Part shown: positions 1-64,000 of the stretch, piece after piece
Layout of the letters: the number at the start of each line of letters is the position of its first letter
Position numbering within the stretch: position 1 is the stretch's first letter
Assembly (NCBI RefSeq): GCF_029674545.1
Contig: NZ_CP121354.1
Coordinates: 5,403,001-5,467,000, forward strand
Length of the DNA stretch: 64,000 nucleotides
Source: Mesorhizobium sp. WSM4904
GTDB taxonomy: Bacteria > Pseudomonadota > Alphaproteobacteria > Rhizobiales > Rhizobiaceae
Direction: 5' to 3'
The notes under the pieces: generated by a model
The model's input: only the letters and a program-made list of their open reading frames with translations
What the model was told of the DNA's origin: nothing
Databases searched by the model: none
Made by a program: the position numbers and the translations under genes

Positions 1-690
1 GAGGCCGACACCAGCGAGGACCCGGTGTTCCTGTTCGCGGTCAGCCTGCAGAACCACGGGCCCTATGAGCCGTACCGCTATTACAATCCGACCCATGCGG
101 TCGACGCGCCGATCAGCAGCTGGGCGCGGGAATCGCTGCTTTCCTACGCAGAAGGCTCGGCCGATGCCGATCGCGGCCTGCAGCGCCTGATCGACTGGGC
201 GAAGAAGCGCGAGCGGCCGACCATCATCGCCTTCTTCGGCGACCATCTGCCGCCGCTCGGCCCCGTCTATGTCGAGACAGGCTTCCTCAAGGACAATGTC
301 GCGCCGCGCAAGGAGCCGACGCCCGAGGCCGCGCTCGACCATCACGACACGCCGCTGATCATTTGGTCGAACCGCTCTGGTCCGGTCGAAAACCTGGGCG
401 CGGTGAGCCCGGCCTTCCTGCCTTACCATATCCTCACCACGGCCGGGATCACCCATCCCTACTACACCGGCTTCCTCGGCGCGCTGCGCGAGCGCTACCG
501 GGTCGTCGACCGCAACCTTCTGCTGTCGCCCTCCGGCGAAGCGACGCCCGACTGGGCGAGGCAGAAGAAGGTCGATCCGGCGATCAACGATTTCCGGCTG
601 ATCCAGTACGACATGATGTTCGGCAAGCGCCATACCGCGCCCGACTTCTTCCCGGAGACCGTGGTCCCGCTCATCGCGCATATGAGCTGA
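1..690 (+). CDS. LTA synthase/sulfatase-family phosphotransferase, C-terminal part (5' end outside window)
   Basis: The frame is open from base 1 (reads E-A-D-T-S-E-D-P) to the TGA at 688-690, so the N-terminal membrane segments and the catalytic Thr region lie outside the window. The visible part has the alkaline-phosphatase/sulfatase-superfamily layout of LTA-synthase-like transferases: a substrate-side block FAVSLQNHGPY, the metal-binding block FFGDHLPPLG (Asp-His), and a later DTPLIIWSN block. In this family the enzyme transfers a phosphoglycerol or related head group to a membrane or periplasmic glycan, for example cyclic glucan or lipid. The exact substrate cannot be read here. The convergent MFS gene ends 55 bases downstream. 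Confidence 0.75.
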   Translation, partial: EADTSEDPVFLFAVSLQNHGPYEPYRYYNPTHAVDAPISSWARESLLSYAEGSADADRGLQRLIDWAKKRERPTIIAFFGDHLPPLGPVYVETGFLKDNVAPRKEPTPEAALDHHDTPLIIWSNRSGPVENLGAVSPAFLPYHILTTAGITHPYYTGFLGALRERYRVVDRNLLLSPSGEATPDWARQKKVDPAINDFRLIQYDMMFGKRHTAPDFFPETVVPLIAHMS

Positions 691-744
691 GTGTGTTGGT
701 TGGAGCCGACGGAACAGTTGTAGCCAATCAGTCGGCCCGCAACA

Positions 745-1995
745 TCAGACCCTGTTGAGCGATGGTGTCGGCTTGACTGGGCGCCGCTTGACCAACAGGA
801 AGAGAACCAATCCGGCGGTGGTTAAGGCGAAGCCTGCCCAGACTGCGGACAACAGGCCAAGGTCGGCTCCGATCGTGAGGCCGCCGGCCCAGGCTCCCAG
901 AGCGTTCGCGACGTTGAGCGAGGCGAGGTTCATCGCACCCATGAGCGTGCCCGATTCCGGCGCGAGACTGGTGAGCCTGATCTGAATTGTCGGGATTGCC
1001 GCCATCATCGTCGCGCCTACACCGAACAGCGCCGGGAAGAGAACCCAGCAGTTGACCCCCCAGAAGCCGAGAGCCGCCAGCACGACGAGGGCACAGCCGT
1101 ATCCGGCCACGATGCCGCTACTAGGATCCGCATCGGCGAGACGCCCGCCATAAAAGTTTCCGACCGTCATGCCGATGCCGAACACGGCCAGCCCGAGCGG
1201 AATGACCCGAGGCGGCAACCCCACCAGATCGGTGACGAAGGGGCCGATGAATGTATAGACGGCGAAAATCGAGGAGATGCCGAGCGCGGCGACCGCCATC
1301 ATCAGCCACACTTGTCCATTCTGCAAACCACCCAGTTCGTGCATGATCGAGGCACCGTCGAGCGCGGAACTCCGCGGCACCAGGAACCACAAGGACAGCA
1401 GGGAAACGACACCCAGGCCGCCGACGCACAGATAGGTCGCCCGCCACCCGACGGTCTGGCCTAGGAACGTGGCTATCGGCGATCCCAGGATCGTGGCAAT
1501 GGTCAATCCCGCCATGACGATGGCGAAGGCCCGGCCAGCATGTCCGGGGCCGACCAAGTAGGACGCCACCACAGCGCCGGCGCCGAAATAGGCACCTTGC
1601 GGCAAGCCGGTGACGAAGCGGGCGACCACGAACATGCCCAGCCCGTCCGCCACAGCCGACAAGACGTTGCCGGCGATGAAGATCCCGATCAACAGCAGCA
1701 GCAGGGTGCGCCGGTTGAGATGCGCGGCGAACAGCGTGAGGATGGGTCCGCCGAAGACGACGCCGAATGCGTAGGCGGTGATCGCGTGCGTTGCCGTTGG
1801 GATATTGACGCCGAAAGACGCCGAGAACAGCTGTATGATCCCCATCGAAGCGAATTCGGTGGTTCCGATGCAGAAGGTGCCAAGCGCCAGCGCGAACAGG
1901 GCCAGTCTGCTTTCCCGGTCCGTGACGACACGGTGGCCGTTCTCGATATCCAGCTCTTGCTTTGCTGTTGCGGCCAAAGTGCCTTCGTTCATCAT
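745..1995 (-). CDS. MFS transporter, DHA1 (AraJ/YdhP-like) efflux type
   Basis: About 416 residues with the hydrophobicity of 12 membrane segments. It opens with a short polar N-terminus (MMNEGTLAATAKQELDI), then the DHA1 hallmark GTTEFASMG in TM1 and a polar loop of the type LNRRTLL after TM2. This pattern is typical of the arabinose/drug efflux (AraJ, YdhP, PbuE) branch, so proton-driven export of a small molecule is likely and the substrate is unknown. The open frame runs far upstream, but that extension is Arg/Pro-rich and overlaps the hydrolase gene, so I start at the first of two adjacent ATGs at 1995. The gene lies downstream of, and in the same direction as, the hydrolase/SMP-30 locus. 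Confidence 0.8.
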   Translation of the reverse strand: MMNEGTLAATAKQELDIENGHRVVTDRESRLALFALALGTFCIGTTEFASMGIIQLFSASFGVNIPTATHAITAYAFGVVFGGPILTLFAAHLNRRTLLLLLIGIFIAGNVLSAVADGLGMFVVARFVTGLPQGAYFGAGAVVASYLVGPGHAGRAFAIVMAGLTIATILGSPIATFLGQTVGWRATYLCVGGLGVVSLLSLWFLVPRSSALDGASIMHELGGLQNGQVWLMMAVAALGISSIFAVYTFIGPFVTDLVGLPPRVIPLGLAVFGIGMTVGNFYGGRLADADPSSGIVAGYGCALVVLAALGFWGVNCWVLFPALFGVGATMMAAIPTIQIRLTSLAPESGTLMGAMNLASLNVANALGAWAGGLTIGADLGLLSAVWAGFALTTAGLVLFLLVKRRPVKPTPSLNRV

Positions 1996-2096
1996 GGCTT
2001 GTCTCGTTTCCGGGCATGTGTCGCGAAAATTGGTGGACCGGCGGCAGATGGGAGGGGCTAACGCCGCCGCCCGTGGGACGAGCCGCCTGCGCGGCC

Positions 2097-2855
2097 TTAC
2101 CGGGTCCCCTCGACGGCCGCGAGGATCGCATCGGCCACCACCTGCGGCTGGGACAGCATCGCCACGTGGCTGGACGCCACATGGATGGTCGTCGCCTTCA
2201 TCCTGTCGGCGAAAATCTGCTGCAGCTGCGGCGGTATGATCTGATCGTTGTCGGCGACGACGTACCAGCTCGGCTTGGACGTGTAGGCGGCCGCGGTCAC
2301 CTTCCCGTCGAAGGCCCCCGAGAACAACGGCGCCTGGGTGGCGGCCAGCAGCGCCGCGGCCTTCGGGGCGATATCGGGCGCGAAGTACTTCGCCATCCCA
2401 TCCGCCGACCAGGTGAGCCATCCCTGCGCATCGGCATGGATTTCACCTTGCCATGCCGGTGGCTGCGGCGCAGCCCCGACGATGGCGTTGACCGATTGTC
2501 CAGGCGCCGGCGCGAAAGCGGCGACATAGACGAGCGCCTTCACCTTATCGTTGTTCCCGGCTTCGGTAATGACGGCGCCGCCATAGGAATGGCCGACGAG
2601 GATAACCTTGCCCGGCTGATCGTCGATGACGCGGCGCGTTGCGGCGACGTCGGCCTCAAACGAGGACTCGGGGTTGTGGAGGGCGACGACGTGAAGACGG
2701 TGCTGCTGCAACAGTGGCACCACTTCCACCCAGCTCGATCCGTTGGCCCAGGCACCGTGCACAAGCACGATGGACGGCGCGTCTTGGGCGTGCGCGGCCG
2801 AGATCATGCCGGCAGTGCTGAGTGCGGCGGCAGTGATTGCAGTCTTCATGGACAT
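2097..2855 (-). CDS. Secreted alpha/beta-fold hydrolase (internal start of the fused frame)
   Basis: The hydrolase has its own translation start: AAGGAG sits 6-11 bases before ATG 2855, and a clean signal peptide follows (MSMKTAITAAALSTAGMISAAHA, cut near AQDA). The mature part begins APSIVLVHGAWANGSSW (oxyanion HG), carries the nucleophile elbow GHSYGGAV, an acid region VVADNDQIIPP and a C-terminal SSHVAMLSQP with the likely catalytic His. This is the family of small esterase-like hydrolases (RutD/MhpC superfamily). With its own signal peptide and ribosome site it can be made separately from the SMP-30 part that precedes it in frame. The substrate is unknown. Confidence 0.75.
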   Translation of the reverse strand: MSMKTAITAAALSTAGMISAAHAQDAPSIVLVHGAWANGSSWVEVVPLLQQHRLHVVALHNPESSFEADVAATRRVIDDQPGKVILVGHSYGGAVITEAGNNDKVKALVYVAAFAPAPGQSVNAIVGAAPQPPAWQGEIHADAQGWLTWSADGMAKYFAPDIAPKAAALLAATQAPLFSGAFDGKVTAAAYTSKPSWYVVADNDQIIPPQLQQIFADRMKATTIHVASSHVAMLSQPQVVADAILAAVEGTR

Positions 2856-4055
2856 GGCAGTCTCCTTAATTTGGCCCCGGTTTGGAAGCGACCGGCGGCG
2901 TGGCAGATAAGATGCAAGGAACGCGGACTTCAGATTACGCGCTCGCAACTCGGTCCAGCCGAGCACCGGAGCATGCAGGCTGTGGATGTAGAGCCGGTCC
3001 GCCGTTTCGGTCGCGCCGGTGGTTTCGGGATAAGCGCCGGTCGGATCCTGAAGGTCCTCGGTGACCTGGCCGTTCTCATTGATGGCGAAGACGTGCCCGT
3101 AGCGTTGGCCGGCGGGCAGCAGGAAGCGGGGAAGCCGCAGCAATATCTTACGCATGAAAGGACTGCCGGCGAGGGAATCGGCTGCCGGGTTGCGCGGCCT
3201 GAACAGACCGACCCAGATGCGCCCGTCGCGGCCGCGCATCAGGTTGTCCGGATAGCCGGGGAGATTGTCGAGCACGATGCCGGCCTGTGGCGACCCGCTC
3301 TTGACGTCGAGGTCGCGAGCATGCCCGTCTATGCGCCAGATGCGATAGCGGCCGGTCTCGCTGACGAACAGGGTGTGCCCATCACCGAGGAGCACGACGC
3401 CGTTGGCGAAGGAGAGACCGTGCGCCACGATGCGTATCGTTCGCGAAGCCGGATCATAGGCAAGCACGCGTCCGGTCGCGGACTGCTCCATGATGTCAAG
3501 AATGCTTGCCTCGAGCGTGTTGCCGTAGTGTGCCGGGGAAAAGCGCGTGCTGGAGTCGGTGAAATAGACCATGCCGTCGGCAGCAACAACAACGGAATTA
3601 GCGTAACCGATGGGGTCGTCCGGACTGACGTGGTCGCCAAGAAGGGTCACGCTGCCGTCGCCGGCGATGGCGATCAGCCCCTTCATTGCATCCGCGGCGA
3701 TCATCAGACCGTTGCGGTCGAAGTCGAAGCCGAGAACCCGCCCACCCGTATTGGCAAAGACCTGCTGATTGCCGCCGTCGAGGTCCATCCGCACCAGGTC
3801 GCCGCTTGTCATCGCGGTATAAAGCCTGTTGTCCGGGCCGATCGCGATGTGCTCCGGCCCGAACTCGCTGCCGATGCCGACGGTGTGAAGGTCGGCGAGA
3901 CGTGTATTGAGCGCATACACGCCGGTGTAGCCAGGCGCCGTCGGCGTCGACCACGCAACAGGCTCAGCCGGGATCGGCCAAAGGACAAGGTAACCCAGAA
4001 CGCCGACCACCGCGGCGGAAACGGCCGAGATGATACGGAAGATCGGTGCGCGCAT
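2097..4055 (-). CDS. SMP-30/strictosidine-synthase-like beta-propeller protein, fused in frame to an alpha/beta hydrolase
   Basis: The first ~400 residues begin with one membrane or signal segment (MRAPIFRIISAVSAAVVGVLG). A six-bladed propeller of the SMP-30/gluconolactonase/strictosidine-synthase type follows, with blocks such as GPEHIAIGPDNRLYTA, YANSVVVAADGMVYFTDSS, FANGVVLLGDGHTLFVSETGR and GYPDNLMRGRDGRIWVGL. Family members are exported lactonases or esterase-like enzymes. Unusually, there is no stop codon before the downstream hydrolase: the frame runs ...RGQIKETAMSMKTAI.... A TAA lies one base out of frame just upstream of the hydrolase ATG. I chose ATG 4055 because it has a GGGAG site and precedes the membrane segment; ATG 4103 is also possible. 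It is either a real fusion or a gene that lost its stop. Confidence 0.65.
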   Translation of the reverse strand: MRAPIFRIISAVSAAVVGVLGYLVLWPIPAEPVAWSTPTAPGYTGVYALNTRLADLHTVGIGSEFGPEHIAIGPDNRLYTAMTSGDLVRMDLDGGNQQVFANTGGRVLGFDFDRNGLMIAADAMKGLIAIAGDGSVTLLGDHVSPDDPIGYANSVVVAADGMVYFTDSSTRFSPAHYGNTLEASILDIMEQSATGRVLAYDPASRTIRIVAHGLSFANGVVLLGDGHTLFVSETGRYRIWRIDGHARDLDVKSGSPQAGIVLDNLPGYPDNLMRGRDGRIWVGLFRPRNPAADSLAGSPFMRKILLRLPRFLLPAGQRYGHVFAINENGQVTEDLQDPTGAYPETTGATETADRLYIHSLHAPVLGWTELRARNLKSAFLASYLPRRRSLPNRGQIKETAMSMKTAITAAALSTAGMISAAHAQDAPSIVLVHGAWANGSSWVEVVPLLQQHRLHVVALHNPESSFEADVAATRRVIDDQPGKVILVGHSYGGAVITEAGNNDKVKALVYVAAFAPAPGQSVNAIVGAAPQPPAWQGEIHADAQGWLTWSADGMAKYFAPDIAPKAAALLAATQAPLFSGAFDGKVTAAAYTSKPSWYVVADNDQIIPPQLQQIFADRMKATTIHVASSHVAMLSQPQVVADAILAAVEGTR

Positions 4056-4155
4056 GCGGTGCTCCCGGCTGAGACCGTCGGCGGCGACGTCCCGGCGCCG
4101 CATGAGGGATTCACTACCCGACTGCCACACGCAACGATTTGTGGTTCTTGCGCAG

Positions 4156-5076
4156 TTATTGGCCAAACTTGCTTTTGGCCGGAACCAGGAATGCCGAACC
4201 GGCGCGCTGCAGGTCGCGGTATTCCGTGGGGCAGAGGCCTGTGGTCTTGCGGAAGATCCTGGAGAAATTGGCCTGCGACCCAAATCCTGTATCGAGCGCT
4301 ATCTCGACCATCGACGCACGATTGTCGCGGATCATGCGCTTGGCGGATTCGATGCGGCGCTCGGTCAGATAGCGGTGCGGGGAACTGCCTGTCGCCTGCT
4401 GGAACAGACGGGAGAAATGAAACGGGCTGAGGCAGGCCTCGCCGGCGAGGTCGTCGAGCGACAGATTCTCGCCCAGGCGCGCCTCGATAAAACTCATCAC
4501 GCGCTGCAGGCGGCGCGGCTCGAGGGTCGGCTGGCGGGACGGCTGCTTCCAGCGGTCGGTCGTGTAGCGCCCGATCAGATGCGCCGCGAGCGCCCTTCGC
4601 AAACCGTCGGCAAAGAGCCGGTCAACCGGCTGCTGCGGCCGGCCGACCAGGCCGTGGATCGCCATTCCGATCTGGGACAGCGTCGGATCGGCAAAGCCGC
4701 CGGCGTAGACGACTTCCGCGCATGCCGGGTCGATATCATAGTCGGCCAGGGCACTGTCCTCGATCAGGCTGGAAGGCAGGTAGACGATCAGGCACTCACT
4801 GTCGCCGTCGAATTCGAGCAGGGTTTCGTTCGCGCCGGCAGGCACCAGCCAGCTCGTGCCTGGTAACGCCAGGCCCTCTTGAAGCGGTCCGTCAGCCTGC
4901 CTTCGCACAGCCGATCGACCCGACAGAATGTAGGCGAATTCGACACAGGCCGGCCGATCGCACTGATAGGCGCCAGGTCCGATATGCCGGTGTTCGACAT
5001 GCAGGCCAGTCCATGTCGCCGTGCCGGCGAGGCTGTAGCTGCCCTGTTTCTTGTCGTCCTGGACCGATAGCGTCAT
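4156..5076 (-). CDS. AraC-family transcriptional regulator
   Basis: A 306-residue protein. The N-terminal half (to about 190) is a cupin-like sensor with the sensory sequence VEFAYILSGRSAVRRQADG. The C-terminal ~100 residues hold the two AraC helix-turn-helix motifs: LSLDDLAGEACLSPFHFSRLFQQATGSSPHRYL and MVEIALDTGFGSQANFSRIFRKTTGLCPTEYR, in the right order and spacing. It is encoded upstream of the SMP-30/hydrolase gene in the same direction and divergently from the large P-loop regulator, with 125 bases between the two starts. The arrangement suggests that it controls the hydrolase locus, the MFS gene or both; this is inference from position. The effector is unknown. Confidence 0.85.
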   Translation of the reverse strand: MTLSVQDDKKQGSYSLAGTATWTGLHVEHRHIGPGAYQCDRPACVEFAYILSGRSAVRRQADGPLQEGLALPGTSWLVPAGANETLLEFDGDSECLIVYLPSSLIEDSALADYDIDPACAEVVYAGGFADPTLSQIGMAIHGLVGRPQQPVDRLFADGLRRALAAHLIGRYTTDRWKQPSRQPTLEPRRLQRVMSFIEARLGENLSLDDLAGEACLSPFHFSRLFQQATGSSPHRYLTERRIESAKRMIRDNRASMVEIALDTGFGSQANFSRIFRKTTGLCPTEYRDLQRAGSAFLVPAKSKFGQ

Positions 5077-5201
5077 AGGGCGGGCTCGCTTGCCTGAACA
5101 GACCGTAGCTTCTTCCGCGCCCTCTACCCCGACAAGTTAAGTCCGGTTAAACCTGATCGCGGCCGTGCTATGTTGTGGCCGGTTTTGCCCCTAGGGAACG
5201 T

Positions 5202-8066
5202 ATGACTGCGAGTCTGGCCAGCAGCGACTATCAATCCTATGCATTCGGGCCATTCCGGCTGATATCCGAGCGACGGCTGCTGTTCCGCGACGGCCAGCCG
5301 GTGCGCATCGGCGGCCGGGCTCTCGACATCCTGACCGTGCTGGTCGAGCGGGCCGGTGAAACTGTCGGCAAACGCGAGCTGATCGCGCGGGTCTGGCCCA
5401 ATCTGGTGGTCGAGGAAAGCAACCTCAAGGTCAACATGAACGCACTGCGCCGCGCGCTCGGCGAAGGTACGGGATCGTCGCGATACATTGCAACGGTCGT
5501 CGGGCGCGGCTATCGTTTCGTCAGCCCCATCCACATCCGGCGATTCTCCAACCGGGACATCCCATCCAATGAAGTGTCGCCGGTGCGGCACAATCTGGCC
5601 GCCCGGACCACACGCATCATCGGCCGGGATTCCGTCATCGAAGCGATCCAGGCCGAACTGCGGGAGGCGCGGATCGTATCGATCGTCGGGCCCGGAGGTA
5701 TCGGCAAGACCAGCGTCGCCCGTGCCGTCGCCGAACGGACCCTGGCCGCCGGCCGTTCCGATGTCTGGCTGATCGATCTGTCCTCGCTCAGCGATGCCGA
5801 TCTCGTCCCGAGTGCCATCGCCACGGCCATCGGCTTGACGGCGCATTCGGCGAACATGCTCGAGTCGCTCAGCGAATATCTGCGTGATCAGGATATGCTC
5901 TTGATCCTCGACAGCTGCGAGCATGTCATCGACGCGGTGGCATCTGTTGTCGATCGCATCGTCGCAGGAGCGGCCAATCTCAGGATCCTCGCGACGAGCC
6001 GGGAACCGTTGCGCGTAAGCGGAGAACGCGTCCGCCGTCTGCCCGGGCTCGCGGCGCCGGAGGGATCGCACACCCTCAGTGCGGAAGAGGCCCTCACCTT
6101 CCCTGCCGTTCAGCTCTTCGTCGAGCGCGCCACCGATCGCGACGAGACGTTCGGCTTGAGCGATGCCGACGCCCCGGCCGTTGCTGAAATCTGCCGCCGG
6201 CTCGACGGCCTGGCGCTCGCGATCGAGCTCGCGGCCATCCATGTCGGCACATTGGGCGTCCGTGGACTGCTCAGCGTGTTGGACGACCGTTTTCGCGTCC
6301 TTGAGACCCGCCGCGGCGGACCCGCACGGCATCGCACCCTGTTTGCGACCATCGACTGGAGCTATGCTCGTTTGTCGGAGCCAGAACAGAGGCTGATGCG
6401 CCGGCTGTCGGTCTTCGCCGGCGCGTTCAATCTCGAGTCCGCCTGCGCCGTCGCACTGGATGCCGGGATGGATCGGAGTGGCATGATTGCCGATCTCTCC
6501 GAGCTCGTGTCCAAATCCCTGATCTCGGCCGAGCTTCGCGATGCCGAAATGGAATACCGCCAACTCGACTCCACACGCGCCTACTCGCTCGAAAAACTCG
6601 CGGAATGTGGCGAGCTCGATGGGGCTCGCCGGCGGCACGCGCAGCATTGCCTCGAACTGCTCGCGGTGGCAAAAGACGACATCGACCGGCTGCCGCGCCA
6701 AGAATGGATGGCCAGCTATGCCGGCAAGGTCGACGATGTGCGCGCGGCGTTGCGCTGGACGTTCTCGAAACCGGACAGCAATGCCTTGAGCGTAGGGCTG
6801 ACGGTAGCGGCAATTCCCTTCGGCAAGCAGATGTCGTTGATCCAAGAATGCCGCATGGCCGTCGAACGGGCACTGGGTGAGAGCCTCGCGGAGTACCGAA
6901 GCGTTCGCGACGACCTGCTCTTGAACCTGACGCTAGGCGCCACCCTTCTTCATGCGCTCGGGCCGTTGCAAAGGGTGAAAGAGGCCCTCGGCAAGGCGCT
7001 TCGCATCGCCGAGGATCTGTGCGACGCGGACATGGAGCTCGAATGCCTGCGCGGGCTCTCGGAATACGAGCTTTGGACCGGCGACTCGCGATCCGCCTTG
7101 GCGCTCGCCGAGAGGATCCGCGCCCTGGAAAGCAAAGGGCGACAGGAAGCGGCCGGAGATGCCGATGCCCAGGCCGGCGCCGCGCTATCCTGGCTTGGCG
7201 CGCTCGGCATCGCGCGGCAACGGCTCGAAAGCATCGTCCACAAGCCTGCGATTGTCGATCGCCGCTCGGACGCGGTGCGCTTCGATTTCGACCAAAGGCT
7301 CATCGCCCGCGGCTCGCTCGCGACGGTGATGTGGCTGCAGGGCTATGCCGACCAGGCGCTCGAGACCGCGCGGCGCCAACTCGAGGACGCGGAGGCTTCG
7401 AACTATGCGGTGTCGCTATGTTCCGCGCTGCTGCACGGCTCGGCTATGATCGCTATGTATGTGCGGGATTACGCAGCCGCCAGGAACTTCATGGATCGGG
7501 GCATCGAGCATGCCCGGCGTCATGGACTGACGATCTGGAGAGCGATGGTGATAGGCGGGAGCAGCCGGCTCAACCTGTATCTAGGCCAGAAACTCAACCT
7601 GGCACATCTTCGCGACAACCTTGCCGAAGTGCGCGATGGCGGCTTCCGGATGCGCTATCCCAACTACCTGACAAATTACGGCGAGGCTCTGGCCCGGCAG
7701 GGCGACCTCGACGGCGGCCTCGCCGCCATCGACGAAGCCATGGCCATATCGAGAAGCAACGGTCAGGTCGTCGGTATCCCCGAAATGCTGCGAATCAAGG
7801 GCAATGTCATCCGCTTCCAAGCGCCCGACCGTTGGCAGGAAGCGATCGCGATCTACGAGGAATCGGTCGAGCTGGCCCGTCGCGACCAAGCACTCGGCTG
7901 GGAGCTGCGGTCGGCCATGAGCCTGGTCAAGCTTTGGCGCCTGCATGGCGGGAACGCGGCCGCCGAGGCGGCGCTTGCGTCGTGCTTCGGCCGCTTCACC
8001 GAAGGATACTCGACAGGCGACCTGCGCCAGGCGCAAGTCCTCATGGCATCGCGGCCGGCAGAATAA
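5202..8066 (+). CDS. Winged-helix transcriptional regulator with NB-ARC-like ATPase and TPR-like domain
   Basis: A 954-residue protein. Residues ~12-108 form an OmpR/PhoB-type winged helix (FGPFRLISERRLLF ... GRALDILTVLVERAG ... RVWPNLVVEESNLKVNMNALRRAL ... GRGYRFV). A STAND/NB-ARC ATPase follows, with Walker A GPGGIGKTS at 163-171, Walker B LLILDSCE at 233-240 and the ATSREPLR sensor block. The C-terminal half is helical and rich in Ala/Leu/Arg, as in TPR-type ligand sensors. Proteins of this build are cytoplasmic one-component regulators that oligomerise with ATP. I start at ATG 5202 (site AGGGAA) and not at the GTG 27 bases upstream. It is divergent from the AraC gene; its targets are unknown. 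Confidence 0.85.
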   Translation: MTASLASSDYQSYAFGPFRLISERRLLFRDGQPVRIGGRALDILTVLVERAGETVGKRELIARVWPNLVVEESNLKVNMNALRRALGEGTGSSRYIATVVGRGYRFVSPIHIRRFSNRDIPSNEVSPVRHNLAARTTRIIGRDSVIEAIQAELREARIVSIVGPGGIGKTSVARAVAERTLAAGRSDVWLIDLSSLSDADLVPSAIATAIGLTAHSANMLESLSEYLRDQDMLLILDSCEHVIDAVASVVDRIVAGAANLRILATSREPLRVSGERVRRLPGLAAPEGSHTLSAEEALTFPAVQLFVERATDRDETFGLSDADAPAVAEICRRLDGLALAIELAAIHVGTLGVRGLLSVLDDRFRVLETRRGGPARHRTLFATIDWSYARLSEPEQRLMRRLSVFAGAFNLESACAVALDAGMDRSGMIADLSELVSKSLISAELRDAEMEYRQLDSTRAYSLEKLAECGELDGARRRHAQHCLELLAVAKDDIDRLPRQEWMASYAGKVDDVRAALRWTFSKPDSNALSVGLTVAAIPFGKQMSLIQECRMAVERALGESLAEYRSVRDDLLLNLTLGATLLHALGPLQRVKEALGKALRIAEDLCDADMELECLRGLSEYELWTGDSRSALALAERIRALESKGRQEAAGDADAQAGAALSWLGALGIARQRLESIVHKPAIVDRRSDAVRFDFDQRLIARGSLATVMWLQGYADQALETARRQLEDAEASNYAVSLCSALLHGSAMIAMYVRDYAAARNFMDRGIEHARRHGLTIWRAMVIGGSSRLNLYLGQKLNLAHLRDNLAEVRDGGFRMRYPNYLTNYGEALARQGDLDGGLAAIDEAMAISRSNGQVVGIPEMLRIKGNVIRFQAPDRWQEAIAIYEESVELARRDQALGWELRSAMSLVKLWRLHGGNAAAEAALASCFGRFTEGYSTGDLRQAQVLMASRPAE

Positions 8067-8155
8067 TCTTGCCACGTTGAAACGAACTCATGCAGCGCGC
8101 TTCAAGTTTCTCTTTTGATGCATGTCGCCGTGCACTTTTGGGCGACATGCATCAA
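8067..8155. repeat. Perfect 15-bp inverted repeat between convergent genes
   Basis: Arms TTGATGCATGTCGCC (8115-8129) and its exact complement (8141-8155) flank an 11-base loop. The element sits between the convergent regulator and MFS genes and contains the MFS stop codon (8152-8154). It has no clear T-run, so it is more likely a dispersed RIME-like repeat than a simple terminator. A related but degenerate sequence with the same GCGACATGCAT core lies at about 60263-60313. Confidence 0.75.
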
Positions 8156-9495
8156 GCAGCCGCTCTCAGGGCCTCATTGCGAAGCGCCGCCAGCCCTTTT
8201 CGGACCGGAGGCCAGATCACGACTAAGGCAAGCAGCGCCGCCGCGAGGCTCACGGTCGCCATGGCCGGCTGCAAGCTGGCCTCGCCGCCAAGGATGTGGA
8301 CGGCCACCAGGGGCACCAGCGACGGCCCGAGCCCAATGCCGAGCAGCGCCGTGACGGTCAGCGACAGCGCGATCGTCGTGGCACGCATTTCGTTGGGCAC
8401 GCTTTCCTGCATGACCACGTGCCCGATCACATAGCCACCGATCGAGCCCAAGGCCCACCCCGCGAAGGCGAGCGCGATTTGTTGCTCCGTGGCGGCGAAG
8501 AAGCTGGTCGAAGCTCCGGCAATCGTCAGCGCGTAGCAACCGAGGAGCAGCACGACGCGTGTGGGCACGCCCCAGCGCCGAACGAACAGGTCGGACAGGA
8601 GACCACCGCCAACGGAAGCGACGACGCCGCTCGCCGTGATCGACAAGGCTATCAGCCCACCAGCCTCCAGCGGACTCATACCGTGCGACCGTTGCAGCAA
8701 GGTTGGCAGCCACGAGATCAAAGCGTAGTCGCCGATGCCGAGCACTCCCTTGACCAGGCACACCCGAAGCACCGCGCCGTTTCCGGCGCCAAGCCGGCGC
8801 AGCACGCCTGCAATCGGCAGCAGGCCCGATCTGTGATGTCGCGCCGGTTCGGGCACGAGCAGAAACAGCGGCAGCAAAAACAGGCCTGATATCCCTACCA
8901 GGACGAAGAGCTGCCGCCACGGCGCAAGAGGCCCGATAAACGGTATCGGCGCCAGCAATCCGGCCGAACTCCAGGCCAGCACCACCCCGCCCACGAACAG
9001 CGCGGTCCCCGTGCCGAATGTCGCGCCGAGCGAAAACACGCCAAGCGCAGTACCCCGGAGCCGGGGCGAGAACGAGTCGATTATGAGCGAAGAGGCAGCC
9101 GGGACCAACGCCGCCTCGCCGAGACCAACCGAAACTCGCGCCGCGAAGAAAGTCGGAAAGTCGGGGGCCAGGCCGCAGCCGATGGTCGCCGCCGACCAGA
9201 GCGTGATGCCGGCCATGATCACGTTGCGACGGTTCGCGCGATCGGCGAGGCGTCCACATGGCACGCCGGCCAGCGCGAAGATCACTGCAAATCCGGCACC
9301 CTGCAGCAGACTGATTTCAAAGTCGGTCAGTTCCAGCCCTGCGCGGATCGGATCGACCACGAGGTTGATGACCAAACGGTCGGTGAAAGACACCAGCAGC
9401 GCCAGGCATAGAACGACGACCGCGTACCAGCCGGCAGCGCCCGACACAGGCCGGCCCGAGCCTGGCAGGTCATTGTCGGCGATTGCGTTTCCCAC
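8152..9495 (-). CDS. MFS transporter (spinster-like/anion-cation symporter type)
   Basis: About 447 residues with 12 predicted membrane segments. The TM1 region VVVLCLALLVSFTDRLVINLVVDPIRAGLELTDFEISLL is typical of the Spns/GlpT-like branch of MFS (Asp-Arg after TM1, then a TDF/SLL block). The A-like loop reads GRLADRANRRNVI. The likely role is proton- or anion-coupled uptake or export of an organic acid or lipid-like solute; no substrate can be assigned. The start is inferred at GTG 9495, because the frame upstream of it lacks transporter character and AAGG sits about 9 bases before that GTG. The stop codon lies inside the palindrome at 8115-8155. It is divergent from the small 2TM gene. Confidence 0.75.
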   Translation of the reverse strand: MGNAIADNDLPGSGRPVSGAAGWYAVVVLCLALLVSFTDRLVINLVVDPIRAGLELTDFEISLLQGAGFAVIFALAGVPCGRLADRANRRNVIMAGITLWSAATIGCGLAPDFPTFFAARVSVGLGEAALVPAASSLIIDSFSPRLRGTALGVFSLGATFGTGTALFVGGVVLAWSSAGLLAPIPFIGPLAPWRQLFVLVGISGLFLLPLFLLVPEPARHHRSGLLPIAGVLRRLGAGNGAVLRVCLVKGVLGIGDYALISWLPTLLQRSHGMSPLEAGGLIALSITASGVVASVGGGLLSDLFVRRWGVPTRVVLLLGCYALTIAGASTSFFAATEQQIALAFAGWALGSIGGYVIGHVVMQESVPNEMRATTIALSLTVTALLGIGLGPSLVPLVAVHILGGEASLQPAMATVSLAAALLALVVIWPPVRKGLAALRNEALRAAA

Positions 9496-9663
9496 CTGAT
9501 TTCGCCTTGCCCCTTCTTCCGCATTCAAGCCTCGCGAAAAAAGCAATCCATGGCAAATGGATCGCAAGATCCCGTAAGCACGTCCCAGCGCATTTGCCCA
9601 AGCTCCACCTTCGGAACGCAGCTTTTCATTGCTGCCACTCAAACGCCTATGGAGAACGGCATA

Positions 9664-9861
9664 ATGCAAACAAGTTCCGATCGACAGCATGGATTTCAAA
9701 TCCACGCCTTTGTCTTCGCCGTCGGCATCGTGGCGATAACGGCGCTCAACCTCTATCTGGGGAAGCCCTACTGGTTCTACTGGTCACTGTTGGGATGGGG
9801 TATCGGCATCGTCGCGCACTGGTGGTTCGTGCTCGGCCCCGGCGCGAAGCCGGATAGCTGA
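9664..9861 (+). CDS. Small 2TM-domain protein
   Basis: A 65-residue protein with a short polar start (MQTSSDRQHGF) and two hydrophobic helices (IHAFVFAVGIVAITALNLYL and WFYWSLLGWGIGIVAHWWFVL) joined by GKPYWFYWS. The pattern matches the bacterial 2TM domain family, often found alone or attached to histidine kinases; the function of stand-alone members is unknown. ATG 9664 is chosen because GGAG sits 9 bases upstream; ATG 9649 is an in-frame alternative. It is divergent from the MFS gene. Confidence 0.65.
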   Translation: MQTSSDRQHGFQIHAFVFAVGIVAITALNLYLGKPYWFYWSLLGWGIGIVAHWWFVLGPGAKPDS

Positions 9862-10043
9862 CGCGTCATTCAGCCGCCGTTCGGGTTAGCTCTGTCGCGA
9901 TGTGGCAGCGTGGACGCGCAACGAGTCAAACCGGACCCGCCAGGCGATCCGTGCGTGGCTGCATGGAAGCGATCGAATTTTATGGCAACGGTCGTGGCGG
10001 AGCCACTCCGCCACGATTACGCTCATGGCGGGGACCACTCCCG

Positions 10044-10238
10044 TCAGTTCGTAAGCTGCAGCCTGGAGAACTTGTTGGCGATCGTCTGGAAGACGTTGGG
10101 CAGCTTGGCCGGGTCCTCGACAGGGTAATAGTCGCTCGGATCGGAAGCGCAGGCGCTGTGGAGCGAACGGTTGGCGGCCGTGTCGGCCTGCAGTACCACC
10201 GTGTAGATTTGAACCGGCGTTCCGACATCCCTAGCAGC
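10044..10238 (-). pseudogene. TadG-like Flp-pilus protein remnant (3' end only)
   Basis: This reverse-strand frame starts right after an in-frame TGA (10239-10241) and ends at TGA 10044-10046. It reads GTPVQIYTVVLQADTA, then SACASDPSDYYPVEDP, then FQTIANKFSRLQLTN. It closely resembles the end of TadG/vWFA-type pilus assembly proteins: an IYTV strand, then a CASxPxxYY..., then a PxxLxxxFxxIaxxls.LrL terminus. No start codon, signal or vWFA core is present, so it is a decayed fragment. The surrounding ~500 bases have no intact gene. Confidence 0.5.
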
Positions 10239-10368
10239 TCACCAGCCCCTCCATCATCGAAAAATCCCACCATTCCAACGGCTTAAAACGTCCCGAAACT
10301 TCTGCATTCTCCGGTCCTGTAGCCATGCTGTCCGTCCCATCCCCAGCCTCCATTCGCTGGCGATAAAA

Positions 10369-10406
10369 CCGGACAACTCATCTGCTACCTAATCCGGACA
10401 ACTCAT
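10369..10406. repeat. Tandem 13-bp repeat resembling an insertion-sequence end
   Basis: CCGGACAACTCAT occurs at 10369-10381 and again at 10394-10406, a 25-base period. Repeated terminal motifs of this kind occur at the ends of several IS families (IS21 is one example). No transposase and no matching second end is visible nearby, so this is at most a relic. It lies between the TadG-like fragment and the ribosomal promoter. Confidence 0.4.
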
Positions 10407-10434
10407 GAGCTTACGACAATCCTGTCTGCCGCGC

Positions 10435-10462
10435 TTGCCTTCCTGGCGAATTGCTGTATAGA
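10435..10462 (+). promoter_or_regulatory. Probable sigma-70 promoter of the rpsF-rpsR-rplI operon
   Basis: TTGCCT (10435-10440) and TATAGA (10457-10462) are separated by 16 bases and lie in the only gene-free stretch upstream of rpsF. The CTTGCC variant at the -35 is usual in alphaproteobacteria. It would give an untranslated leader of about 215 bases. Confidence 0.55.
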
Positions 10463-10469
10463 CGCCGGC

Positions 10470-10682
10470 AATCTGCCGGTCCTTGCTGGGGGCTGAACGG
10501 AGGGCCGTGGCTTTTCAAAGGCCACGTCATGAAGCCATAAGCGCTTTTGGCCTCCCGTGTCTCCGCTCTCGACCGTCTCGCGATGCTCCTTTCTTCCCCG
10601 CTCTTCGAAGACGGGTCAGACAAGTTGCAGAGGCTTAGCCGCGAGGGCCGGTGAGAGAAACGAAGAAAGGCAGTAAAACATA
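10470..10682 (+). promoter_or_regulatory. Long structured 5' leader of rpsF
   Basis: About 210 bases between the inferred promoter and the rpsF ATG contain no credible gene. Two short hairpins are visible: CCGGCA-ATC-TGCCGG just after the promoter, and CGTGGC-(9 nt)-GCCACG near 10515-10535. rpsF leaders in many bacteria bind the S6:S18 complex for feedback control. I cannot identify that motif with confidence, so regulatory function is an inference from length and position. Confidence 0.3.
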
Positions 10683-11165
10683 ATGGCTCTTTACGAACAT
10701 GTGTTTCTTGCCCGGCAGGACCTGTCGCAGCAGCAGGTCGATGCGCTTGTCGAACAGTACAAGGGCGTCATCACCGCCAATGGCGGATCGGTCGGCCGGA
10801 TCGAGAACTGGGGGCTGAAGTCCCTCACCTACCGGGTCAAGAAGAACCGGAAGGCTTACTACACGCTGATGGACATCACCTGCCCGCCGGCCGCGCTCAA
10901 CGAAATGGAGCGGCAGATGGGCCTGTCGGAAGACGTGCTGCGCTTCCTCACCATCAAGGTCGAGGCGCATGAGGAAGGTCCCTCGGCGATGATGCAGAAG
11001 CGCGAAGAGCGCTCCGAGCGCGGCGGCTTCGGCGACCGCGACCGTGGCGACCGTCCGTCGCGCGGCTTCGGCGACCGTGATCGCGGCGATCGCGGCCCGC
11101 GCAGCTTCGATGGCGAGCGCGGTCCGCGCCGTCCGCGCGAAGCCGTTGAAGGAGGTGCAGAATAA
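10683..11165 (+). CDS. rpsF: 30S ribosomal protein bS6
   Basis: 160 residues. The first ~95 are a standard bS6 fold ([26 protein letters not shown], then [23 protein letters not shown], then [12 protein letters not shown]). The core is followed by a long charged, disordered tail with a near-repeat of [10 protein letters not shown] type, longer than the ~100-135 residues usual outside the alphaproteobacteria. bS6 binds bS18 on the 30S platform. The stop codon overlaps the rpsR start by one base (TAATG), consistent with coupled translation. It is the first gene of the rpsF-rpsR-rplI operon. Confidence 0.97.
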
Positions 11166-11413
11166 TGGTCGACATCAACCAGATCCCGACCCGGCGCCCG
11201 TTCCATCGCCGCCGCAAGACCTGCCCGTTCTCCGGCGCCAACGCCCCGAAGATCGACTACAAGGACGTGCGCCTGCTGCAGCGCTACATTTCCGAGCGCG
11301 GCAAGATCGTGCCGTCGCGCATCACCGCCGTCAGCCAGAAGAAGCAGCGCGAGCTCGCCAAGGCGATCAAGCGCGCCCGCTTCCTCGGCCTGCTGCCCTA
11401 CGTGGTTCGCTAA
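11165..11413 (+). CDS. rpsR: 30S ribosomal protein bS18
   Basis: 82 residues with the bS18 signature: [15 protein letters not shown] near the N-terminus, [25 protein letters not shown] in the middle and [22 protein letters not shown] at the end. It partners bS6 on the small-subunit platform. A strong GGAGGTG site lies inside the end of rpsF, and the start overlaps the rpsF stop by one base. In many relatives a membrane-protein gene lies between rpsR and rplI; here only 214 bases with a strong hairpin are present. Confidence 0.97.
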
Positions 11414-11425
11414 GCTGGAAGTATT

Positions 11426-11451
11426 GATGCGGGCGGCTTGCCGCCCGCATC
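11426..11451. terminator. Strong GC hairpin after rpsR
   Basis: GATGCGGGCGGC (11426-11437) and its exact complement (11440-11451) form a 12-bp stem with only TT between the arms. There is no T-run, so it is not a classical rho-independent terminator; it could pause RNA polymerase or protect the rpsF-rpsR 3' end from decay. No other gene is seen in 11414-11627. Confidence 0.5.
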
Positions 11452-11627
11452 GACCCCACGGCGACGGGCGCCGCAGAGGGTAGGTTCAAAATCCCGAGTT
11501 GAGGCCATAACCTCTAACTGCCTGACAGGCAGGACAGCGACACCGGCGACGACGCCCTTTGCTTCCTGACCTGTTCCACAAGAATCCGACGTCATCCCGG
11601 ATGACGCCAAACCGAAGGAACGAAACC

Positions 11628-12212
11628 ATGGAAGTCATTCTCCTCGAGCGCATTTCCCGCCTCGGCCAGATGGGCGACACCGTCAAGGTCAGAGACGGAT
11701 TCGCCCGCAACTTCCTGCTGCCGCAGGGCAAGGCGCTGCGCGCCAACGAAGCCAACAAGAAGAAGTTCGAGGGCCAGCGCGCCCAGCTCGAAGCCCGCAA
11801 CCTCGAGCGCAAGTCGGAGGCCAGCCAGGTCGCCGAGAAGCTCGACGGCAAGAGCTTCATCGTCGTGCGCTCGGCCGGCGAGACCGGCCAGCTCTACGGC
11901 TCGGTGTCGACCCGCGACATCGCCGAACTCTTGACCGCCGAGGGCTTCTCCGTCAGCCGCAACCAGATCGAGCTCAACCAGCCGATCAAGACCATCGGCC
12001 TCTCCAATGTGGCGATCGCGCTGCACCCGGAAGTCGAGGTCACCGTGACGCTCAACGTCGCCCGCTCGGCCGAAGAGGCGGAGCGCCAGGCCAAGGGCGA
12101 GACGCTGACGACGGCCGAAGCCATCTATGGCGAGGACATCAACGACAACGCCCGGCCGGAGAACTTCTTCGACCCGAACGCCGAGTTCGAAGGCGGTGAA
12201 GACAACGCCTGA
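11628..12212 (+). CDS. rplI: 50S ribosomal protein bL9
   Basis: 194 residues. The N-terminal domain [32 protein letters not shown] matches bL9 exactly in pattern, followed by the long connecting helix rich in Lys/Glu/Ala and the C-terminal domain ([20 protein letters not shown] ... IKTIG ... [12 protein letters not shown]). A ~45-residue acidic C-terminal extension ([25 protein letters not shown]) exceeds the ~150 residues of E. coli bL9. bL9 extends from the L1 stalk base of the large subunit. ATG 11628 has GAAGGAACG as its site; an upstream in-frame extension is not bL9-like. The gene ends at a rho-independent terminator. Confidence 0.96.
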
Positions 12213-12242
12213 TCGATAGGACCCGACCTACGAGCCGACAGG

Positions 12243-12316
12243 GCCGGAGCGTCGCTCCGGCTCGCAGGCCTCCAGAATTCTGGACTAATGCCCGGGCATG
12301 CGACCCGGGCATTTTT
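12243..12316 (+). terminator. Rho-independent terminator of the rpsF-rpsR-rplI operon
   Basis: AATGCCCGGG (12287-12296), a 7-base loop and CCCGGGCATT (12304-12313) run into TTTTT (12312-12316). A second hairpin, GCCGGAGC-GTC-GCTCCGGC (12243-12261), lies just upstream. This is a textbook intrinsic terminator 75 bases after the rplI stop. Confidence 0.85.
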
Positions 12317-12492
12317 ATGCCAAATGGAACTTTTCGAACCCCCATATCTTGAGGCAGACTACAGCGTCGCGCGTCCTTTGGACGCAGCAATGACGCCGTA
12401 GTACCTGTGACCTTCGCTCAGGCCCTTCCCGAAACCGACGCCGTTTTCGGGCCATGCGCGGAAGTCGGCCTGACCCTGAGGGACATTTGGTC

Positions 12493-13779
12493 ATGAATAT
12501 TCTACTGAAGCGCATTCTCGACCGCCTGGTGCGCACGGGCAATCTCAAGGTCACCGGGCCGAAGGGCTCGACAGTCACTTTCGGCGATGGCAGCGGCGAA
12601 CCCGTGCACATGCACATCAAGACCACGCATGCCGAGCGCGCCATCAGCTTCGATCCGATGCTGGCCGTACCCGAGGCCTATATGGACGGCGAGCTCGACA
12701 TCCTCGAGGGTGGGGTGCTGGGCATGATGCGCATCGCTTTCCAGAACATGGGCAGCGGCGGCATCGACGCCACGTGGTCGAAGGCGATCGAGGGTCTGCG
12801 CCACGCGTTCCGTCGCCTGCAGCAGATCAACACCGCCTCGCGCTCGCGCCGCAACGTGCAGCGCCACTACGACCTTTCCGGCGAGCTCTACAAGCTCTTC
12901 CTCGACGAGGACATGCAATATTCCTGCGCCTATTTCGAACAGCCCGACATGACGCTGGACGAAGCGCAGGTCGCCAAGAAGCGCCACATCGCCGCCAAGC
13001 TGAGGCTTAAGCCCGGCCAGACGGTGCTCGACATCGGCTCGGGCTGGGGCGGTCTCGGACTTTATCTCGCCAAGACTTTCGACGTCGACGTACAGGGTGT
13101 GACGCTGTCCACCGAGCAGCATGGCGTCGCCACCGACCGCGCGCATGCGCTGGGCCTGCAGGACCGGGTGCATTTCGACCTCAAGGACTATCGCGCGCTC
13201 AACGAACGCTTCGACCGCATCGTCTCGGTCGGCATGTTCGAACATGTCGGCGTCAACCATTACCGCACCTTCTTCGACAAGTCGGCGACGCTCTTGAAGC
13301 CCGACGGCGTGATGCTGCTCCACACCATCGGCCGTTCCGGCGTGCCGTGGGCGACCAGCGCCTTCATCCGCAAATACATCTTCCCGGGCGGCTACATCCC
13401 GGCACTTTCCGAGGTGATGCCAGCAATCGAGAAGTCGGGTTTGGTGGTCACCGACATCGAGATGCTCAGGCTGCATTATGCCGAGACGCTGAAGCACTGG
13501 GGCATGCGCTTTGCCGCCAACCGCGACAAGGCCAAGGCGATCTACGACGAGCGTTTCTGCCGCATGTGGGAGTTCTATCTCGCCGCCTCGGAAGCCGCCT
13601 TCCGCTGGCAGGATCTGGTCATCTTCCAGATTCAACTCGCCAAGAAGAACGACACGCTGCCGATGACGCGCGACTACATGGCCAAATGCGAGAAGGCGCT
13701 GGAGCTGCGCGACATGGGCCACCAGGAGCCGGCGCCTGCCGCCGCCAGGAAGCCGACCCGCCGCAAGAAGGTCGAGTAG
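12493..13779 (+). CDS. cfa: Cyclopropane-fatty-acyl-phospholipid synthase
   Basis: 428 residues. An N-terminal ~100-residue lipid-binding region leads into the SAM-methyltransferase core: [32 protein letters not shown] motif [16 protein letters not shown], then [21 protein letters not shown] and [13 protein letters not shown]. These are hallmarks of the Cfa family, which adds a methylene from SAM across cis double bonds of membrane phospholipid acyl chains. The C-terminal tail is Pro/Lys/Arg-rich (ARKPTRRKK). The start at ATG 12493 has GAGGGA about 11 bases upstream. It forms its own transcription unit between the ribosomal terminator and the hairpin at 13818-13845. Confidence 0.88.
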
Positions 13780-13817
13780 CTGCGCATTGCCGCTTGCCAT
13801 CGCGGCCCGACGCCACG

Positions 13818-13845
13818 AAAAAGGTCTCGTTCGCGAGGCCTTTTT
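13818..13845 (+). terminator. UUCG-capped terminator after cfa, ending one base before ynfA
   Basis: Arms 13818-13829 (AAAAAGGTCTCG) and 13834-13845 (CGAGGCCTTTTT) pair over 12 bp, with one G-T wobble, around a TTCG tetraloop. The T-run is part of the stem, as in bidirectional terminators. It lies 38 bases after cfa and its last base is two positions before the A of the ynfA start codon, so it also occupies the ynfA ribosome-binding region. Confidence 0.8.
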
Positions 13846-13846
13846 C

Positions 13847-14167
13847 ATGACCTATCTGATCTACATCGCAGCGGCGCTTGCCGAGATCGGCGGCTGCTTT
13901 TCGTTCTGGGCCTGGTGGCGGCTGGAAAAATCGCCGCTCTGGCTGGCGCCGGGTCTGGTGTCGCTGGCGCTGTTCGGCTTCCTTTTGGCGCTGGTCGACA
14001 CGAACGCCGCCGGGCGCGCCTATGCAGCCTATGGCGGCATCTACATCGCCGCCTCGCTTGCCTGGCTCTGGCTGGCCGAAGGCGTGCGGCCCGACCGCTG
14101 GGATCTTGGCGGCGCAGCACTCTGCGTCGTCGGCGCCTCGGTCATCCTGCTCGCGCCCAGAGCATGA
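13847..14167 (+). CDS. ynfA: YnfA/UPF0060 family small membrane protein
   Basis: 106 residues, four hydrophobic segments: [73 protein letters not shown] and [18 protein letters not shown]. The AEIGGC...W..R block and the AAYGGIYI...W...G..P..WD block are the UPF0060 signature. The family is related in fold to small multidrug transporters; its function is poorly known. The start is fixed by family conservation, and no free ribosome site is visible because the bases before ATG belong to the terminator stem. The stop codon (14165-14167) lies inside a dispersed repeat. Confidence 0.85.
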
Positions 14168-14207
14168 TGCCGAAAAGTGTGAAGCGGTTTTCGGACGACA
14201 TCATGCT
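14161..14207. repeat. RIME-like palindromic element
   Basis: AGCATGATGCCGAAAA begins and TTTTCGGACGACATCATGCT ends this 47-base imperfect palindrome. It belongs to the same family as the elements at 56899-56945, 57547-57593 and 57603-57648. It overlaps the ynfA stop codon and lies 29 bases before the next start codon. Confidence 0.85.
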
Positions 14208-14236
14208 CTATCTCTTTGATTCTAAGGGAGCCTGAG

Positions 14237-15202
14237 ATGGAACTGCCCGCTCCACTCCGGCAAGGCGTCGACAGCCTGCTCGAGAAGGTGCCGCTGCCGG
14301 CACTGAAACAGGCCGCAAGAACGCTTTCGGAACGCTATCGCGCCGAGCTGCGCGACGGCCGCCTGCACATGGGTGAAGACATGGCGGTGAAGGCCTATCT
14401 GGCGACCAGGCTGCCCGCCACCTACGCCGCCGTCCGCGCCAGCCTCGACGCGCTGACCGATGCCCGCCCCGATTTCCAGCCGAAAAGCCTGCTTGATGTC
14501 GGCGCCGGGCCTGGCACGATGCTTTGGGCCACCGCCGACGCCTGGCCTGAGCTCGAACGGGCGGTTCTGGTCGAGGCGAGCGCCGCGGTGCGCAAGATCG
14601 GGCAGTCGCTGGCGGCCGGCACGATTGCTGTCCGCGCGAGTTGGGTCGCCGGCGACGCCACCATCGATCTCGACGGTTTCGAGCCCGCCGACCTCGTCAG
14701 CGCGGCCTATCTCCTGGACGAGATCGCGCCGGCCTCGCTGCCGAAGCTCGTCGACCGGCTCTGGCGGTTGACCTCCGACACGCTGATGATCGTCGAGCCA
14801 GGCACGCCGGCCGGCTGGCAGCGCATCCTCGCCGTGCGGACGCGGCTCATCGCAGCCGGCGCGCATGTCTCGGCGCCTTGCCCGCACGAGGCGCCCTGCC
14901 CGCTCGTGCCGCCCGACTGGTGCCATTTTGCGCGCCGCGTCGCCCGCTCGCGCCTGCATCGGCTGACCAAGGAGGCCGACGTGCCGTGGGAGGACGAGAA
15001 GTTCATCTACCTCGCCGCCTCGCGGCAGCCGGCGCCGACGCGCGCGGCGCGGGTGATCGCGCCGCCGAAGATCGGGTCCGGCAAGGTCGTGCTCAAACTC
15101 TGCCAGGCCGACGGCAGCGCCGGCGAGCAGCTGTTCAGCAAACGCGACGGCGATGTGTTCAAAGCGGCGCGGCGGGCGGACTGGGGCGATAGGCTGGGCT
15201 GA
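14237..15202 (+). CDS. Rsm22-family ribosome-associated methyltransferase-like protein
   Basis: 321 residues. The SAM motif is LLDVGAGPG (85-93), and a helical N-terminal region includes the typical YL..RLPATYAAV block (54-67). The distinguishing part is AHVSAPCPHEAPCPL ... WCHF with Cys215, Cys221 and Cys229, plus Cys289 further on. Rsm22 and its human homologue METTL17 use four Cys in this order and similar spacing to hold a 4Fe-4S cluster while bound to the small ribosomal subunit during assembly. The role here is therefore inferred to be small-subunit biogenesis. ATG 14237 follows AAGGGAG. Confidence 0.82.
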   Translation: MELPAPLRQGVDSLLEKVPLPALKQAARTLSERYRAELRDGRLHMGEDMAVKAYLATRLPATYAAVRASLDALTDARPDFQPKSLLDVGAGPGTMLWATADAWPELERAVLVEASAAVRKIGQSLAAGTIAVRASWVAGDATIDLDGFEPADLVSAAYLLDEIAPASLPKLVDRLWRLTSDTLMIVEPGTPAGWQRILAVRTRLIAAGAHVSAPCPHEAPCPLVPPDWCHFARRVARSRLHRLTKEADVPWEDEKFIYLAASRQPAPTRAARVIAPPKIGSGKVVLKLCQADGSAGEQLFSKRDGDVFKAARRADWGDRLG

Positions 15203-15291
15203 GGGCACGTAAGGCCGGCGACATCGTGAGAGGTAACGGCGTCGATGCCTTGATAGAATCGCTACTTTGGCCATTAGCGCGAAGCGCCCGA

Positions 15292-15487
15292 ACTTCGTCA
15301 TCCACGGGCGGAGCGGGAGCGAAGCGGACGCGCAGACCCGAGGATCCATTCCGTGACGTAGCGCAAAGAATGAAGGCGGCGCAGAACAGGGCCGTTCTGG
15401 ACCGCTGCAACGCTCATAGGTAACGGAATGGATCCTCGGGTCTGCGCGCGTCGCTTCGCTCCTTGCTCCGCCCGTGGATGACGAAGC
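15292..15487. repeat. Large imperfect inverted repeat upstream of dnaB
   Basis: The left arm (15292-15357) and right arm (15420-15487) are reverse complements over ~66 bases with a few mismatches; shared pieces include TCGTCATCCACGGGCGGAGC and GCAGACCCGAGGATCCATTC. The intervening ~62 bases are unrelated. The gene-free stretch 15203-15796 otherwise shows only a probable promoter-bearing region for dnaB (15490-15796), in which I cannot pick a clear -35/-10 pair. A shorter relative of the repeat is at 33067-33120. Confidence 0.85.
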
Positions 15488-15796
15488 TCCGACGTTTCGG
15501 CTCATCCCCAACGCCCGTGCCGCTCTGCCCAAGCGGGAATGAACGGGTCGGCCCTGAGCGTCCCCATCGGCAATCAGCCGTCGAAATTGTTCTTGCTTCG
15601 TTCCATGCCTGCCCGTAAGAATCGTCCCTTGCCGAGTCAAATGGAATCGGGCCACCGGAATACTGTCCTGTGGATGGTTTGCCGATCCTGTGAACATTGG
15701 GCATCAAGCTGGTTGAGCCGAAGAGTGTTGCAGAATGGTCAGCACCGAATCTTCCAGTTCTGATATCGAGGAAGCGGGATCGGAATCGGGGACATC

Positions 15797-17287
<1,491 letters not shown>

Positions 17288-17309
17288 CTCTTGATTTGGG
17301 AGTAGCTGA

Positions 17310-17914
17310 TTGGATTTCAGCGATATCTATCAGCGGATGAAGTTTGAGGCGTACGAAATCTCCGAGAGCGAACGCATCCAACTTACTGACTATCTGAAAT
17401 CCACTGTGTCAACTTCTCGGCCGGAGTCGCACGCTGCCTTGTTGGTGTTTTGCTACTCCAGCAATCCGGAACCTCAGAACGTTGCATTAGTAAGGAAATT
17501 CCTTGCCAAGCAAACTAATGACTACACCCGTAGCGCAGCAGTGACTGGCCTGTATCGAATTTGGCGTTTGGCTACCCCTTCCGACATAGATGATCTGCTG
17601 GGCCTGTTGACGCTCTGGTCTGTGGACTCCCGGCATGACACGTCGATAGCCGCGATCGAATGCGCATTCTTGCTTATGCATCAGCTTCAAGATCGACACC
17701 TCTCCTCAATACTCCGGCAATTGTTGGAAACACTGCACGAACAAGTCAGGCGTGACAGCGATTTGGCTGTCGGTTTGTTCACCTATGCATGCTGGTCGGC
17801 ATACGACAATTGGGCTCGCGCCAACGGAGAGCGTCGCACCCATTTCGACTCGATCGAAGAAGCGTTGCCGGTTTATTGGGATCGCCATAAATATCTTTTG
17901 GAATCAATAAATTA

Positions 17915-17915
<1 letters not shown>
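17310..17915 (+). CDS. Hypothetical protein, helical, of foreign composition
   Basis: 201 residues with no family I recognise. The sequence is helical with repeated Leu/Ala spacing (ALLVFCYSSNPEPQNVALVRKFLAKQ, RSAAVTGLYRIWRLATPSDIDDLLGLL, DTSIAAIECAFLLMHQL), suggestive of a HEAT-like repeat fold, as in immunity or adaptor-type proteins. Base use is visibly AT-richer than dnaB and radA (many TTG, TCA, AAT, ATA codons). TTG 17310 has GGGAG seven bases upstream; ATG 17337 is the alternative. Its stop overlaps the radA start by one base (TAATG). It looks like a recent insertion between two core genes. Confidence 0.7.
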
Positions 17916-19333
<1,418 letters not shown>

Positions 19334-19360
19334 TGCGGCTCATGATGTGGGGCGAAAGAC

Positions 19361-20044
19361 ATGCCGATTACGCTGCTTGACGGAATTCTCGTCGGCTTCA
19401 CGCTGGTCTCGGCAATGCTTGCCATGGTGCGCGGCTTTTCCCGCGAGGTGCTGTCGGTGGTGTCCTGGGCAGCGGCGGCGGCGGCGGCCTTCTTCTTCTA
19501 CAAGCCGGTCCTGCCCTACGTTCAGCCCTATGTCGACAACGACAAGATTGCGATGGCCGCATCCGCCGGCATCGTCTTCGTCATCGCGCTGATCGTCGTT
19601 TCGGTGATCACGATGAAGATCGCCGACTGGATCATCGATTCGCGCATCGGCGCGCTCGACCGCACGCTCGGCTTTCTCTACGGCGCCGCGCGCGGCATCC
19701 TGGTCGTCGCGGTGGCGCTTTTGTTCTTCAACTGGCTGGCCGGCGCCAAGGCGCCCGCCTGGGTCGCCAACGCCAAGTCGCGGCCACTGCTCGAGACGAT
19801 CGGCGCCAAGCTCGAAAGCGTGCTGCCCGAGAACACCGAGGAACTCGTCAACAAATACACGCATAAGGGCACGCCTCAGGCGGGGGCGCCGGCGACCAAC
19901 GACCAGCCGGCAGCAGAACCGCCGGCCGCCGGCGACGACAACGCGCCGGCACCCGACGACAGCGAAGGCGAGGCGCCGGCCGACAACGAGCCGGCTCCAG
20001 CGCCTGCCCCGGCTCCCGCTCCGGCCCCGGCGCCGGCAAACTGA
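19361..20044 (+). CDS. cvpA: CvpA family membrane protein
   Basis: 227 residues with four hydrophobic segments in the first ~125 (LLDGILVGFTLVSAMLAMVRGFSREVLSV, then AAAAAAFFFY, IAMAASAGIVFVIALIVVSV, GFLYGAARGILVVAVALLFF). The signature VRGFSREVLSV...W and LDRTLGFLYGAARG identify CvpA, linked in E. coli to colicin V production and envelope stress. The ~60-residue tail is Pro/Ala-rich and ends in a run of PA dipeptides, so it is probably disordered. cvpA upstream of purF is a conserved bacterial pairing. A perfect palindrome follows the stop. Confidence 0.9.
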   Translation: MPITLLDGILVGFTLVSAMLAMVRGFSREVLSVVSWAAAAAAAFFFYKPVLPYVQPYVDNDKIAMAASAGIVFVIALIVVSVITMKIADWIIDSRIGALDRTLGFLYGAARGILVVAVALLFFNWLAGAKAPAWVANAKSRPLLETIGAKLESVLPENTEELVNKYTHKGTPQAGAPATNDQPAAEPPAAGDDNAPAPDDSEGEAPADNEPAPAPAPAPAPAPAPAN

Positions 20045-20048
20045 AATT

Positions 20049-20082
20049 CGGGCCAGCGCCGGCGCTGGCCCGAGGCATTTTA
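20049..20082 (+). terminator. Perfect 24-base palindrome after cvpA, terminator-like
   Basis: Bases 20049-20072 are an exact palindrome with half-site CGGGCCAGCGCC, followed by GAGGCATTTTAT. As RNA it would form a long GC stem with almost no loop, with a short T-run 7 bases later. It may terminate the dnaB-radA-cvpA unit partially before purF. Confidence 0.5.
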
Positions 20083-20158
20083 TGAATGCGGCATCGCGTG
20101 CGTTGCGTTCGACGGGCGATCGCCTTATATGGCGGTTTTAGCGGAGCTTGAGCCCCCA

Positions 20159-21640
20159 ATGGCAGACTCAACGGCAGATGCAGGCAAAGTCCTTTCCGCC
20201 GAGGCCGACGATCATTTCCACGACGAGTGCGGCGTGTTCGGCATTTTCGGCCGGCAGGATGCCGCGGCCATCGTCACCCTCGGGCTCCATGCCCTGCAGC
20301 ATCGCGGCCAGGAAGCGGCCGGCATCGTCTCCTACGACGGCAGCCAGTTCCACGTCGAGCGCCATGTCGGCCTGATCGGCGACACTTTCACCAAGCAGCG
20401 CGTCATCGACAGCCTGCAGGGCAACCGCGCCATCGGCCACACGCGCTACGCCACCACCGGCGGCGCCGGCATACGCAACATCCAGCCCTTCTTCGCCGAA
20501 CTCGCCGAAGGCGGCCTTGCCGTTGCCCATAACGGCAACCTCACCAATGCGCTGACCGTGCAGCGCGCGCTGCAAAAGCAGGGCTCGATCTTCTCCTCGA
20601 CCTCCGACACCGAAACACTTTTGCACCTGGTCGCGACCAGCAAGGAGCGCGATTTGAATTCGCGCTTCATCGATGCGGTGCGCCAGGTCGAGGGCGCGTT
20701 CTCGCTGGTGGCGATGACGGCCAAGAAGATGATCGGCTGCCGCGACCCGCTGGGCATCCGGCCGCTGGTGCTCGGCGACCTCGACGGCGCCTGGATCCTC
20801 GCTTCCGAGACCTGCGCGCTCGATATCATCGGCGCCCGCTTCGTGCGCGACATCAAGCCCGGCGAAATGGTGGTCGTCACCTCCAAGGGCATCGAGAGCC
20901 TGTTTCCGTTCGAGCCGCAGAAGACCCGCTTCTGCATTTTCGAATATGTCTATTTCGCGCGGCCGGATTCCACCGTCGAAGGCCGCAACGTCTACGAGGT
21001 GCGCAAGCGCATCGGCGCGGAGCTCGCGCAGGAAAACCCGGTCGAGGCCGACATCGTGGTTCCGGTGCCGGATTCCGGCACGCCGGCCGCGATCGGCTTC
21101 AGCCAGGCCGCGGGCATTCCCTTCGAGCTCGGCATCATCCGCAACCACTATGTCGGCCGCACCTTCATCCAGCCAGGCGATTCCATCCGCCATATGGGCG
21201 TCAAGCTCAAGCACAACGCCAACCGCCGCATGATCGAGGGCAAGCGCGTGGTGCTTGTCGACGATTCCATCGTGCGCGGCACCACCAGCCAGAAGATCGT
21301 GCAGATGGTGCGCGACGCCGGCGCCAGGGAAGTGCATATGCGCATCGCCTCGCCGCCGACCAGCGCTTCCTGCTTCTATGGCGTCGACACGCCGGAGAAA
21401 TCGAAGCTCTTGGCGTCGCGCATGTCGGTCGAGGAAATGGCCGAGTTCATCCGCGTCGATTCCCTCGGCTTCCTGTCGATCGACGGGCTCTACCGCGCCG
21501 TCGGCGAAGCGCGCCGCGACAGCGACCAGCCGCAATTCTGCGACGCCTGCTTCACCGGCCAATATCCGACCCGCCTGCTCGACTTCGAAGGCCACGACAA
21601 TGTGCGCACGCTGTCGCTGCTGGCGTCGAGCGGGGCTTAA
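20159..21640 (+). CDS. purF: Amidophosphoribosyltransferase
   Basis: 493 residues. After a 23-residue propeptide comes the catalytic Cys24 in DECGVFGIFG, the glutaminase block HALQHRGQEAAGIVS, TRYATTGGAGIRNIQPF and AHNGNLTNA. The phosphoribosyltransferase part has the PRPP motif VVLVDDSIVRGTTS. Late Cys residues (CDACFTGQYP) resemble the B. subtilis-type enzyme that carries an Fe-S cluster. It catalyses the first step of purine synthesis, PRPP plus glutamine to phosphoribosylamine. I chose ATG 20159 because the next ten upstream codons are not conserved in type; ATG 20129 is in frame and possible. Confidence 0.95.
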   Translation: MADSTADAGKVLSAEADDHFHDECGVFGIFGRQDAAAIVTLGLHALQHRGQEAAGIVSYDGSQFHVERHVGLIGDTFTKQRVIDSLQGNRAIGHTRYATTGGAGIRNIQPFFAELAEGGLAVAHNGNLTNALTVQRALQKQGSIFSSTSDTETLLHLVATSKERDLNSRFIDAVRQVEGAFSLVAMTAKKMIGCRDPLGIRPLVLGDLDGAWILASETCALDIIGARFVRDIKPGEMVVVTSKGIESLFPFEPQKTRFCIFEYVYFARPDSTVEGRNVYEVRKRIGAELAQENPVEADIVVPVPDSGTPAAIGFSQAAGIPFELGIIRNHYVGRTFIQPGDSIRHMGVKLKHNANRRMIEGKRVVLVDDSIVRGTTSQKIVQMVRDAGAREVHMRIASPPTSASCFYGVDTPEKSKLLASRMSVEEMAEFIRVDSLGFLSIDGLYRAVGEARRDSDQPQFCDACFTGQYPTRLLDFEGHDNVRTLSLLASSGA

Positions 21641-21674
21641 GGTTGCCGGACTGACATTTGTCCTCGCCAAGTTA

Positions 21675-21829
21675 CCCCCCTCTGTCCTGCCGGACATCTC
21701 CCCCTCAAGGGGGGAGATCGGCTGTCGCCGCCCCTTTCGCCAATCGCGACGGGTGTAGGACGAGCGCCGAGCCCGATGCTGGTCAATCTCCCCCCTTGAG
21801 GGGGAGATGCCCGGCAGGGCAGAGGGGGG
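21675..21829. repeat. Long palindromic repeat (CTGTCCTGCCGGACATCTCC family)
   Basis: The left arm CCCCCCTCTGTCCTGCCGGA... and the right arm ending ...CCGGCAGGGCAGAGGGGGG are reverse complements, each tipped by its own small CCCCCT/AGGGGG hairpin, with ~65 bases between. The same family recurs at 23783, 25151, 39057, 52298, 55219 and 61287. It fills the purF-SDR gap; no gene is seen there. Confidence 0.9.
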
Positions 21830-21860
21830 TGTTTCGCGCCTGCCTTACGGAAACTTTCGC

Positions 21861-22604
21861 ATGACCCTCGACCTTTCCGGCCGCGTGGCGGTCGTCACCG
21901 GCGCCTCGCGCGGCATCGGCTATTTCATCGCCAGGGAACTGGCAGCCGCCGGCGCGCATGTGATCGCGGCTGCCCGCACCGTGGGCGGGCTGGAAGAGCT
22001 CGACGATCAGATCAAGGCCGATGGCCGCGGACAGGCGACGCTGGTGCCGCTCGACCTTACCGACATGGCCGGCATCGACCGGCTGGGCGGCGCGATCCAT
22101 GAGCGCTGGGGCAAGCTCGACATTTTGGTGGCCAACGCCGCCATCCTCGGCGTCATTTCGCCGATCGGCCATGTCGAGGCAAAGACCTTCGAGAAGGTGA
22201 TGACCATCAACGTCACCGCGACCTGGCGCCTGATCCGTTCGGTCGACCCGCTGCTCAGGCTTTCCGACGCCGGCCGCGCCATCATCATGTCCGCCTCCTC
22301 CGCCCATTCGGCGCGCGCGTTCTGGGCCCCCTACGCGGCTTCGAAGGCCGCGGTCGAGACGATGATGCGCTCCTGGGCGCACGAGACCGAAAGCCTGCCG
22401 CTCCGCATCAATGCCGCCGATCCGGGCGCCACCCGCACGGCGATGCGCGCGCAGGCCATGCCCGGCGAAGATCCCGAGACGCTGCCGCATCCCTCCGAGA
22501 TCGCCAAGCGCATCGTGCCGCTGGCAAGCCCGACGCTGAAGGAAACCGGGCTGATCTTCCAGGCCAGGCACAATCGGTTCGTCGCCTACCGGCAGCCGGA
22601 ATAA
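21861..22604 (+). CDS. Short-chain dehydrogenase/reductase
   Basis: 247 residues. The Rossmann motif is VVTGASRGIGYFIA, followed by NAAILG (the NNAG-like block), ASSAHSARAFWAPYAASKAAVETMM with the catalytic Ser, Tyr and Lys (YxxxK), and NAADPGATRTAM after it. This is a classical NAD(P)-dependent SDR; the substrate is not predictable from sequence. ATG 21861 is chosen because the upstream extension runs through the palindromic repeat. It is monocistronic after purF. Confidence 0.85.
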   Translation: MTLDLSGRVAVVTGASRGIGYFIARELAAAGAHVIAAARTVGGLEELDDQIKADGRGQATLVPLDLTDMAGIDRLGGAIHERWGKLDILVANAAILGVISPIGHVEAKTFEKVMTINVTATWRLIRSVDPLLRLSDAGRAIIMSASSAHSARAFWAPYAASKAAVETMMRSWAHETESLPLRINAADPGATRTAMRAQAMPGEDPETLPHPSEIAKRIVPLASPTLKETGLIFQARHNRFVAYRQPE

Positions 22605-22645
22605 ACCCGCCTCAAGACGGATTAAACAAGCCTCTGGCAACGTTC

Positions 22646-22666
22646 TTCGAATGCGGAACATTCGAA
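22646..22666. promoter_or_regulatory. Perfect inverted repeat before a secreted-protein gene
   Basis: TTCGAATG (22646-22653) and CATTCGAA (22659-22666) flank CGGAA, 15 bases before the start codon of the next gene. It could be an operator or a 5'-leader hairpin close to the ribosome site (GGAGG at 22670). There is no independent support. Confidence 0.35.
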
Positions 22667-22680
22667 ACCGGAGGACCGAT

Positions 22681-23322
22681 ATGCGCAGACTTCTTCTCAT
22701 TGCCGCCACCGTCACCGCCGTGGGGCTTGCCGCCACGGTAGGTTCGGCGCTGTCGCAAGACGCCAAGATGAGTTTCTTCGTCACCAGCGTCGGCTCCGGC
22801 AAAGGCGCCGATCTCGGCGGCTTGAAGGGTGCCGACGCGCATTGCGCCTCGCTCGCGGAAGCGGCCGGCGTCACCGGCAAGACCTGGCACGCCTATCTGT
22901 CCTCCAGCGCCGAGGATGCGCGCGACCGCATCGGCAAGGGTCCATGGTTCAACGCAAAGGGCGAGAAGATCGCCGACGACGTCGCCTCGCTGCATAGCGA
23001 CGCCAACGGCATCACCAAACAGACGGCGCTCGACGAGAAAGGCGAAGTGGTCAACGGCCGCGGCGACAAGCCAAACCGGCACGACATGCTGACCGGCTCG
23101 AAACCGGACGGCACGAAGATCGCCGACCAGACCTGCGGCGACTGGACGATGAGCGGCGCGGAAGGGGTTGCCATGATGGGCCATCACGACCGCACCGGCC
23201 TCGACGATTCGGCGGCGGCGAAGTCGTGGAATTCCTCGCATGCCTCGCGCGGCGGCTGCAGCCAGGAAGCGCTGAAAGGCACCGGCGGCGACGGCCTGTT
23301 CTACTGCTTTGCCGCCAATTGA
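22681..23322 (+). CDS. Secreted protein of unknown function
   Basis: 213 residues. A typical signal peptide (MRRLLLIAATVTAVGLAATVGSALSQ) precedes a mature part opening with FFVTSVGSGKGADLGGLKGADAHCASLAEAAG and KTWHAYLSSS. Four Cys in the mature part (AHC, QTC, GGC, FYC) could form two disulphides. I recall similar FVTS...GADLGGL..AD..C sequences in periplasmic lectin- or collagen-XV-like domain proteins, but I do not assign a function. The C-terminus GGDGLFYCFAAN looks like the end of the same globular domain. ATG 22681 follows CGGAGGACCGAT. Confidence 0.7.
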   Translation: MRRLLLIAATVTAVGLAATVGSALSQDAKMSFFVTSVGSGKGADLGGLKGADAHCASLAEAAGVTGKTWHAYLSSSAEDARDRIGKGPWFNAKGEKIADDVASLHSDANGITKQTALDEKGEVVNGRGDKPNRHDMLTGSKPDGTKIADQTCGDWTMSGAEGVAMMGHHDRTGLDDSAAAKSWNSSHASRGGCSQEALKGTGGDGLFYCFAAN

Positions 23323-23335
23323 GCGCTCCAGATCA

Positions 23336-23430
23336 GTTCATCGTTTCACGGCAACGACGAACCGATCTATCTTCTTGTTTTGACGCAATTCCTGGCCGGA
23401 AACCGCTTCACGCTTTTCCGGGAATTGCTT
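23336..23430. repeat. Rhizobial intergenic repeat (GTTTCACGG...GGAATTGC type)
   Basis: It contains ATCGTTTCACGGCAACGACG, TGTTTTGACGCAATTCC and GCTTTTCCGGGAATTGC in order. The same three blocks recur at 60018-60118 with small changes, so this is a dispersed element with internal CAATTCC/GGAATTG complementarity. The gap to the next gene holds nothing else visible. Confidence 0.75.
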
Positions 23431-23547
23431 TTGGTTCACGGGTCTGTGAACGCGGCGGCGGAAGCGTGTTCCGCCGCCCTGCTTTCGCCATCCGAGGGGA
23501 GTTGCTAGGATCGACGCGACTCCCACATCCAGCAAAGAGGAATTTCC

Positions 23548-23775
23548 ATGGCTGCCACTCCCAGCGTAGCGTTGGTCTGGTATCTGGTGATCGCCGGCCC
23601 GCAGGGCGGCATGGTGGTGCTCCCCAGCACCTTCGACACCCGCGAACAGTGCACCAACGCGATTGCCGAATATCAGAAGCAGCCGACACCGCAGGGCTGG
23701 GCCGTGCAATGCGTGCCGAGCGCTTCGCCCTTCACCGACGAGGGGGATGCCGAAGAGCCCTCCGCGCCGCAGTAG
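23548..23775 (+). CDS. Small hypothetical protein
   Basis: 75 residues: MAATPSVALVWYLVIAGPQGG, then a soluble part with two Cys (EQCTNAIAEYQKQ and VQCVPSASPF) and an acidic end. The AGAGGAA site lies 6 bases before ATG. Two Cys flanking a helix suggest a small disulphide-linked periplasmic domain like those seen in many rhizobial short proteins, but no cleavable signal is clear. Function unknown. Confidence 0.55.
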   Translation: MAATPSVALVWYLVIAGPQGGMVVLPSTFDTREQCTNAIAEYQKQPTPQGWAVQCVPSASPFTDEGDAEEPSAPQ

Positions 23776-23782
23776 CGCGAGC

Positions 23783-23928
23783 TGATCTCCCCCCTCGTGG
23801 GGGAGATGGCCGCGAAGCGCCGGCGTAACCTCTTGTTGCGGAAGACGTTTGCGTCTTACGCGAAACGACTCCCTCTGTCGCCTTCGGCGACATCTCCCCC
23901 TCAAAGGCCCTCAAAGGGGGGAGATCAA
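23783..23928. repeat. Long palindromic repeat with duplicated arm tip
   Basis: The arms GATCTCCCCCCTCGTGGGGGAGAT (23783-23806 region) and the complementary end at 23893-23927 belong to the GGACATCTCC repeat family. The right arm carries an extra CTCAAAGGCC copy. The OsmC-like gene's stop codon (23925-23927) lies within the right arm. Confidence 0.8.
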
Positions 23929-24431
23929 CGCCCCGCGCTCACCGACAGCACAGGCTTGCTGTTGATCGTCTGGAGCACCACGCAGTAGCGCTCGGTGAGC
24001 TTCAAGAGCGAATCGATGCGCTCCTGCGGCTCGTCGGTATCGAGGTCGAATTTCAGCCGGATCTCGCGAAAGCCGACCGGCGCGTCGCGGGCGACGCCCA
24101 GCGTGCCGCGAAAATCGAGGTCGCCCTCGGCCTCGACAGCGGCGTTGCCGAGCTTGAACTCCAGCGCCGTCGCCACCGCCTTCAGCGTCACGCCGGCGCA
24201 GGCGATCAGCGCTTCGAGCAGCATGTCGCCGGAGCAGAGCTCCAGGCCCGACCCACCGGTGGCCGGATGAAGACCGGCAACCGCAAGCGCCCTGCCCGTC
24301 TCCACCTTGCAGGCGATCGACTGGTCGTCGAGGCTGCCTCGCGCCCTGAGCGTGATCAGCGCCCTAGCGGCATCTTCGCGATAGGCCTCCTTCAGCGGCG
24401 CCTGCATGGCCTTGAGTGCGGTCGCGTCCAT
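23925..24431 (-). CDS. OsmC family protein
   Basis: 168 residues. The OsmC/Ohr fold shows in HPATGGSGLELCSGDMLLEALIACAGVTLKAVATALE, with a Cys in the LCSGDMLLEAL block and a second Cys in LIACAGVT, the usual redox pair positions. The C-terminal ERYCVVLQTI block is typical of OsmC relatives. Members reduce organic hydroperoxides or act as thiol-dependent peroxidases; which substrate applies is not clear. GGACAGGAAG precedes ATG 24431. It is divergent from the VOC gene. Confidence 0.85.
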   Translation of the reverse strand: MDATALKAMQAPLKEAYREDAARALITLRARGSLDDQSIACKVETGRALAVAGLHPATGGSGLELCSGDMLLEALIACAGVTLKAVATALEFKLGNAAVEAEGDLDFRGTLGVARDAPVGFREIRLKFDLDTDEPQERIDSLLKLTERYCVVLQTINSKPVLSVSAGR

Positions 24432-24615
24432 CTTCCTGTCCTTTCAATGGTCTTTTGTTGGTTGATAGCACTGTCCGAGGGTGCATGGGCAAATCTTGGT
24501 ATGCTGGCGGCAAAGGAACGAGGCGCTGGCGATCCGAGTCACCATTCGGCACGCCGCCGTCGGATCGGACGAAACTCGAACGTCCTTCGGCCGTTGTCAG
24601 ACAGGAAGGAGATCC

Positions 24616-25116
24616 ATGATGGCCAAGGTGACCTCGCATCTGTGGTTCGAAAAGGACGCGCGGCAAGCGGTGGAGTTCTATGTCTCCACCATTCCAAATT
24701 CGGCGATCGGCCGCATGACGGACGTGGCGGCCGACAATCCGAGCGGCCCCGCCGGCAGCGTCAAGATCATCGAATTCGTGCTCGACGACCAGAATTTCAT
24801 CGCGCTCGAAGCCGGTCCGCTCGATCCGTTCAACCATTCCTTCTCGATCCTCGTCGAACTGGAAAGCCAGGCCGAGATCGACCGGATCTGGGACGCCTTT
24901 CTCGATGATGGCGGCAAGCCCGAGCAATGCGGCTGGCTGAAAGACCGCTGGGGCCTGTCGTGGCAGATCGTGCCGAAAATCCTCGGCGACATGGCCGCGC
25001 ATCCCGACCGCGAGCGCGCCAAACGCGCCACCGAGGCGATGCTCGGGATGGTGAAGATCGATGTCGCGGCGCTGGAGAGGGCGTTTGGGGAGCCGGACTT
25101 CGCCGGCCAAAGTTAA
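24616..25116 (+). CDS. VOC/PhnB-like (3-demethylubiquinone-9 methyltransferase-like) protein
   Basis: 166 residues. The opening KVTSHLWFEKDARQAVEFYVSTIPNSAIG and the later GGKPEQCGWLKDRWGLSWQIVPKIL are typical of the PhnB/YjdN-like glyoxalase-fold family, whose members bind small substrates in a paired beta-alpha-beta fold. Database names such as 3-demethylubiquinone methyltransferase are historical and do not prove an enzyme activity. AAGGAGATCC precedes ATG 24616. It is divergent from the OsmC gene. Confidence 0.82.
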   Translation: MMAKVTSHLWFEKDARQAVEFYVSTIPNSAIGRMTDVAADNPSGPAGSVKIIEFVLDDQNFIALEAGPLDPFNHSFSILVELESQAEIDRIWDAFLDDGGKPEQCGWLKDRWGLSWQIVPKILGDMAAHPDRERAKRATEAMLGMVKIDVAALERAFGEPDFAGQS

Positions 25117-25150
25117 CGTCGTCAAATAGCCAAAAGGCTGGCGGGACAGC

Positions 25151-25236
25151 ACCCTCTGTCCTGCCCGTCCTCCGCAGCAGCTGCGCTGCAGCTGCGGAGG
25201 GTGGACCGGACATCTCCCCCACTTGGGGGGAGATCA
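25151..25236. repeat. Palindromic repeat arm interrupted by a nested palindrome
   Basis: Left part CCCTCTGTCCTGCC (25151-25164) and right part CGGACATCTCCCCCACTTGG (from 25206) are the normal repeat arm split by ~41 bases. The inserted piece is itself palindromic (CCTCCGCAGC at its left, GCTGCGGAGG at its right) and is bounded by GTCC/GGAC. Confidence 0.7.
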
Positions 25237-25365
25237 GCTGTCATGCCCGCTTTCGCCAATCTCTAGCGCCTCAGGAGCGAACGTGGCGCGAAAGCTGCCA
25301 GCAATCCCCTTTGACTTCGCCCGCTCCGGCCATACCTTTGCGGAGGTCGTTCGCGCGGAGGTCTC

Positions 25366-26868
25366 ATGCGGTCCAAGTTGAAGCTCGTCTCCCTCGTGCT
25401 CCTCGCGCTCACAGCCTTCGCGCAGCCGGTCGCCGCCCAAACACCTGAACGGCCGGCGCCGGCCGGCGGCGTGCTGTCGCTTCTGCCGCCGCCGCAGGTG
25501 ACCGAACATTCGCTCACCCTTGGCGGGCGCAAACTAGACTACCAGGCCAAGGCCGGCACGCTGTCGCTGCTGTCCGGCAAGGGCGAGGTCACGGCCGAGA
25601 TTTTCTATGTCGCCTACACGCAGCAATCGCCCGCCCCGGCGAAGGAGCGGCCGATCACATTCGTCTTCAACGGCGGGCCTGGCGCGGCTTCGGCCTATCT
25701 GCATCTCGGCGCGCTCGGCCCGCGCGTCCTCGCGACCGCCCCCGACGGCGAATTCCTGCCGCCGCCGCAAAAGCTGATCGACAATCCGGACAGCTGGCTC
25801 GACATGAGCGATCTCGTCTTCGTCGATCCGGTCGGCACCGGCTACAGCCGCGAGGCGCCGGGTCAGGACACCAAAGCGTTCTGGGGCGTCGACCAGGACG
25901 CCAGCTCGGTCGGCGCCTTCATCCGGCTCTATCTCGCGCAAAACGGCCGCACCGCTTCGCCGCTCTTCCTCGCCGGCGAGAGCTATGGCGGCTTTCGCGC
26001 GGCGCTGCTTGCCAGGACGCTGCAGGAGGATGTCGGCTTGAGCCCGAGCGGCATCGTGCTGATCTCTCCGGCCCTGGAGTTCATGCTGGTGCGGCCGGAC
26101 CAGTTCGACCAGCTGCATTGGGCGCTGGAACTGCCTTCGCTTGCGGCGACCCGGCTGCGCGCCGACGGCGTCAGCGGCGAAGCGTTGCACGACAGGCTGG
26201 CGGAGGTCGAGCACTACGCGCTTGGCGACTATCTGACGGCGCTCACCAGTGGGCTGGAGCAAGGCGGAAAGCTCGCCAGCGGGCGCGTGGCGGAGATCAC
26301 CGGCCTGCCGCTCGACCTTGTGCAGCGCAATTTCGCCCGCGTCCCGACCGGCCTCTTCGCCCGCGAGTTCCAACGCGCCAAGGGCAAGGTGCTCAGCCCT
26401 TACGATGCCATGGTCGCGACCAGCGACATCGCGCCGGAAAGCGCCCACATCGCCGGCCCCGATCCGGTGCTCGACCGCAGCGTGCCGGTGCTGACCTCGG
26501 CCTTCGTCGCCTATGCGCGCGACGAACTGAACTACCGCACCGACGTCAGCTACCGGCTGCTCAACGGCGAAGTCAGCCGCAACTGGGACTACGGCAATTC
26601 GGGGCAAGGCTATGCCGGGGTGATGAACGACCTGCAGCGGGCGCGCTCGCTCAACCCTTCGCTCGGGGTCGTCATCGTCAACGGCTATACCGACCTCGTC
26701 ACGCCCTATCTCGCCACGCGCTACCTGGTGAACCAGATCCCTTCGCTCACCGACGCAAAGCCGATCCGCCTCGACGTCGTCGAGGGCGGCCACATGATGT
26801 ATTTCAGGCCGGATGGAAGGCGCGCGCTGAAGGAGGCCGCCTCGGAGCTCTACCAGGCGACGCAGTGA
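25366..26868 (+). CDS. Secreted S10-family serine carboxypeptidase-like protein
   Basis: 500 residues with a signal peptide (MRSKLKLVSLVLLALTAFAQPVAAQ). Catalytic blocks of peptidase family S10 are present: GGPGAAS (102-109 region), the nucleophile in GESYGG with Ser206, Asp in NGYTDLVTP and His in VVEGGHMMY. S10 enzymes are carboxypeptidases active at acid pH; bacterial members are usually exported. The site GGAGGTCTC immediately precedes ATG. The gene is followed by an inverted repeat whose left arm begins just after its stop codon. Confidence 0.9.
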   Translation: MRSKLKLVSLVLLALTAFAQPVAAQTPERPAPAGGVLSLLPPPQVTEHSLTLGGRKLDYQAKAGTLSLLSGKGEVTAEIFYVAYTQQSPAPAKERPITFVFNGGPGAASAYLHLGALGPRVLATAPDGEFLPPPQKLIDNPDSWLDMSDLVFVDPVGTGYSREAPGQDTKAFWGVDQDASSVGAFIRLYLAQNGRTASPLFLAGESYGGFRAALLARTLQEDVGLSPSGIVLISPALEFMLVRPDQFDQLHWALELPSLAATRLRADGVSGEALHDRLAEVEHYALGDYLTALTSGLEQGGKLASGRVAEITGLPLDLVQRNFARVPTGLFAREFQRAKGKVLSPYDAMVATSDIAPESAHIAGPDPVLDRSVPVLTSAFVAYARDELNYRTDVSYRLLNGEVSRNWDYGNSGQGYAGVMNDLQRARSLNPSLGVVIVNGYTDLVTPYLATRYLVNQIPSLTDAKPIRLDVVEGGHMMYFRPDGRRALKEAASELYQATQ

Positions 26869-27010
26869 GAGACTGTTTGGAAATTCTACTCCGGCGGCCA
26901 TCTGATGGCGTTTGCGCTTCCGTTGCTCACGGACCAAATGTCCGCTGCGCTACGGTTCTCGAAAACACCACCATATGACTCGCGCGAGCGAATTTCGAAA
27001 CAGTCTCTGA
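26866..27010. repeat. Inverted repeat bounding a gene-free segment
   Basis: GAGACTGTTT (26869-26878) and AAACAGTCTC (26998-27007) are exact complements, and the outer TGA/TGA bases extend the match imperfectly. The ~120 bases between include GCTACGGTTCTCGAAAACACC. This has the look of a miniature mobile element or dispersed repeat; the left arm abuts the S10 gene's stop. Nothing else is visible in 26869-27149. Confidence 0.5.
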
Positions 27011-27149
27011 GCGCCTGACCAGTCTACCCTGCGGACCCCTGCCCCAACGCTAGCGCTCTGCTGGAGCAGCGCGGCATTTGCTTTCGCCCGTATAGCTGGC
27101 GCAGCGGTCCGTTGGGGCGGAGCCGCCTTCGTGCAAGCAACCGATACAC

Positions 27150-28037
27150 ATGGTCGATGTCGTCGTCCTCGAAAGCCGCGAAAGGGTGCTGGCCGGCATC
27201 CTGATCACTGCCGGCGCCTATTTCCTGTTTTCGGCGCAGGACGCCTCGATCAAGCTGCTCGTCGCCGGCATGACGGTGTGGCAGATCATGTTCTTCCGCT
27301 CGATCACCATCCTTGCCGCCTGCGGCGCGATCGGCGGGCGGAAGCTGTTCGCCGACACCGCAAGCTCGCCCATCGTGCGGCCGATGCTGGTGCGCAGCGC
27401 TTTCACGCTCGCCGCCTGGCTTTGCTACTACAACGCCGCGCGCTCGCTGCAGCTCGCCGAGCTCACCACCATCTATTACGCCGCGCCGATCATCGTCACC
27501 GTTTTGTCGGTGGTGATCCTGGGCGAGACCGTGCCGCTGCTGCGCTGGGTCGCGGTGTTCATCGGCTTCGCCGGCGTCTTCGTCGCCTGCGACCCGACGC
27601 GTCTCGGCCTGTCGATGCCGGTGATGCTGGTGCTGGCGGCGGCCGTCTTGTGGGGCATTGCCGTGGTGCTCCTGCGCAAGACGGCGATGCAGGAGCGCAC
27701 CATGATCCAACTGGTGCTCAACAATTTCTACTTCCTGTTGTTTTCGGCGGTGCCGGCGCTGATCTGGTGGCGCATGCCCGACGGGCTGCAGCTCGTGCTT
27801 CTCGCCAGCGTCGGCGCGCTCGGCGGCGTCGCGCAATACTTGCTCTTCGAGGGCATGAAGCGGGCACCGGTGTCGATCGTGGCGCCTTTCGAGTACACCT
27901 CGCTGGTCTGGGCCTTCGCGCTGGGCTTCGCCATCTGGGGCGACGTGCCGCGCGCGCAAGTGTTCATGGGCGCGGCCTTGATCATCGGCGCCGGGCTGGT
28001 GATCGTCGTCAACGAGCATTTCCGCAAACGCATTTAG
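27150..28037 (+). CDS. EamA/DMT-family transporter
   Basis: 295 residues with ten hydrophobic helices arranged as two EamA repeats. The first repeat ends TTIYYAAPIIVTVLSVVILGETV and the second ends APVSIVAPFEYTSLVWAFALGFAIWGDVPRAQVFMGAALIIGAGLVIV, both classic EamA endings. It is probably an exporter of amino acids or other metabolites; the substrate is unknown. The start ATG 27150 has no strong ribosome site. It lies 46 bases before a second EamA gene in the same direction. Confidence 0.85.
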   Translation: MVDVVVLESRERVLAGILITAGAYFLFSAQDASIKLLVAGMTVWQIMFFRSITILAACGAIGGRKLFADTASSPIVRPMLVRSAFTLAAWLCYYNAARSLQLAELTTIYYAAPIIVTVLSVVILGETVPLLRWVAVFIGFAGVFVACDPTRLGLSMPVMLVLAAAVLWGIAVVLLRKTAMQERTMIQLVLNNFYFLLFSAVPALIWWRMPDGLQLVLLASVGALGGVAQYLLFEGMKRAPVSIVAPFEYTSLVWAFALGFAIWGDVPRAQVFMGAALIIGAGLVIVVNEHFRKRI

Positions 28038-28083
28038 GGCTCATGACAGAAAGCTGTCAGCAGCAACGAGATAGTCTGGTGCC

Positions 28084-29004
28084 ATGACGGATACGCTCGA
28101 CATGCCGGAAAAGCTCGCCGAGGGCGGCATCGCCGATACTGCGGCCGAGCGTACGCTCGGCATCGCGCTGGTCTCGGCGTCGGCCGTCGCCTTCGCGCTC
28201 ACCGGCGTGCTGACCAAGTCGATCCACGCCGATCCGCTGACCATCACCTGCTGGCGCGGTTTCTTCGGCTCGATCCTGATCACCCTTTATGTGATTTGGC
28301 GGCGGCGCCGCTCGGGCGGGCGCGAGAGTCTGCGGCTCGGCTGGCGCGGCTGGCTGCTGGCGGTCGAAGGCGCCGCGGCAAGCATCGCCTTCATCTCGGC
28401 CTTCAAGTTCACCTATGTCGCCAACGTGGCGGTCATCTATGCGACCTCGCCCTTCATCGCGGCACTGCTTTCTTTCCTGCTGGTGCGGGAAAAATTCCGG
28501 CTGCAGACGATGCTGGCGGCGGCCGTGTCGCTCTGCGGCGTCGCCATCATGGTGGGCGGCGGCCTCGGCAGCGGCCATCTGTTCGGCGACGGGCTGGCGC
28601 TTTTGATGACCACCGGCAGCGCGCTTTACATGATCATGGTGCGCGCCTTCCGCGATACGCCCGTCGTCTGGGCCGGCGCGGTGTCCGCCTTCCTGCTCTT
28701 CGTGCTCGGCTGGTTCGTCACCGATCCGCTTGCCGTGTCGACCCGCGACGTGGTGCTGCTCGCCACCTTCGGCTGCTCCTTCGCGTTGGCCTCGATCCTG
28801 TGGACGGAAGGCTCGCGGCTCATCCCCGCCGCCGAAGCCGGCCTGCTCGGCTCGGCGGAGGTACCCTTCGCCATCCTCTTCGCCTTGCTGTTCCTCGGCG
28901 AAATCCCGCCGATCGCCAGCATCATCGGCGGCGCCATCGTGCTTTGCGCTGTCTTCGCGCATGCCGGGCGCGACTGGATGAAGGCGAAATCGGCGCGTTC
29001 CTAA
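28084..29004 (+). CDS. EamA/DMT-family transporter
   Basis: 306 residues, two EamA repeats: FTYVANVAVIYATSPFIAALLSFLLVREKFRLQTMLAAAVSLCGVAIMV, and later IPAAEAGLLGSAEVPFAILFALLFLGEIPPIASIIGGAIVLCAVFAH. It is only distantly similar to the preceding transporter. It is probably exported with it in one unit, 46 bases apart. The polar N-terminus (MTDTLDMPEKLAEGGIADTAAER) is cytoplasmic. The substrate is unknown. Confidence 0.85.
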   Translation: MTDTLDMPEKLAEGGIADTAAERTLGIALVSASAVAFALTGVLTKSIHADPLTITCWRGFFGSILITLYVIWRRRRSGGRESLRLGWRGWLLAVEGAAASIAFISAFKFTYVANVAVIYATSPFIAALLSFLLVREKFRLQTMLAAAVSLCGVAIMVGGGLGSGHLFGDGLALLMTTGSALYMIMVRAFRDTPVVWAGAVSAFLLFVLGWFVTDPLAVSTRDVVLLATFGCSFALASILWTEGSRLIPAAEAGLLGSAEVPFAILFALLFLGEIPPIASIIGGAIVLCAVFAHAGRDWMKAKSARS

Positions 29005-29023
29005 AAATTATTTTCGCGGTCAC

Positions 29024-29048
29024 GGAACCATCATCAGACTCAGGCATT
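29024..29048 (+). promoter_or_regulatory. Putative general-stress (EcfG-type sigma) promoter
   Basis: GGAAC at 29024-29028, then 18 bases, then TT at 29047-29048, matching the GGAAC-N18/19-TT pattern described for alphaproteobacterial general-stress sigma factors. Its spacing places the transcript start at about 29055, right before the stem-loop of the sRNA-like element. Confidence 0.6.
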
Positions 29049-29054
29049 GTTAGA

Positions 29055-29138
29055 TCGACGGGTCACCCCCCAAGTCCCCCCAAACCCCTCGACCCGTCCG
29101 ACTAGAAGCCGACCCGCAAAAAGGTCGGCTTTTTCTTT
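29055..29138 (+). ncRNA. gsrN: GsrN-like small RNA with C-rich loop
   Basis: About 84 bases. Stem 1 is GACGGGTC (29057-29064) with GACCCGTC (29091-29098), extendable by two pairs around a bulge. It presents a ~26-base loop with two CCCCCC runs (29066-29071 and 29076-29081) and one CCCC run. Stem 2 is AAGCCGACC (29106-29114) with GGTCGGCTT (29123-29131) and a T-rich tail, a rho-independent terminator. The arrangement of EcfG-type promoter, C-rich 5' stem-loop and terminator is that known for GsrN of Caulobacter, which regulates katG and other mRNAs by C-rich-loop pairing. The name is inferred from architecture, not from homology search. Confidence 0.7.
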
Positions 29139-29156
29139 GGAAAGCGCAAAGCGCCT

Positions 29157-30011
29157 TCAGGCCGGCAGTGCCAGGCCGCCGGCGAGAAGCTCGGCCAGAT
29201 CGCGCGCCGGCCGGTCGGCCTCCCGGCCGAGCCGGATGGCGAAGCTGGCGACCGGCACCGGCGGCAGGCCAAGCTCGCGCGGCGCCTCGACGATGCCTGA
29301 ATGGGCAAAGCGCTGTGTGCGCAGGGTCAGCGCGATGCCGGCATTGACCGCGGTGCGCAGGCCGGCAAGGCTAGCGCTGCCGGCGGCGATGCGATAGCGC
29401 CGGTGGGCGGCGTCGAGCGTATTGAGCGCGGCCTCCCTGAAGCCGCAATAGGGGTCGAGCAGCGCCAGCGGCACCGCCTCCTGCCGGGTCGCCAAGCCTT
29501 TTTCCGAGCAGAGCCACAGCATCGACTCGCTGATCAACGCCACTTCATCCGGCGATGGGGCATGGCGCATGGTGATCCCGAGGTCGAGCTGGCCTGCCTG
29601 CAACGCCGACCCGAGCTCCAGGGAGCGGCCGACGCGCAGCTCGATCCTGACTCGCGGGTGGCTGGCGGCAAAGGCCCTGAGCAGCTCCGGCAAGCCGTGA
29701 TCGGCAAAGTCCTGCGTCGTGCCGATGGCGATGCGGCCGCCGGCTCGCGCCCCTTTCAGCGCCAGCCAGGCCTCGGTGTGGACGGCAAGGATACGCCGCG
29801 CATGGCCGACAAGGTCTTCGCCGGCCGGCGTCAGGCCGCGCCCCCTGCCCTGCACGACGAGCAGCGGCTCGCCGACGATTTCTTCCAGTCGCTGCATCTG
29901 CGCCGTCACCGCGGACGGCGAACGGCCGACAGCGGACGCCGCCCTGGCCAGCGAGCCGCCATCGACGAAGGCGAGGAAGGTTTTGAGCAGATCGGGATCG
30001 AGCGTTTCCAT
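29157..30011 (-). CDS. LysR-family transcriptional regulator
   Basis: 284 residues. N-terminal winged helix: LLKTFLAFVDGGSLARAASAVGRSPSAVTAQMQRLEEIVGEPLL, the LysR HTH, then a 190-residue co-inducer-binding domain. It is divergent from the tautomerase gene, with 111 bases between the start codons; a LysR typically controls such a divergent neighbour. A near-perfect dyad TACTTCG-N7-CGAAGTA begins at the LysR start codon. The 3' end converges on the sRNA terminator. Confidence 0.88.
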   Translation of the reverse strand: METLDPDLLKTFLAFVDGGSLARAASAVGRSPSAVTAQMQRLEEIVGEPLLVVQGRGRGLTPAGEDLVGHARRILAVHTEAWLALKGARAGGRIAIGTTQDFADHGLPELLRAFAASHPRVRIELRVGRSLELGSALQAGQLDLGITMRHAPSPDEVALISESMLWLCSEKGLATRQEAVPLALLDPYCGFREAALNTLDAAHRRYRIAAGSASLAGLRTAVNAGIALTLRTQRFAHSGIVEAPRELGLPPVPVASFAIRLGREADRPARDLAELLAGGLALPA

Positions 30012-30031
30012 ACTTCGATATTACCGAAGTA
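30011..30031. promoter_or_regulatory. Candidate LysR operator
   Basis: TACTTCG (30011-30017) and CGAAGTA (30025-30031) are complementary around ATATTAC. LysR proteins bind T-N11-A dyads of this sort; this one starts at the first base of the LysR initiation codon, as expected for autoregulation and control of the divergent tautomerase gene. Confidence 0.5.
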
Positions 30032-30122
30032 TATATCCAAAACAATTCGATTTTGTTGATACGTAGATAGTGGCATGGTCCTTCCATCGAATGCGCGACG
30101 CCAAAATCCGAAGGAGAGAAAA

Positions 30123-30530
30123 ATGCCGATCATCAATGTCAGCGTCACCGGCAAGCCGGACGCAAAGCTTTCCGCCGCAATCGCGAAGGACATCACCGGG
30201 ATTACGGCCACGCATCTGCGCAAGGACCCGACCATCACCGCGGTCGCGGTCAACTACATCGACCCGCAGCACTGGTTCGCCGGCGGCAAGTCACTCGCCG
30301 AGCATGGGACCAGCACTTTCTGGCTCGACATCAAGGTGGTCGACGGCACCAACACCAAGCTGGAGCTCGAAGCCTATCTCAAGGCGATCTTCGACGCCTT
30401 CGGCCGCCTGCTCGGCGGCGTGCATGAGGAAAGCTACGCGCTGGTGCACGAGGTGCCGGCGGCGGCCTACGGCTATGGCGGCAAGAGCCAAGAGTTCCGG
30501 TTCATCAGCGCGAGGCTGAAGGCGGCGTGA
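30123..30530 (+). CDS. Tautomerase-family enzyme
   Basis: 135 residues. Pro2 follows the initiator Met (MPIINVSV), the catalytic base of the 4-oxalocrotonate tautomerase superfamily. The pattern includes TITAVAVNYIDPQHWFAGG and FGRLLGGVHEESYALVHEVPAAAYGYGG. At ~135 residues it is a long member with two fused tautomerase-like halves, as in cis-CaaD or MSAD-type relatives; the reaction is unknown. AGGAGAGAAAA precedes ATG 30123. It is divergent from LysR. Confidence 0.78.
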   Translation: MPIINVSVTGKPDAKLSAAIAKDITGITATHLRKDPTITAVAVNYIDPQHWFAGGKSLAEHGTSTFWLDIKVVDGTNTKLELEAYLKAIFDAFGRLLGGVHEESYALVHEVPAAAYGYGGKSQEFRFISARLKAA

Positions 30531-30542
30531 AGGGCACGCCTC

Positions 30543-30732
30543 CCCCTTCTCCCCCTGTGGGAGAAGGTGGCCGAGCGAAGCTCGGTCGGATGAGGGGTGT
30601 TGGACGGAGTGAGACGTCGCAAGTTTAAGTACCTAAAAGCATTTGACTTTCCGGTGCCTCATTTCTTCCAGCACCCCTCATCCGTCTCGGCGCTGCGCGC
30701 CGATCCACCTTCTCCCACAAGGGGAGAAGGGG
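30543..30732. repeat. Palindromic repeat (CCTTCTCCC...GGATGAGGGGTG family)
   Basis: The left arm CCCCTTCTCCCCCTGTGGGA ... GGATGAGGGGTG (30543-30600) and the right arm CACCCCTCATCC ... GGAGAAGGGG (30672-30732) are complementary, each arm with its own internal hairpin. The gap 30531-30836 holds this element and the start region of the next gene. Confidence 0.88.
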
Positions 30733-30836
30733 ACGCCGCGCCACCTCCACATTGACCTTCCCCCCACTTCCGCTACCCTCTGTCGTCGAAGCGGTCGCCA
30801 AGAGCCGCGCCCTGGAGGACGTTGGGAGAGAGCGGC

Positions 30837-33059
30837 ATGATCCTGACATTGGCGCTGCTTGCCGGCCTTGTCTTCGCCTGGCTTTTGATCGGCGTGATCG
30901 AGACGTTCCGGCTCGACCTGCGCTTCACCCAGGCGCTGCTCTACGTGCCGTTCAAGCTTGCTTACCGCATTGCCGACGATCGCATCCGCATCGCCCGCAA
31001 TGCGCGGACGCCGGTCATCTATGTCGTCTCGCACCAGTCGCGGATCGAGCCGGCGCTGATGCTATCGCTGCTTCCGGACGACACGCTGCACATTCTGGAC
31101 GACGCCTCGGCGCGCTCGCCATGGCTGGAGCCGTGGCGCGAGCTTGGCCGCACCATCGCCTTCAACGCCGAGCATGTCTTCGTCAGCCGCCGGCTGGTGC
31201 GCGTGCTCAAAGGCAAGGGCCGGCTTGCCGTCTATCTGCCAGACACGGTCGAGCCCGACACCAAGTCGTTCCGGCTGTTCCGCGCCATCACCCGCATCGC
31301 CATGCAGGCGGACGCCCGCATCGTGCCGATCTTCGTCGCCGGTTCGCGCGATCTGCCTGTGTCGCTGACGCCGAAGGACAAGGCGCCGCGCCACTGGTTC
31401 CCGCGCCTGTCGCTCAGCGCGCTGGAACCGATGACCATCGCCGAGCTGGTGGCCCGCAATCCCGACATGGCCTCCAACACCAACGCGCTGTTCGACCGTT
31501 TCGCCGAAGCGCGGCTCTACGGCACCAATCTCGACCGCGGCTTGTTCCTCGGCATGCGCGATGCGGCGGATCGCGTCGGCGCCTCGCATCCGATCATCGA
31601 GGACGTCATCTCGGGCGCGCTCAGCTATCGCAAGATGTTCATCGGCGCGCGTGTGCTAGGCCGCCGCTTCGAGGCGGTGACGGCGCCCGGCGAGGCGGTC
31701 GGCCTGCTCTTGCCCAACGCCAATGGCGTTGTGCTGTCCTTCGTCGGATTGGTGTCGGCAGCCAGAGTCGCCGCGATGATCAACTACACCGCCGGCCCGG
31801 CGAGCGTGACGGCGGCGATCCGCACCGCGGTGATCCGTACCGTGGTCTCGTCCCGCGCGTTCATCGAAAAGGCCGGCATCGACGACATCATCGCCGCCGT
31901 AGAGGCAGGCGGCGCGAAGATGCTCTGGCTTGAGGACGTGCGCGAAAGCGTGACGACATTGGACAAGGTCGCGGCGGCGCTGTTCTGGCGCGTTCCGCTG
32001 CAGCGGCAGCAGGCGTCGAAACCGGCCGTGATCCTGTTCACCTCGGGCTCGGAAGGCACGCCGAAGGCGGTGGTGCTGTCGCACCGCAATCTTTACGCCA
32101 ACGCCATGCAGGCCGAGGCGCGCGTCACGATCTCGCCGTCCGACATCCTGCTCAACGTGCTGCCGGTGTTCCACTCCTTCGGGCTGACCGGCGGCACGAT
32201 CCTGCCGCTGGTGACCGGGGTGAAACTGTTCCTCTATCCCTCGCCGCTGCACTACAAGATCATTCCGGAGATCGCGCGCAAGGTGAAGCCGACCGTCATG
32301 TTCGGCACCGACACTTTCCTTGCCAACTATGCCCGCACCGCCAAGGACGGCGACTTCTCCAGCCTGCGCTTCGTGGTGGCCGGCGCAGAGGCGGTGAAGC
32401 CGGAGACGCGCCGCACCTACCGCGACCGCTTCCAGGCTTCGATCATCGAGGGCTTCGGGCTGACCGAGGCGGCGCCTGTGGTGGCGGTGAACACCGCTAT
32501 ACACAATCGCGACGGCACGGTCGGGCGGCTGCTGCCGGCGATCCGCATGAAGCTCGAGCCGGTCGAGGGCATCAGCGACGCCGGCCGGCTGTGGCTCGAC
32601 GGGCCGAACATGATGATGGGTTACATGACCGCCGACCGCCCCGGCGAATTACAACCACTCGAAGGCTGGCACGACAGCGGCGACATCGTCTCGGTCGACC
32701 GCGACGGCTTCATCACCATTCGCGGGCGGGCAAAGCGCTTCGCCAAGATCGCCGGCGAGATGGTGTCGCTCGGCGCCGTCGAGATGCTGGTGCAGTCGCT
32801 GTGGCCTGAGGAGCGCCACGCGGCGGTGGCGGTGCCCGACAAGCGGCGCGGCGAACGCATCGTGCTGGTCACCACGGCCGACCACGCCAGCGCGGAGGAG
32901 CTGCGTCAGTTCGGCAAGAAGGCGGGCGCGGCGGAGCTGATGGTGCCGAACGACATCATCAAGGTGGAAGAAATCCCGGTGCTGGGTTCCGGCAAGACGG
33001 ATTATGTTTCGGCGCGCAAGCTGGCGATCGACCGGCTGGGGTTGGGTGTGGCGGCGTAG
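30837..33059 (+). CDS. Aas-like 2-acylglycerophospholipid acyltransferase / acyl-ACP synthetase
   Basis: 740 residues. N-terminal acyltransferase region: SHQSRIEP with His66 and Glu71 in place of the usual HX4D, then VFVSRRLVRVLKG and further blocks. The C-terminal ~450 residues are an AMP-forming adenylase with FTSGSEGTPKAVVLSH, IEGFGLTEAAP and GWHDSGDIVSVDRDGFITIRGRAKRFAKIAGEMV. The order acyltransferase then synthetase matches E. coli Aas, which re-acylates lysophospholipids and activates fatty acids. A membrane anchor (LTLALLAGLVFAWLLIGV) is at the N-terminus. GGGAGAGAG precedes ATG 30837. It converges on pssA. Confidence 0.82.
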   Translation: MILTLALLAGLVFAWLLIGVIETFRLDLRFTQALLYVPFKLAYRIADDRIRIARNARTPVIYVVSHQSRIEPALMLSLLPDDTLHILDDASARSPWLEPWRELGRTIAFNAEHVFVSRRLVRVLKGKGRLAVYLPDTVEPDTKSFRLFRAITRIAMQADARIVPIFVAGSRDLPVSLTPKDKAPRHWFPRLSLSALEPMTIAELVARNPDMASNTNALFDRFAEARLYGTNLDRGLFLGMRDAADRVGASHPIIEDVISGALSYRKMFIGARVLGRRFEAVTAPGEAVGLLLPNANGVVLSFVGLVSAARVAAMINYTAGPASVTAAIRTAVIRTVVSSRAFIEKAGIDDIIAAVEAGGAKMLWLEDVRESVTTLDKVAAALFWRVPLQRQQASKPAVILFTSGSEGTPKAVVLSHRNLYANAMQAEARVTISPSDILLNVLPVFHSFGLTGGTILPLVTGVKLFLYPSPLHYKIIPEIARKVKPTVMFGTDTFLANYARTAKDGDFSSLRFVVAGAEAVKPETRRTYRDRFQASIIEGFGLTEAAPVVAVNTAIHNRDGTVGRLLPAIRMKLEPVEGISDAGRLWLDGPNMMMGYMTADRPGELQPLEGWHDSGDIVSVDRDGFITIRGRAKRFAKIAGEMVSLGAVEMLVQSLWPEERHAAVAVPDKRRGERIVLVTTADHASAEELRQFGKKAGAAELMVPNDIIKVEEIPVLGSGKTDYVSARKLAIDRLGLGVAA

Positions 33060-33066
33060 GTTGGTT

Positions 33067-33120
33067 CGTCATCCTAGGGTCTGCGCTCCGCTTCGCGTCG
33101 CTCCGCCCTAGGATTGACGA
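33067..33120. repeat. Short inverted repeat between convergent genes
   Basis: TCGTCATCCTAGGG (33067-33080) pairs with CCCTAGGATTGACGA (33106-33120) with one bulged base; the loop contains GCTCCGCTTCGCGTCGCTCCGC. It is related to the large repeat at 15292-15487 and may end transcription from both sides. Confidence 0.8.
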
Positions 33121-33125
33121 GGATG

Positions 33126-33941
33126 CTACCCGATGTCCGAAGGCGGAACCTTCTCCCCTTCGCGCATGGCCCGCTTCGAATAGGCGCGGACCGAGAACGG
33201 CAGGAACAGGAGATAGCCGGCGACCGACGCTGTCAGCGTGTACCAGGGATAGGCCATCAGCAGCAGGATGTAGAGCACGACGCCGAGGATCACCGGCAGC
33301 ACCCTGTCGCCCGGCACCTTGACGCTCTTGCCCGAATAGACCGGCAGCCGGCTGACCAAGAGGAAAGCGACGAGCACGGTGAAGCCGGTGGCGACAAAGG
33401 CCGCGGGCCGGCTGGGCTCCAGGCCGAGCCGCAGGAAATAGAGATAGAGAGGCAACATGACGAGAACCGCGCCGGCCGGCGCCGGGACGCCGACGAAATA
33501 TTCAGTCTGCCACGCCGGCTGGTCGGTGTCGTCGGCAAGCACGTTGAAGCGGGCGAGCCGCATGCCGCAGGCGATGGTGAAGAGGAGCGCCGCGATCCAG
33601 CCCGGCGAGCCGGCGCGATCGAGCAGGAAGGCATAGAGCACCAGCGCCGGCGCCACGCCGAAATTGACGATATCGGCCAGCGAATCCATCTGCGCGCCGA
33701 ATTTCGAGGTCGCCTTCAACATGCGGGCGAGACGCCCGTCGATGCCGTCGAGGAAGGCGGCGAGCAGCACCATGACCACGGCCGGCTCGAAGCGGTCCTC
33801 GAAGGCGAAGCGGATGCCGGACAAGCCTGCGCAGATGGCAAGCACGGTCACCAGATTGGGCAGCACCATGCGCATCGGAATCTCGCGGATGCGCGGGCCG
33901 CCGCTGGCGTGGGCTTCGAATTTCTTGAAGGGCGCGCCCAC
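33126..33941 (-). CDS. pssA: CDP-diacylglycerol-serine O-phosphatidyltransferase
   Basis: 271 residues with the CDP-alcohol phosphatidyltransferase motif DG-X2-DG-X2-AR-X8-G-X3-D-X3-D (Asp65, Gly66, Asp68, Gly69, Ala72, Arg73, Gly82, Asp86, Asp90). The hydrophobic helices that follow form the membrane body. It makes phosphatidylserine from CDP-diacylglycerol and serine, the precursor for Psd. GTG 33941 starts 3 bases after the psd stop, so psd-pssA is one coupled operon. Confidence 0.95.
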   Translation of the reverse strand: MGAPFKKFEAHASGGPRIREIPMRMVLPNLVTVLAICAGLSGIRFAFEDRFEPAVVMVLLAAFLDGIDGRLARMLKATSKFGAQMDSLADIVNFGVAPALVLYAFLLDRAGSPGWIAALLFTIACGMRLARFNVLADDTDQPAWQTEYFVGVPAPAGAVLVMLPLYLYFLRLGLEPSRPAAFVATGFTVLVAFLLVSRLPVYSGKSVKVPGDRVLPVILGVVLYILLLMAYPWYTLTASVAGYLLFLPFSVRAYSKRAMREGEKVPPSDIG

Positions 33942-33944
33942 CGT

Positions 33945-34643
33945 TCAGGAAACCCTGACCAACGGCGTCACGGCGATGCCGCCGAATTCGGCAAGCACGG
34001 TCTCGCCACCCACCGCCGTCTGGCCGACGGCGACGCGCGGCACGGCGTTCACCGGCAGGAAGACGTCGACGCGCGAGCCGAAGCGGATCAGCCCGAAACG
34101 CTCGCCAGTGCCGATAGAGCCGCCCTGCTCGGCCCAGCAGACGATGCGGCGCGCCACCAGTCCGGCGATCTGCACGGCGGCGATCGTGCCGTTGGGGCTG
34201 TCGATGACCAGACCGTTGCGTTCGTTTTCCGAGCTTGCCTTGTCGAGCTCGGCATTGAGGAATTTGCCGGGACGATGCTCGATGCGCGTGATCCTGCCGC
34301 GGACCGGCGCGCGGTTGATGTGGCAGGAAAAGACATTCATGAACACCGAGATGCGGGTCATCTCGCTGGAACCCAGGCCAAGCTCGCTCGGCGGCACGGC
34401 CGGGCCGACCGCCGAGATCACGCCGTCGGCCGGGCTCACCACCAGCCGGTCGTCGACCGGCGTGACGCGCTCGGGATCACGGTAGAAATAGATGCACCAA
34501 CCGGTGAGGATCAGCCCGACCCAGAACAGGATCGAGGAGAAATAGCCGAGGAACAACGTGGCCGCGCCGAAGGCGGCGATGAAGGGATAGCCCTCGCGAT
34601 GGATCGGAACGAACGTATTCTTGATCGTATCGAGAAGCGTCAT
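33945..34643 (-). CDS. psd: Phosphatidylserine decarboxylase proenzyme
   Basis: 232 residues, the short (archaeal-type) Psd common in alphaproteobacteria. The self-cleavage site is Gly189-Ser190 in RFGSR; the Ser becomes the pyruvoyl group. Also seen are the membrane segment ([27 protein letters not shown]), [10 protein letters not shown] and [16 protein letters not shown]. Psd converts phosphatidylserine to phosphatidylethanolamine. It is the first gene of the psd-pssA operon. The site upstream of ATG 34643 is weak. Confidence 0.95.
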
Positions 34644-34767
34644 AAGGCTGGGGCGGTCCCTGTTTCAGGTCCGGCCTCAATAGCCGAAAGCCCCCCTCCC
34701 CGCAACGCAACAATGGGGAGATGGGATGGTCGGCTTGAGGCAGATACTGCGAAACGTGAGCAGGAAC

Positions 34768-36024
34768 CTACGCTGCGGCGGCGGAGCGATGAAAGTGCTC
34801 GTTGAGTTCAAGCATAGCAGCCTCGGCGAGCCTTTCATCATCCTTGCCACGCAAGAGCACACCGCCATTCGGCGAAGACAGGAAAAGGAAGGCCCGGCCA
34901 GACGCCAGCACCACCCAATTCACGACTGGCCCTTCCGCCGTTTGCACCACCGAGTTCGCTGAAACAATGGCATCCGCAGGGTCGAACCCGGCTTTGCGCA
35001 ACAGCAAGTCGACGGCGACTGGAGCATGGTACTGCTCGGCCAATTCAATGACCGTGTTGACCTCCGTCGCTTCGGCACGTCCAAGCTGGACACCGACTCG
35101 CGGCGCGTTGGCCGCGAATGGGTTCTCACCCGGGCGTATGGTGGGAGGGTCTTCAGGGGCGATATGTTCATGAACGGCGACGCGTGTCTTTGTTGCGGCG
35201 CATAGCCGAAGCTCTTTGGCACTGGTGCGCAGTTGGAAGACCATCTGCTTTTCGCCTTCGACATCCAGCATCCTTGCCATACCAAACGCCAGTTTGATTT
35301 CCGATGGAGATATCTTTGCGCAGGCGAGACCGGCGCCGACCTCGCGCTCGCTCAACATCTGGCGCACCAGTTTGCCGACAGACTCGTGAAGAAGCCTGCC
35401 TTCCCGCTGGGGGTTGGACAGCACTAGTCGATCGATTGCGTCGTCGTAGTCGTCATCATCGACAATTTGCAGATCGGGCCAAGAAGTGATCCAGCGCGCG
35501 AGCAAACTGTCCAGCGGCGCGGCTTCGTCTGCTTCGTAGAACGCATCATCGAGCGTATCAAGGAAATCGTCGCGACCACCTTCGAAGCCTGTTTGCGTCG
35601 CCGCTTTGTCGGGATGTTTGGCAACCCAAGCTGACATTTTTTCCAAAGTCGCCAACTGCCCCTTTGCCCCGCAAGCGTTGAGTCCAGCTCTGGCGTTGGC
35701 AATCATGGTGTCGATTTCCCTGGCGGCATTGTGAATGAACTGACTATGGCCGCCGTTCTTTACTTCAGAGGAATACCAATCCGTGTGAAAGACCTGCATC
35801 GCCTTAGGGTTGATCTCCGGATAACGATAGAGCCCTTTGGAAATCATCGTCACGGCGAATTGCATGACTGCTAAGACTAGGTCAAAAGGCCTCTCACTGG
35901 CCTTCTCGACCTTCGAACGAGACACTGTAATCAGAGGTACGGGCAGGTCGACTCCTTTGTTTTGGGAAACGGGCGGTGTCTTCTCGGACGCCCCCTTGGA
36001 CTTGCGCGAGAAAAAGCCAAACAT
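34768..36024 (-). CDS. DUF4375 (DMP19-like) domain protein with a C-terminal extension
   Basis: 418 residues. The N-terminal ~130 carry the block FHTDWYSSEVKNGGHSQFIHN, close to the DMP19/DUF4375 consensus of proteins with unknown role. The N-terminus (MFGFFSRKSKGASEKT) is basic. The C-terminal half (RVGVQLGRAEATEVNTVIELAEQ... NWVVLASGRAFLFLSSPNGGVLLRGKDDERLAEAAM) is not one I recognise. Base use is somewhat less GC-rich than its neighbours. It is bounded downstream by the psd promoter region and upstream by the ABM-like gene. Confidence 0.7.
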   Translation of the reverse strand: MFGFFSRKSKGASEKTPPVSQNKGVDLPVPLITVSRSKVEKASERPFDLVLAVMQFAVTMISKGLYRYPEINPKAMQVFHTDWYSSEVKNGGHSQFIHNAAREIDTMIANARAGLNACGAKGQLATLEKMSAWVAKHPDKAATQTGFEGGRDDFLDTLDDAFYEADEAAPLDSLLARWITSWPDLQIVDDDDYDDAIDRLVLSNPQREGRLLHESVGKLVRQMLSEREVGAGLACAKISPSEIKLAFGMARMLDVEGEKQMVFQLRTSAKELRLCAATKTRVAVHEHIAPEDPPTIRPGENPFAANAPRVGVQLGRAEATEVNTVIELAEQYHAPVAVDLLLRKAGFDPADAIVSANSVVQTAEGPVVNWVVLASGRAFLFLSSPNGGVLLRGKDDERLAEAAMLELNEHFHRSAAAA

Positions 36025-36124
36025 CGAATGTTTCCGTAGTTCAAAGACCGGTTTTTATTCTGCCCAGACAATATCAGTTGTCGTTGAGGATAAAACCCCC
36101 AGCTCATCTGCCGGGATAGAGTGG

Positions 36125-36158
36125 GCGACGCCCGCGCCAGACAGGCGCTGGGCGTCGT
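36125..36158 (-). terminator. Hairpin upstream of DUF4375 gene
   Basis: GCGACGCCC (36125-36133) and GGGCGTCGT (36150-36158) pair with one wobble, and GCGCC/GGCGC pair inside. It lies after the ABM-like gene (which ends at 36174) and has no T-run, so it is likely a decay-blocking or weak terminator hairpin. Confidence 0.35.
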
Positions 36159-36173
36159 AGCGCTAAATGAGCC

Positions 36174-36515
36174 TTACACCTCCGGCACGCGCTGATAGTT
36201 GGCGATGTCGGCCTTGACACCGAGGCGGGCGATCGTTTCCTGCGGGCTGAAGGCGATGCGCTCGTGGGCGGCCTTGACGATCGGCACCACCTTGTCGACC
36301 GCGGCCTGGCTTTCCCATTCGACCATGGTGACGATGTTGAATTCGCCCGGGCCGGAAAACTGCTCGAGCAGGAAGTCCTGCACGAAGCCCTCCTGCTGGC
36401 GCAGCAATTCATGCGTCATGAAGACCTTGCTCAGGATTTCGTCGCGCGCCGACGCCGGGACGACGAACTTGTCGACCCGAAAGACGCTGCCATCGCGTTG
36501 ATTCTTATTGCTCAT
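36174..36515 (-). CDS. Antibiotic biosynthesis monooxygenase (ABM)-like protein
   Basis: 113 residues with the ABM ferredoxin-like fold pattern: FRVDKFVVPASARDEILSKVFMTHELLRQQEGFVQDFLLE and NIVTMVEWESQAAVDKVVPIVKAAHERIAF. Such proteins include monooxygenases for polyketide or quinone chemistry and unrelated stress-protein relatives; no substrate is indicated. It is monocistronic between palindromic repeats. Confidence 0.72.
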   Translation of the reverse strand: MSNKNQRDGSVFRVDKFVVPASARDEILSKVFMTHELLRQQEGFVQDFLLEQFSGPGEFNIVTMVEWESQAAVDKVVPIVKAAHERIAFSPQETIARLGVKADIANYQRVPEV

Positions 36516-36610
36516 TTCGATCTGTCTCCGTTCTTGGAAGGCTTGCTTCGCAGGGGCTCGGAGACGGTTTGCAAGCTCAAGCTAGGTTGAGGTCAAGGGG
36601 AATTTGTCCT

Positions 36611-36761
36611 TCCCTTCTCCCCTTGTGGGAGAAGGTGGATCGGCGCGAAGCGCCGAGACGGATGAGGGGTGTTCCAGGGAACGCCAGCGTCTCACTCCGC
36701 TGGAACACCCCTCATCCGGCCGCTTCGCGGCCACCTTCTCACACAGGGGGAGAAGGAGAAG
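36611..36761. repeat. Palindromic repeat (CCTTCTCCC...GGATGAGGGGTG family)
   Basis: Two arms, CCTTCTCCCCTTGTGGGAGA ... GGATGAGGGGTGTTCC and GGAACACCCCTCATCC ... GGGGGAGAAGG, pair across a ~27-base middle. It is the same family as 30543-30732, with ABC exporter sequence starting 3 bases after it. Confidence 0.88.
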
Positions 36762-36763
36762 CC

Positions 36764-38647
36764 TCAGCTCACCTCCGACGTCCTCCGCCGCACAATAACC
36801 CCCAGCTCGTCGCTTTCGCGGGCGATGCGCAGGCGCTCCTCGGCTTCGGTGGCCTCGCGCTGGCGGTCCCACATCGAGGCGTAGAGGCCGTGCCTGGCGA
36901 GCAGCGCCGCATGGGTGCCGCGCTCGGCGATCTGGCCATCCTTGAGCACGATGATCTCGTCGGCCGAGATCACCGTCGACAGGCGGTGGGCGATGACGAT
37001 GGTGGTGCGGCCCTTGCTGACGAGGTCGAGCGCCGCCTGGATCTCCTGCTCGGTCTGGGTGTCGAGCGCCGAGGTCGCCTCGTCGAGCATCAGGATCGGC
37101 GGGGCTTTCAGGATGGTGCGGGCGATCGCGACGCGCTGCTTCTCGCCGCCCGACAGCTTCAGGCCGCGCTCGCCGACCATCGAGCGATAACCTTCGGGCA
37201 GCTTGGCGATGAACGGCCCGATCTGGGCGAGCTCGGCGGCCTTGCGCACCTCCTCCTCGCTGGCGCCGACCCGGCCGTAGCGGATATTGTAGGCGATGGT
37301 GTCGTTGAAGAGCACCGTGTCCTGCGGCACCATGCCGAGCACGGCGCGCAGGCTTTCCTGCGTGACATCGCGGATGTCCTGGCCGTCGATCAGCACCTGG
37401 CCGCCCTGGACGTCGTAGAAACGGAAGAGCAGTCTGGAGATGGTCGACTTGCCGGCGCCCGAAGGACCGACGATCGCCACCGTCTTGCCCGCCGGCACCT
37501 CGAAGGAGACGCCTTTCAGGATCTTGCGGTTCGGATCGTAGGAGAAGTGCACATCGCGGAATTCGACCTTGCCGGGGCCGACCTTAAGCGGCCTGGCGTC
37601 CGGCTTGTCGACGATCTCCTGCGGCACGTCGAGCAGGTCGAACATGTGTTCGATATCGGTCAAGCCTTGCCGGATCTCGCGGTAGATGAAACCGATGAAG
37701 TTGAGCGGGACCGAAAGCTGCATCAGCATGGCGTTGATGAAGACGAAATCGCCGACCGACTGCGTGCCCGCCTGCACCTCCAGCGCCGACATGCACATGA
37801 CGATGACGGTGCCGAGACCGAAGATGAAGCCCTGGCCGAAGTTCAGCCAGCCGAGCGACGTCCAGGTCTTCGTGGCCGCAATCTCGTAGCGCGCCATCGA
37901 GCGGTCGAAGCGCTCGGCCTCCATGCGCTCGTTGGTGAAATATTTGACCGTCTCGAAATTCAGAAGCGAGTCGATCGCCTTGGTGTTGGCGTCGGTGTCG
38001 CTGTCGTTCATGTCGCGGCGGATCGAGATGCGCCAATCGCTGGCCTTGACCGTGAACCAGACATAGATCCAAACGGTGACCGCCACCACGGCCACATATT
38101 TCCAGCCATAGGTGTAGGCGAAGATGCCGGCCGTCAGCGCAAATTCGAGGATGGTCGGCGCCGTGTTCAGCATGACGAAGCGCACGATCGTCTCGATGCC
38201 CTTGGTGCCGCGCTCGATGATGCGCGACAGACCGCCGGTGCGGCGCTCGAGATGGAAGCGCAGCGACAGCTGATGCATGTGGACGAAGGTGCGGAAGGCG
38301 AGCTGGCGCACCGCATATTGGCCGACGCGGGCAAACAGCGCGTCGCGCAGCTGGTTGAAGCCAAGCTGCACCAGCCTGAGCACATTGTAGGCGACGACCA
38401 GCATCACCGGCGCCAGCATGAAGGCAGGCAGAGGCGGCGGCGTCTTCGAGCCGTGGGCGAGCGCATCGGTCGCCCATTTGAAGAAATAGGGACCGGCGAC
38501 CAGCGTGAGCTTGGCGACGACCAGCAGCAGCGTCGCCCAGGTGACGCGGGCTCTCAGATCGGCGCGGTCGGCCGGCCACATATAGGGCCACAGGTTGCGC
38601 AGTGTGGTGAGGGTGCCGGATTCGGCGGAGACGGTCTTGTCGGCCAC
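36764..38647 (-). CDS. Atm1/HMT1-like ABC exporter (fused permease and ATPase)
   Basis: 627 residues. The membrane domain has six helices, including YVAVVAVTVWIYVWFTV and QGFIFGLGTVIVMCMSAL, and a block SKAIDSLLNFETVKYFTNERMEAERFD typical of Atm1-type exporters (TKAIDSLLNFETVKYF). The ATPase has Walker A GPSGAGKST, signature LSGGEKQR and Walker B ILMLDEAT. Atm1-family members export glutathione- or metal-linked compounds. GTG 38647 is chosen because the preceding codons run into the ArsR gene region and AAGG lies 7 bases upstream. It starts 25 bases after the ArsR stop, so they form one unit. Confidence 0.85.
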   Translation of the reverse strand: MADKTVSAESGTLTTLRNLWPYMWPADRADLRARVTWATLLLVVAKLTLVAGPYFFKWATDALAHGSKTPPPLPAFMLAPVMLVVAYNVLRLVQLGFNQLRDALFARVGQYAVRQLAFRTFVHMHQLSLRFHLERRTGGLSRIIERGTKGIETIVRFVMLNTAPTILEFALTAGIFAYTYGWKYVAVVAVTVWIYVWFTVKASDWRISIRRDMNDSDTDANTKAIDSLLNFETVKYFTNERMEAERFDRSMARYEIAATKTWTSLGWLNFGQGFIFGLGTVIVMCMSALEVQAGTQSVGDFVFINAMLMQLSVPLNFIGFIYREIRQGLTDIEHMFDLLDVPQEIVDKPDARPLKVGPGKVEFRDVHFSYDPNRKILKGVSFEVPAGKTVAIVGPSGAGKSTISRLLFRFYDVQGGQVLIDGQDIRDVTQESLRAVLGMVPQDTVLFNDTIAYNIRYGRVGASEEEVRKAAELAQIGPFIAKLPEGYRSMVGERGLKLSGGEKQRVAIARTILKAPPILMLDEATSALDTQTEQEIQAALDLVSKGRTTIVIAHRLSTVISADEIIVLKDGQIAERGTHAALLARHGLYASMWDRQREATEAEERLRIARESDELGVIVRRRTSEVS

Positions 38648-38672
38648 TAGTCTTGCCTTTTGGGTGAGAGGG

Positions 38673-38993
38673 TCAGCGGCTGAAGCAGCAGGAGTTGACG
38701 AGTTGATCGAGCAAGCCGGAAACGCCGGCGAGCGCGGCGTGGTCGACCGCATAGCGCGAGCGCTGGCGGTCGGGCTCGAAGCGGACCAGCCCCGCCTCGA
38801 CCAGGATCTTCAGATGTTGCGAAACGGTCGACTGTGCGAGGTCGAGATGGTCGACCACCTCGCGGCAGGAGCAGCAGCGGCTGGCCGATAGATGCCTCAG
38901 GATCTCGATGCGCGCGGGATGCGAGAGTGCGGCAAACCGCGCGGCGATGGCGCGGCTGTCGAGCGCGCGGTTTTCAGACAGGGATTCGATCAT
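38673..38993 (-). CDS. ArsR-family repressor with Cys-rich sensor sites
   Basis: 106 residues. The winged-helix region ALSHPARIEILRHLSASRCCSCREVVDHLDLAQSTVSQHLKILVEAGLV is an ArsR/SmtB HTH, with Cys40, Cys41 and Cys43 in the helix that carries the ArsR metal-site Cys and a CC pair (Cys102, Cys103) near the C-terminus. This suggests thiolate binding of arsenic, mercury or another soft metal. It is followed at once by the ABC exporter gene, which it most likely represses. It has a plausible start at 38993. Confidence 0.85.
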   Translation of the reverse strand: MIESLSENRALDSRAIAARFAALSHPARIEILRHLSASRCCSCREVVDHLDLAQSTVSQHLKILVEAGLVRFEPDRQRSRYAVDHAALAGVSGLLDQLVNSCCFSR

Positions 38994-39056
38994 CGTTCAT
39001 CGGCGATAGACGATGAGCGATGGGAGGGCAAGCTAGGCGGACGGGTAGCACCGGTA

Positions 39057-39210
39057 ATCTCCCCCCTTGAGGGGAGATGTCGCCGAAGGCGACAGAGGGG
39101 TCGTCTCACATAGATCGCCGAGATCGCCTGTCGCAGAGGATGCCGGCGCTCCATGCGCGAGGACCCCCTCTGGCCTGCCGGCCATCTCCCCCTCGAGAGG
39201 GGAGATTGGC
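39057..39210. repeat. Palindromic repeat (GGACATCTCC/GGAGATGTC family)
   Basis: Arms ATCTCCCCCCTTGAGGGGAG ... GACAGAGGGG and CCCCTCTGGCCTGCCGGCCA ... GAGAGGGGAGAT pair imperfectly around a ~45-base centre. It lies between the ArsR promoter side and the LysM gene's 3' end and fills most of 38994-39213. Confidence 0.8.
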
Positions 39211-39213
39211 GCC

Positions 39214-40665
39214 CTACTCCGTCTTCGGCATGGTCATCTGGTCGCCCATGGCCTTCATGTCGGCAGGCTCGCCTTCCTTCGACTTGCCGGGGACCTTGAA
39301 GACCTGGCCGGGCCAGATGCGATCGGGATCGCGGATCTGGTCCTGATTGGCGAGGTAGATGGTCGAGAAGCGCGTGCCGTGGCCATAGACCCGCCGCGAG
39401 ATGCGCCAGAGCGTATCGTTGCGGCGGATGATGACGGAGCCGTCGGCATGCTCGAGTTTGGGCGCGACCGTCTCGGCCGCACCGGCCGAAGGTGTCGCTT
39501 CCGCGACCTTGGCCGGCGCCTCGGCGGCAGGCTTGGCCCCGGCGGGCTTGGCCTCATTGGGCGCGACGGCGGCGATCGACTCGCCTGGCTCGCGCTCGAA
39601 CGGCACGGCGGCGCGGGCGACGACCTTCACGCCGTCATCGGCAAGGCCGTCGACATGGATGGTGTAGTTGCCGACGGGTATGTCGCGCTTCGCCTCGATC
39701 AGGAAATGGCCATCGGGCGAGGTCTTGGCCTCGCCGAGCAGCATGTCGTCGGCATAGGCTCGGACCTTGCGGCCGGGATCGGCCGTGCCGGCAACGTAGA
39801 TCTTGCTGCCGTCGATCTCGACTGCCTCGACGGCAATCTTGGGTTCGCCCGCGGCGGCCGCGGGCGCCGGCGTTGCCGGGGCGGAAGCCTGGCCGGTGGC
39901 GGCCGGGGCCTGAGTGGCTGGCGCCGCGGTGGACGCCGCCGGCGCTGTTGCGCCACCAGCCGGCGCCTGAGCGGCAGCCTGGCCGGCGGCCGGCGCGGCC
40001 GGTTTGGCCTCCGGCTGCGGAACGGTGATCAGTTCGGACGGCTTGCCCGGCTCCTCGACCATCGCCAGCACCTGGCCGGTCGGGCTCTGCGGCACCGAGA
40101 CGACGGCGGTCTGCGCCGAGGCGACGGTGACGCCGCCGGCGGTGGCGCGCAGCGTGATCGTGTAGTCGCCCGGCTTCAGCGGATCGTCGAGCACGATGGC
40201 GAAGGCGCCGTCGGGGCCGGCATCGGTCGAGCCGAGCACCGTCCCGCCGTTCAGGATCTCGACCTTGGCGTTGGGCGCGGCATTGCCGGCCACCACGATC
40301 GAGCCGTCGCCTTCGACACGCACGACGTCGAAAGTCGGCAATATCGGACCGGCGGCGGGCGCCTGGGCGGCCGGCGCGGATGCCGCCGGGGCCGTCGCGT
40401 CGTTGGCCGGGGCCATTGCATTGTTGGCGGGCGCCATCTTGTTGGCCGGGGCCATCGTGTTGGCCGGCGCCTGCGGCAGGCGCGCCTCGGTGGACGTGCT
40501 GTTGGATTCAGCCGGCCTGGTGTCCGCTTGCGGAAGTGCCGCGACCTGTGCCGGCTTCTCTTTGCTGATGTAGGGGTCGAGCGCGCCCGACCCGTAGGCG
40601 ACCGCCGCGACGACGGCAACGCCGCCCGCCGCGAACAAAAACGCCTTGGAAGGATTGATAGCCAT
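39214..40665 (-). CDS. Envelope protein with LysM domain and Ala/Pro-rich linkers
   Basis: 483 residues. An N-terminal hydrophobic anchor (FLFAAGGVAVVAAVAYGSG) is followed by an Ala/Pro-rich spacer with an imperfect repeat of PANxMAPAN type. Two Ig-like regions follow (GDGSIVVAGNAAPNAKVEILNGG and KIYVAGTADPGRKVRAYADD), each with the pattern of a bacterial Ig-like/big domain. The C-terminal LysM repeat (VIIRRNDTLWRISRRVYGHGTRFSTIYLANQDQIRDPDRIWPGQVFKV) should bind peptidoglycan or chitin-like glycan. Its role is probably cell-envelope attachment. Length and linker composition vary widely in this family. Confidence 0.8.
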   Translation of the reverse strand: MAINPSKAFLFAAGGVAVVAAVAYGSGALDPYISKEKPAQVAALPQADTRPAESNSTSTEARLPQAPANTMAPANKMAPANNAMAPANDATAPAASAPAAQAPAAGPILPTFDVVRVEGDGSIVVAGNAAPNAKVEILNGGTVLGSTDAGPDGAFAIVLDDPLKPGDYTITLRATAGGVTVASAQTAVVSVPQSPTGQVLAMVEEPGKPSELITVPQPEAKPAAPAAGQAAAQAPAGGATAPAASTAAPATQAPAATGQASAPATPAPAAAAGEPKIAVEAVEIDGSKIYVAGTADPGRKVRAYADDMLLGEAKTSPDGHFLIEAKRDIPVGNYTIHVDGLADDGVKVVARAAVPFEREPGESIAAVAPNEAKPAGAKPAAEAPAKVAEATPSAGAAETVAPKLEHADGSVIIRRNDTLWRISRRVYGHGTRFSTIYLANQDQIRDPDRIWPGQVFKVPGKSKEGEPADMKAMGDQMTMPKTE

Positions 40666-40784
40666 AATCTTTTACTGCCCCCTTAGCCACCTAACGCCGG
40701 TCTAGCGTGTTTTCGGCAAGCTCACAAGAAAAAGCCCGTCCTTGGGCTTGACCGCGCCAACCGTCCCCATCACCAATCATTGCC

Positions 40785-41396
40785 ATGAACACGATTCGAT
40801 CCGTCTGCGTCTATTGCGGTTCGTCTCCGGGCCGCGACGAGGCCTATGTCAAGGCTGGCCATCTGCTCGGCCGCTCGCTGGCGAAATCCGGTCTGCGCCT
40901 GATCTATGGCGGCGGCACCAAGGGGATCATGGGCGCTGTCGCCGAAGGCGCGCTCAAGGCCGGCGGCAAGGTGACCGGCATCATCCCGCGCTTCCTGATC
41001 AACCGCGAGGCGACCGAGACCGCCCTCGACAAGCTCGACGAGCTTCTGATCACCGACAACATGCACGAGCGCAAGCACAGGATGTTCGAGAAATCCGATG
41101 CCTTCGTGGCGCTGCCGGGCGGCATCGGCACGGTCGAGGAGATCGTCGAGATCATGACCTGGGCGCAGCTCGGGCATCACCGCAAGCCAATCGTGTTCGC
41201 CAACATCAAGGGTTTCTGGGACCCAATGCTCTCGCTCATCGAGCACATGTCGGGCGAAGGCTTCATCCATACCGCACATAGGGTCAAGCCGCTGGTGGTC
41301 AACGACCCCGAGGCCATCGTCGCCGCCATCATGGTGGCGGGTTCGTCGGTGGATGCGCCGACGGAAGGCGTGCAGGCGGTGATAGACAAGATGTAG
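40785..41396 (+). CDS. LOG-family nucleotide phosphoribohydrolase
   Basis: 203 residues. The family motif PGGIGTVEE (111-119) and MHERKHRMF (93-101) are present, with YGGGTKGIMG near residue 41. LOG proteins release cytokinin free bases from nucleotide monophosphates in plants and act as AMP/nucleotide hydrolases in bacteria (TIGR00730). In a plant-associated rhizobial relative a role in cytokinin-like metabolism is possible but not shown. It has a weak ribosome site. An octamer minisatellite begins 67 bases after the stop. Confidence 0.88.
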   Translation: MNTIRSVCVYCGSSPGRDEAYVKAGHLLGRSLAKSGLRLIYGGGTKGIMGAVAEGALKAGGKVTGIIPRFLINREATETALDKLDELLITDNMHERKHRMFEKSDAFVALPGGIGTVEEIVEIMTWAQLGHHRKPIVFANIKGFWDPMLSLIEHMSGEGFIHTAHRVKPLVVNDPEAIVAAIMVAGSSVDAPTEGVQAVIDKM

Positions 41397-41401
41397 GTCT
41401 A

Positions 41402-41550
41402 GGGGAGTAAGGCAATAGGGGAGTAAGGGAGTATGTGGGTGACCGCCGGCTGATGAGGTACCCCTACTCCCCTACTCCCCTACTCCCCTACTCCCCTACT
41501 CCCCTACTCCCCTACTCCCCTACTCCCCTACTCCCCTACTCCCCTACTGC
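41402..41550. repeat. Octanucleotide tandem repeat with inverted copies
   Basis: CTACTCCC occurs in ten perfect tandem copies at 41464-41543, with a diverged copy after it. Reverse-complement copies (GGGAGTA) occur at 41403-41433, so a long hairpin is possible. The stop codon of the LysR gene (41536-41538) lies inside the array, on the reverse strand. The tract is a candidate for slipped-strand change. Confidence 0.95.
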
Positions 41551-42420
41551 CTTCCTCAAATCCCCAATCACCGCCCTCCGATCATTGCGGCGCCAGGCGA
41601 GATGGATTTCAACGCTGCGCTTGAACCAGGGCATATCGCGAAAGACGATGCCGGCCGGCACCGCGTCGCGCAGGCTTTCCTGCACGGTGGCCAGGCCGAG
41701 GCCGGCACTGACAAGGCCGAGCGAAGTCAACGGATCGGCCGTCTCATAGGCGATGTCGGGCACGAAGCCGGCCTCGACGCAGGCCGCGAGAAACTGCGCG
41801 CGGTTGGTGTCGTCGGGCTGGCGCACGACGGTGATCCAGACACGGCCGTCGAGATGGCTGGGCTGGATGTCGGCGACACCTGCAAGCGGATCGCCCTCGG
41901 GGATCGCGAGCACCAGCGGTTCGCGCCGCACCAGCATGCTGTCCAGGTCCGGATCGCTCTTCGGGGCCGGCGCATAGACGAAGCCGAGGTCGAGCGCCCG
42001 GCTTCGCAGATCTTCGAATTGCGCGGCCGTGCGGCGGCTGCGCAATTGCAGATGGAAATCCGGCCGCTCGCGGCGGAATTCCCTGAGCATGACGGCGATC
42101 AGCCCGGCATGCACCGCGCCCTCGACATAACCGATGGCAAGGCTGCCGGCGGCGCCGCTGGCAAGGTTGCGGCCGAGCTCCTCCAGCCTCGCGGCATTGG
42201 CGAGCAGCGTGCGGGCCTCCGCCAGGAAAGCCCTGCCTTCGGCGTTGAGATGGACGCGCTGCTTCGCCCGCTCGAAGAGCGTGACGCCGATCTGTTCTTC
42301 GAGCTGCATGATCTGCCGGCTCAAGGGCGATTGAGAGATGTGCAGCTGCTGGGCCGCGCGGCCGACATTGCCGGCCTCGGCGACGGCGACGAAATATCTT
42401 ACCTGGCGCAGGTCGAGCAT
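41536..42420 (-). CDS. LysR-family transcriptional regulator
   Basis: 294 residues with the LysR N-terminal HTH (LRQVRYFVAVAEAGNVGRAAQQLHISQSPLSRQIMQLEEQIGVTLFERAKQRV) and a ~200-residue sensor domain. It is divergent from a small muconolactone-isomerase-like gene, with 118 bases between starts, the usual place for LysR control. The final codons (AVGE) and the stop are read from the octamer tandem repeat, so that end is unusual, though the rest of the domain is complete. Confidence 0.88.
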   Translation of the reverse strand: MLDLRQVRYFVAVAEAGNVGRAAQQLHISQSPLSRQIMQLEEQIGVTLFERAKQRVHLNAEGRAFLAEARTLLANAARLEELGRNLASGAAGSLAIGYVEGAVHAGLIAVMLREFRRERPDFHLQLRSRRTAAQFEDLRSRALDLGFVYAPAPKSDPDLDSMLVRREPLVLAIPEGDPLAGVADIQPSHLDGRVWITVVRQPDDTNRAQFLAACVEAGFVPDIAYETADPLTSLGLVSAGLGLATVQESLRDAVPAGIVFRDMPWFKRSVEIHLAWRRNDRRAVIGDLRKAVGE

Positions 42421-42538
42421 TTTTTTGCCCCTTTGGCTTCAAGTCCTAACAGGTCTGAACTTTAGCCTAATCAGTCTTGGACAGTCTGACCAGCCGGCGC
42501 GATATCTCCTCGCATCAACCGGCCACAAGGAGACCGCC

Positions 42539-42829
42539 ATGCAGTTCTTTGCCCTTCTCGCCCGCAACACCCAGAAGTTCAGCGACGCCGATTTCGCGCC
42601 GCTGCTTCCCAATGAGTCCGAGCAACGCAAGACCCTTTATGCGCAGGGCGCCGTGCGCCAGATCTGGAACCGCGGCGATATTCCCGGCAGCGGCATGATG
42701 TTCGAGGCGGCCGACGACAAGGAGGTGCGCGGCCATCTCGCCACTCTGCCGCTGGTCGAGGCCGGCATGATGGAGATCGCGGCAATCGTGCCGCTCAACC
42801 CCTACCCCGGCTTCGGGCCGAAGCGCTGA
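42539..42829 (+). CDS. Muconolactone-isomerase/YCII-like small protein
   Basis: 96 residues with the dimeric alpha/beta-barrel pattern (MQFFALLARNTQKFSDADFAPLLPNESEQRKTLYAQGAVRQIWNRGDIPGSGMMFEAADDKEVRGHLATLPLVEAGMM). This fold covers muconolactone isomerases, YCII enzymes and similar dimeric ferredoxin-like folds; the specific reaction is unknown. AAGGAGACCGCC precedes ATG 42539. It is probably controlled by the divergent LysR. Confidence 0.75.
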   Translation: MQFFALLARNTQKFSDADFAPLLPNESEQRKTLYAQGAVRQIWNRGDIPGSGMMFEAADDKEVRGHLATLPLVEAGMMEIAAIVPLNPYPGFGPKR

Positions 42830-42870
42830 GACCGGCATGGAGATCGGTGCTGCCGCTCGTCCGGCAGCAC

Positions 42871-43725
42871 CTATGAGCCACCGAAGAGGCACCGAAAAAA
42901 GCCGCCTCGCCCCGCGCCGCCATAACGTTCAGGCAGAGGACGCGTGAGCAGGAACTGTTCGTGGCCCTCGACGGTCTCGGTGCCGCAATAGCTGCATTGC
43001 AGCGACCGCGCCAACGGAACGATCTCCCTCAACACCGCTCCGAAGCTCTCACCATCGATCGGCACGTTCTTCGCCATGCGCAGCTCACGCGAAAACGTCT
43101 CCAGCCCAAGGAACCGATAGCCGCGCTTTTCGAGCTCGGCGCGCAACTTTGCGAGGGACGGTTCCGCGCCCCAGAACTCGAAGCGCGTCGGCCGGACGCG
43201 GGCGTCGGCGGCGACTTCAAGGCCGAGGTCACCGATCGCCTCGGCAGGAAGAATGAGCGGCGCAACCGCTGCCAGTGAATGCTGTTCGATGGCGAGCGGG
43301 AAGGCCGAGGCCTCGGCCGCCGCGCGGGCTATCCGCTCGAAGCCAGCGACATCCTCCGTTGTGAAATAGAAATCCCGGCGCCCCTCGCCATGCCGCTCTG
43401 CCAGGTAGCAGGCAGGGCAGCCGGTGGTTGCCAGATCCCCGCAAAGCCTTTCGAGGAAGGCGTAGTTCCGAACCGACCCTTTGGGGGTCAGCAGGGCGTC
43501 GCGCGGCGTCAATTCGTTTGCGCGCGGAGTGATCTTCAGGAGCAGGACCGGCAGCGAGGCGGCCGCCCGCAGGAGCGCCATGTTCAGCCGCGCATGAACG
43601 AACAGCTCACCGCCGTCGGGGCGATAGCGCACCAGGCCGCGATGCGGCTCCGCCTCGCGAATGACCTCCTCGGTTTCGTCGTTTGAGATTTGTTCGCCGG
43701 TGACATGGAACTGAAGCAACGTCAT
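42871..43725 (-). CDS. Hypothetical protein, possibly RraB-like in its C-terminal half
   Basis: 284 residues. No family is certain. The C-terminal half (RFEFWGAEPSLAKLRAELEKRGYRFLGLETFSRELRMAKNVPIDGESFGAVLREIVPLARSLQCSYCGTETV) has the layout of a ferredoxin-like domain such as RraB (RNase E inhibitor) and ends in CSYCG, a possible metal site. The N-terminal half contains TGCPACYLAERHGEGRRDFYFTTEDVAGFERI. Tandem Cys pairs occur in each half. RraB identity is a guess from pattern alone. Confidence 0.45.
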   Translation of the reverse strand: MTLLQFHVTGEQISNDETEEVIREAEPHRGLVRYRPDGGELFVHARLNMALLRAAASLPVLLLKITPRANELTPRDALLTPKGSVRNYAFLERLCGDLATTGCPACYLAERHGEGRRDFYFTTEDVAGFERIARAAAEASAFPLAIEQHSLAAVAPLILPAEAIGDLGLEVAADARVRPTRFEFWGAEPSLAKLRAELEKRGYRFLGLETFSRELRMAKNVPIDGESFGAVLREIVPLARSLQCSYCGTETVEGHEQFLLTRPLPERYGGAGRGGFFRCLFGGS

Positions 43726-43950
43726 CGCCCAATCCTCGTCCGCATCAGTAGGTCAGGCCATCTTGCCAGTTCAAGGAGCCGCCGCCCAGATCTCACGGCC
43801 AGGCGTTCCGCATTGCGTTGACCGAGAGCCAGGCAATCGACGGCAACGCCAGCCGCAGCCCTGCTAAACGCGCCTCGCCATGCTCGTTCTGCTGGAATCG
43901 CCGCCAGGTCTGGAAGGCTGCCCCGAGGACAAGCAGCGCATTGCGGAGAC

Positions 43951-44133
43951 CTAGCGGCGGCCAGGCAGCAACCGCAGGACGAAGCCCACGACGAGGCCGA
44001 GGACGAAACCGAGCGGGCCGGTGATGAAGATGCCGAGCAGCGGTCCCTGGTTTGCTTCCGGCGTTAAGATGACCGGTCCGACGAAACCGCCGAGGAAGCC
44101 GACGATGCCGAGTATAGCGCCCCACTTGAGCAT
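43951..44133 (-). CDS. Small two-helix membrane protein
   Basis: 60 residues: MLKWGAILGIVGFLGGFVGPVILTPEANQGPLLGIFITGPLGFVLGLVVGFVLRLLPGRR. Two or three Gly-rich hydrophobic helices end in a basic PGRR tail. No family is recognised. GGGGAT before ATG 44133 may be its site. The stretch 43726-43950 shows nothing else I can support. Confidence 0.5.
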   Translation of the reverse strand: MLKWGAILGIVGFLGGFVGPVILTPEANQGPLLGIFITGPLGFVLGLVVGFVLRLLPGRR

Positions 44134-44175
44134 TGATCCCCCATTGGCTGCCGAGCCACTGCAGCAGATTCCCGA

Positions 44176-44349
44176 ATGCGAACCAAGCCCGAGACATTCT
44201 CGAACTGGCTCACCGGCCGCACGCCGGTGCGGCGCTGGGGCGACGTGGAAGAACTCGCAGGTGCAGCGGTCTTCCTGGCGTCCGACGCGGCGAGCTTCGT
44301 GACGGGACAGACGCTCTTGGTAGATGGCCGGATTACGAGTGTGTTGTGA
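44176..44349 (+). pseudogene. C-terminal remnant of a short-chain dehydrogenase gene
   Basis: A 57-codon open frame with an apparent ATG 44176 reads [18 protein letters not shown], then [18 protein letters not shown], then [12 protein letters not shown]. This is the final part of a classical SDR (the ...GRW...E...[16 protein letters not shown]...VDGG... block), where a whole enzyme of ~250 residues would be expected. Nothing upstream resembles the Rossmann or catalytic parts. Its end overlaps the 3' end of the DoxX gene. Confidence 0.75.
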
Positions 44350-44788
44350 TGGCCCCTCGAACCGGCAGGCTTTTCCCGTATCTGGCCAGCGCCCCATCCA
44401 CCGACAGCCTGCCGGAACCGGCGAGCGCCAGGATGAACATGCCGCCTGCGATCGCCAAATCCTTTTCGAAATGCAGGAGCTCGTTCTGGCTGGCGAAGTT
44501 GGTGTGGAAGAGGCTTGCCGTCACCAGGCAGAACAGGCCGAGCGCTACCGCGCCGAGCCGCGCCAGGATGCCAAGCGCGACCGACAGGCCGGCGCCGAGC
44601 TGCAGAGCGATGGTGGCAAGAAGCAGCGGCGTGCCGACGCCGAGGGCTGCCATCGCCTTCTGAGCGCCCTCGAAATGGGTCGCGAGTTCAAGCCCTTCAT
44701 GCACGAAGATCAGGGACAGGAGCAGGCGGCCGGCAAGCAGGACCGCGTCCTTTGCACGAAGCTTTTCGGCAAGTTCGGTCGGTGTCAT
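44333..44788 (-). CDS. DoxX-family membrane protein
   Basis: 151 residues, four hydrophobic segments: [71 protein letters not shown] and the last [15 protein letters not shown]. The pattern [11 protein letters not shown]...G and [16 protein letters not shown] is DoxX/SURF4-like; family members are implicated in thiol or quinone redox. GGAGCCGACC before ATG 44788 sets the start. It stands alone, facing the SDR remnant. Confidence 0.8.
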
Positions 44789-44897
44789 GGTCGGCTCCAA
44801 TAGGATTGTTCGTCAGGAGAAATTTCGAGACGTTGCCCGAGACCGTACCTTTACGGGAACAAGGCGACCGCATTGACGATTCCCCCAAGCGCAGCGC

Positions 44898-45072
44898 CGC
44901 CCCTCACCTGCCTGCCGGCATCCTCTCCCCGTATAGTGACGGGGAGAGGGGCGCTCTCATCGACGGTTTCGCCAATCGCCAACGTGGCAAGAAGGCGCCA
45001 AGGGCGCGCGACTGGCTCCCTTCTCCCCGTCACTATACGGGGAGAAGGTGCCGGCAGGCGGATGAGGGGCGG
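44898..45072. repeat. Palindromic repeat (CCCGTCACTATACGGGG family)
   Basis: Arms contain CTCTCCCCGTATAGTGACGG (44931-44950 region) and its complement CCCGTCACTATACGGGG (45026 region), bounded by CGCCCCTCA...GATGAGGGGCG. The intervening ~65 bases are unrelated. It lies just left of the IS256-family element. Confidence 0.85.
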
Positions 45073-45120
45073 CGCAGGCGTTCGCCGATAGCTGCCTCAC
45101 CACTTGTCCCACTTGGAGGA

Positions 45121-46477
45121 GCGAGGATGGTAGTGTGCTGAGAGTTCTGCAAATTCGCTGAGAGAGGGCGGTCATGGCAGGCTGGTGATTGTTCACGTCA
45201 CCTGATTCCCGCGAAGGAACGCCACCATGACCAAGATCGAAGATAAATCCGCCATAGCTGCCGTCAAAGACATTCTGCTTTCGAACCCGGATGGGCTGCA
45301 CGAAGTGATCCGCGCAGTGATGCAGGAGGTCCTCGAGGCCGAGATGGACGAGGCGCTGGGCGCTTCGAAGAGCGAACGGACACCGGAGCGGCTCGGCTAT
45401 CGCTCTGGGTATTACGGCCGCACGCTTGTCACCCGTGTCGGCAAGCTGGAGCTGCGGGTTCCGCAGGACCGGCAGGGGCGCTTCTCCACCGAGCTGTTCG
45501 AGCGCTACCAGCGCTCCGAGCGGGCCTTGGTGGCGACGCTTGCCGAGATGTACGTGCAAGGCGTGTCGACCCGCAAGGTCAAGGCGATCACCGAGGAGCT
45601 GTGCGGGCATGCCTTCTCGGCCTCGTCGATCTCGGCCATCAACAAACGGCTGGACGAAAGCCTGAAGGCCTTTGCCGAGCGCCCGCTTCAAGAGCCCTTT
45701 GCTTACCTCGTGCTCGATGCCCGCTACGAGAAGGTGCGCGAGGCCGGCATCGTCATGAGCCAGGCGGTGCTGATCGCGGTCGGCATCGACTGGGACGGGC
45801 GGCGCCAGATCCTGGCCGTGGAGATGGCCAATCGCGAGAGCCGCTCGGCCTGGAAGGACTTCCTCGTGGCGCTCAAGGCGCGCGGTCTTAGGGGCGTCGA
45901 ACTGGTCGTGTCCGACGACCATGCCGGTCTGGTCGCGGCGATCGGCGAGGTGATTCCGGAAGCGGCCTGGCAACGCTGCTACGTGCACTTCCTCAGGAAC
46001 GCGCTCGATCACCTGCCGCGCAAGCACGGCGACGACTGCCTGCAGGAGCTCAGATGGCTCTACGACCGGCGCGATCTCGCCGAGGCCAAGGCCGATCTCG
46101 CCGCGTGGCTGGCCAAATGGTCGGGCCGCTATCCGCGGCTGACGACGTGGGTGGAGGAGAGCATCGAGCGCACGCTGACCTTCTTTCGCCTGCCGCGCCA
46201 GCACCACAAGCACCTGAAGTCGACCAACATGCTGGAACGCCTCAACGAAGAGATCAGGCGCCGCACCTATGTCGTGCGCATCTTTCCCAACGCCGAAAGC
46301 TGCCTGCGCCTGGTCAGGGCGCTGGCCGTCGAAACCAACGAAAACTGGATGGAGGCCAACCGCTACATCAACATGGACGACCTGCGCGAGCACAAGAAGC
46401 TCGCTCTGCGCCAAGCCGCATGACCAGCCTCATGGCCGCCCCTTTTTGCAGAACTTGACGCACACAACCGCGAGGAT
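45121..46477. mobile_element. IS256-family insertion sequence, intact copy with 8-bp target duplication
   Basis: The element spans 45129-46469 (1341 bp). Its left end GGTAGTGTGCTGAGAGTTCT and the complement of its right end GGTTGTGTGCGTCAAGTTCT match at 14 of 20 positions, with AGTTCTGCAAA shared further in. The flanking bases GCGAGGAT at 45121-45128 and 46470-46477 are an exact duplication of the target, of the 8-9 bp size usual for this family. A single transposase gene fills it. A second, frameshifted copy of the same element is at 61359-62698. Confidence 0.95.
45227..46423 (+). CDS. IS256-family transposase
   Basis: 398 residues, intact. Family features: N-terminal DNA-binding part with EAEMDEALGASKSERTPERLGYRSGYYGR, Asp164 in LVLDARYEK, Asp230 in VVSDDHAGL, the C-X2-H motif at Cys251/His254, and the Glu block STNMLERLNEEIRRR (residues 332-346). 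These give the DDE triad of a Mutator/IS256-type enzyme. ATG 45227 is 98 bases from the left end. The enzyme excises and inserts the element through a circular intermediate in this family. Confidence 0.95.
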   Translation: MTKIEDKSAIAAVKDILLSNPDGLHEVIRAVMQEVLEAEMDEALGASKSERTPERLGYRSGYYGRTLVTRVGKLELRVPQDRQGRFSTELFERYQRSERALVATLAEMYVQGVSTRKVKAITEELCGHAFSASSISAINKRLDESLKAFAERPLQEPFAYLVLDARYEKVREAGIVMSQAVLIAVGIDWDGRRQILAVEMANRESRSAWKDFLVALKARGLRGVELVVSDDHAGLVAAIGEVIPEAAWQRCYVHFLRNALDHLPRKHGDDCLQELRWLYDRRDLAEAKADLAAWLAKWSGRYPRLTTWVEESIERTLTFFRLPRQHHKHLKSTNMLERLNEEIRRRTYVVRIFPNAESCLRLVRALAVETNENWMEANRYINMDDLREHKKLALRQAA

Positions 46478-46490
46478 CAGGGCATACAGC

Positions 46491-46952
46491 CTACTTCGTC
46501 ACCTTGGTGTCGATGGCCTGCTCAAGATCGGAAAGCTCCTCGCAGCCGGCCGGGCAGAGCTTTTGCAGCGAGGCGAGCTGCTCCTTGGCCTTGGCCATGT
46601 CGCCGGTCTCGACATAGAGCTCGCCGAGATATTCATGCGCCGCCTTATGGTCCGGCTTAAGCTCCAGCGCCTTGGCGTAGTAGGTCAGCGAGGTCTGGTA
46701 GTCGCCGGTCTTGCGCAGCGTGAAGCCGAGCAAGTTGTAGACGTCGGCCTGCTGGTTGTCCTGGGCAAGGTCGCGCAGCTCGGCCAGCGCGCCCTTATAG
46801 TCCTTGGCGTCGATCTTGGCCTTCACTGCCGTCAGGTCCGGCGCGTCGGCACCTTCGATGTCGTCCACGGCATAGGCCGGCACGGCGATGGCGATCGGGG
46901 CCGCGGTCAGCACCGCAATGGCGCCGAGCACCGCGAAAAGTGCATGTTTCAT
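46491..46952 (-). CDS. Secreted TPR-repeat protein
   Basis: 153 residues with a signal peptide (MKHALFAVLGAIAVLTAAPIAIAVPAYA). At least two TPR motifs follow (ALAELRDLAQDNQQADVYNLLGFTLRKTGDYQTSLTYYAKALELKPDHKAAHEYLGELYVETGDMAKAKEQLASL). A Cys pair (LCPAGCEE) near the end may be a disulphide. It lies 31 bases after the MBL hydrolase, probably in the same unit. The role is unknown; TPR proteins usually mediate protein contacts. Confidence 0.82.
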   Translation of the reverse strand: MKHALFAVLGAIAVLTAAPIAIAVPAYAVDDIEGADAPDLTAVKAKIDAKDYKGALAELRDLAQDNQQADVYNLLGFTLRKTGDYQTSLTYYAKALELKPDHKAAHEYLGELYVETGDMAKAKEQLASLQKLCPAGCEELSDLEQAIDTKVTK

Positions 46953-46983
46953 GGGAGTTGGCTCTTTCTGTTAAGGATCCGAT

Positions 46984-47955
46984 TCAGATCTGGGTTGGGG
47001 TGAAGGCGTAGGCATTGCCGTCCTTGACGAAGCTGCCGGTGCCGGGGAACGGGAAGTGCGAGCCGCAGATGCGGACATTGTCGGCGATCACCTGGTCGAT
47101 GACCTTGTGGCGCGTGGCGATAGCCATCGGCCCGTCCTGGTCGTAGGCGCCCTGCCATTCGGGATGCGGCGCCAGCAGCGCCGGCACGTACATGGTGTCG
47201 GCCGAGACGAGAAACTGCTCGGAGCCGGCATCGACATGATAGACGGCATGGCCGGGCGTGTGGCCCGGCGCCGCCATGATGCGGATGCCGGGCACCACTT
47301 CGGTGCCGTCCTCGACCAGCTTCCAGTTCTTCCACTTCGGGAAGTTTTCGGCGATGCGCTTGCCCGCCGGCTTGCGGCCTTCGGGCAGCTTGGCGAGCCG
47401 GCTGGGGTCGGTCCACCAATCGTATTCGGCGGCGTTGACGATCAGCTCGGCATTCGGGAATACCGGCGCGTTGGTGCCCTTCTCCATCAGGCCCCAGACA
47501 TGGTCCGGGTGGAAATGCGAGATCATGATGGTGTCGATCGCCTTGTAGTCGATGCCGGCGGCCTTCATGTTGGCCGGCAGATGCGTGGCGTTGGCCTGCC
47601 ACTGGCCGACGCCGGAACCGGCATCCATCATGATGGTGCGGCCGTTCATCTTGAGCACGACGACGGTGAGCGGAATCGGCATGAAATCGGTGGTGAGCCC
47701 GGCCTTGGCGAGAGCGGCCTTGGTGTCGTCGACCGAAACGTCCTTGATGAAGGCCGGGTCATGGGGCTTGCGCCAGATGCCGTCATAGACGGCGGTGACC
47801 TCGAGCGAGCCCACCTTGTATTTGTAGAAGCCGACCAGCGGCTCGACCGGGGTTTCGGCGTGAGCGGCCGGCGCGAATTCCAGTCTGCCGGCAATGCCGA
47901 AGGCGGCCGCGGCGGCGGCGGATCCGAGCACCATACGGCGTGTCATGTTGAACAT
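46984..47955 (-). CDS. Exported metallo-beta-lactamase-fold hydrolase
   Basis: 323 residues. The N-terminus MFNMTRRMVLGSAAAAAAFG has a twin-arginine signal (RRMVLG). The MBL motif HFHPDH (SHFHPDHVWG) and later His/Asp residues (APGHTPGHA, SADTMY, GSHFPFP) form the usual two-metal site. Relatives include AHL lactonases and other hydrolases, but no quorum-quenching activity is shown. GGAGACTTCTG precedes ATG 47955. It is probably cotranscribed with the TPR gene. Confidence 0.85.
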   Translation of the reverse strand: MFNMTRRMVLGSAAAAAAFGIAGRLEFAPAAHAETPVEPLVGFYKYKVGSLEVTAVYDGIWRKPHDPAFIKDVSVDDTKAALAKAGLTTDFMPIPLTVVVLKMNGRTIMMDAGSGVGQWQANATHLPANMKAAGIDYKAIDTIMISHFHPDHVWGLMEKGTNAPVFPNAELIVNAAEYDWWTDPSRLAKLPEGRKPAGKRIAENFPKWKNWKLVEDGTEVVPGIRIMAAPGHTPGHAVYHVDAGSEQFLVSADTMYVPALLAPHPEWQGAYDQDGPMAIATRHKVIDQVIADNVRICGSHFPFPGTGSFVKDGNAYAFTPTQI

Positions 47956-48248
47956 CAGAAGTCTCCTCTAGTGACTGCGTGTAGCGGTGGTTCCCCGGGC
48001 GTGGGCATTCCTCCGAGCTGACGGCGCGAGGCCCGAGAAAGGTTCGCCTCGCTACACGGCAAGACCCGGAAGGCCCGGGCTTTATTCCCGGGGCGCGGGA
48101 GAATTTTTTGAAAAGCACGCAATCGGAAACGAGACCGCCGGAGCGCCGGCCGTCATCGAACTGTCACACGCGAGCGGGGTTGCGCATGCTAGAAACGCTG
48201 CCTGGCCGCCCCCGCGACCCGACCGCATCAAGAACCGGCGAAGCCGCC
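47956..48248. other. Gene-free stretch between divergent genes
   Basis: I see only likely promoter-bearing sequence between the hydrolase and the ZntB-like gene, with some GC-rich half-palindromes (GAAGGCCCGGGC at 48070-48082) and one A/T-rich patch (GAATTTTTTGAAAAG). No gene, sRNA or terminator can be supported. Confidence 0.5.
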
Positions 48249-49244
48249 ATGAACATCGCTGTCCCCAACGAAGGCACCGACCTCTCGCCCTATCTGCCCG
48301 ACGAGCACGGGCTGTTCTTCATCTATCATTTCACCGCCGAGGGCTTGCGCACCAAGGACCCCGCCGAGGCGCTCTGGACGTGGCGCAGCTACCAGATCAC
48401 CGACATGCGCGCCCGCCACGAGATCGCCGCCGAGCAGGCCCTGCCGGCTGCTGTGCGCGAGGCCTTCCTGTCGCCCAGCCACGGCTGTCACATCGATTTC
48501 GAGGACGACTTCCTCTACGGCGATCTGCCCGACCTCAGGCACGACTTCGCCGAGGCGCGCGGGCTCACGCATTTCCGCTTCGCCTTCAACGAGACGATGC
48601 TGATCGGCGCCCGCAAGCAGCCGCTGGAGTCGGTCGACAAGATCCGCAAGCTGGTCGAGAGCGGCACGCGCAGATTCCGCTCGCCGGCCGAGCTGATCGA
48701 GGCGGTGATGGGCCAGTCGCTCGACGGCATGTCGGGCGAGCTCGACAAGATGGGCGACACGCTGGACGGCATCGAGGACCGCATCGTCTGCGACGCCTGG
48801 CACAGCGAACGGCAAGCCCTGGTCGACGCGCGCCGACACCTGGTGATCATCCATCGGCAGATGGCGACGCTCACCAACCTCTTCCGCCATCTCGACCATT
48901 CGCACCGCGACGACCTGCCGGACCCGATCAACGACATGGCAACACGCCTGTCGCACCGGGCGCACACGCTGCATCACGACGGCGAGCAATTGCAGGCGCG
49001 AACCAGGCTCCTGCAGGACGAGCTGATGGCGAAGCTGACCGAGCAGTCGAACCAGCTGCTCTACATCCTTTCCGTGATGACGGCGGTGCTCTTGCCGATG
49101 ACCATCGTCTCCGGCCTGTTCGGCATGAATGTCGGCGGGCTGCCGCTGGTCGACACGCCGATGGGTTTTTGGGTGGTGACGGCGATGTCGGTCGTGATCG
49201 CCGGCATCGTCTATATGATCGTGCGGCGACTGGGGCGGGTTTGA
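48249..49244 (+). CDS. zntB: CorA/ZntB-family divalent-metal transporter
   Basis: 331 residues. A large cytoplasmic N-terminal domain ends in the CorA signature: two C-terminal helices (LLYILSVMTAVLLPMTIVSGLFGMNVGGLPLVDTPMGFWVVTAMSVVIAGIVYMIV) with the GMN motif in SGLFGMNVGG. The helical stretch with LTNLFRHLDHSH also fits ZntB more than CorA. Family members move Zn2+ or Mg2+; which metal is uncertain here. ATG 48249 was chosen as the start; an upstream in-frame ATG at 48186 would add 21 residues not typical of the family. Confidence 0.82.
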   Translation: MNIAVPNEGTDLSPYLPDEHGLFFIYHFTAEGLRTKDPAEALWTWRSYQITDMRARHEIAAEQALPAAVREAFLSPSHGCHIDFEDDFLYGDLPDLRHDFAEARGLTHFRFAFNETMLIGARKQPLESVDKIRKLVESGTRRFRSPAELIEAVMGQSLDGMSGELDKMGDTLDGIEDRIVCDAWHSERQALVDARRHLVIIHRQMATLTNLFRHLDHSHRDDLPDPINDMATRLSHRAHTLHHDGEQLQARTRLLQDELMAKLTEQSNQLLYILSVMTAVLLPMTIVSGLFGMNVGGLPLVDTPMGFWVVTAMSVVIAGIVYMIVRRLGRV

Positions 49245-49255
49245 GGGCGAATGCC

Positions 49256-50185
49256 CTACCTCGTCGCGGGAGCCGGCTGTCGGACCTCGCGGCCCCTGAA
49301 CATCGACCAGCTATACATGGCCAGCGCCGTCCAGATCAGGGCGAAGGCTATGGCCTGGATGGTGCCGAACGGTTCGTCGAAGATCAGCACGGCGATCAGG
49401 AACACCATGGTCGGCGCGATGTATTGCATGATGCCGATGGTGGAGAGGCGCAGCAGCCTGGCGCCGAAGGCAAAGAGCAGAAGCGGCACCGCCGTGATCG
49501 GGCCGCAGCCGATCAGCAGCGCGGTGTCTTTTGCGCTGCTGGAGACGAAATGGTCCTGCCCGGTGGCGATCAGATAGGCGATGTAGCAGAGCGCCGGCAC
49601 CGAGAGCAGCAGCACTTCGAGCAGAAAGCCTTGGCTCGGGCCGATCGGCAGCGTCTTCCTGAAGAAGCCGTAAGCGGCGAAGGAGAAGGCGAGCGCCAGC
49701 GACACCCAGGGCAGCTTGCCGGCCTCCACGGTGAGCACCGCCACCGCGATCGCGGCCAGCGCCACCGCCGCGATCTGCAGGCGGTCGAGCCGCTCGCCGA
49801 GCAGCACGGCGCCGACGACGACGCTGACCAGCGGGTTGATGTAATAGCCGAGCGCGGTCTCGACGGTGCGGTCGACCGCGATCGCCCAGACATAGATGCC
49901 CCAGTTGATCGAGATCAGCACCGCCGTCAGCGCCGCCATGGCGATGCTCTTCGGCGTGCGGATCGCGGCCTTGAAATCGGCCGTGCGGCCGGCCCAGACC
50001 AGCACGCAGGCGGCGATCGGCACCGACCAGACGACGCGGTTGGCGATCACCTCGGCGAGCGGCAGATGCGCTACCGCCTTCATGTAGAAGGGTAAGAGTC
50101 CCCACAGGAAATAGGCGTCGAGCGCCAGTAGGAAGCCGCGGCGGGCCTTGGCATCTTGATCGAGCTGAGCTGTTTCGGTGACCAT
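49256..50185 (-). CDS. rarD: RarD/EamA-family permease
   Basis: 309 residues, ten helices, with the RarD opening RRGFLLALDAYFLWGLLPFYMKAVAHLPLAEVIANRVVWSVPIA and the EamA-type repeats, for example LLRLSTIGIMQYIAPTMVFLIAVLIFDEP. RarD was named for chloramphenicol sensitivity in Pseudomonas; the substrate is not known. It faces convergently the ZntB gene, 11 bases away, and lies after an intergenic palindrome. Confidence 0.88.
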   Translation of the reverse strand: MVTETAQLDQDAKARRGFLLALDAYFLWGLLPFYMKAVAHLPLAEVIANRVVWSVPIAACVLVWAGRTADFKAAIRTPKSIAMAALTAVLISINWGIYVWAIAVDRTVETALGYYINPLVSVVVGAVLLGERLDRLQIAAVALAAIAVAVLTVEAGKLPWVSLALAFSFAAYGFFRKTLPIGPSQGFLLEVLLLSVPALCYIAYLIATGQDHFVSSSAKDTALLIGCGPITAVPLLLFAFGARLLRLSTIGIMQYIAPTMVFLIAVLIFDEPFGTIQAIAFALIWTALAMYSWSMFRGREVRQPAPATR

Positions 50186-50388
50186 GGCCCAACGCTATGG
50201 CCCAGCGGATCGCCCAAGACCATCACAAAGTTATGATGGATCAATGGACTTTTTGTGATGGTTCAAGGGTTCGCGCGCTCCTCGCCCCACATAGTGGGCT
50301 ACGGCATGCACACATTTCCAAGCGGCTGGCCTTTGGCGATAGCGTGCATGGCTTGGCGCATGACTGTCCAACGCAGCGCTGGTCGACC

Positions 50389-50547
50389 CCCACTCCGTCT
50401 CGGCTTCGCCGAGCCACCTCTCCCCCGATCGACGGGGTAGAGGAAAGGCGCCAAGCCTTTTGCCGCCAGCGCTCGTCCAGCAACGCTCCCTTCCTTTCCC
50501 TCCGGAGGGGGGAAAGGTGGCGCTGCGAAGCAGCGACGGATTGGGGG
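50389..50547. repeat. Palindromic repeat (CCCCCACTCCGTCTCGGC ... GACGGATTGGGGG)
   Basis: Outer arms CCCCCACTCCGTC and GACGGATTGGGGG are complementary with mismatches, and each half has its own inner hairpin (GGCTTCGCC; GCTGCGAAGCAGC). It sits within the 460-base gap between rarD and the citramalate synthase gene, where no gene is seen. Confidence 0.75.
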
Positions 50548-50645
50548 AACCACGTGGCAATCAAGCCTCCAGCCCGATCAGTCACGCCGGTCACAGAAGA
50601 TGTGTGCATAGCGTAGCCACCTTCGCGGAGGCGAAGAAAGGAGCT

Positions 50646-52262
50646 CTACTCCGCCGCCACCAGCCCGGCCATCTCGCGGTTCTTCATCAGCTTGTAGACG
50701 ATCGAATCCATCAGCGCCTGGAAGGAGGCGTCGATGATGTTTTCCGACACGCCGACCGTCCACCAGCGGGCTCCGGTGGAATCGTGCGATTCGACCAGAA
50801 CGCGGGTGATGGCCTCGGTGCCGCCGTTGAGGATACGCACCTTGAAGTCGGCGAGCTCGAGATCGACGATCTCGCTCTGATATTTGCCGAGATCCTTGCG
50901 CAGCGCGATGTCGAGCGCGTTGACCGGGCCGTGGCCTTCGGCCACCGACATCTTCTCCTCGCCGTCGACCATCACCTTCACGATCGCCTCGGACACTGTC
51001 TTCAGATTGCCGTTGGCGTCGAAGCGGCGCTCGACCATGCAGCGGAAGGAGGTGACGTTGAAGAACTCCGGCAGGCCGTGCAGCATCTTGCGGGCGAGCA
51101 ATTCGAAGGAGGCGTCGGCGCCTTCATAGGCATAGCCCTCGGCCTCGCGCTCCTTGACCACCGCGATCAGCGCGTCGAGCCGGTGATCATCCTTCGGCAC
51201 GTCGATGCCGCGCCGCTTCAGCTCGGCCAGGAAATTGGCCTTGCCGCCCTGGTCGGAAACCATGACGCGGCGGCGGTTGCCGACGGCTTCCGGCGGTACA
51301 TGCTCATAGGTCGCCGGCTCCTTGGCGAGCGCAGAGGCATGGATGCCGGCCTTGGTGGCAAACGCCGACGCTCCGACATAGGGCGCCTGCGCTTCCGGCG
51401 CGCGGTTCAGCAACTCGTCGAAGGCCCTGGAGAGCCGCGAGATGCCGGTCAGCGCCGCGGCTGAGATGCCGGTCTCGAAGCGGTCGGCGAAGGCCGGCTT
51501 CAGCGAAAGCGTCGGCACGATGGAGATGAGATTCGCGTTGCCGCAGCGCTCGCCGATGCCGTTCAGCGTGCCCTGGATCTGGCGCACGCCGGCCTCGACG
51601 GCGGCAAGGGAATTCGCCACAGCCTGGCCGGTGTCGTCATGGGCATGGATGCCGAGGTGGTCGCCCGGGATGCCGCCGGCGATCACCTTCTCGACGATTG
51701 CCCGCACTTCCGAAGGCTGCGTGCCGCCATTGGTGTCGCACAGCACCACCCAGCGCGCGCCGGCTTCATAGGCGATCTTGGCGCAGGCCAGCGCGTAATC
51801 GGGGTTGGCCTTGAAGCCGTCGAAGAAATGCTCGCAGTCGACCATCGCTTCCTTGGCCGAAGCGACCGCCGTCTCGACCGAGACTTTTATCGACTCCAGG
51901 TTCTCCTCGTTGGTGCAGCCGAGCGCGACGCGCACGTGGTAGTCCCAGCTCTTGGCGACGAAGCAGATGGCGTCCGACTTCGATTGCAACAGCGCAGCCA
52001 GCCCTGGATCGTTTGAGGCCGAGACCCCTGCCCGCTTGGTCATGCCGAAGGCAACGAATTTCGCACTTTCCGTCCGCTTCTGCTGGAAGAATGCGGTGTC
52101 GGTCGGGTTGGCGCCGGGATAGCCGCCCTCGACATAGTCGATGCCGAACTCGTCGAGCAGCTTGGCGATCGCGATCTTGTCCTCGACGGAAAAGTCGATG
52201 CCCGGCGTCTGCTGGCCGTCGCGGAGGGTTGTGTCGAAGAGATAGAGGCGTTGCTTTGTCAT
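50646..52262 (-). CDS. cimA: (R)-citramalate synthase
   Basis: 538 residues. HMG-CoA-lyase-like TIM barrel with LFDTTLRDGQQTPGI and the HxH metal site in LGIHAHDDTG, GTLNGIGERCGNANL, then the C-terminal LeuA-type allosteric domain (KVRILNGGTEAITRVLVESHDSTGARWWTVGVSENIIDASFQALMDSIVYKLMK). The homologous 2-isopropylmalate synthases have a related shape, but residue pattern and length fit CimA, which condenses acetyl-CoA with pyruvate for isoleucine synthesis. Feedback by isoleucine is a family property. It converges on nothing; a repeat lies beyond its end. Confidence 0.88.
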   Translation of the reverse strand: MTKQRLYLFDTTLRDGQQTPGIDFSVEDKIAIAKLLDEFGIDYVEGGYPGANPTDTAFFQQKRTESAKFVAFGMTKRAGVSASNDPGLAALLQSKSDAICFVAKSWDYHVRVALGCTNEENLESIKVSVETAVASAKEAMVDCEHFFDGFKANPDYALACAKIAYEAGARWVVLCDTNGGTQPSEVRAIVEKVIAGGIPGDHLGIHAHDDTGQAVANSLAAVEAGVRQIQGTLNGIGERCGNANLISIVPTLSLKPAFADRFETGISAAALTGISRLSRAFDELLNRAPEAQAPYVGASAFATKAGIHASALAKEPATYEHVPPEAVGNRRRVMVSDQGGKANFLAELKRRGIDVPKDDHRLDALIAVVKEREAEGYAYEGADASFELLARKMLHGLPEFFNVTSFRCMVERRFDANGNLKTVSEAIVKVMVDGEEKMSVAEGHGPVNALDIALRKDLGKYQSEIVDLELADFKVRILNGGTEAITRVLVESHDSTGARWWTVGVSENIIDASFQALMDSIVYKLMKNREMAGLVAAE

Positions 52263-52297
52263 GGAAGTAACTCAAACGGCAGCGATCCTTCGCGCCT

Positions 52298-52448
52298 CCC
52301 TCTGTCCTGCCGGACATCTCCCCCACTTGGGGGGAGATTGGCAGCTTTGGCCTTGCCGCTCGTCCTGCGGCGCCGGCGATTGGCGAAAGCCGAAGCGCGG
52401 TCTGATCTCCCCCCTTGTGGGGGAGATGTCCGGCAGGACAGAGGGGGG
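52298..52448. repeat. Palindromic repeat (CTGTCCTGCCGGACATCTCC family)
   Basis: Arms CCCTCTGTCCTGCCGGACAT and its complement with the AGGACAGAGGG end, each with its own CCCACTTGGGG / CCCCCTTGTGGGG tip. It fills the gap between the cimA start and the proline iminopeptidase end. Confidence 0.9.
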
Positions 52449-52473
52449 CGCCGTGGAGCATGAACCTGCATGG

Positions 52474-53908
<1,435 letters not shown>

Positions 53909-53912
<4 letters not shown>

Positions 53913-54400
53913 GGTTTTTCCTCCGGCGGCCATTGGTCGGTGTCGTGGTCTGGATGCTGATAAGAGACGAGCTCGGCCAGATAAGGCGCTGACGAGACAT
54001 CGCCCATCGTCTCCTCGGACGGCAGTTTCGAGATGCCGTCGACATAGGGAAGCTTCGCCTCGACGCCCCACTGGATGGTGGGCGCGATGCCCGCGGGATC
54101 GTCGAAGGCGGCGATCGCCAGTGCTATGCCATCCGGCGCCTCGAAGGTCAGCGGCGTGCCGCATTCGGCGCAGAAGCCGCGCCACGCGGCGCTGGACGAG
54201 CGGAAGCGCTTCGGCTCGCCGCGCGTCCAGTCGAGCCTGGCGCCGCGCACCGAGACCAGCGGCAGGTAGAAATTGCCGCTCGCCTTCTGGCACATGCGGC
54301 AGTGGCAGACGGATGCGTCGCCGAGCGCGCCCTCAACGCGGAAGCGCACGGCGCCGCACTGGCAGCCGCCCGCATAGACCGGCCGGTTGTCGAGGCTCAT
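53909..54400 (-). CDS. GFA-family protein
   Basis: 163 residues with GGCQCGAVRF, CHCRMCQK and FCAECGTPL, about half identical to the next gene downstream, so the two are tandem paralogues. The C-terminal ends of both (SYQHPDHDTDQWPPE vs [15 protein letters not shown]) are alike. It ends with ATGA overlapping the next gene. The start at 54400 is set by the conserved N-terminal GGCQCGAVRF distance. Confidence 0.88.
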
Positions 54401-54421
54401 CGCTCGCTCCGATTCATGGGC

Positions 54422-54808
54422 TCACTCCGGGTCATGGCAGACCGCCTCGACATTGTTGCCGTCGGGATCGAAGACAAAGGCGCCGTAGTAGTTCGGGTGA
54501 TAGTGAGGACGCAGTCCCGGCCCGCCATTGTCCCTGCCGCCGGCGGCAAGCGCCGCGGCATGGAAAGCGTCGACCTCGGCGCGGCTGCGCGCGGTGAAAG
54601 CGACATGCTGGTGGTCCTTCGGCTTCTCCTTGCCACCACTCAGCCAGAGCACCGGCCGGTCGCGGCCATAACCGCCGACCTTGGCGCCGCCGGTATATTC
54701 CTGCGGCACCATATAGAGCAGCGAAGCGCCCAGCGGCGCCATCGCCTTGTCGTAGAAGGCCTTGGACTTTTCGAAATCGGAAACGCTGATGCCGAGATGG
54801 TCGATCAT
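54422..54808 (-). CDS. VOC-family (glyoxalase-fold) protein
   Basis: 128 residues: MIDHLGISVSDFEKSKAFYDKAMAPLGASLLY at the start, later QHVAFTARSRAEVDAFHAAALAAGG and GAFVFDPDGNNVEAVCHDP. A glyoxalase/bleomycin-resistance fold with two beta-alpha-beta repeats; metal ligands are suggested by His4 and a later Glu. The substrate is unknown. Its start overlaps the stop of the DUF559 gene by 4 bases. Confidence 0.88.
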   Translation of the reverse strand: MIDHLGISVSDFEKSKAFYDKAMAPLGASLLYMVPQEYTGGAKVGGYGRDRPVLWLSGGKEKPKDHQHVAFTARSRAEVDAFHAAALAAGGRDNGGPGLRPHYHPNYYGAFVFDPDGNNVEAVCHDPE

Positions 54809-55209
54809 GGAACGAGCTCCTCCGTTGGTGGCGCGGGCACCTCGGCCACGGCCAGGCCGGCCGCGATGACGATGTGCTGGCAGACATTGTCGATATCGCG
54901 GATCACGTCGTGGTTCCAGAAGCGCAGGATGGTCCAGCCGAGCGCTTCGACCTGCGCAGTTCGCGCGGTATCAAACGCCGAGACCTCAGGCGAAGCATGC
55001 TGGGAGCCATCCACCTCAACGATCAGCTTCTTGGCGGGACAAGCAAAGTCGACGATGCAGCCAGCTATTGGCATTTGACGTCGAAATGCCAACCCCATGA
55101 GGCGGTGTGCGCGTAGCTCGTTCCAAAGCTTCAGTTCGGCGTCTGTCATTTGCTTGCGCATCTTGCGCGCATTGCCGCGATTGACGGGAGATACAGGAAA
55201 ATGGGTCAT
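54805..55209 (-). CDS. DUF559 (VSR-like endonuclease-fold) protein
   Basis: 134 residues with ARKMRKQMTDAELKLWNELRAHRLMGLAFRRQMPIAGCIVDFACPAKKLIVEVDGSQH and the later VEALGWTILRFWNHDVIRDIDNV. The IVDFAC...LIVEVDGSQH pattern is a PD-(D/E)XK-like nuclease core as in Vsr and restriction-type nucleases. Stand-alone DUF559 proteins are widespread in bacteria; the function is not known. It begins a chain of overlapping genes that includes VOC, two GFA genes and pip. Confidence 0.85.
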   Translation of the reverse strand: MTHFPVSPVNRGNARKMRKQMTDAELKLWNELRAHRLMGLAFRRQMPIAGCIVDFACPAKKLIVEVDGSQHASPEVSAFDTARTAQVEALGWTILRFWNHDVIRDIDNVCQHIVIAAGLAVAEVPAPPTEELVP

Positions 55210-55218
55210 CGCGAGGCG

Positions 55219-55372
55219 CCCCCCTCTGTCCTACCGGACATCTCCCCCTCTAGGGGGGAGATCGGCGGCTTCGCCGACGGCGCCCAATGTTCAACGTCGG
55301 CGATTGGCGAAAGCCGAAGTGACGTCCAATCTCCCCCCTTGAGGGGGAGATGTCCGGCAGGACAGAGGGGGG
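55219..55372. repeat. Palindromic repeat (CTGTCC...GGACAG family)
   Basis: Arms CCCCCCTCTGTCCTACCGGA and its complement with ...CCGGCAGGACAGAGGGGGG. The inner hairpin tips are CCCCCTCTAGGGGGG and CCCCCCTTGAGGGGG. It fills the DUF559-cysS gap. Confidence 0.9.
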
Positions 55373-55417
55373 TGCCTCGCGCCGTCCTCTCCAGTTTTAC
55401 GTGGGGAACATCCACCC

Positions 55418-56869
55418 TCACCGCTTGATCTCCCACGTCGTCACGCGCTGGCCGGTAACCGGATCCTTGCCGTCTTTCAGTTGCACGCCCTGCGCCAGAA
55501 GTTCGTCGCGGATGCGGTCGGCTTCGGCCCAGTTCTTGGCGGCGATGAACTCAAGGCGTTCGGCGATCGCCTTGGCGATCGCCGCCTCGTCCACCTTGGC
55601 GGCGCCGACATCGAAACCCAGGAAGGCAAGCGCGGCCTTCAGTGAAGCGGCGGCTCCGTACTCGCCGCTGCCGCTGAAATCGACCGCCTCGCCGGCAAGC
55701 TGCGTCAGCCGCTGGAATGCAGCGTAGGTGGCGAGATCGTCCGACAGCGCTTCCACGACGTCGGCCGGCAGATCCTTTGCCGCCGCCGGCGCTAGGTCCG
55801 CGGCGCGCTTCCATTTGCGCAGCGTGTTTTCGGCTTCCTCCAGCTTGCGCACGGAAAAGTCGATCGGCTCGCGGTAATGCGTCATCAGCATCGCCAGCCG
55901 CAGCACCTCGCCAGGCCATTTCCTGCCGCCGAAGGTCTCTGTCTCCAGCAGTTCGTGGATGGAGTAGAAATTGCCGAGGCTCTTCGACATCTTCTGGCCC
56001 TCGACCTGCAGGAAGCCATTGTGCATCCACACATTGGCCATGACCTTGGTGCCATGCGCGCAGCGCGATTGGGCGATCTCGTTCTCGTGATGCGGGAAGA
56101 TCAGGTCGAGGCCGCCGCCATGGATATCGAAGACCTCGCCGAGATAGGCGGCCGACATGGCCGAGCATTCGATGTGCCAGCCGGGCCGGCCCCTGCCCCA
56201 AGGGCTCTCCCAGCCGGGCTCTTCCGGGCTCGACAGCTTCCACAGCACGAAATCGCCAGGATTCTTCTTGTGCTCGTCGACGGCGACGCGCGCGCCTGCC
56301 TGCTGCTCGTCGAGATTGCGCTTCGACAGTTCGCCGTAGTCGGGCATCGAGGCGGTGTCGAACAGCACCTCGCCGCCGGCGACATAGGCATGGCCGCGCT
56401 CGATCAGCTGCGCGATCAGCGACAGCATGTCAGCCTTGCCGTCGGCGCGGGGCGCGACGAACTCGGTGGCCCGCGGCTCGTAGGTCGGCTCAAGGCAGCC
56501 GAGCGCAGCCACGTCCTTATGGTATTGATCGGCGGTCTTTTCGGTGACCTTGCGGATGGCATCGTTGAGCGACAGCTTTCCGGCCGCGATCTCGGTGCCG
56601 AAATCGCGCAGCGCCCTGGCGTTGATCTTGTCGTCGACATCCGTGATGTTGCGCACATACGTGACGTGGCTTTCGCCGTAGAGTTGGCGCAGCAAACGGA
56701 ACAGCACGTCGAAGACGATCGCCGGCCGCGCGTTGCCGATATGGGCAAAGTCGTAGACGGTCGGGCCGCAGACATACATGCGCACATTTTTCGGATCGAT
56801 CGGAACGAATTGTCCCTTCGTCCGCGTTAGCGTGTTGTAGAGGCTGAGGCCCTTCGATGCGTCAGACAT
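55418..56869 (-). CDS. cysS: Cysteinyl-tRNA synthetase
   Basis: 483 residues. Zinc Cys34 in YVCGPTVYD, the HIGH-type motif in FAHIGNARP (43-46), the ERGxxxxGxG ... [14 protein letters not shown] region, zinc-ligand [11 protein letters not shown], and KMSKS in [11 protein letters not shown]. It charges tRNA-Cys. Start ATG 56869 follows GGGACC. The C-terminal region (...[21 protein letters not shown]) is the usual anticodon-binding end. The dispersed repeat at 56899-56945 lies upstream. Confidence 0.96.
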
Positions 56870-56898
56870 GCGGTCCCGGTCCTTAGGTTCTTTGTTTG

Positions 56899-56945
56899 AG
56901 CATGACCTTATCCGAAAACCGGCTTCCACTTTTCGGGGTCATGCT
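56899..56945. repeat. RIME-like palindromic element
   Basis: AGCATGACCTTATCCGAAAA and the complementary end TTTTCGGGGTCATGCT flank CCGGCTTCCAC. It is the same family as 14161-14207 and the tandem pair at 57547-57648. The 443 bases between cysS and the small basic protein gene (56870-57312) show this element and otherwise no gene I can support. Confidence 0.88.
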
Positions 56946-57312
56946 CGGGCTGAAACCGGTCTTGCGCCAAGGCGCAAATCGGGCTCCAGCCTGCTGGCCG
57001 GGGCGTTTGTCCAATCTAGGGGAAGATAAGGCGAAAACGTCCGGACCAGCGCGAGGCTAGCCAATAATGCAAATGCCACAAATGGCGAAAGACGTTTTCA
57101 TGGGCGGCTTTATCGCGCCCGCCGGTGTTGCCGTCAAGTCGCTGCAGCCAGGAAAGATGCCGTAGGATCACAGGTAAAAACGGGCCGAAACATTTTATTA
57201 AACATGTCGGCACAGTGATGAAACATTCTCAGGCTAGACCGCCAAAACGTCACGATTTGGTCCGAATCGACCATCAAACGCAGACACGAAAACGTTACCA
57301 GGGAAGAGAAAA

Positions 57313-57468
57313 ATGCCTCGAAGCAAGCAGGAACAGGACCGACCGGCGCAACAGCCGCTCACCAAGCATTACCGCGCGATCGGCCCGGCAGCCATCGTCG
57401 CAGCCCTTCTTCACACCGCCAAGAAGAAGAAGCCGGCGCAGAAGATCGTTTCGCCGCGCGCCGCTTGA
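57313..57468 (+). CDS. Small basic rhizobial protein
   Basis: 51 residues: MPRSKQEQDRPAQQPLTKHY, then RAIGPAAIVAALLHTA, then KKKKPAQKIVSPRAA. It has a basic N-terminus, a central Ala-rich hydrophobic stretch and a Lys-rich end. GGGAAGAG precedes ATG 57313. Similar very short Lys/Arg-rich proteins are widespread in rhizobia, but I know no function. It was found by hand reading, as it is short for standard gene callers. Confidence 0.5.
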   Translation: MPRSKQEQDRPAQQPLTKHYRAIGPAAIVAALLHTAKKKKPAQKIVSPRAA

Positions 57469-57546
57469 AAACGGCACGACCGGCGCGGTCTTCGACCATA
57501 AGGGCGCCGGTGATGAGGGCGACGCCAATGCGCGCCTCTCTTGGTC

Positions 57547-57648
57547 AGCATGATCTTGCCCGAAAACCGGTTCCCACTTTTCGGGATCATGCTTTAGAGC
57601 TGAGCATGATCTTGCCCAAAACCGGTTCCCACTTTTCGGGATCATGCT
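57547..57648. repeat. Two tandem RIME-like palindromic elements
   Basis: Elements at 57547-57593 and 57603-57648 share AGCATGATCTTGCCC(G)AAAA and the end TTTTCGGGATCATGCT; the second lacks one base of the CCCGAAAA run. They lie 9 bases apart. The stop codon of the SRAP gene (57648-57650) begins at the last base of the second copy. Confidence 0.92.
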
Positions 57649-58409
57649 TAGAACAGGGTCATCTGGTTTTCGTCCGCGCCGGGCTTCTGGCGTCTGACCT
57701 TCTCGGGCTGAGGCCCGACGATGCCCCGCTCCTGAATCTCCGGCCCGGTGTTGGCGACCTTGTTGACGAGGTCGGAAACCGGAATTGCCTCGAAGAAATC
57801 GGGTTCGGCGGGCTTCAAGAGGTCGAGCACGTCGCGCGGCTCCTGCGTGCGGCAATCCAGCCAGCGAGCGAAGTCGCGCTCCTCGATCACCACCGGCATG
57901 CGGTCGTGGATATGGGCGATCCCGGCATTGGCGCGCGTCGTCAGGATCGCGCCCGTATCCATCTCGGAGCCGCCCGGCTCGGCATAGGTCTCGACCAGGC
58001 CGGCGAAGGCGACCATGCCGCCACGCTTCGGCCGGATCCAGTAGGGCTGGCCCTTGGCGGCGCCCGACTGCTGCCATTCATAGAAGCCGGAGGCCGGCAC
58101 GAGAGCGCGGCGATGGCGCATGGCGGTCTTGAACGAGGCCTTCTCCAGCACGCCTTCCGAGCGGGCGTTGAAGAGCAGCGGAAATTCCCTCGTGTCCTTG
58201 ACCCAGGCCGGGATCAGGCCCCAGCGCACCAGCATCGCCTGGCGGTCCGGCAGGTTGGAGCCCGGCGCACGCGGCGGACCGGCCAGCGCCATCAGCACGG
58301 GCTGCGTCGGCGCGATGTTGTAGCGGGCCGGAAACTCCTCCAGTTCCGCCAGGCCGAGAAAGGCGGCGGTCTGGTCCGGCGTGGCGGTCAAGGCAAAGCG
58401 TCCGCACAT
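57648..58409 (-). CDS. SOS response-associated peptidase/SRAP (YedK/HMCES) protein
   Basis: 253 residues. After removal of Met, Cys2 in MCGRF is the nucleophile that crosslinks abasic sites in single-stranded DNA. Conserved blocks are FPARYNIAPTQ, VRWGLIPAW, LLFNARSEG, ALVPASGFYEWQQ and HDRMPVVI. Such proteins shield abasic sites at forks. The frame upstream of ATG 58409 is not SRAP-like, which sets the start; it faces the Nudix gene divergently. The end lies in the tandem RIME repeats. Confidence 0.92.
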   Translation of the reverse strand: MCGRFALTATPDQTAAFLGLAELEEFPARYNIAPTQPVLMALAGPPRAPGSNLPDRQAMLVRWGLIPAWVKDTREFPLLFNARSEGVLEKASFKTAMRHRRALVPASGFYEWQQSGAAKGQPYWIRPKRGGMVAFAGLVETYAEPGGSEMDTGAILTTRANAGIAHIHDRMPVVIEERDFARWLDCRTQEPRDVLDLLKPAEPDFFEAIPVSDLVNKVANTGPEIQERGIVGPQPEKVRRQKPGADENQMTLF

Positions 58410-58528
58410 GAACTCGGCTCGTCGATCGGGATTTTCCCAAGGTGGCGATGGAACCTTGCTCATGCAACCGCTAAAAGCCGAGATCGGCCCGTCGATCCAC
58501 AACAGGCTGTAGGAACGTTCGGCATTCC

Positions 58529-58954
58529 ATGGAATCACGCCAGATAATCCCCGCCGTCTCCGTCGCCGTCGTGCGCGGCAAGACCGTGCTGCTGGTCAAG
58601 CGGGCGCGGCCGCCCTCGCAGGGGCTCTATGCCTATCCGGGCGGCAAGGTGGAAGCTGGCGAGACGCTGGTGCAAGCAGCGGGGCGCGAACTCGCGGAGG
58701 AAACCGGGCTCGAGGCGAAGGACTACCGCCGGCTGCGCGACACCCATATCGACGGCCGAGCCGAGAATCATGCCGTCGACTATCGCCTGACCGTGTTCGG
58801 CGCGGCCTATGTCGACGGCGAGCCCGAGGCCAGCGACGATGCCGCGACGGCCGCCTTCTACACGCTGGCGGAAATGGCGGAGATGCCGCTGGCGGACGAG
58901 GTGTTTGAAGTAGCCGAGGAGCTGCTTAGACCTGAGCAAGGCGCCGAACGGTAA
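58529..58954 (+). CDS. Nudix hydrolase
   Basis: 141 residues. The Nudix box GKVEAGETLVQAAGRELAEETGL spans residues 39-61 in the exact GX5EX7REUXEEXGU pattern. Substrates are nucleoside diphosphates or related X-linked phosphates; nearby SRAP hints at, but does not prove, a nucleotide-sanitising role. It is divergent from SRAP, and its stop lies 71 bases before the next gene's start. Confidence 0.92.
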   Translation: MESRQIIPAVSVAVVRGKTVLLVKRARPPSQGLYAYPGGKVEAGETLVQAAGRELAEETGLEAKDYRRLRDTHIDGRAENHAVDYRLTVFGAAYVDGEPEASDDAATAAFYTLAEMAEMPLADEVFEVAEELLRPEQGAER

Positions 58955-59025
58955 CCACCCAGAATGGCCTTGCGGGCGACAAAATGTTTCGCCACAAAGA
59001 CTTGCTCTTCCATCGCAAGGCCCTG

Positions 59026-59403
59026 ATGACCCGCGCCTCCCCCCTCCTCGCCGCATGCCTTGCCATCAGCATGGCCGTCACGCCGCGGCCGGCGCTCAGC
59101 GCCGAGGCGCCGTTCGAACATGGGCTGATGCGGCTCGCCGAGGTGCTGGGATCGCTGCATTTCCTGCGCAATCTATGCGGCGAGAAGGGCGACCGGTGGC
59201 GGGTCGAGATGGAAAAGCTGCTCGAATCGGAAAACCCCGATCCCGACCGGCGCGCCCGCTTCATCGCTTCCTTCAATCGCGGTTACCGCTCCTTCAGCGG
59301 CACCTACACACAGTGCACGCCCTCGGCGACCGAGGCCATTGCCCGCTATATGAAAGAAGGCGAGACGCTGTCGCGCGATATCGCTTCCCGCTACGGGAAC
59401 TGA
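59026..59403 (+). CDS. TIGR02301-like secreted Rhizobiales protein
   Basis: 125 residues with a signal peptide (MTRASPLLAACLAISMAVTPRPALSAEA). The mature part has LMRLAEVLGSLHFLRNLCGEKGDRWRVEMEKLLESENPDPDRRARFIASFNRGYRSFSGTYTQCTPSATEAIARYM; two Cys (NLC, TQC) may pair. The pattern matches the Rhizobiales TIGR02301 family as I know it; its function is unknown. ATG 59026 is preferred for the clean signal peptide; ATG 58984 would lengthen the N-terminus by 14 residues. It probably follows the Nudix gene. Confidence 0.78.
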   Translation: MTRASPLLAACLAISMAVTPRPALSAEAPFEHGLMRLAEVLGSLHFLRNLCGEKGDRWRVEMEKLLESENPDPDRRARFIASFNRGYRSFSGTYTQCTPSATEAIARYMKEGETLSRDIASRYGN

Positions 59404-59760
59404 GGATCAGCCTAAAGGCTGCGATTATCCGACTCGCACATATTTTGGGGGAATCGACTCCAATGTGACATGCCTTATTGTGTCCGACTGCGCCTTGGTG
59501 CAATCATCTGTTGCGCTTGTGCAACAATGTTAATGAAACGTTAGTGCGCAAATGCGGAATTAACTCAAACTGAAGGTTTTGATGCCGCAAGCCGGCCTAA
59601 TCGGCTAAGCTCGGCACGCATTGAACGCAGCCTTGCTCGAAATGTAGATTGCGACCGTAAAAATGTCGTATTTACAATGACTTATCCAAGGCTGCCGACG
59701 AACTGACAGGTCAAGCCCGATCCACCGTCGGATCGCCGCTTGAAGAAGGTGGACATCGCA
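59404..59760. other. AT-richer gene-free stretch with a candidate CtrA site
   Basis: No gene, terminator or sRNA could be supported. The stretch is noticeably AT-richer than its neighbours. It includes TTAA-N7-TTAG at 59530-59544 (one mismatch to TTAA-N7-TTAA) and the close pair GAATC/GACTC (59451-59460), both of the GANTC form methylated by CcrM. These suggest a cell-cycle-controlled promoter for the next gene. Confidence 0.45.
59530..59544 (+). promoter_or_regulatory. Candidate CtrA-binding site
   Basis: TTAA (59530-59533), 7 bases, TTAG (59541-59544): one mismatch to the alphaproteobacterial CtrA full site TTAA-N7-TTAA. Two GANTC sites lie 70-80 bases upstream. The neighbour gene starts ~220 bases downstream. 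Confidence 0.4.
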
Positions 59761-60018
59761 ATGGAACATGGCGTCAGCGACATCGACGCGTTGGTCAGGG
59801 AAGAAAAGCGACTGACCGCCGTGGAAAGCCACAGCGAAGCCTGGGCTGAAGGCTTGTCGGCCGGCATCGAGCCTGAAATCATCGCCGAAGCCGCCCTCGA
59901 AACCGCCTTCGGCGAAATGCTGCGCGCCAATGGCGAGGTCTCCGCGCTGGCCCTGCTCGACCGCATGCGCGAAAAGGTGATCTCCGGCGCCTTCGAGCCG
60001 GAGCGGCTCAAGCACTAG
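59761..60018 (+). CDS. Short alpha-helical hypothetical protein
   Basis: 85 residues: MEHGVSDIDALVREEKRLTAVESHSEAWAEGLSAGIEPEIIAEAALETAFGEMLRANGEVSALALLDRMREKVISGAFEPERLKH. It is strongly acidic and helical, with no signal or membrane segment. A recurring Ala/Glu pattern suggests a small helical bundle. Start ATG 59761 follows AAGGTGGAC; TTG 59740 is an alternative. Function unknown. Confidence 0.6.
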   Translation: MEHGVSDIDALVREEKRLTAVESHSEAWAEGLSAGIEPEIIAEAALETAFGEMLRANGEVSALALLDRMREKVISGAFEPERLKH

Positions 60019-60411
60019 AGCGTTTCACCGTTTCACGGAAACGGCGAACCGCTCTATCTCTTTGTTTTGACACAATTCCGGACGGAAAACCGTTACACAC
60101 TTTTCCTGGAATTGCTCTAGCCCCGCTTTTCGATAGCAGCTTTTGACGGCGACGCGCCACTTGGGCATCATGTGTCAGTGCTTAACAGCGCAAGGCGCTG
60201 TCCGGCACCAAAGCGCGTCGCGCTGGGACGGATCCAGGCTACGCGCTTTAGATCTTTGTTTTTATGCATGCCGTTTTCGCAAAACCGCTGCACACTTTTG
60301 CGCGACATGCATGAGGGCAATTCAGCGGGTTGGTAGAATCGCCGAATTGCTCTAGCCATTGGTTCACGCAATTCCGACGGAAAGCGTTGCACACTTCCTG
60401 GAATTGCTCCT
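60016..60411. repeat. Mosaic of at least three dispersed palindromic repeat types
   Basis: 60018-60118 repeats the GTTTCACGG...GGAATTGC element seen at 23336; 60263-60313 resembles the GACATGCAT palindrome at 8115; 60314-60355 has GCAATTC...GAATTGC; 60367-60408 is a shortened GTTTCACGG-type end. The dyad CGCGCTTT/AAAGCGCG also lies inside at about 60209-60251. The 408 bases between genes are thus mostly repeat sequence; no gene is seen. Confidence 0.7.
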
Positions 60412-60426
60412 GCGAGCCTGGGAACC

Positions 60427-61239
60427 ATGGAGAGGCAAGGGGTGAGATTTTCGTTGGCAGGCCGGTCGCGCGCCTGGACGGTGGGCATGTGGGTCGCTGC
60501 GTCCGGCCTGGCGCTGCCGCTGGGCTTATGCCTCGCCAGCACGCCTTCCTACGCGCTGAGCGAGATCCAGCGCCAGGATCTGCCCTCGCCGGTCATGCCA
60601 CCCGCCAATGACGACACGGTCGCGCCGGGGACAACCGTGCCGATGCCGGACCCACTCGGCAGCAAACCCTCCGACAACAATCAGCCGGCCGACGACACGA
60701 ACAAGAGCGAACCTGAGACGCCATCCGGCAGCGGCGGCGTCACCAGCCCACGCACGGATCCGGACGCGCCGCCGCCACCGGTCGTCTACGACCTCGACAA
60801 GCTTCCCGAACCGGTCAAGCGCATGCACGGTCTGCTCATAGAGGCCTGCAAGACCGGTGACATCGAGAAACTCCGGCCGCTGATCGGCTCAGGCGATTCC
60901 ATGACGCAGCTGTCGCTGGGCGACATCGAGGGCGACCCGATCACCTTCCTCAAGGGCCTGTCCGGCGACAGCGACGGTCAGGAGATCCTCGCCATTTTGG
61001 AAGAGGTACTCAGCGCCGGCTATGTCCATGTCGACACCGGCACCCCGCAGGAGCTATATGTCTGGCCGTATTTCTTCGCGCTGCCGCTCGACAAGCTCGA
61101 CCCCAGGCAGCGCGTCGAGCTGTTCAAGCTCGTCACCGCAAGCGACTATGACGACATGAAGCAGTTCGGAGCCTATATCTTCTACCGCGTCGGCATCACA
61201 CCCACCGGCCAGTGGCTGTTCTTCGTGGCCGGGGATTGA
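60427..61239 (+). CDS. Secreted Rhizobiales hypothetical protein
   Basis: 270 residues. A long basic start (MERQGVRFSLAGRSRAWTVG) precedes a signal or anchor segment (MWVAASGLALPLGLCLASTPSYALS), then a ~75-residue Pro/Asp/Ser-rich spacer (PPANDDTVAPGTTVPMPDPLGSKP). A globular domain follows (VKRMHGLLIEACKTGDIEKLRPLIGSGDSMTQL ... LYVWPYFFALPLDKLDPRQRVELFKLVTASDYDDM). The repeated F/L/W end suggests an exposed enzyme-like or binding module, but I have no family name. Nothing obviously shares its transcription unit. Confidence 0.6.
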   Translation: MERQGVRFSLAGRSRAWTVGMWVAASGLALPLGLCLASTPSYALSEIQRQDLPSPVMPPANDDTVAPGTTVPMPDPLGSKPSDNNQPADDTNKSEPETPSGSGGVTSPRTDPDAPPPPVVYDLDKLPEPVKRMHGLLIEACKTGDIEKLRPLIGSGDSMTQLSLGDIEGDPITFLKGLSGDSDGQEILAILEEVLSAGYVHVDTGTPQELYVWPYFFALPLDKLDPRQRVELFKLVTASDYDDMKQFGAYIFYRVGITPTGQWLFFVAGD

Positions 61240-61350
61240 GCGAGCCGTTGTCTCGTTGAAGTGCGCGCAAGGTCGGCGGGACAGCGCCCCCCTCTGTCCT
61301 GCCGGACATCTCCCCCACTTGGGGGGAGATCAGATGTCACACCGGCTTTC

Positions 61351-62706
61351 GCCAGTCTGGTTGTGTGCGTCAAGTTCTGCAAAAAGGGGCGGCCATGAGG
61401 CTGGTCATGCGGCTTGGCGCAGAGCGAGCTTCTTGTGCTCGCGCAGGTCGTCCATGTTGATGTAGCGGTTGGCCTCCATCCAGTTTTCGTTGGTTTCGAC
61501 GGCCAGCGCCCTGACCAGGCGCAGGCAGCTTTCGGCGTTGGGAAAGATGCGCACGACATAGGTGCGGCGCCTGATCTCTTCGTTGAGGCGTTCCAGCATG
61601 TTGGTCGACTTCAGGTGCTTGTGGTGCTGGCGCGGCAGGCGAAAGAAGGTCAGCGTGCGCTCGATGGTCTCCTCCACCCACGTCGTCAGCCGCGGATAGC
61701 GGCCCGACCATTTGGCAAGCCACGCGGCGAGATCGGCCTTGGCCTCGGCGAGGTCGCGCCGGTCGTAGAGCCATCTGAGCTCCTGCAGGCAGTCGTCGCC
61801 GTGCTTGCGCGGCAGGTGATCGAGCGCGTTCCTGAGGAAGTGCACGTAGCAGCGTTGCCAGGCCGCTTCCGGAATCACCTCGCCGATCGCCGCGACCAGG
61901 CCGGCATGGTCGTCGGACACGACCAGTTCGACGCCCCTGAGACCGCGCGCCTTGAGCGCCACGAGGAAGTCCTTCCAGGCCGAGCGGCTCTCGCGATTGG
62001 CCATCTCCACGGCCAGGATCTGGCGCCGCCCGTCCCAGTCGATGCCGACCGCGATCAGCACCGCCTGGCTCATGACGATGCCGGCCTCGCGCACCTTCTC
62101 GTAGCGGGCATCGAGCACGAGGTAAGCAAAGGGCTCTTGAAGCGGGCGCTCGGCAAAGGCCTTCAGGCTTTCGTCCAGCCGTTTGTTGATGGCCGAGATC
62201 GACGAGGCCGAGAAGGCATGCCCGCACAGCTCCCGGTGATCGCCTTGACCTTGCGGGTCGACACGCCTTGCACGTACATCTCGGCAAGCGTCGCCACCAA
62301 GGCCCGCTCGGAGCGCTGGTAGCGCTCGAACAGCTCGGTGGAGAAGCGCCCCTGCCGGTCCTGCGGAACCCGCAGCTCCAGCTTGCCGACACGGGTGACA
62401 AGCGTGCGGCCGTAATACCCAGAGCGATAGCCGAGCCGCTCCGGTGTCCGTTCGCTCTTCGAAGCGCCCAGCGCCTCGTCCATCTCGGCCTCGAGGACCT
62501 CCTGCATCACTGCGCGGATCACTTCGTGCAGCCCATCCGGGTTCGAAAGCAGAATGTCTTTGACGGCAGCTATGGCGGATTTATCTTCGATCTTGGTCAT
62601 GGTGGCGTTCCTTCGCGGGAATCAGGTGACGTGAACAATCACCAGCCTGCCATGACCGCCCTCTCTCAGCGAATTTGCAGAACTCTCAGCACACTACCGC
62701 CAGTCT
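61351..62706. mobile_element. IS256-family insertion sequence, frameshifted copy with 8-bp target duplication
   Basis: The element spans 61359-62698 (1340 bp), in reverse orientation to the copy at 45129, with the same termini. GCCAGTCT flanks it at 61351-61358 and 62699-62706 as an exact target duplication different from the first copy's. It is one base shorter than copy one, from a deletion in the transposase (at about 62233). Otherwise the two copies are nearly identical. Confidence 0.95.
61405..62600 (-). pseudogene. IS256-family transposase gene, single-base frameshift
   Basis: The same 398-residue enzyme as in the intact copy, but the frame breaks at codon ~122: ATCACCGAGGAGCTG in copy one is ATCACCGGGAGCTG here, one A lost. 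The N-terminal frame then terminates early (codon 145) and the C-terminal part (from LVLDARYEK on) is open again in another frame. Further substitutions are few (for example Ser312 to Thr). Non-functional unless rescued by frameshifting. Confidence 0.95.
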
Positions 62707-62823
62707 TCAGCCTTCGTTGCAGAAATGCGCGAGGCGCTGACGCTGCCAATCTCCCCCCTTGTGGGCCTTGTGGGGGAGATGTCCGGCAGGACAGAGGGGG
62801 CGCGAAGAAACGCCACGAATGAT

Positions 62824-63048
62824 CTATGCTTTCATCAGAAGAGTGCCGTGGCCGAATTCGTCAGCCAGTTTCCTTATAAGCAGCTTCTCACGCGCCGTAA
62901 GGCGCTTTTGGTCGACAAAACGCCAATTGCGCTCGTACAGCGCAAATGCTTCTTCCGCCGGGATCGGGCGCGCGCTATCGCGATTCCAGACGAGTGCCTG
63001 GAGCTGCGGGAACTCTGCGGGAACGATCGGCGCGATATGTGCGGTCAT
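62824..63048 (-). CDS. Small hypothetical protein upstream of the repeat
   Basis: 74 residues: MTAHIAPIVPAEFPQLQAL, then VWNRDSARPIPAEEAFALYE, then RNWRFVDQKRLTAREKLLIR, then KLADEFGHGTLLMKA. It is charged, without a signal or membrane segment; EKLLIRKLADEFGHG suggests a helix-turn type fold. It is on the same strand as, and 47 bases downstream of, the dihydroorotase gene's stop, so it may belong to that operon. Function unknown. Confidence 0.5.
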   Translation of the reverse strand: MTAHIAPIVPAEFPQLQALVWNRDSARPIPAEEAFALYERNWRFVDQKRLTAREKLLIRKLADEFGHGTLLMKA

Positions 63049-63095
63049 GACGCGCTCAACATAGTGCAGAGCGCTTAAGAAATCCAACGCAGGCC

Positions 63096-64000
63096 CTAGG
63101 CTGCCAATGCCTCGGAAAACTCCACCGCCCTGCCCTGGCCGGGCATGGCGATCTCGCCTTCCCACATCACCCGGTTGCCGCGCAGGATGGTGCCGACCGG
63201 CCAGCCGATGACCTCCCTGCCGTCATAGGGCGTCCAGCCGGCCCTGGAGCCTGCCTGGGCGTTGGTGATGGTCTCGCGCCGCTTGAGATCGACGACGGTG
63301 AAATCGGCATCGTAGCCGGCGGCGATGCGGCCCTTTCTCGCCATGCCGAAGATGCGCTGCGGGCCGTGGCTGGAGACGTCGACGAAGCGCTGCAGAGTGA
63401 GCCGGCCGGCGTTCACATGGTCGAGCATGATCGGCACCAGCGTCTGCACACCGGTCATGCCCGACGGCGAGGCCGGATAGGGCTTTGCCTTCTCGGCCAG
63501 GGTGTGCGGCGCATGGTCGGAGCCGAGCACATCGACAATGCCTTGCGAAATGCCGTGCCAGACGCCGTCGCGGTGACGCGCGGCCCGCACCGGCGGGTTC
63601 ATCTGGATCAGCGTGCCGAGCCGCGCATAATCGTCCGCCGAGAGCGTCAGATGATGCGGCGTCGCCTCGCAAGTGGCGACATCCTTATGCTGCTCGAGGA
63701 AGAGGATCTCCTCGGCCGTCGAAATGTGGAGCACGTGGATGCGTGCGCGTGCCTGTCTCGCAATGCGCACCAGGCGCTCAGTACAACGCAACGCCGCGAT
63801 CTCGTCGCGCCACACGGGATGGGACGAGGGATCGCCCTCGACACGGAGCCCAAGCCGCTCGCGCAGGCGGAACTCGTCCTCCGAGTGGAAAGCAGCTCGC
63901 CGCCGCGTGTTGCGCAGGATGGAAGCCACGCCTTCGTCGTCCTCGACCAGCAGGTCGCCGGTGGACGAGCCCATGAACACCTTGATGCCTGCCGCGCCCG
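63096..64000 (-). CDS. pyrC: Dihydroorotase (5' end outside window)
   Basis: The frame is open to the right edge of the window (reads GAAGIKVFMGSSTGD at the start visible), so the N-terminal metal-binding HxH region is missing. Present are KVFMGSSTGDLLV, the His of HVLHISTAEEI, ATCEATPHHLTL, VLGSDHAPHT with the catalytic Asp, and the C-terminal composite-sheet part (FTVVDLKRRETI). It makes dihydroorotate from carbamoyl-aspartate in pyrimidine synthesis. The C-terminus overlaps nothing; a small ORF lies 47 bases downstream. Confidence 0.9.
   Translation of the reverse strand, partial: GAAGIKVFMGSSTGDLLVEDDEGVASILRNTRRRAAFHSEDEFRLRERLGLRVEGDPSSHPVWRDEIAALRCTERLVRIARQARARIHVLHISTAEEILFLEQHKDVATCEATPHHLTLSADDYARLGTLIQMNPPVRAARHRDGVWHGISQGIVDVLGSDHAPHTLAEKAKPYPASPSGMTGVQTLVPIMLDHVNAGRLTLQRFVDVSSHGPQRIFGMARKGRIAAGYDADFTVVDLKRRETITNAQAGSRAGWTPYDGREVIGWPVGTILRGNRVMWEGEIAMPGQGRAVEFSEALAA

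Follow-up and report, generated by a model that had tools for sequence, protein, structure and literature searches.

The 64,000-nt stretch of Mesorhizobium sp. WSM4904 DNA that we analyzed (the window) contains a small RNA gene at positions 29024-29137 of the + strand, confirmed by sequence comparison, in which a predicted EcfG-type general-stress promoter is followed by a hairpin with a C-rich loop and an intrinsic terminator. By the same comparison, the RNA is a member of a real family of general-stress-type small RNAs without a match in Rfam. We consider it likely (a probability of about 0.8) that the gene is transcribed on its own into a trans-acting small RNA that serves the general stress response, and the best reading of its predicted parts is that it works like GsrN of Caulobacter. 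Identity with GsrN is not supported by the features that we compared, namely the katG leaders, proximity to the general stress response (GSR) genes, and the matches elsewhere in the class. What is known of the general stress response in Alphaproteobacteria concerns mainly its sigma factor. If the RNA belongs to this response, a post-transcriptional arm of the kind described in Caulobacter would exist, in another form, throughout a large family to which nitrogen-fixing symbionts belong.

The gene and its parts

By the open reading frames of the window, the intergenic gap at 29005-29156 lies between a gene on the + strand (28084-29004, with its stop at 29004) and a convergent gene on the - strand (29157-30011). 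From their sequences we take these neighbors to be an EamA-family transporter and a LysR-family regulator, and they serve here as context only. This arrangement agrees with an earlier note on this DNA, which had placed a small RNA between the second of two EamA genes and a convergent LysR gene.

The -35 element GGAACC (29024-29029, with GGAAC at 29024-29028) starts 19 nt past the EamA stop, and the -10 element CATTGTT is located at 29045-29051, both on the + strand. Together they form GGAAC-N16-CATT, which we take to be the promoter motif of EcfG; the GGAAC-N18-TT that the earlier note had called an EcfG-type promoter is the identical motif. The RNA would be about 84 nt long on the + strand, from a predicted 5' end at 29055 to 29138. 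Hairpin 1 (29057-29098) has an 8-bp stem formed by GACGGGTC at 29057-29064 and GACCCGTC at 29091-29098, and it encloses a 26-nt loop (29065-29090), the likely pairing region, which reads C6 (29066-29071), AAGT, C6 (29076-29081), AAA, and C4 (29085-29088). The intrinsic terminator (29106-29137) consists of a 9-bp stem, AAGCCGACC at 29106-29114 with GGTCGGCTT at 29123-29131, and then a T run. The stem with a loop of about 26 bases holding two CCCCCC runs and one CCCC run, and the rho-independent terminator, can thus both be read where they had been proposed.

The 84-nt RNA folds at -30.7 kcal/mol against a mean of -16.6 for shuffled sequences (z -5.59), and none of the 200 shuffles was as good, while the opposite strand of 152 nt had no fold better than its shuffles (z 0.03). 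Searching with 4227 Rfam models at the gathering score gave no matches anywhere in the window. With R2, a covariance model of the family that is described below, the RNA was the only match within the window at E < 0.5. The loose motif GGAAC-N27-55-CCCC-N2-20-CCCC occurs at 38 places in the genome and at 58 in the reversed control, and because the bare motif is no more frequent than in the control, it is conservation that gives evidence that the gene exceeds chance.

Conservation within the genus

A DNA search matched the RNA in 60 of the 61 genus genomes, 59 of them with one match each (the window's genome included) and one with two pieces at contig ends. The sole genome without a match is G013 (4.5 Mb). 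We read 58 loci, of which 57 are distinct, after leaving out G014 and dropping one locus that was split between contigs. GGAACC was found in 58/58 loci, and the -10 element follows GGAAC after 16 nt in 57 of them (CATT in 56, CGTT in one) and after 17 nt in the remaining one. Over the 57 distinct loci, mean column identity was 1.00 for GGAACC, 0.996 for CATT, 0.94 for the loop, and 0.99 for the 3' arm of the terminator with its T run; lower values were found for the promoter spacer (0.78), the 20 nt before GGAACC (0.72), and the 40 nt past the terminator (0.43). The upstream EamA gene was matched in 55/57 loci and the downstream LysR gene in 44/57.

Within the loop, the first C run is variable, with three to seven C in most loci and interruptions in a few distant ones. 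In nearly all loci the second run has five to seven C (one locus has ten), and it is followed by AAA or AA and then CCCC in nearly all loci. A reading of the locus as a small protein was ruled out because the loop differs by single bases among species.

The genus alignment was not fitted to the structure, and 97.7% of its cells are paired in the register of the predicted stems, compared with at most 49.4% when the register is slid. Cells in which both partners had changed numbered 30, compared with 6.7 in shuffles, and 0/500 shuffles were as high. A second measure on the same unfitted alignment, the number of further pair types, was below all 500 shuffles and counts against covariation. For hairpin 1 alone, 98% of the cells are paired and 3/8 pairs show compensatory change within the genus; for the terminator stem, 97% of the cells are paired.

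The literature that we searched, with supplementary files and most subscription journals outside the search, held no report of this RNA in the portions available. Among the 40 intergenic candidates given for M. huakuii 7653R in the accessible part of that report (PMC5596092), none fits the RNA in strand, place, and gene orientation, an indirect comparison that rests on the distance to tmRNA in 17 genomes and assumes that gene order is conserved in 7653R. By our hand calculation, the RNA is on the strand opposite the tmRNA and about 1.3-2.2 Mb away from it on the circle in 17/17 genomes.

Relatives in other genera of the family

We searched 394 genomes of the family with R1, a covariance model that covers the RNA and excludes the promoter. 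R1 matched 60/394 genomes in 28/109 genera, and eight of the 60 belong to the window's genus. We read every one of the 54 places that lie in other genera. GGAAC-N18-19-TT was found 26-35 nt upstream of the match (near promoter) at 38/54 places, against a chance background of 0.3%, and 56-100 nt upstream (far promoter) at 5/54, against a background of 1.4%; the other 11 places had neither. These backgrounds are the share of qualifying positions in the loci read (54 R1 and 40 R2 places). The counts support the conclusion that the predicted promoter has been kept in other genera, although the model used for the search held only the RNA.

R2 combines 17 genus loci with 37 of the 38 near-promoter loci, in an alignment fitted to R1; its members were picked by their promoter, and the promoter itself is outside the model. 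Across genera, this fitted alignment shows change on both sides in 15/17 pairs, with compensatory change in 7/8 pairs of hairpin 1 and in 8/9 pairs of the terminator stem. R2 matched 119/394 genomes of the family, a tally that includes promoterless matches and other RNAs. We read 40 of the best 41 new places and found a near promoter at eight, a far promoter at 11, and neither at 21, and because these 21/40 are without a promoter and some are another type of RNA, we do not use the R2 tally as an estimate of distribution. The promoterless matches of both models (11/54 for R1 and 21/40 for R2) include other RNAs. Taking R1 and R2 together, the near promoter occurs at 46 loci from 20 genera outside the genus, and the far promoter at 16 loci from 10 genera. 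L116, counted here among the 46, has an elongated body with one additional hairpin and is perhaps of the far type.

Several other types of locus were noted along the way. L102, L115, and L383 are single-hairpin relatives with GCAACC instead of GGAACC as the -35 element, at about the usual spacing. L101, L380, L386, L390, L400, and L413 have hairpins with C-rich loops (e.g., GTCCCCAAACCATCCCATCCCC) and a terminator with no GGAAC upstream, and they are perhaps a separate family of C-rich RNAs. In two genera (L388, L389, L391, L395-L398, L404, L405, and L409), the R2 match is the last part of another RNA that carries a CTCCTCCC loop upstream of the matched part. These RNAs with the CTCCTCCC loop resemble RNAs of the anti-Shine-Dalgarno type.

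The two-hairpin form and the general stress response genes

The predicted folds of all 16 far-promoter RNAs have two hairpins with CCCC in their loops, followed by a terminator, and in two genomes both the near and the far form are present. Three of the 16, all from one genus, are beside phyR and convergent to it, with an EcfG-type promoter (L393 at 1163-1288 and L402 at 1174-1299 on the + strand, and L411 at 1263-1386 on the - strand). This two-hairpin form beside phyR fits the description by Tien et al. 2018, in the part of the text available (PMC5869019), and the three are probably the GSR-linked, GsrN-like RNAs that have been predicted in the literature. From the same description, the window's RNA has the EcfG-type promoter and the C-rich loop in common with the GSR-linked Rhizobiaceae RNAs of Tien et al. 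2018, and it differs from them in having one C-rich hairpin and no linkage to the GSR genes (PMC5869019).

We built a model of the two-hairpin form (R3) from nine diverse far-promoter RNAs, and its sensitivity is limited. At E up to 0.1, each of the 39 genus genomes searched had weak R3 matches. Among the genus matches listed (30 loci), 17 are at the known coordinates of the small RNA, and the other 13, all of which were read, contain no two-hairpin RNA: two correspond once more to the window's RNA, and 11 resemble ordinary terminators or the ends of coding regions. The best R3 match in G013, when read out, was likewise no two-hairpin RNA. Far-type RNAs that were not used to build R3 score 27.5-50.9 bits, L116 scores 57.8, and the best genus match other than the small RNA scores 36.3; these scores overlap, so a distant two-hairpin RNA may still be present in the genus.

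The window's genome carries phyR, nepR, and ecfG. They are located at 1.83 Mb and the small RNA at 5.43 Mb of the 6.65-Mb contig, so that 3.05-3.6 Mb separate them. In the 10 kb around the GSR genes, we found no C-rich RNA with a promoter and no R2 match, and the single R3 match there was weak (12 bits, E 0.09). Searching 385 genomes of the class with R2 yielded 16 matches besides the window's own, and 0/16 had a near or far promoter. One of the 16 resembles part of a tRNA by eye.

Comparison with GsrN

GsrN of Caulobacter is described, in the available text (PMC5869019), as having a general-stress promoter, a C-rich 5' loop, and an intrinsic terminator in an RNA of about 100 nt. The window's RNA is like it in all of these respects, with a predicted general-stress-type promoter, a 5' hairpin that exposes a C-rich loop, an intrinsic terminator, and a comparable size. 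It is unlike GsrN in several others. Its loop contains three C runs, whereas the GsrN loop is described with six tandem C (PMC5869019, as far as available); the katG leaders in its genus have no G tract; and its gene adjoins EamA and lies at least 3 Mb away from the GSR genes. Among the 385 class genomes searched, the model of its RNA family finds no promoter-bearing relative outside the taxonomic family.

The earlier note had called the RNA GsrN-like and had described the C-rich loop of GsrN as pairing with G-rich leaders such as that of katG. katG is present in 25 of the 29 genus genomes searched, and a run of at least four G occurs in 0/25 of the leaders (-150 to +30). Pairing of the loop with these leaders did not exceed that with shuffled ones (z -0.66 to +1.62). 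Pairing with katG was therefore not borne out here, and we disfavor katG as a G-tract target. The likeness to GsrN holds for architecture, promoter, and size, and it fails for the katG G tract, for GSR proximity, and for a promoter at the class matches. The katG result cautions against assuming a shared target from a shared RNA design.

For these reasons we regard it as unlikely that the RNA is a true orthologue of Caulobacter GsrN that mainly activates katG through its C-rich loop, a possibility that overlaps in part with our preferred explanation. Its layout is the one described for GsrN in the text available (PMC5869019), and this is set against the 25/25 katG leaders without a G tract, the absence of a promoter at all 16 class matches, and the great distance from the GSR locus. 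Proximity to that locus is the criterion used by Tien et al. outside the Caulobacteraceae, although C. crescentus is likewise an exception, according to the same source (PMC5869019).

Possible targets

We also sought other sites in the genome that are complementary to the C-rich loop. The complement of the loop core, with up to three mismatches, has 83 matches in the window's genome and 62 in the reversed control, which is mildly more and no clear excess. Setting aside the complement of the gene itself and one member of an overlapping pair leaves 81 sites, of which 34 are located immediately ahead of or on a possible start codon (of an open reading frame of at least 60 codons). Since these start-codon sites come with no control and no conservation comparison, we claim no target from them. 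G6 tracts before ATG numbered 140, compared with 41 in the control, and 13 of the matches listed share GGGGGGAGATYRGATG and resemble one repeat.

Proposed function

In our preferred reading, that of an independent general-stress small RNA acting in trans, RNA polymerase bound to EcfG would transcribe the RNA from GGAAC-N16-CATT, and transcription would end at the intrinsic terminator. The stable hairpin would present the three C runs single-stranded, and these could pair with G-rich stretches of target mRNAs, in leaders, ribosome-binding sites, or coding sequence, raising or lowering the expression of the targets under stress. The promoter motif, together with what is known of GsrN and PmaR, makes transcription in the general stress response and action on G-rich mRNAs the best reading. 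Both GsrN (PMC5869019) and PmaR of Agrobacterium (PMC6234868) pair with G-rich mRNA by way of an exposed C-rich loop, by the parts of these papers available. PmaR, like the window's RNA, has a stem with a single-stranded C-rich loop; it peaks in stationary phase and has positive and negative targets that it reaches through the loop, and the likeness is drawn from its description (PMC6234868, available text). GspR (SmelC775) of Sinorhizobium is also trans-encoded and accumulates in stationary phase, and it is unlike the window's RNA as described in the accessible text (143-144 nt, three stem-loops, and homologues in Sinorhizobium/Ensifer; PMC5928217). In S. meliloti, predicted sigma-E2 promoters are located upstream of 23 small RNAs, by the portion of that study available, so stress-controlled small RNAs are a known kind (PMC3616915).

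The RNA might instead titrate an RNA-binding protein with its C-rich loop. The A-containing spacers of the loop (AAGT and AAA) are as conserved as the C runs and there is no proven target, which would suit such a role, but the C-rich-loop RNAs GsrN and PmaR act by base pairing, as described in the text available (PMC5869019, PMC6234868), and we consider titration distinctly improbable.

In other genera, a homologous EamA gene is found within 300 nt upstream in 20/46 near-promoter loci, compared with 0/16 far-promoter loci (flanks of about 0.9-1.5 kb were compared). The least probable alternative is that the RNA is a 3'-UTR product or the terminator of the EamA gene and not a gene of its own: the short distance from the EamA stop to GGAAC and the 20 loci with EamA directly upstream are in its favor, but the promoter is retained at a fixed spacing, in 26/46 near-promoter loci those flanks lack an EamA match in the first 300 nt upstream, and the C-rich hairpin is retained though unnecessary for termination.

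More tentatively, and with rather less than even confidence, we suggest that the Rhizobiaceae have a modular family of general-stress RNAs, in which an EcfG promoter precedes either one C-rich hairpin or two and the genes have homes beside EamA or phyR. The single-hairpin form with its three C runs could then be a broad regulator acting through G tracts that replaces the GSR-linked RNA in the window's genus and has targets other than katG.

Another feature of the window

At 30533-30742, between a tautomerase-like gene and the next gene, the window contains two G/C-rich intergenic copies in opposite orientation. Their 38-nt arms are 87% complementary and an inner 36-nt pair is 78% complementary, and the feature resembles an intergenic repeat of a mobile or palindromic kind.
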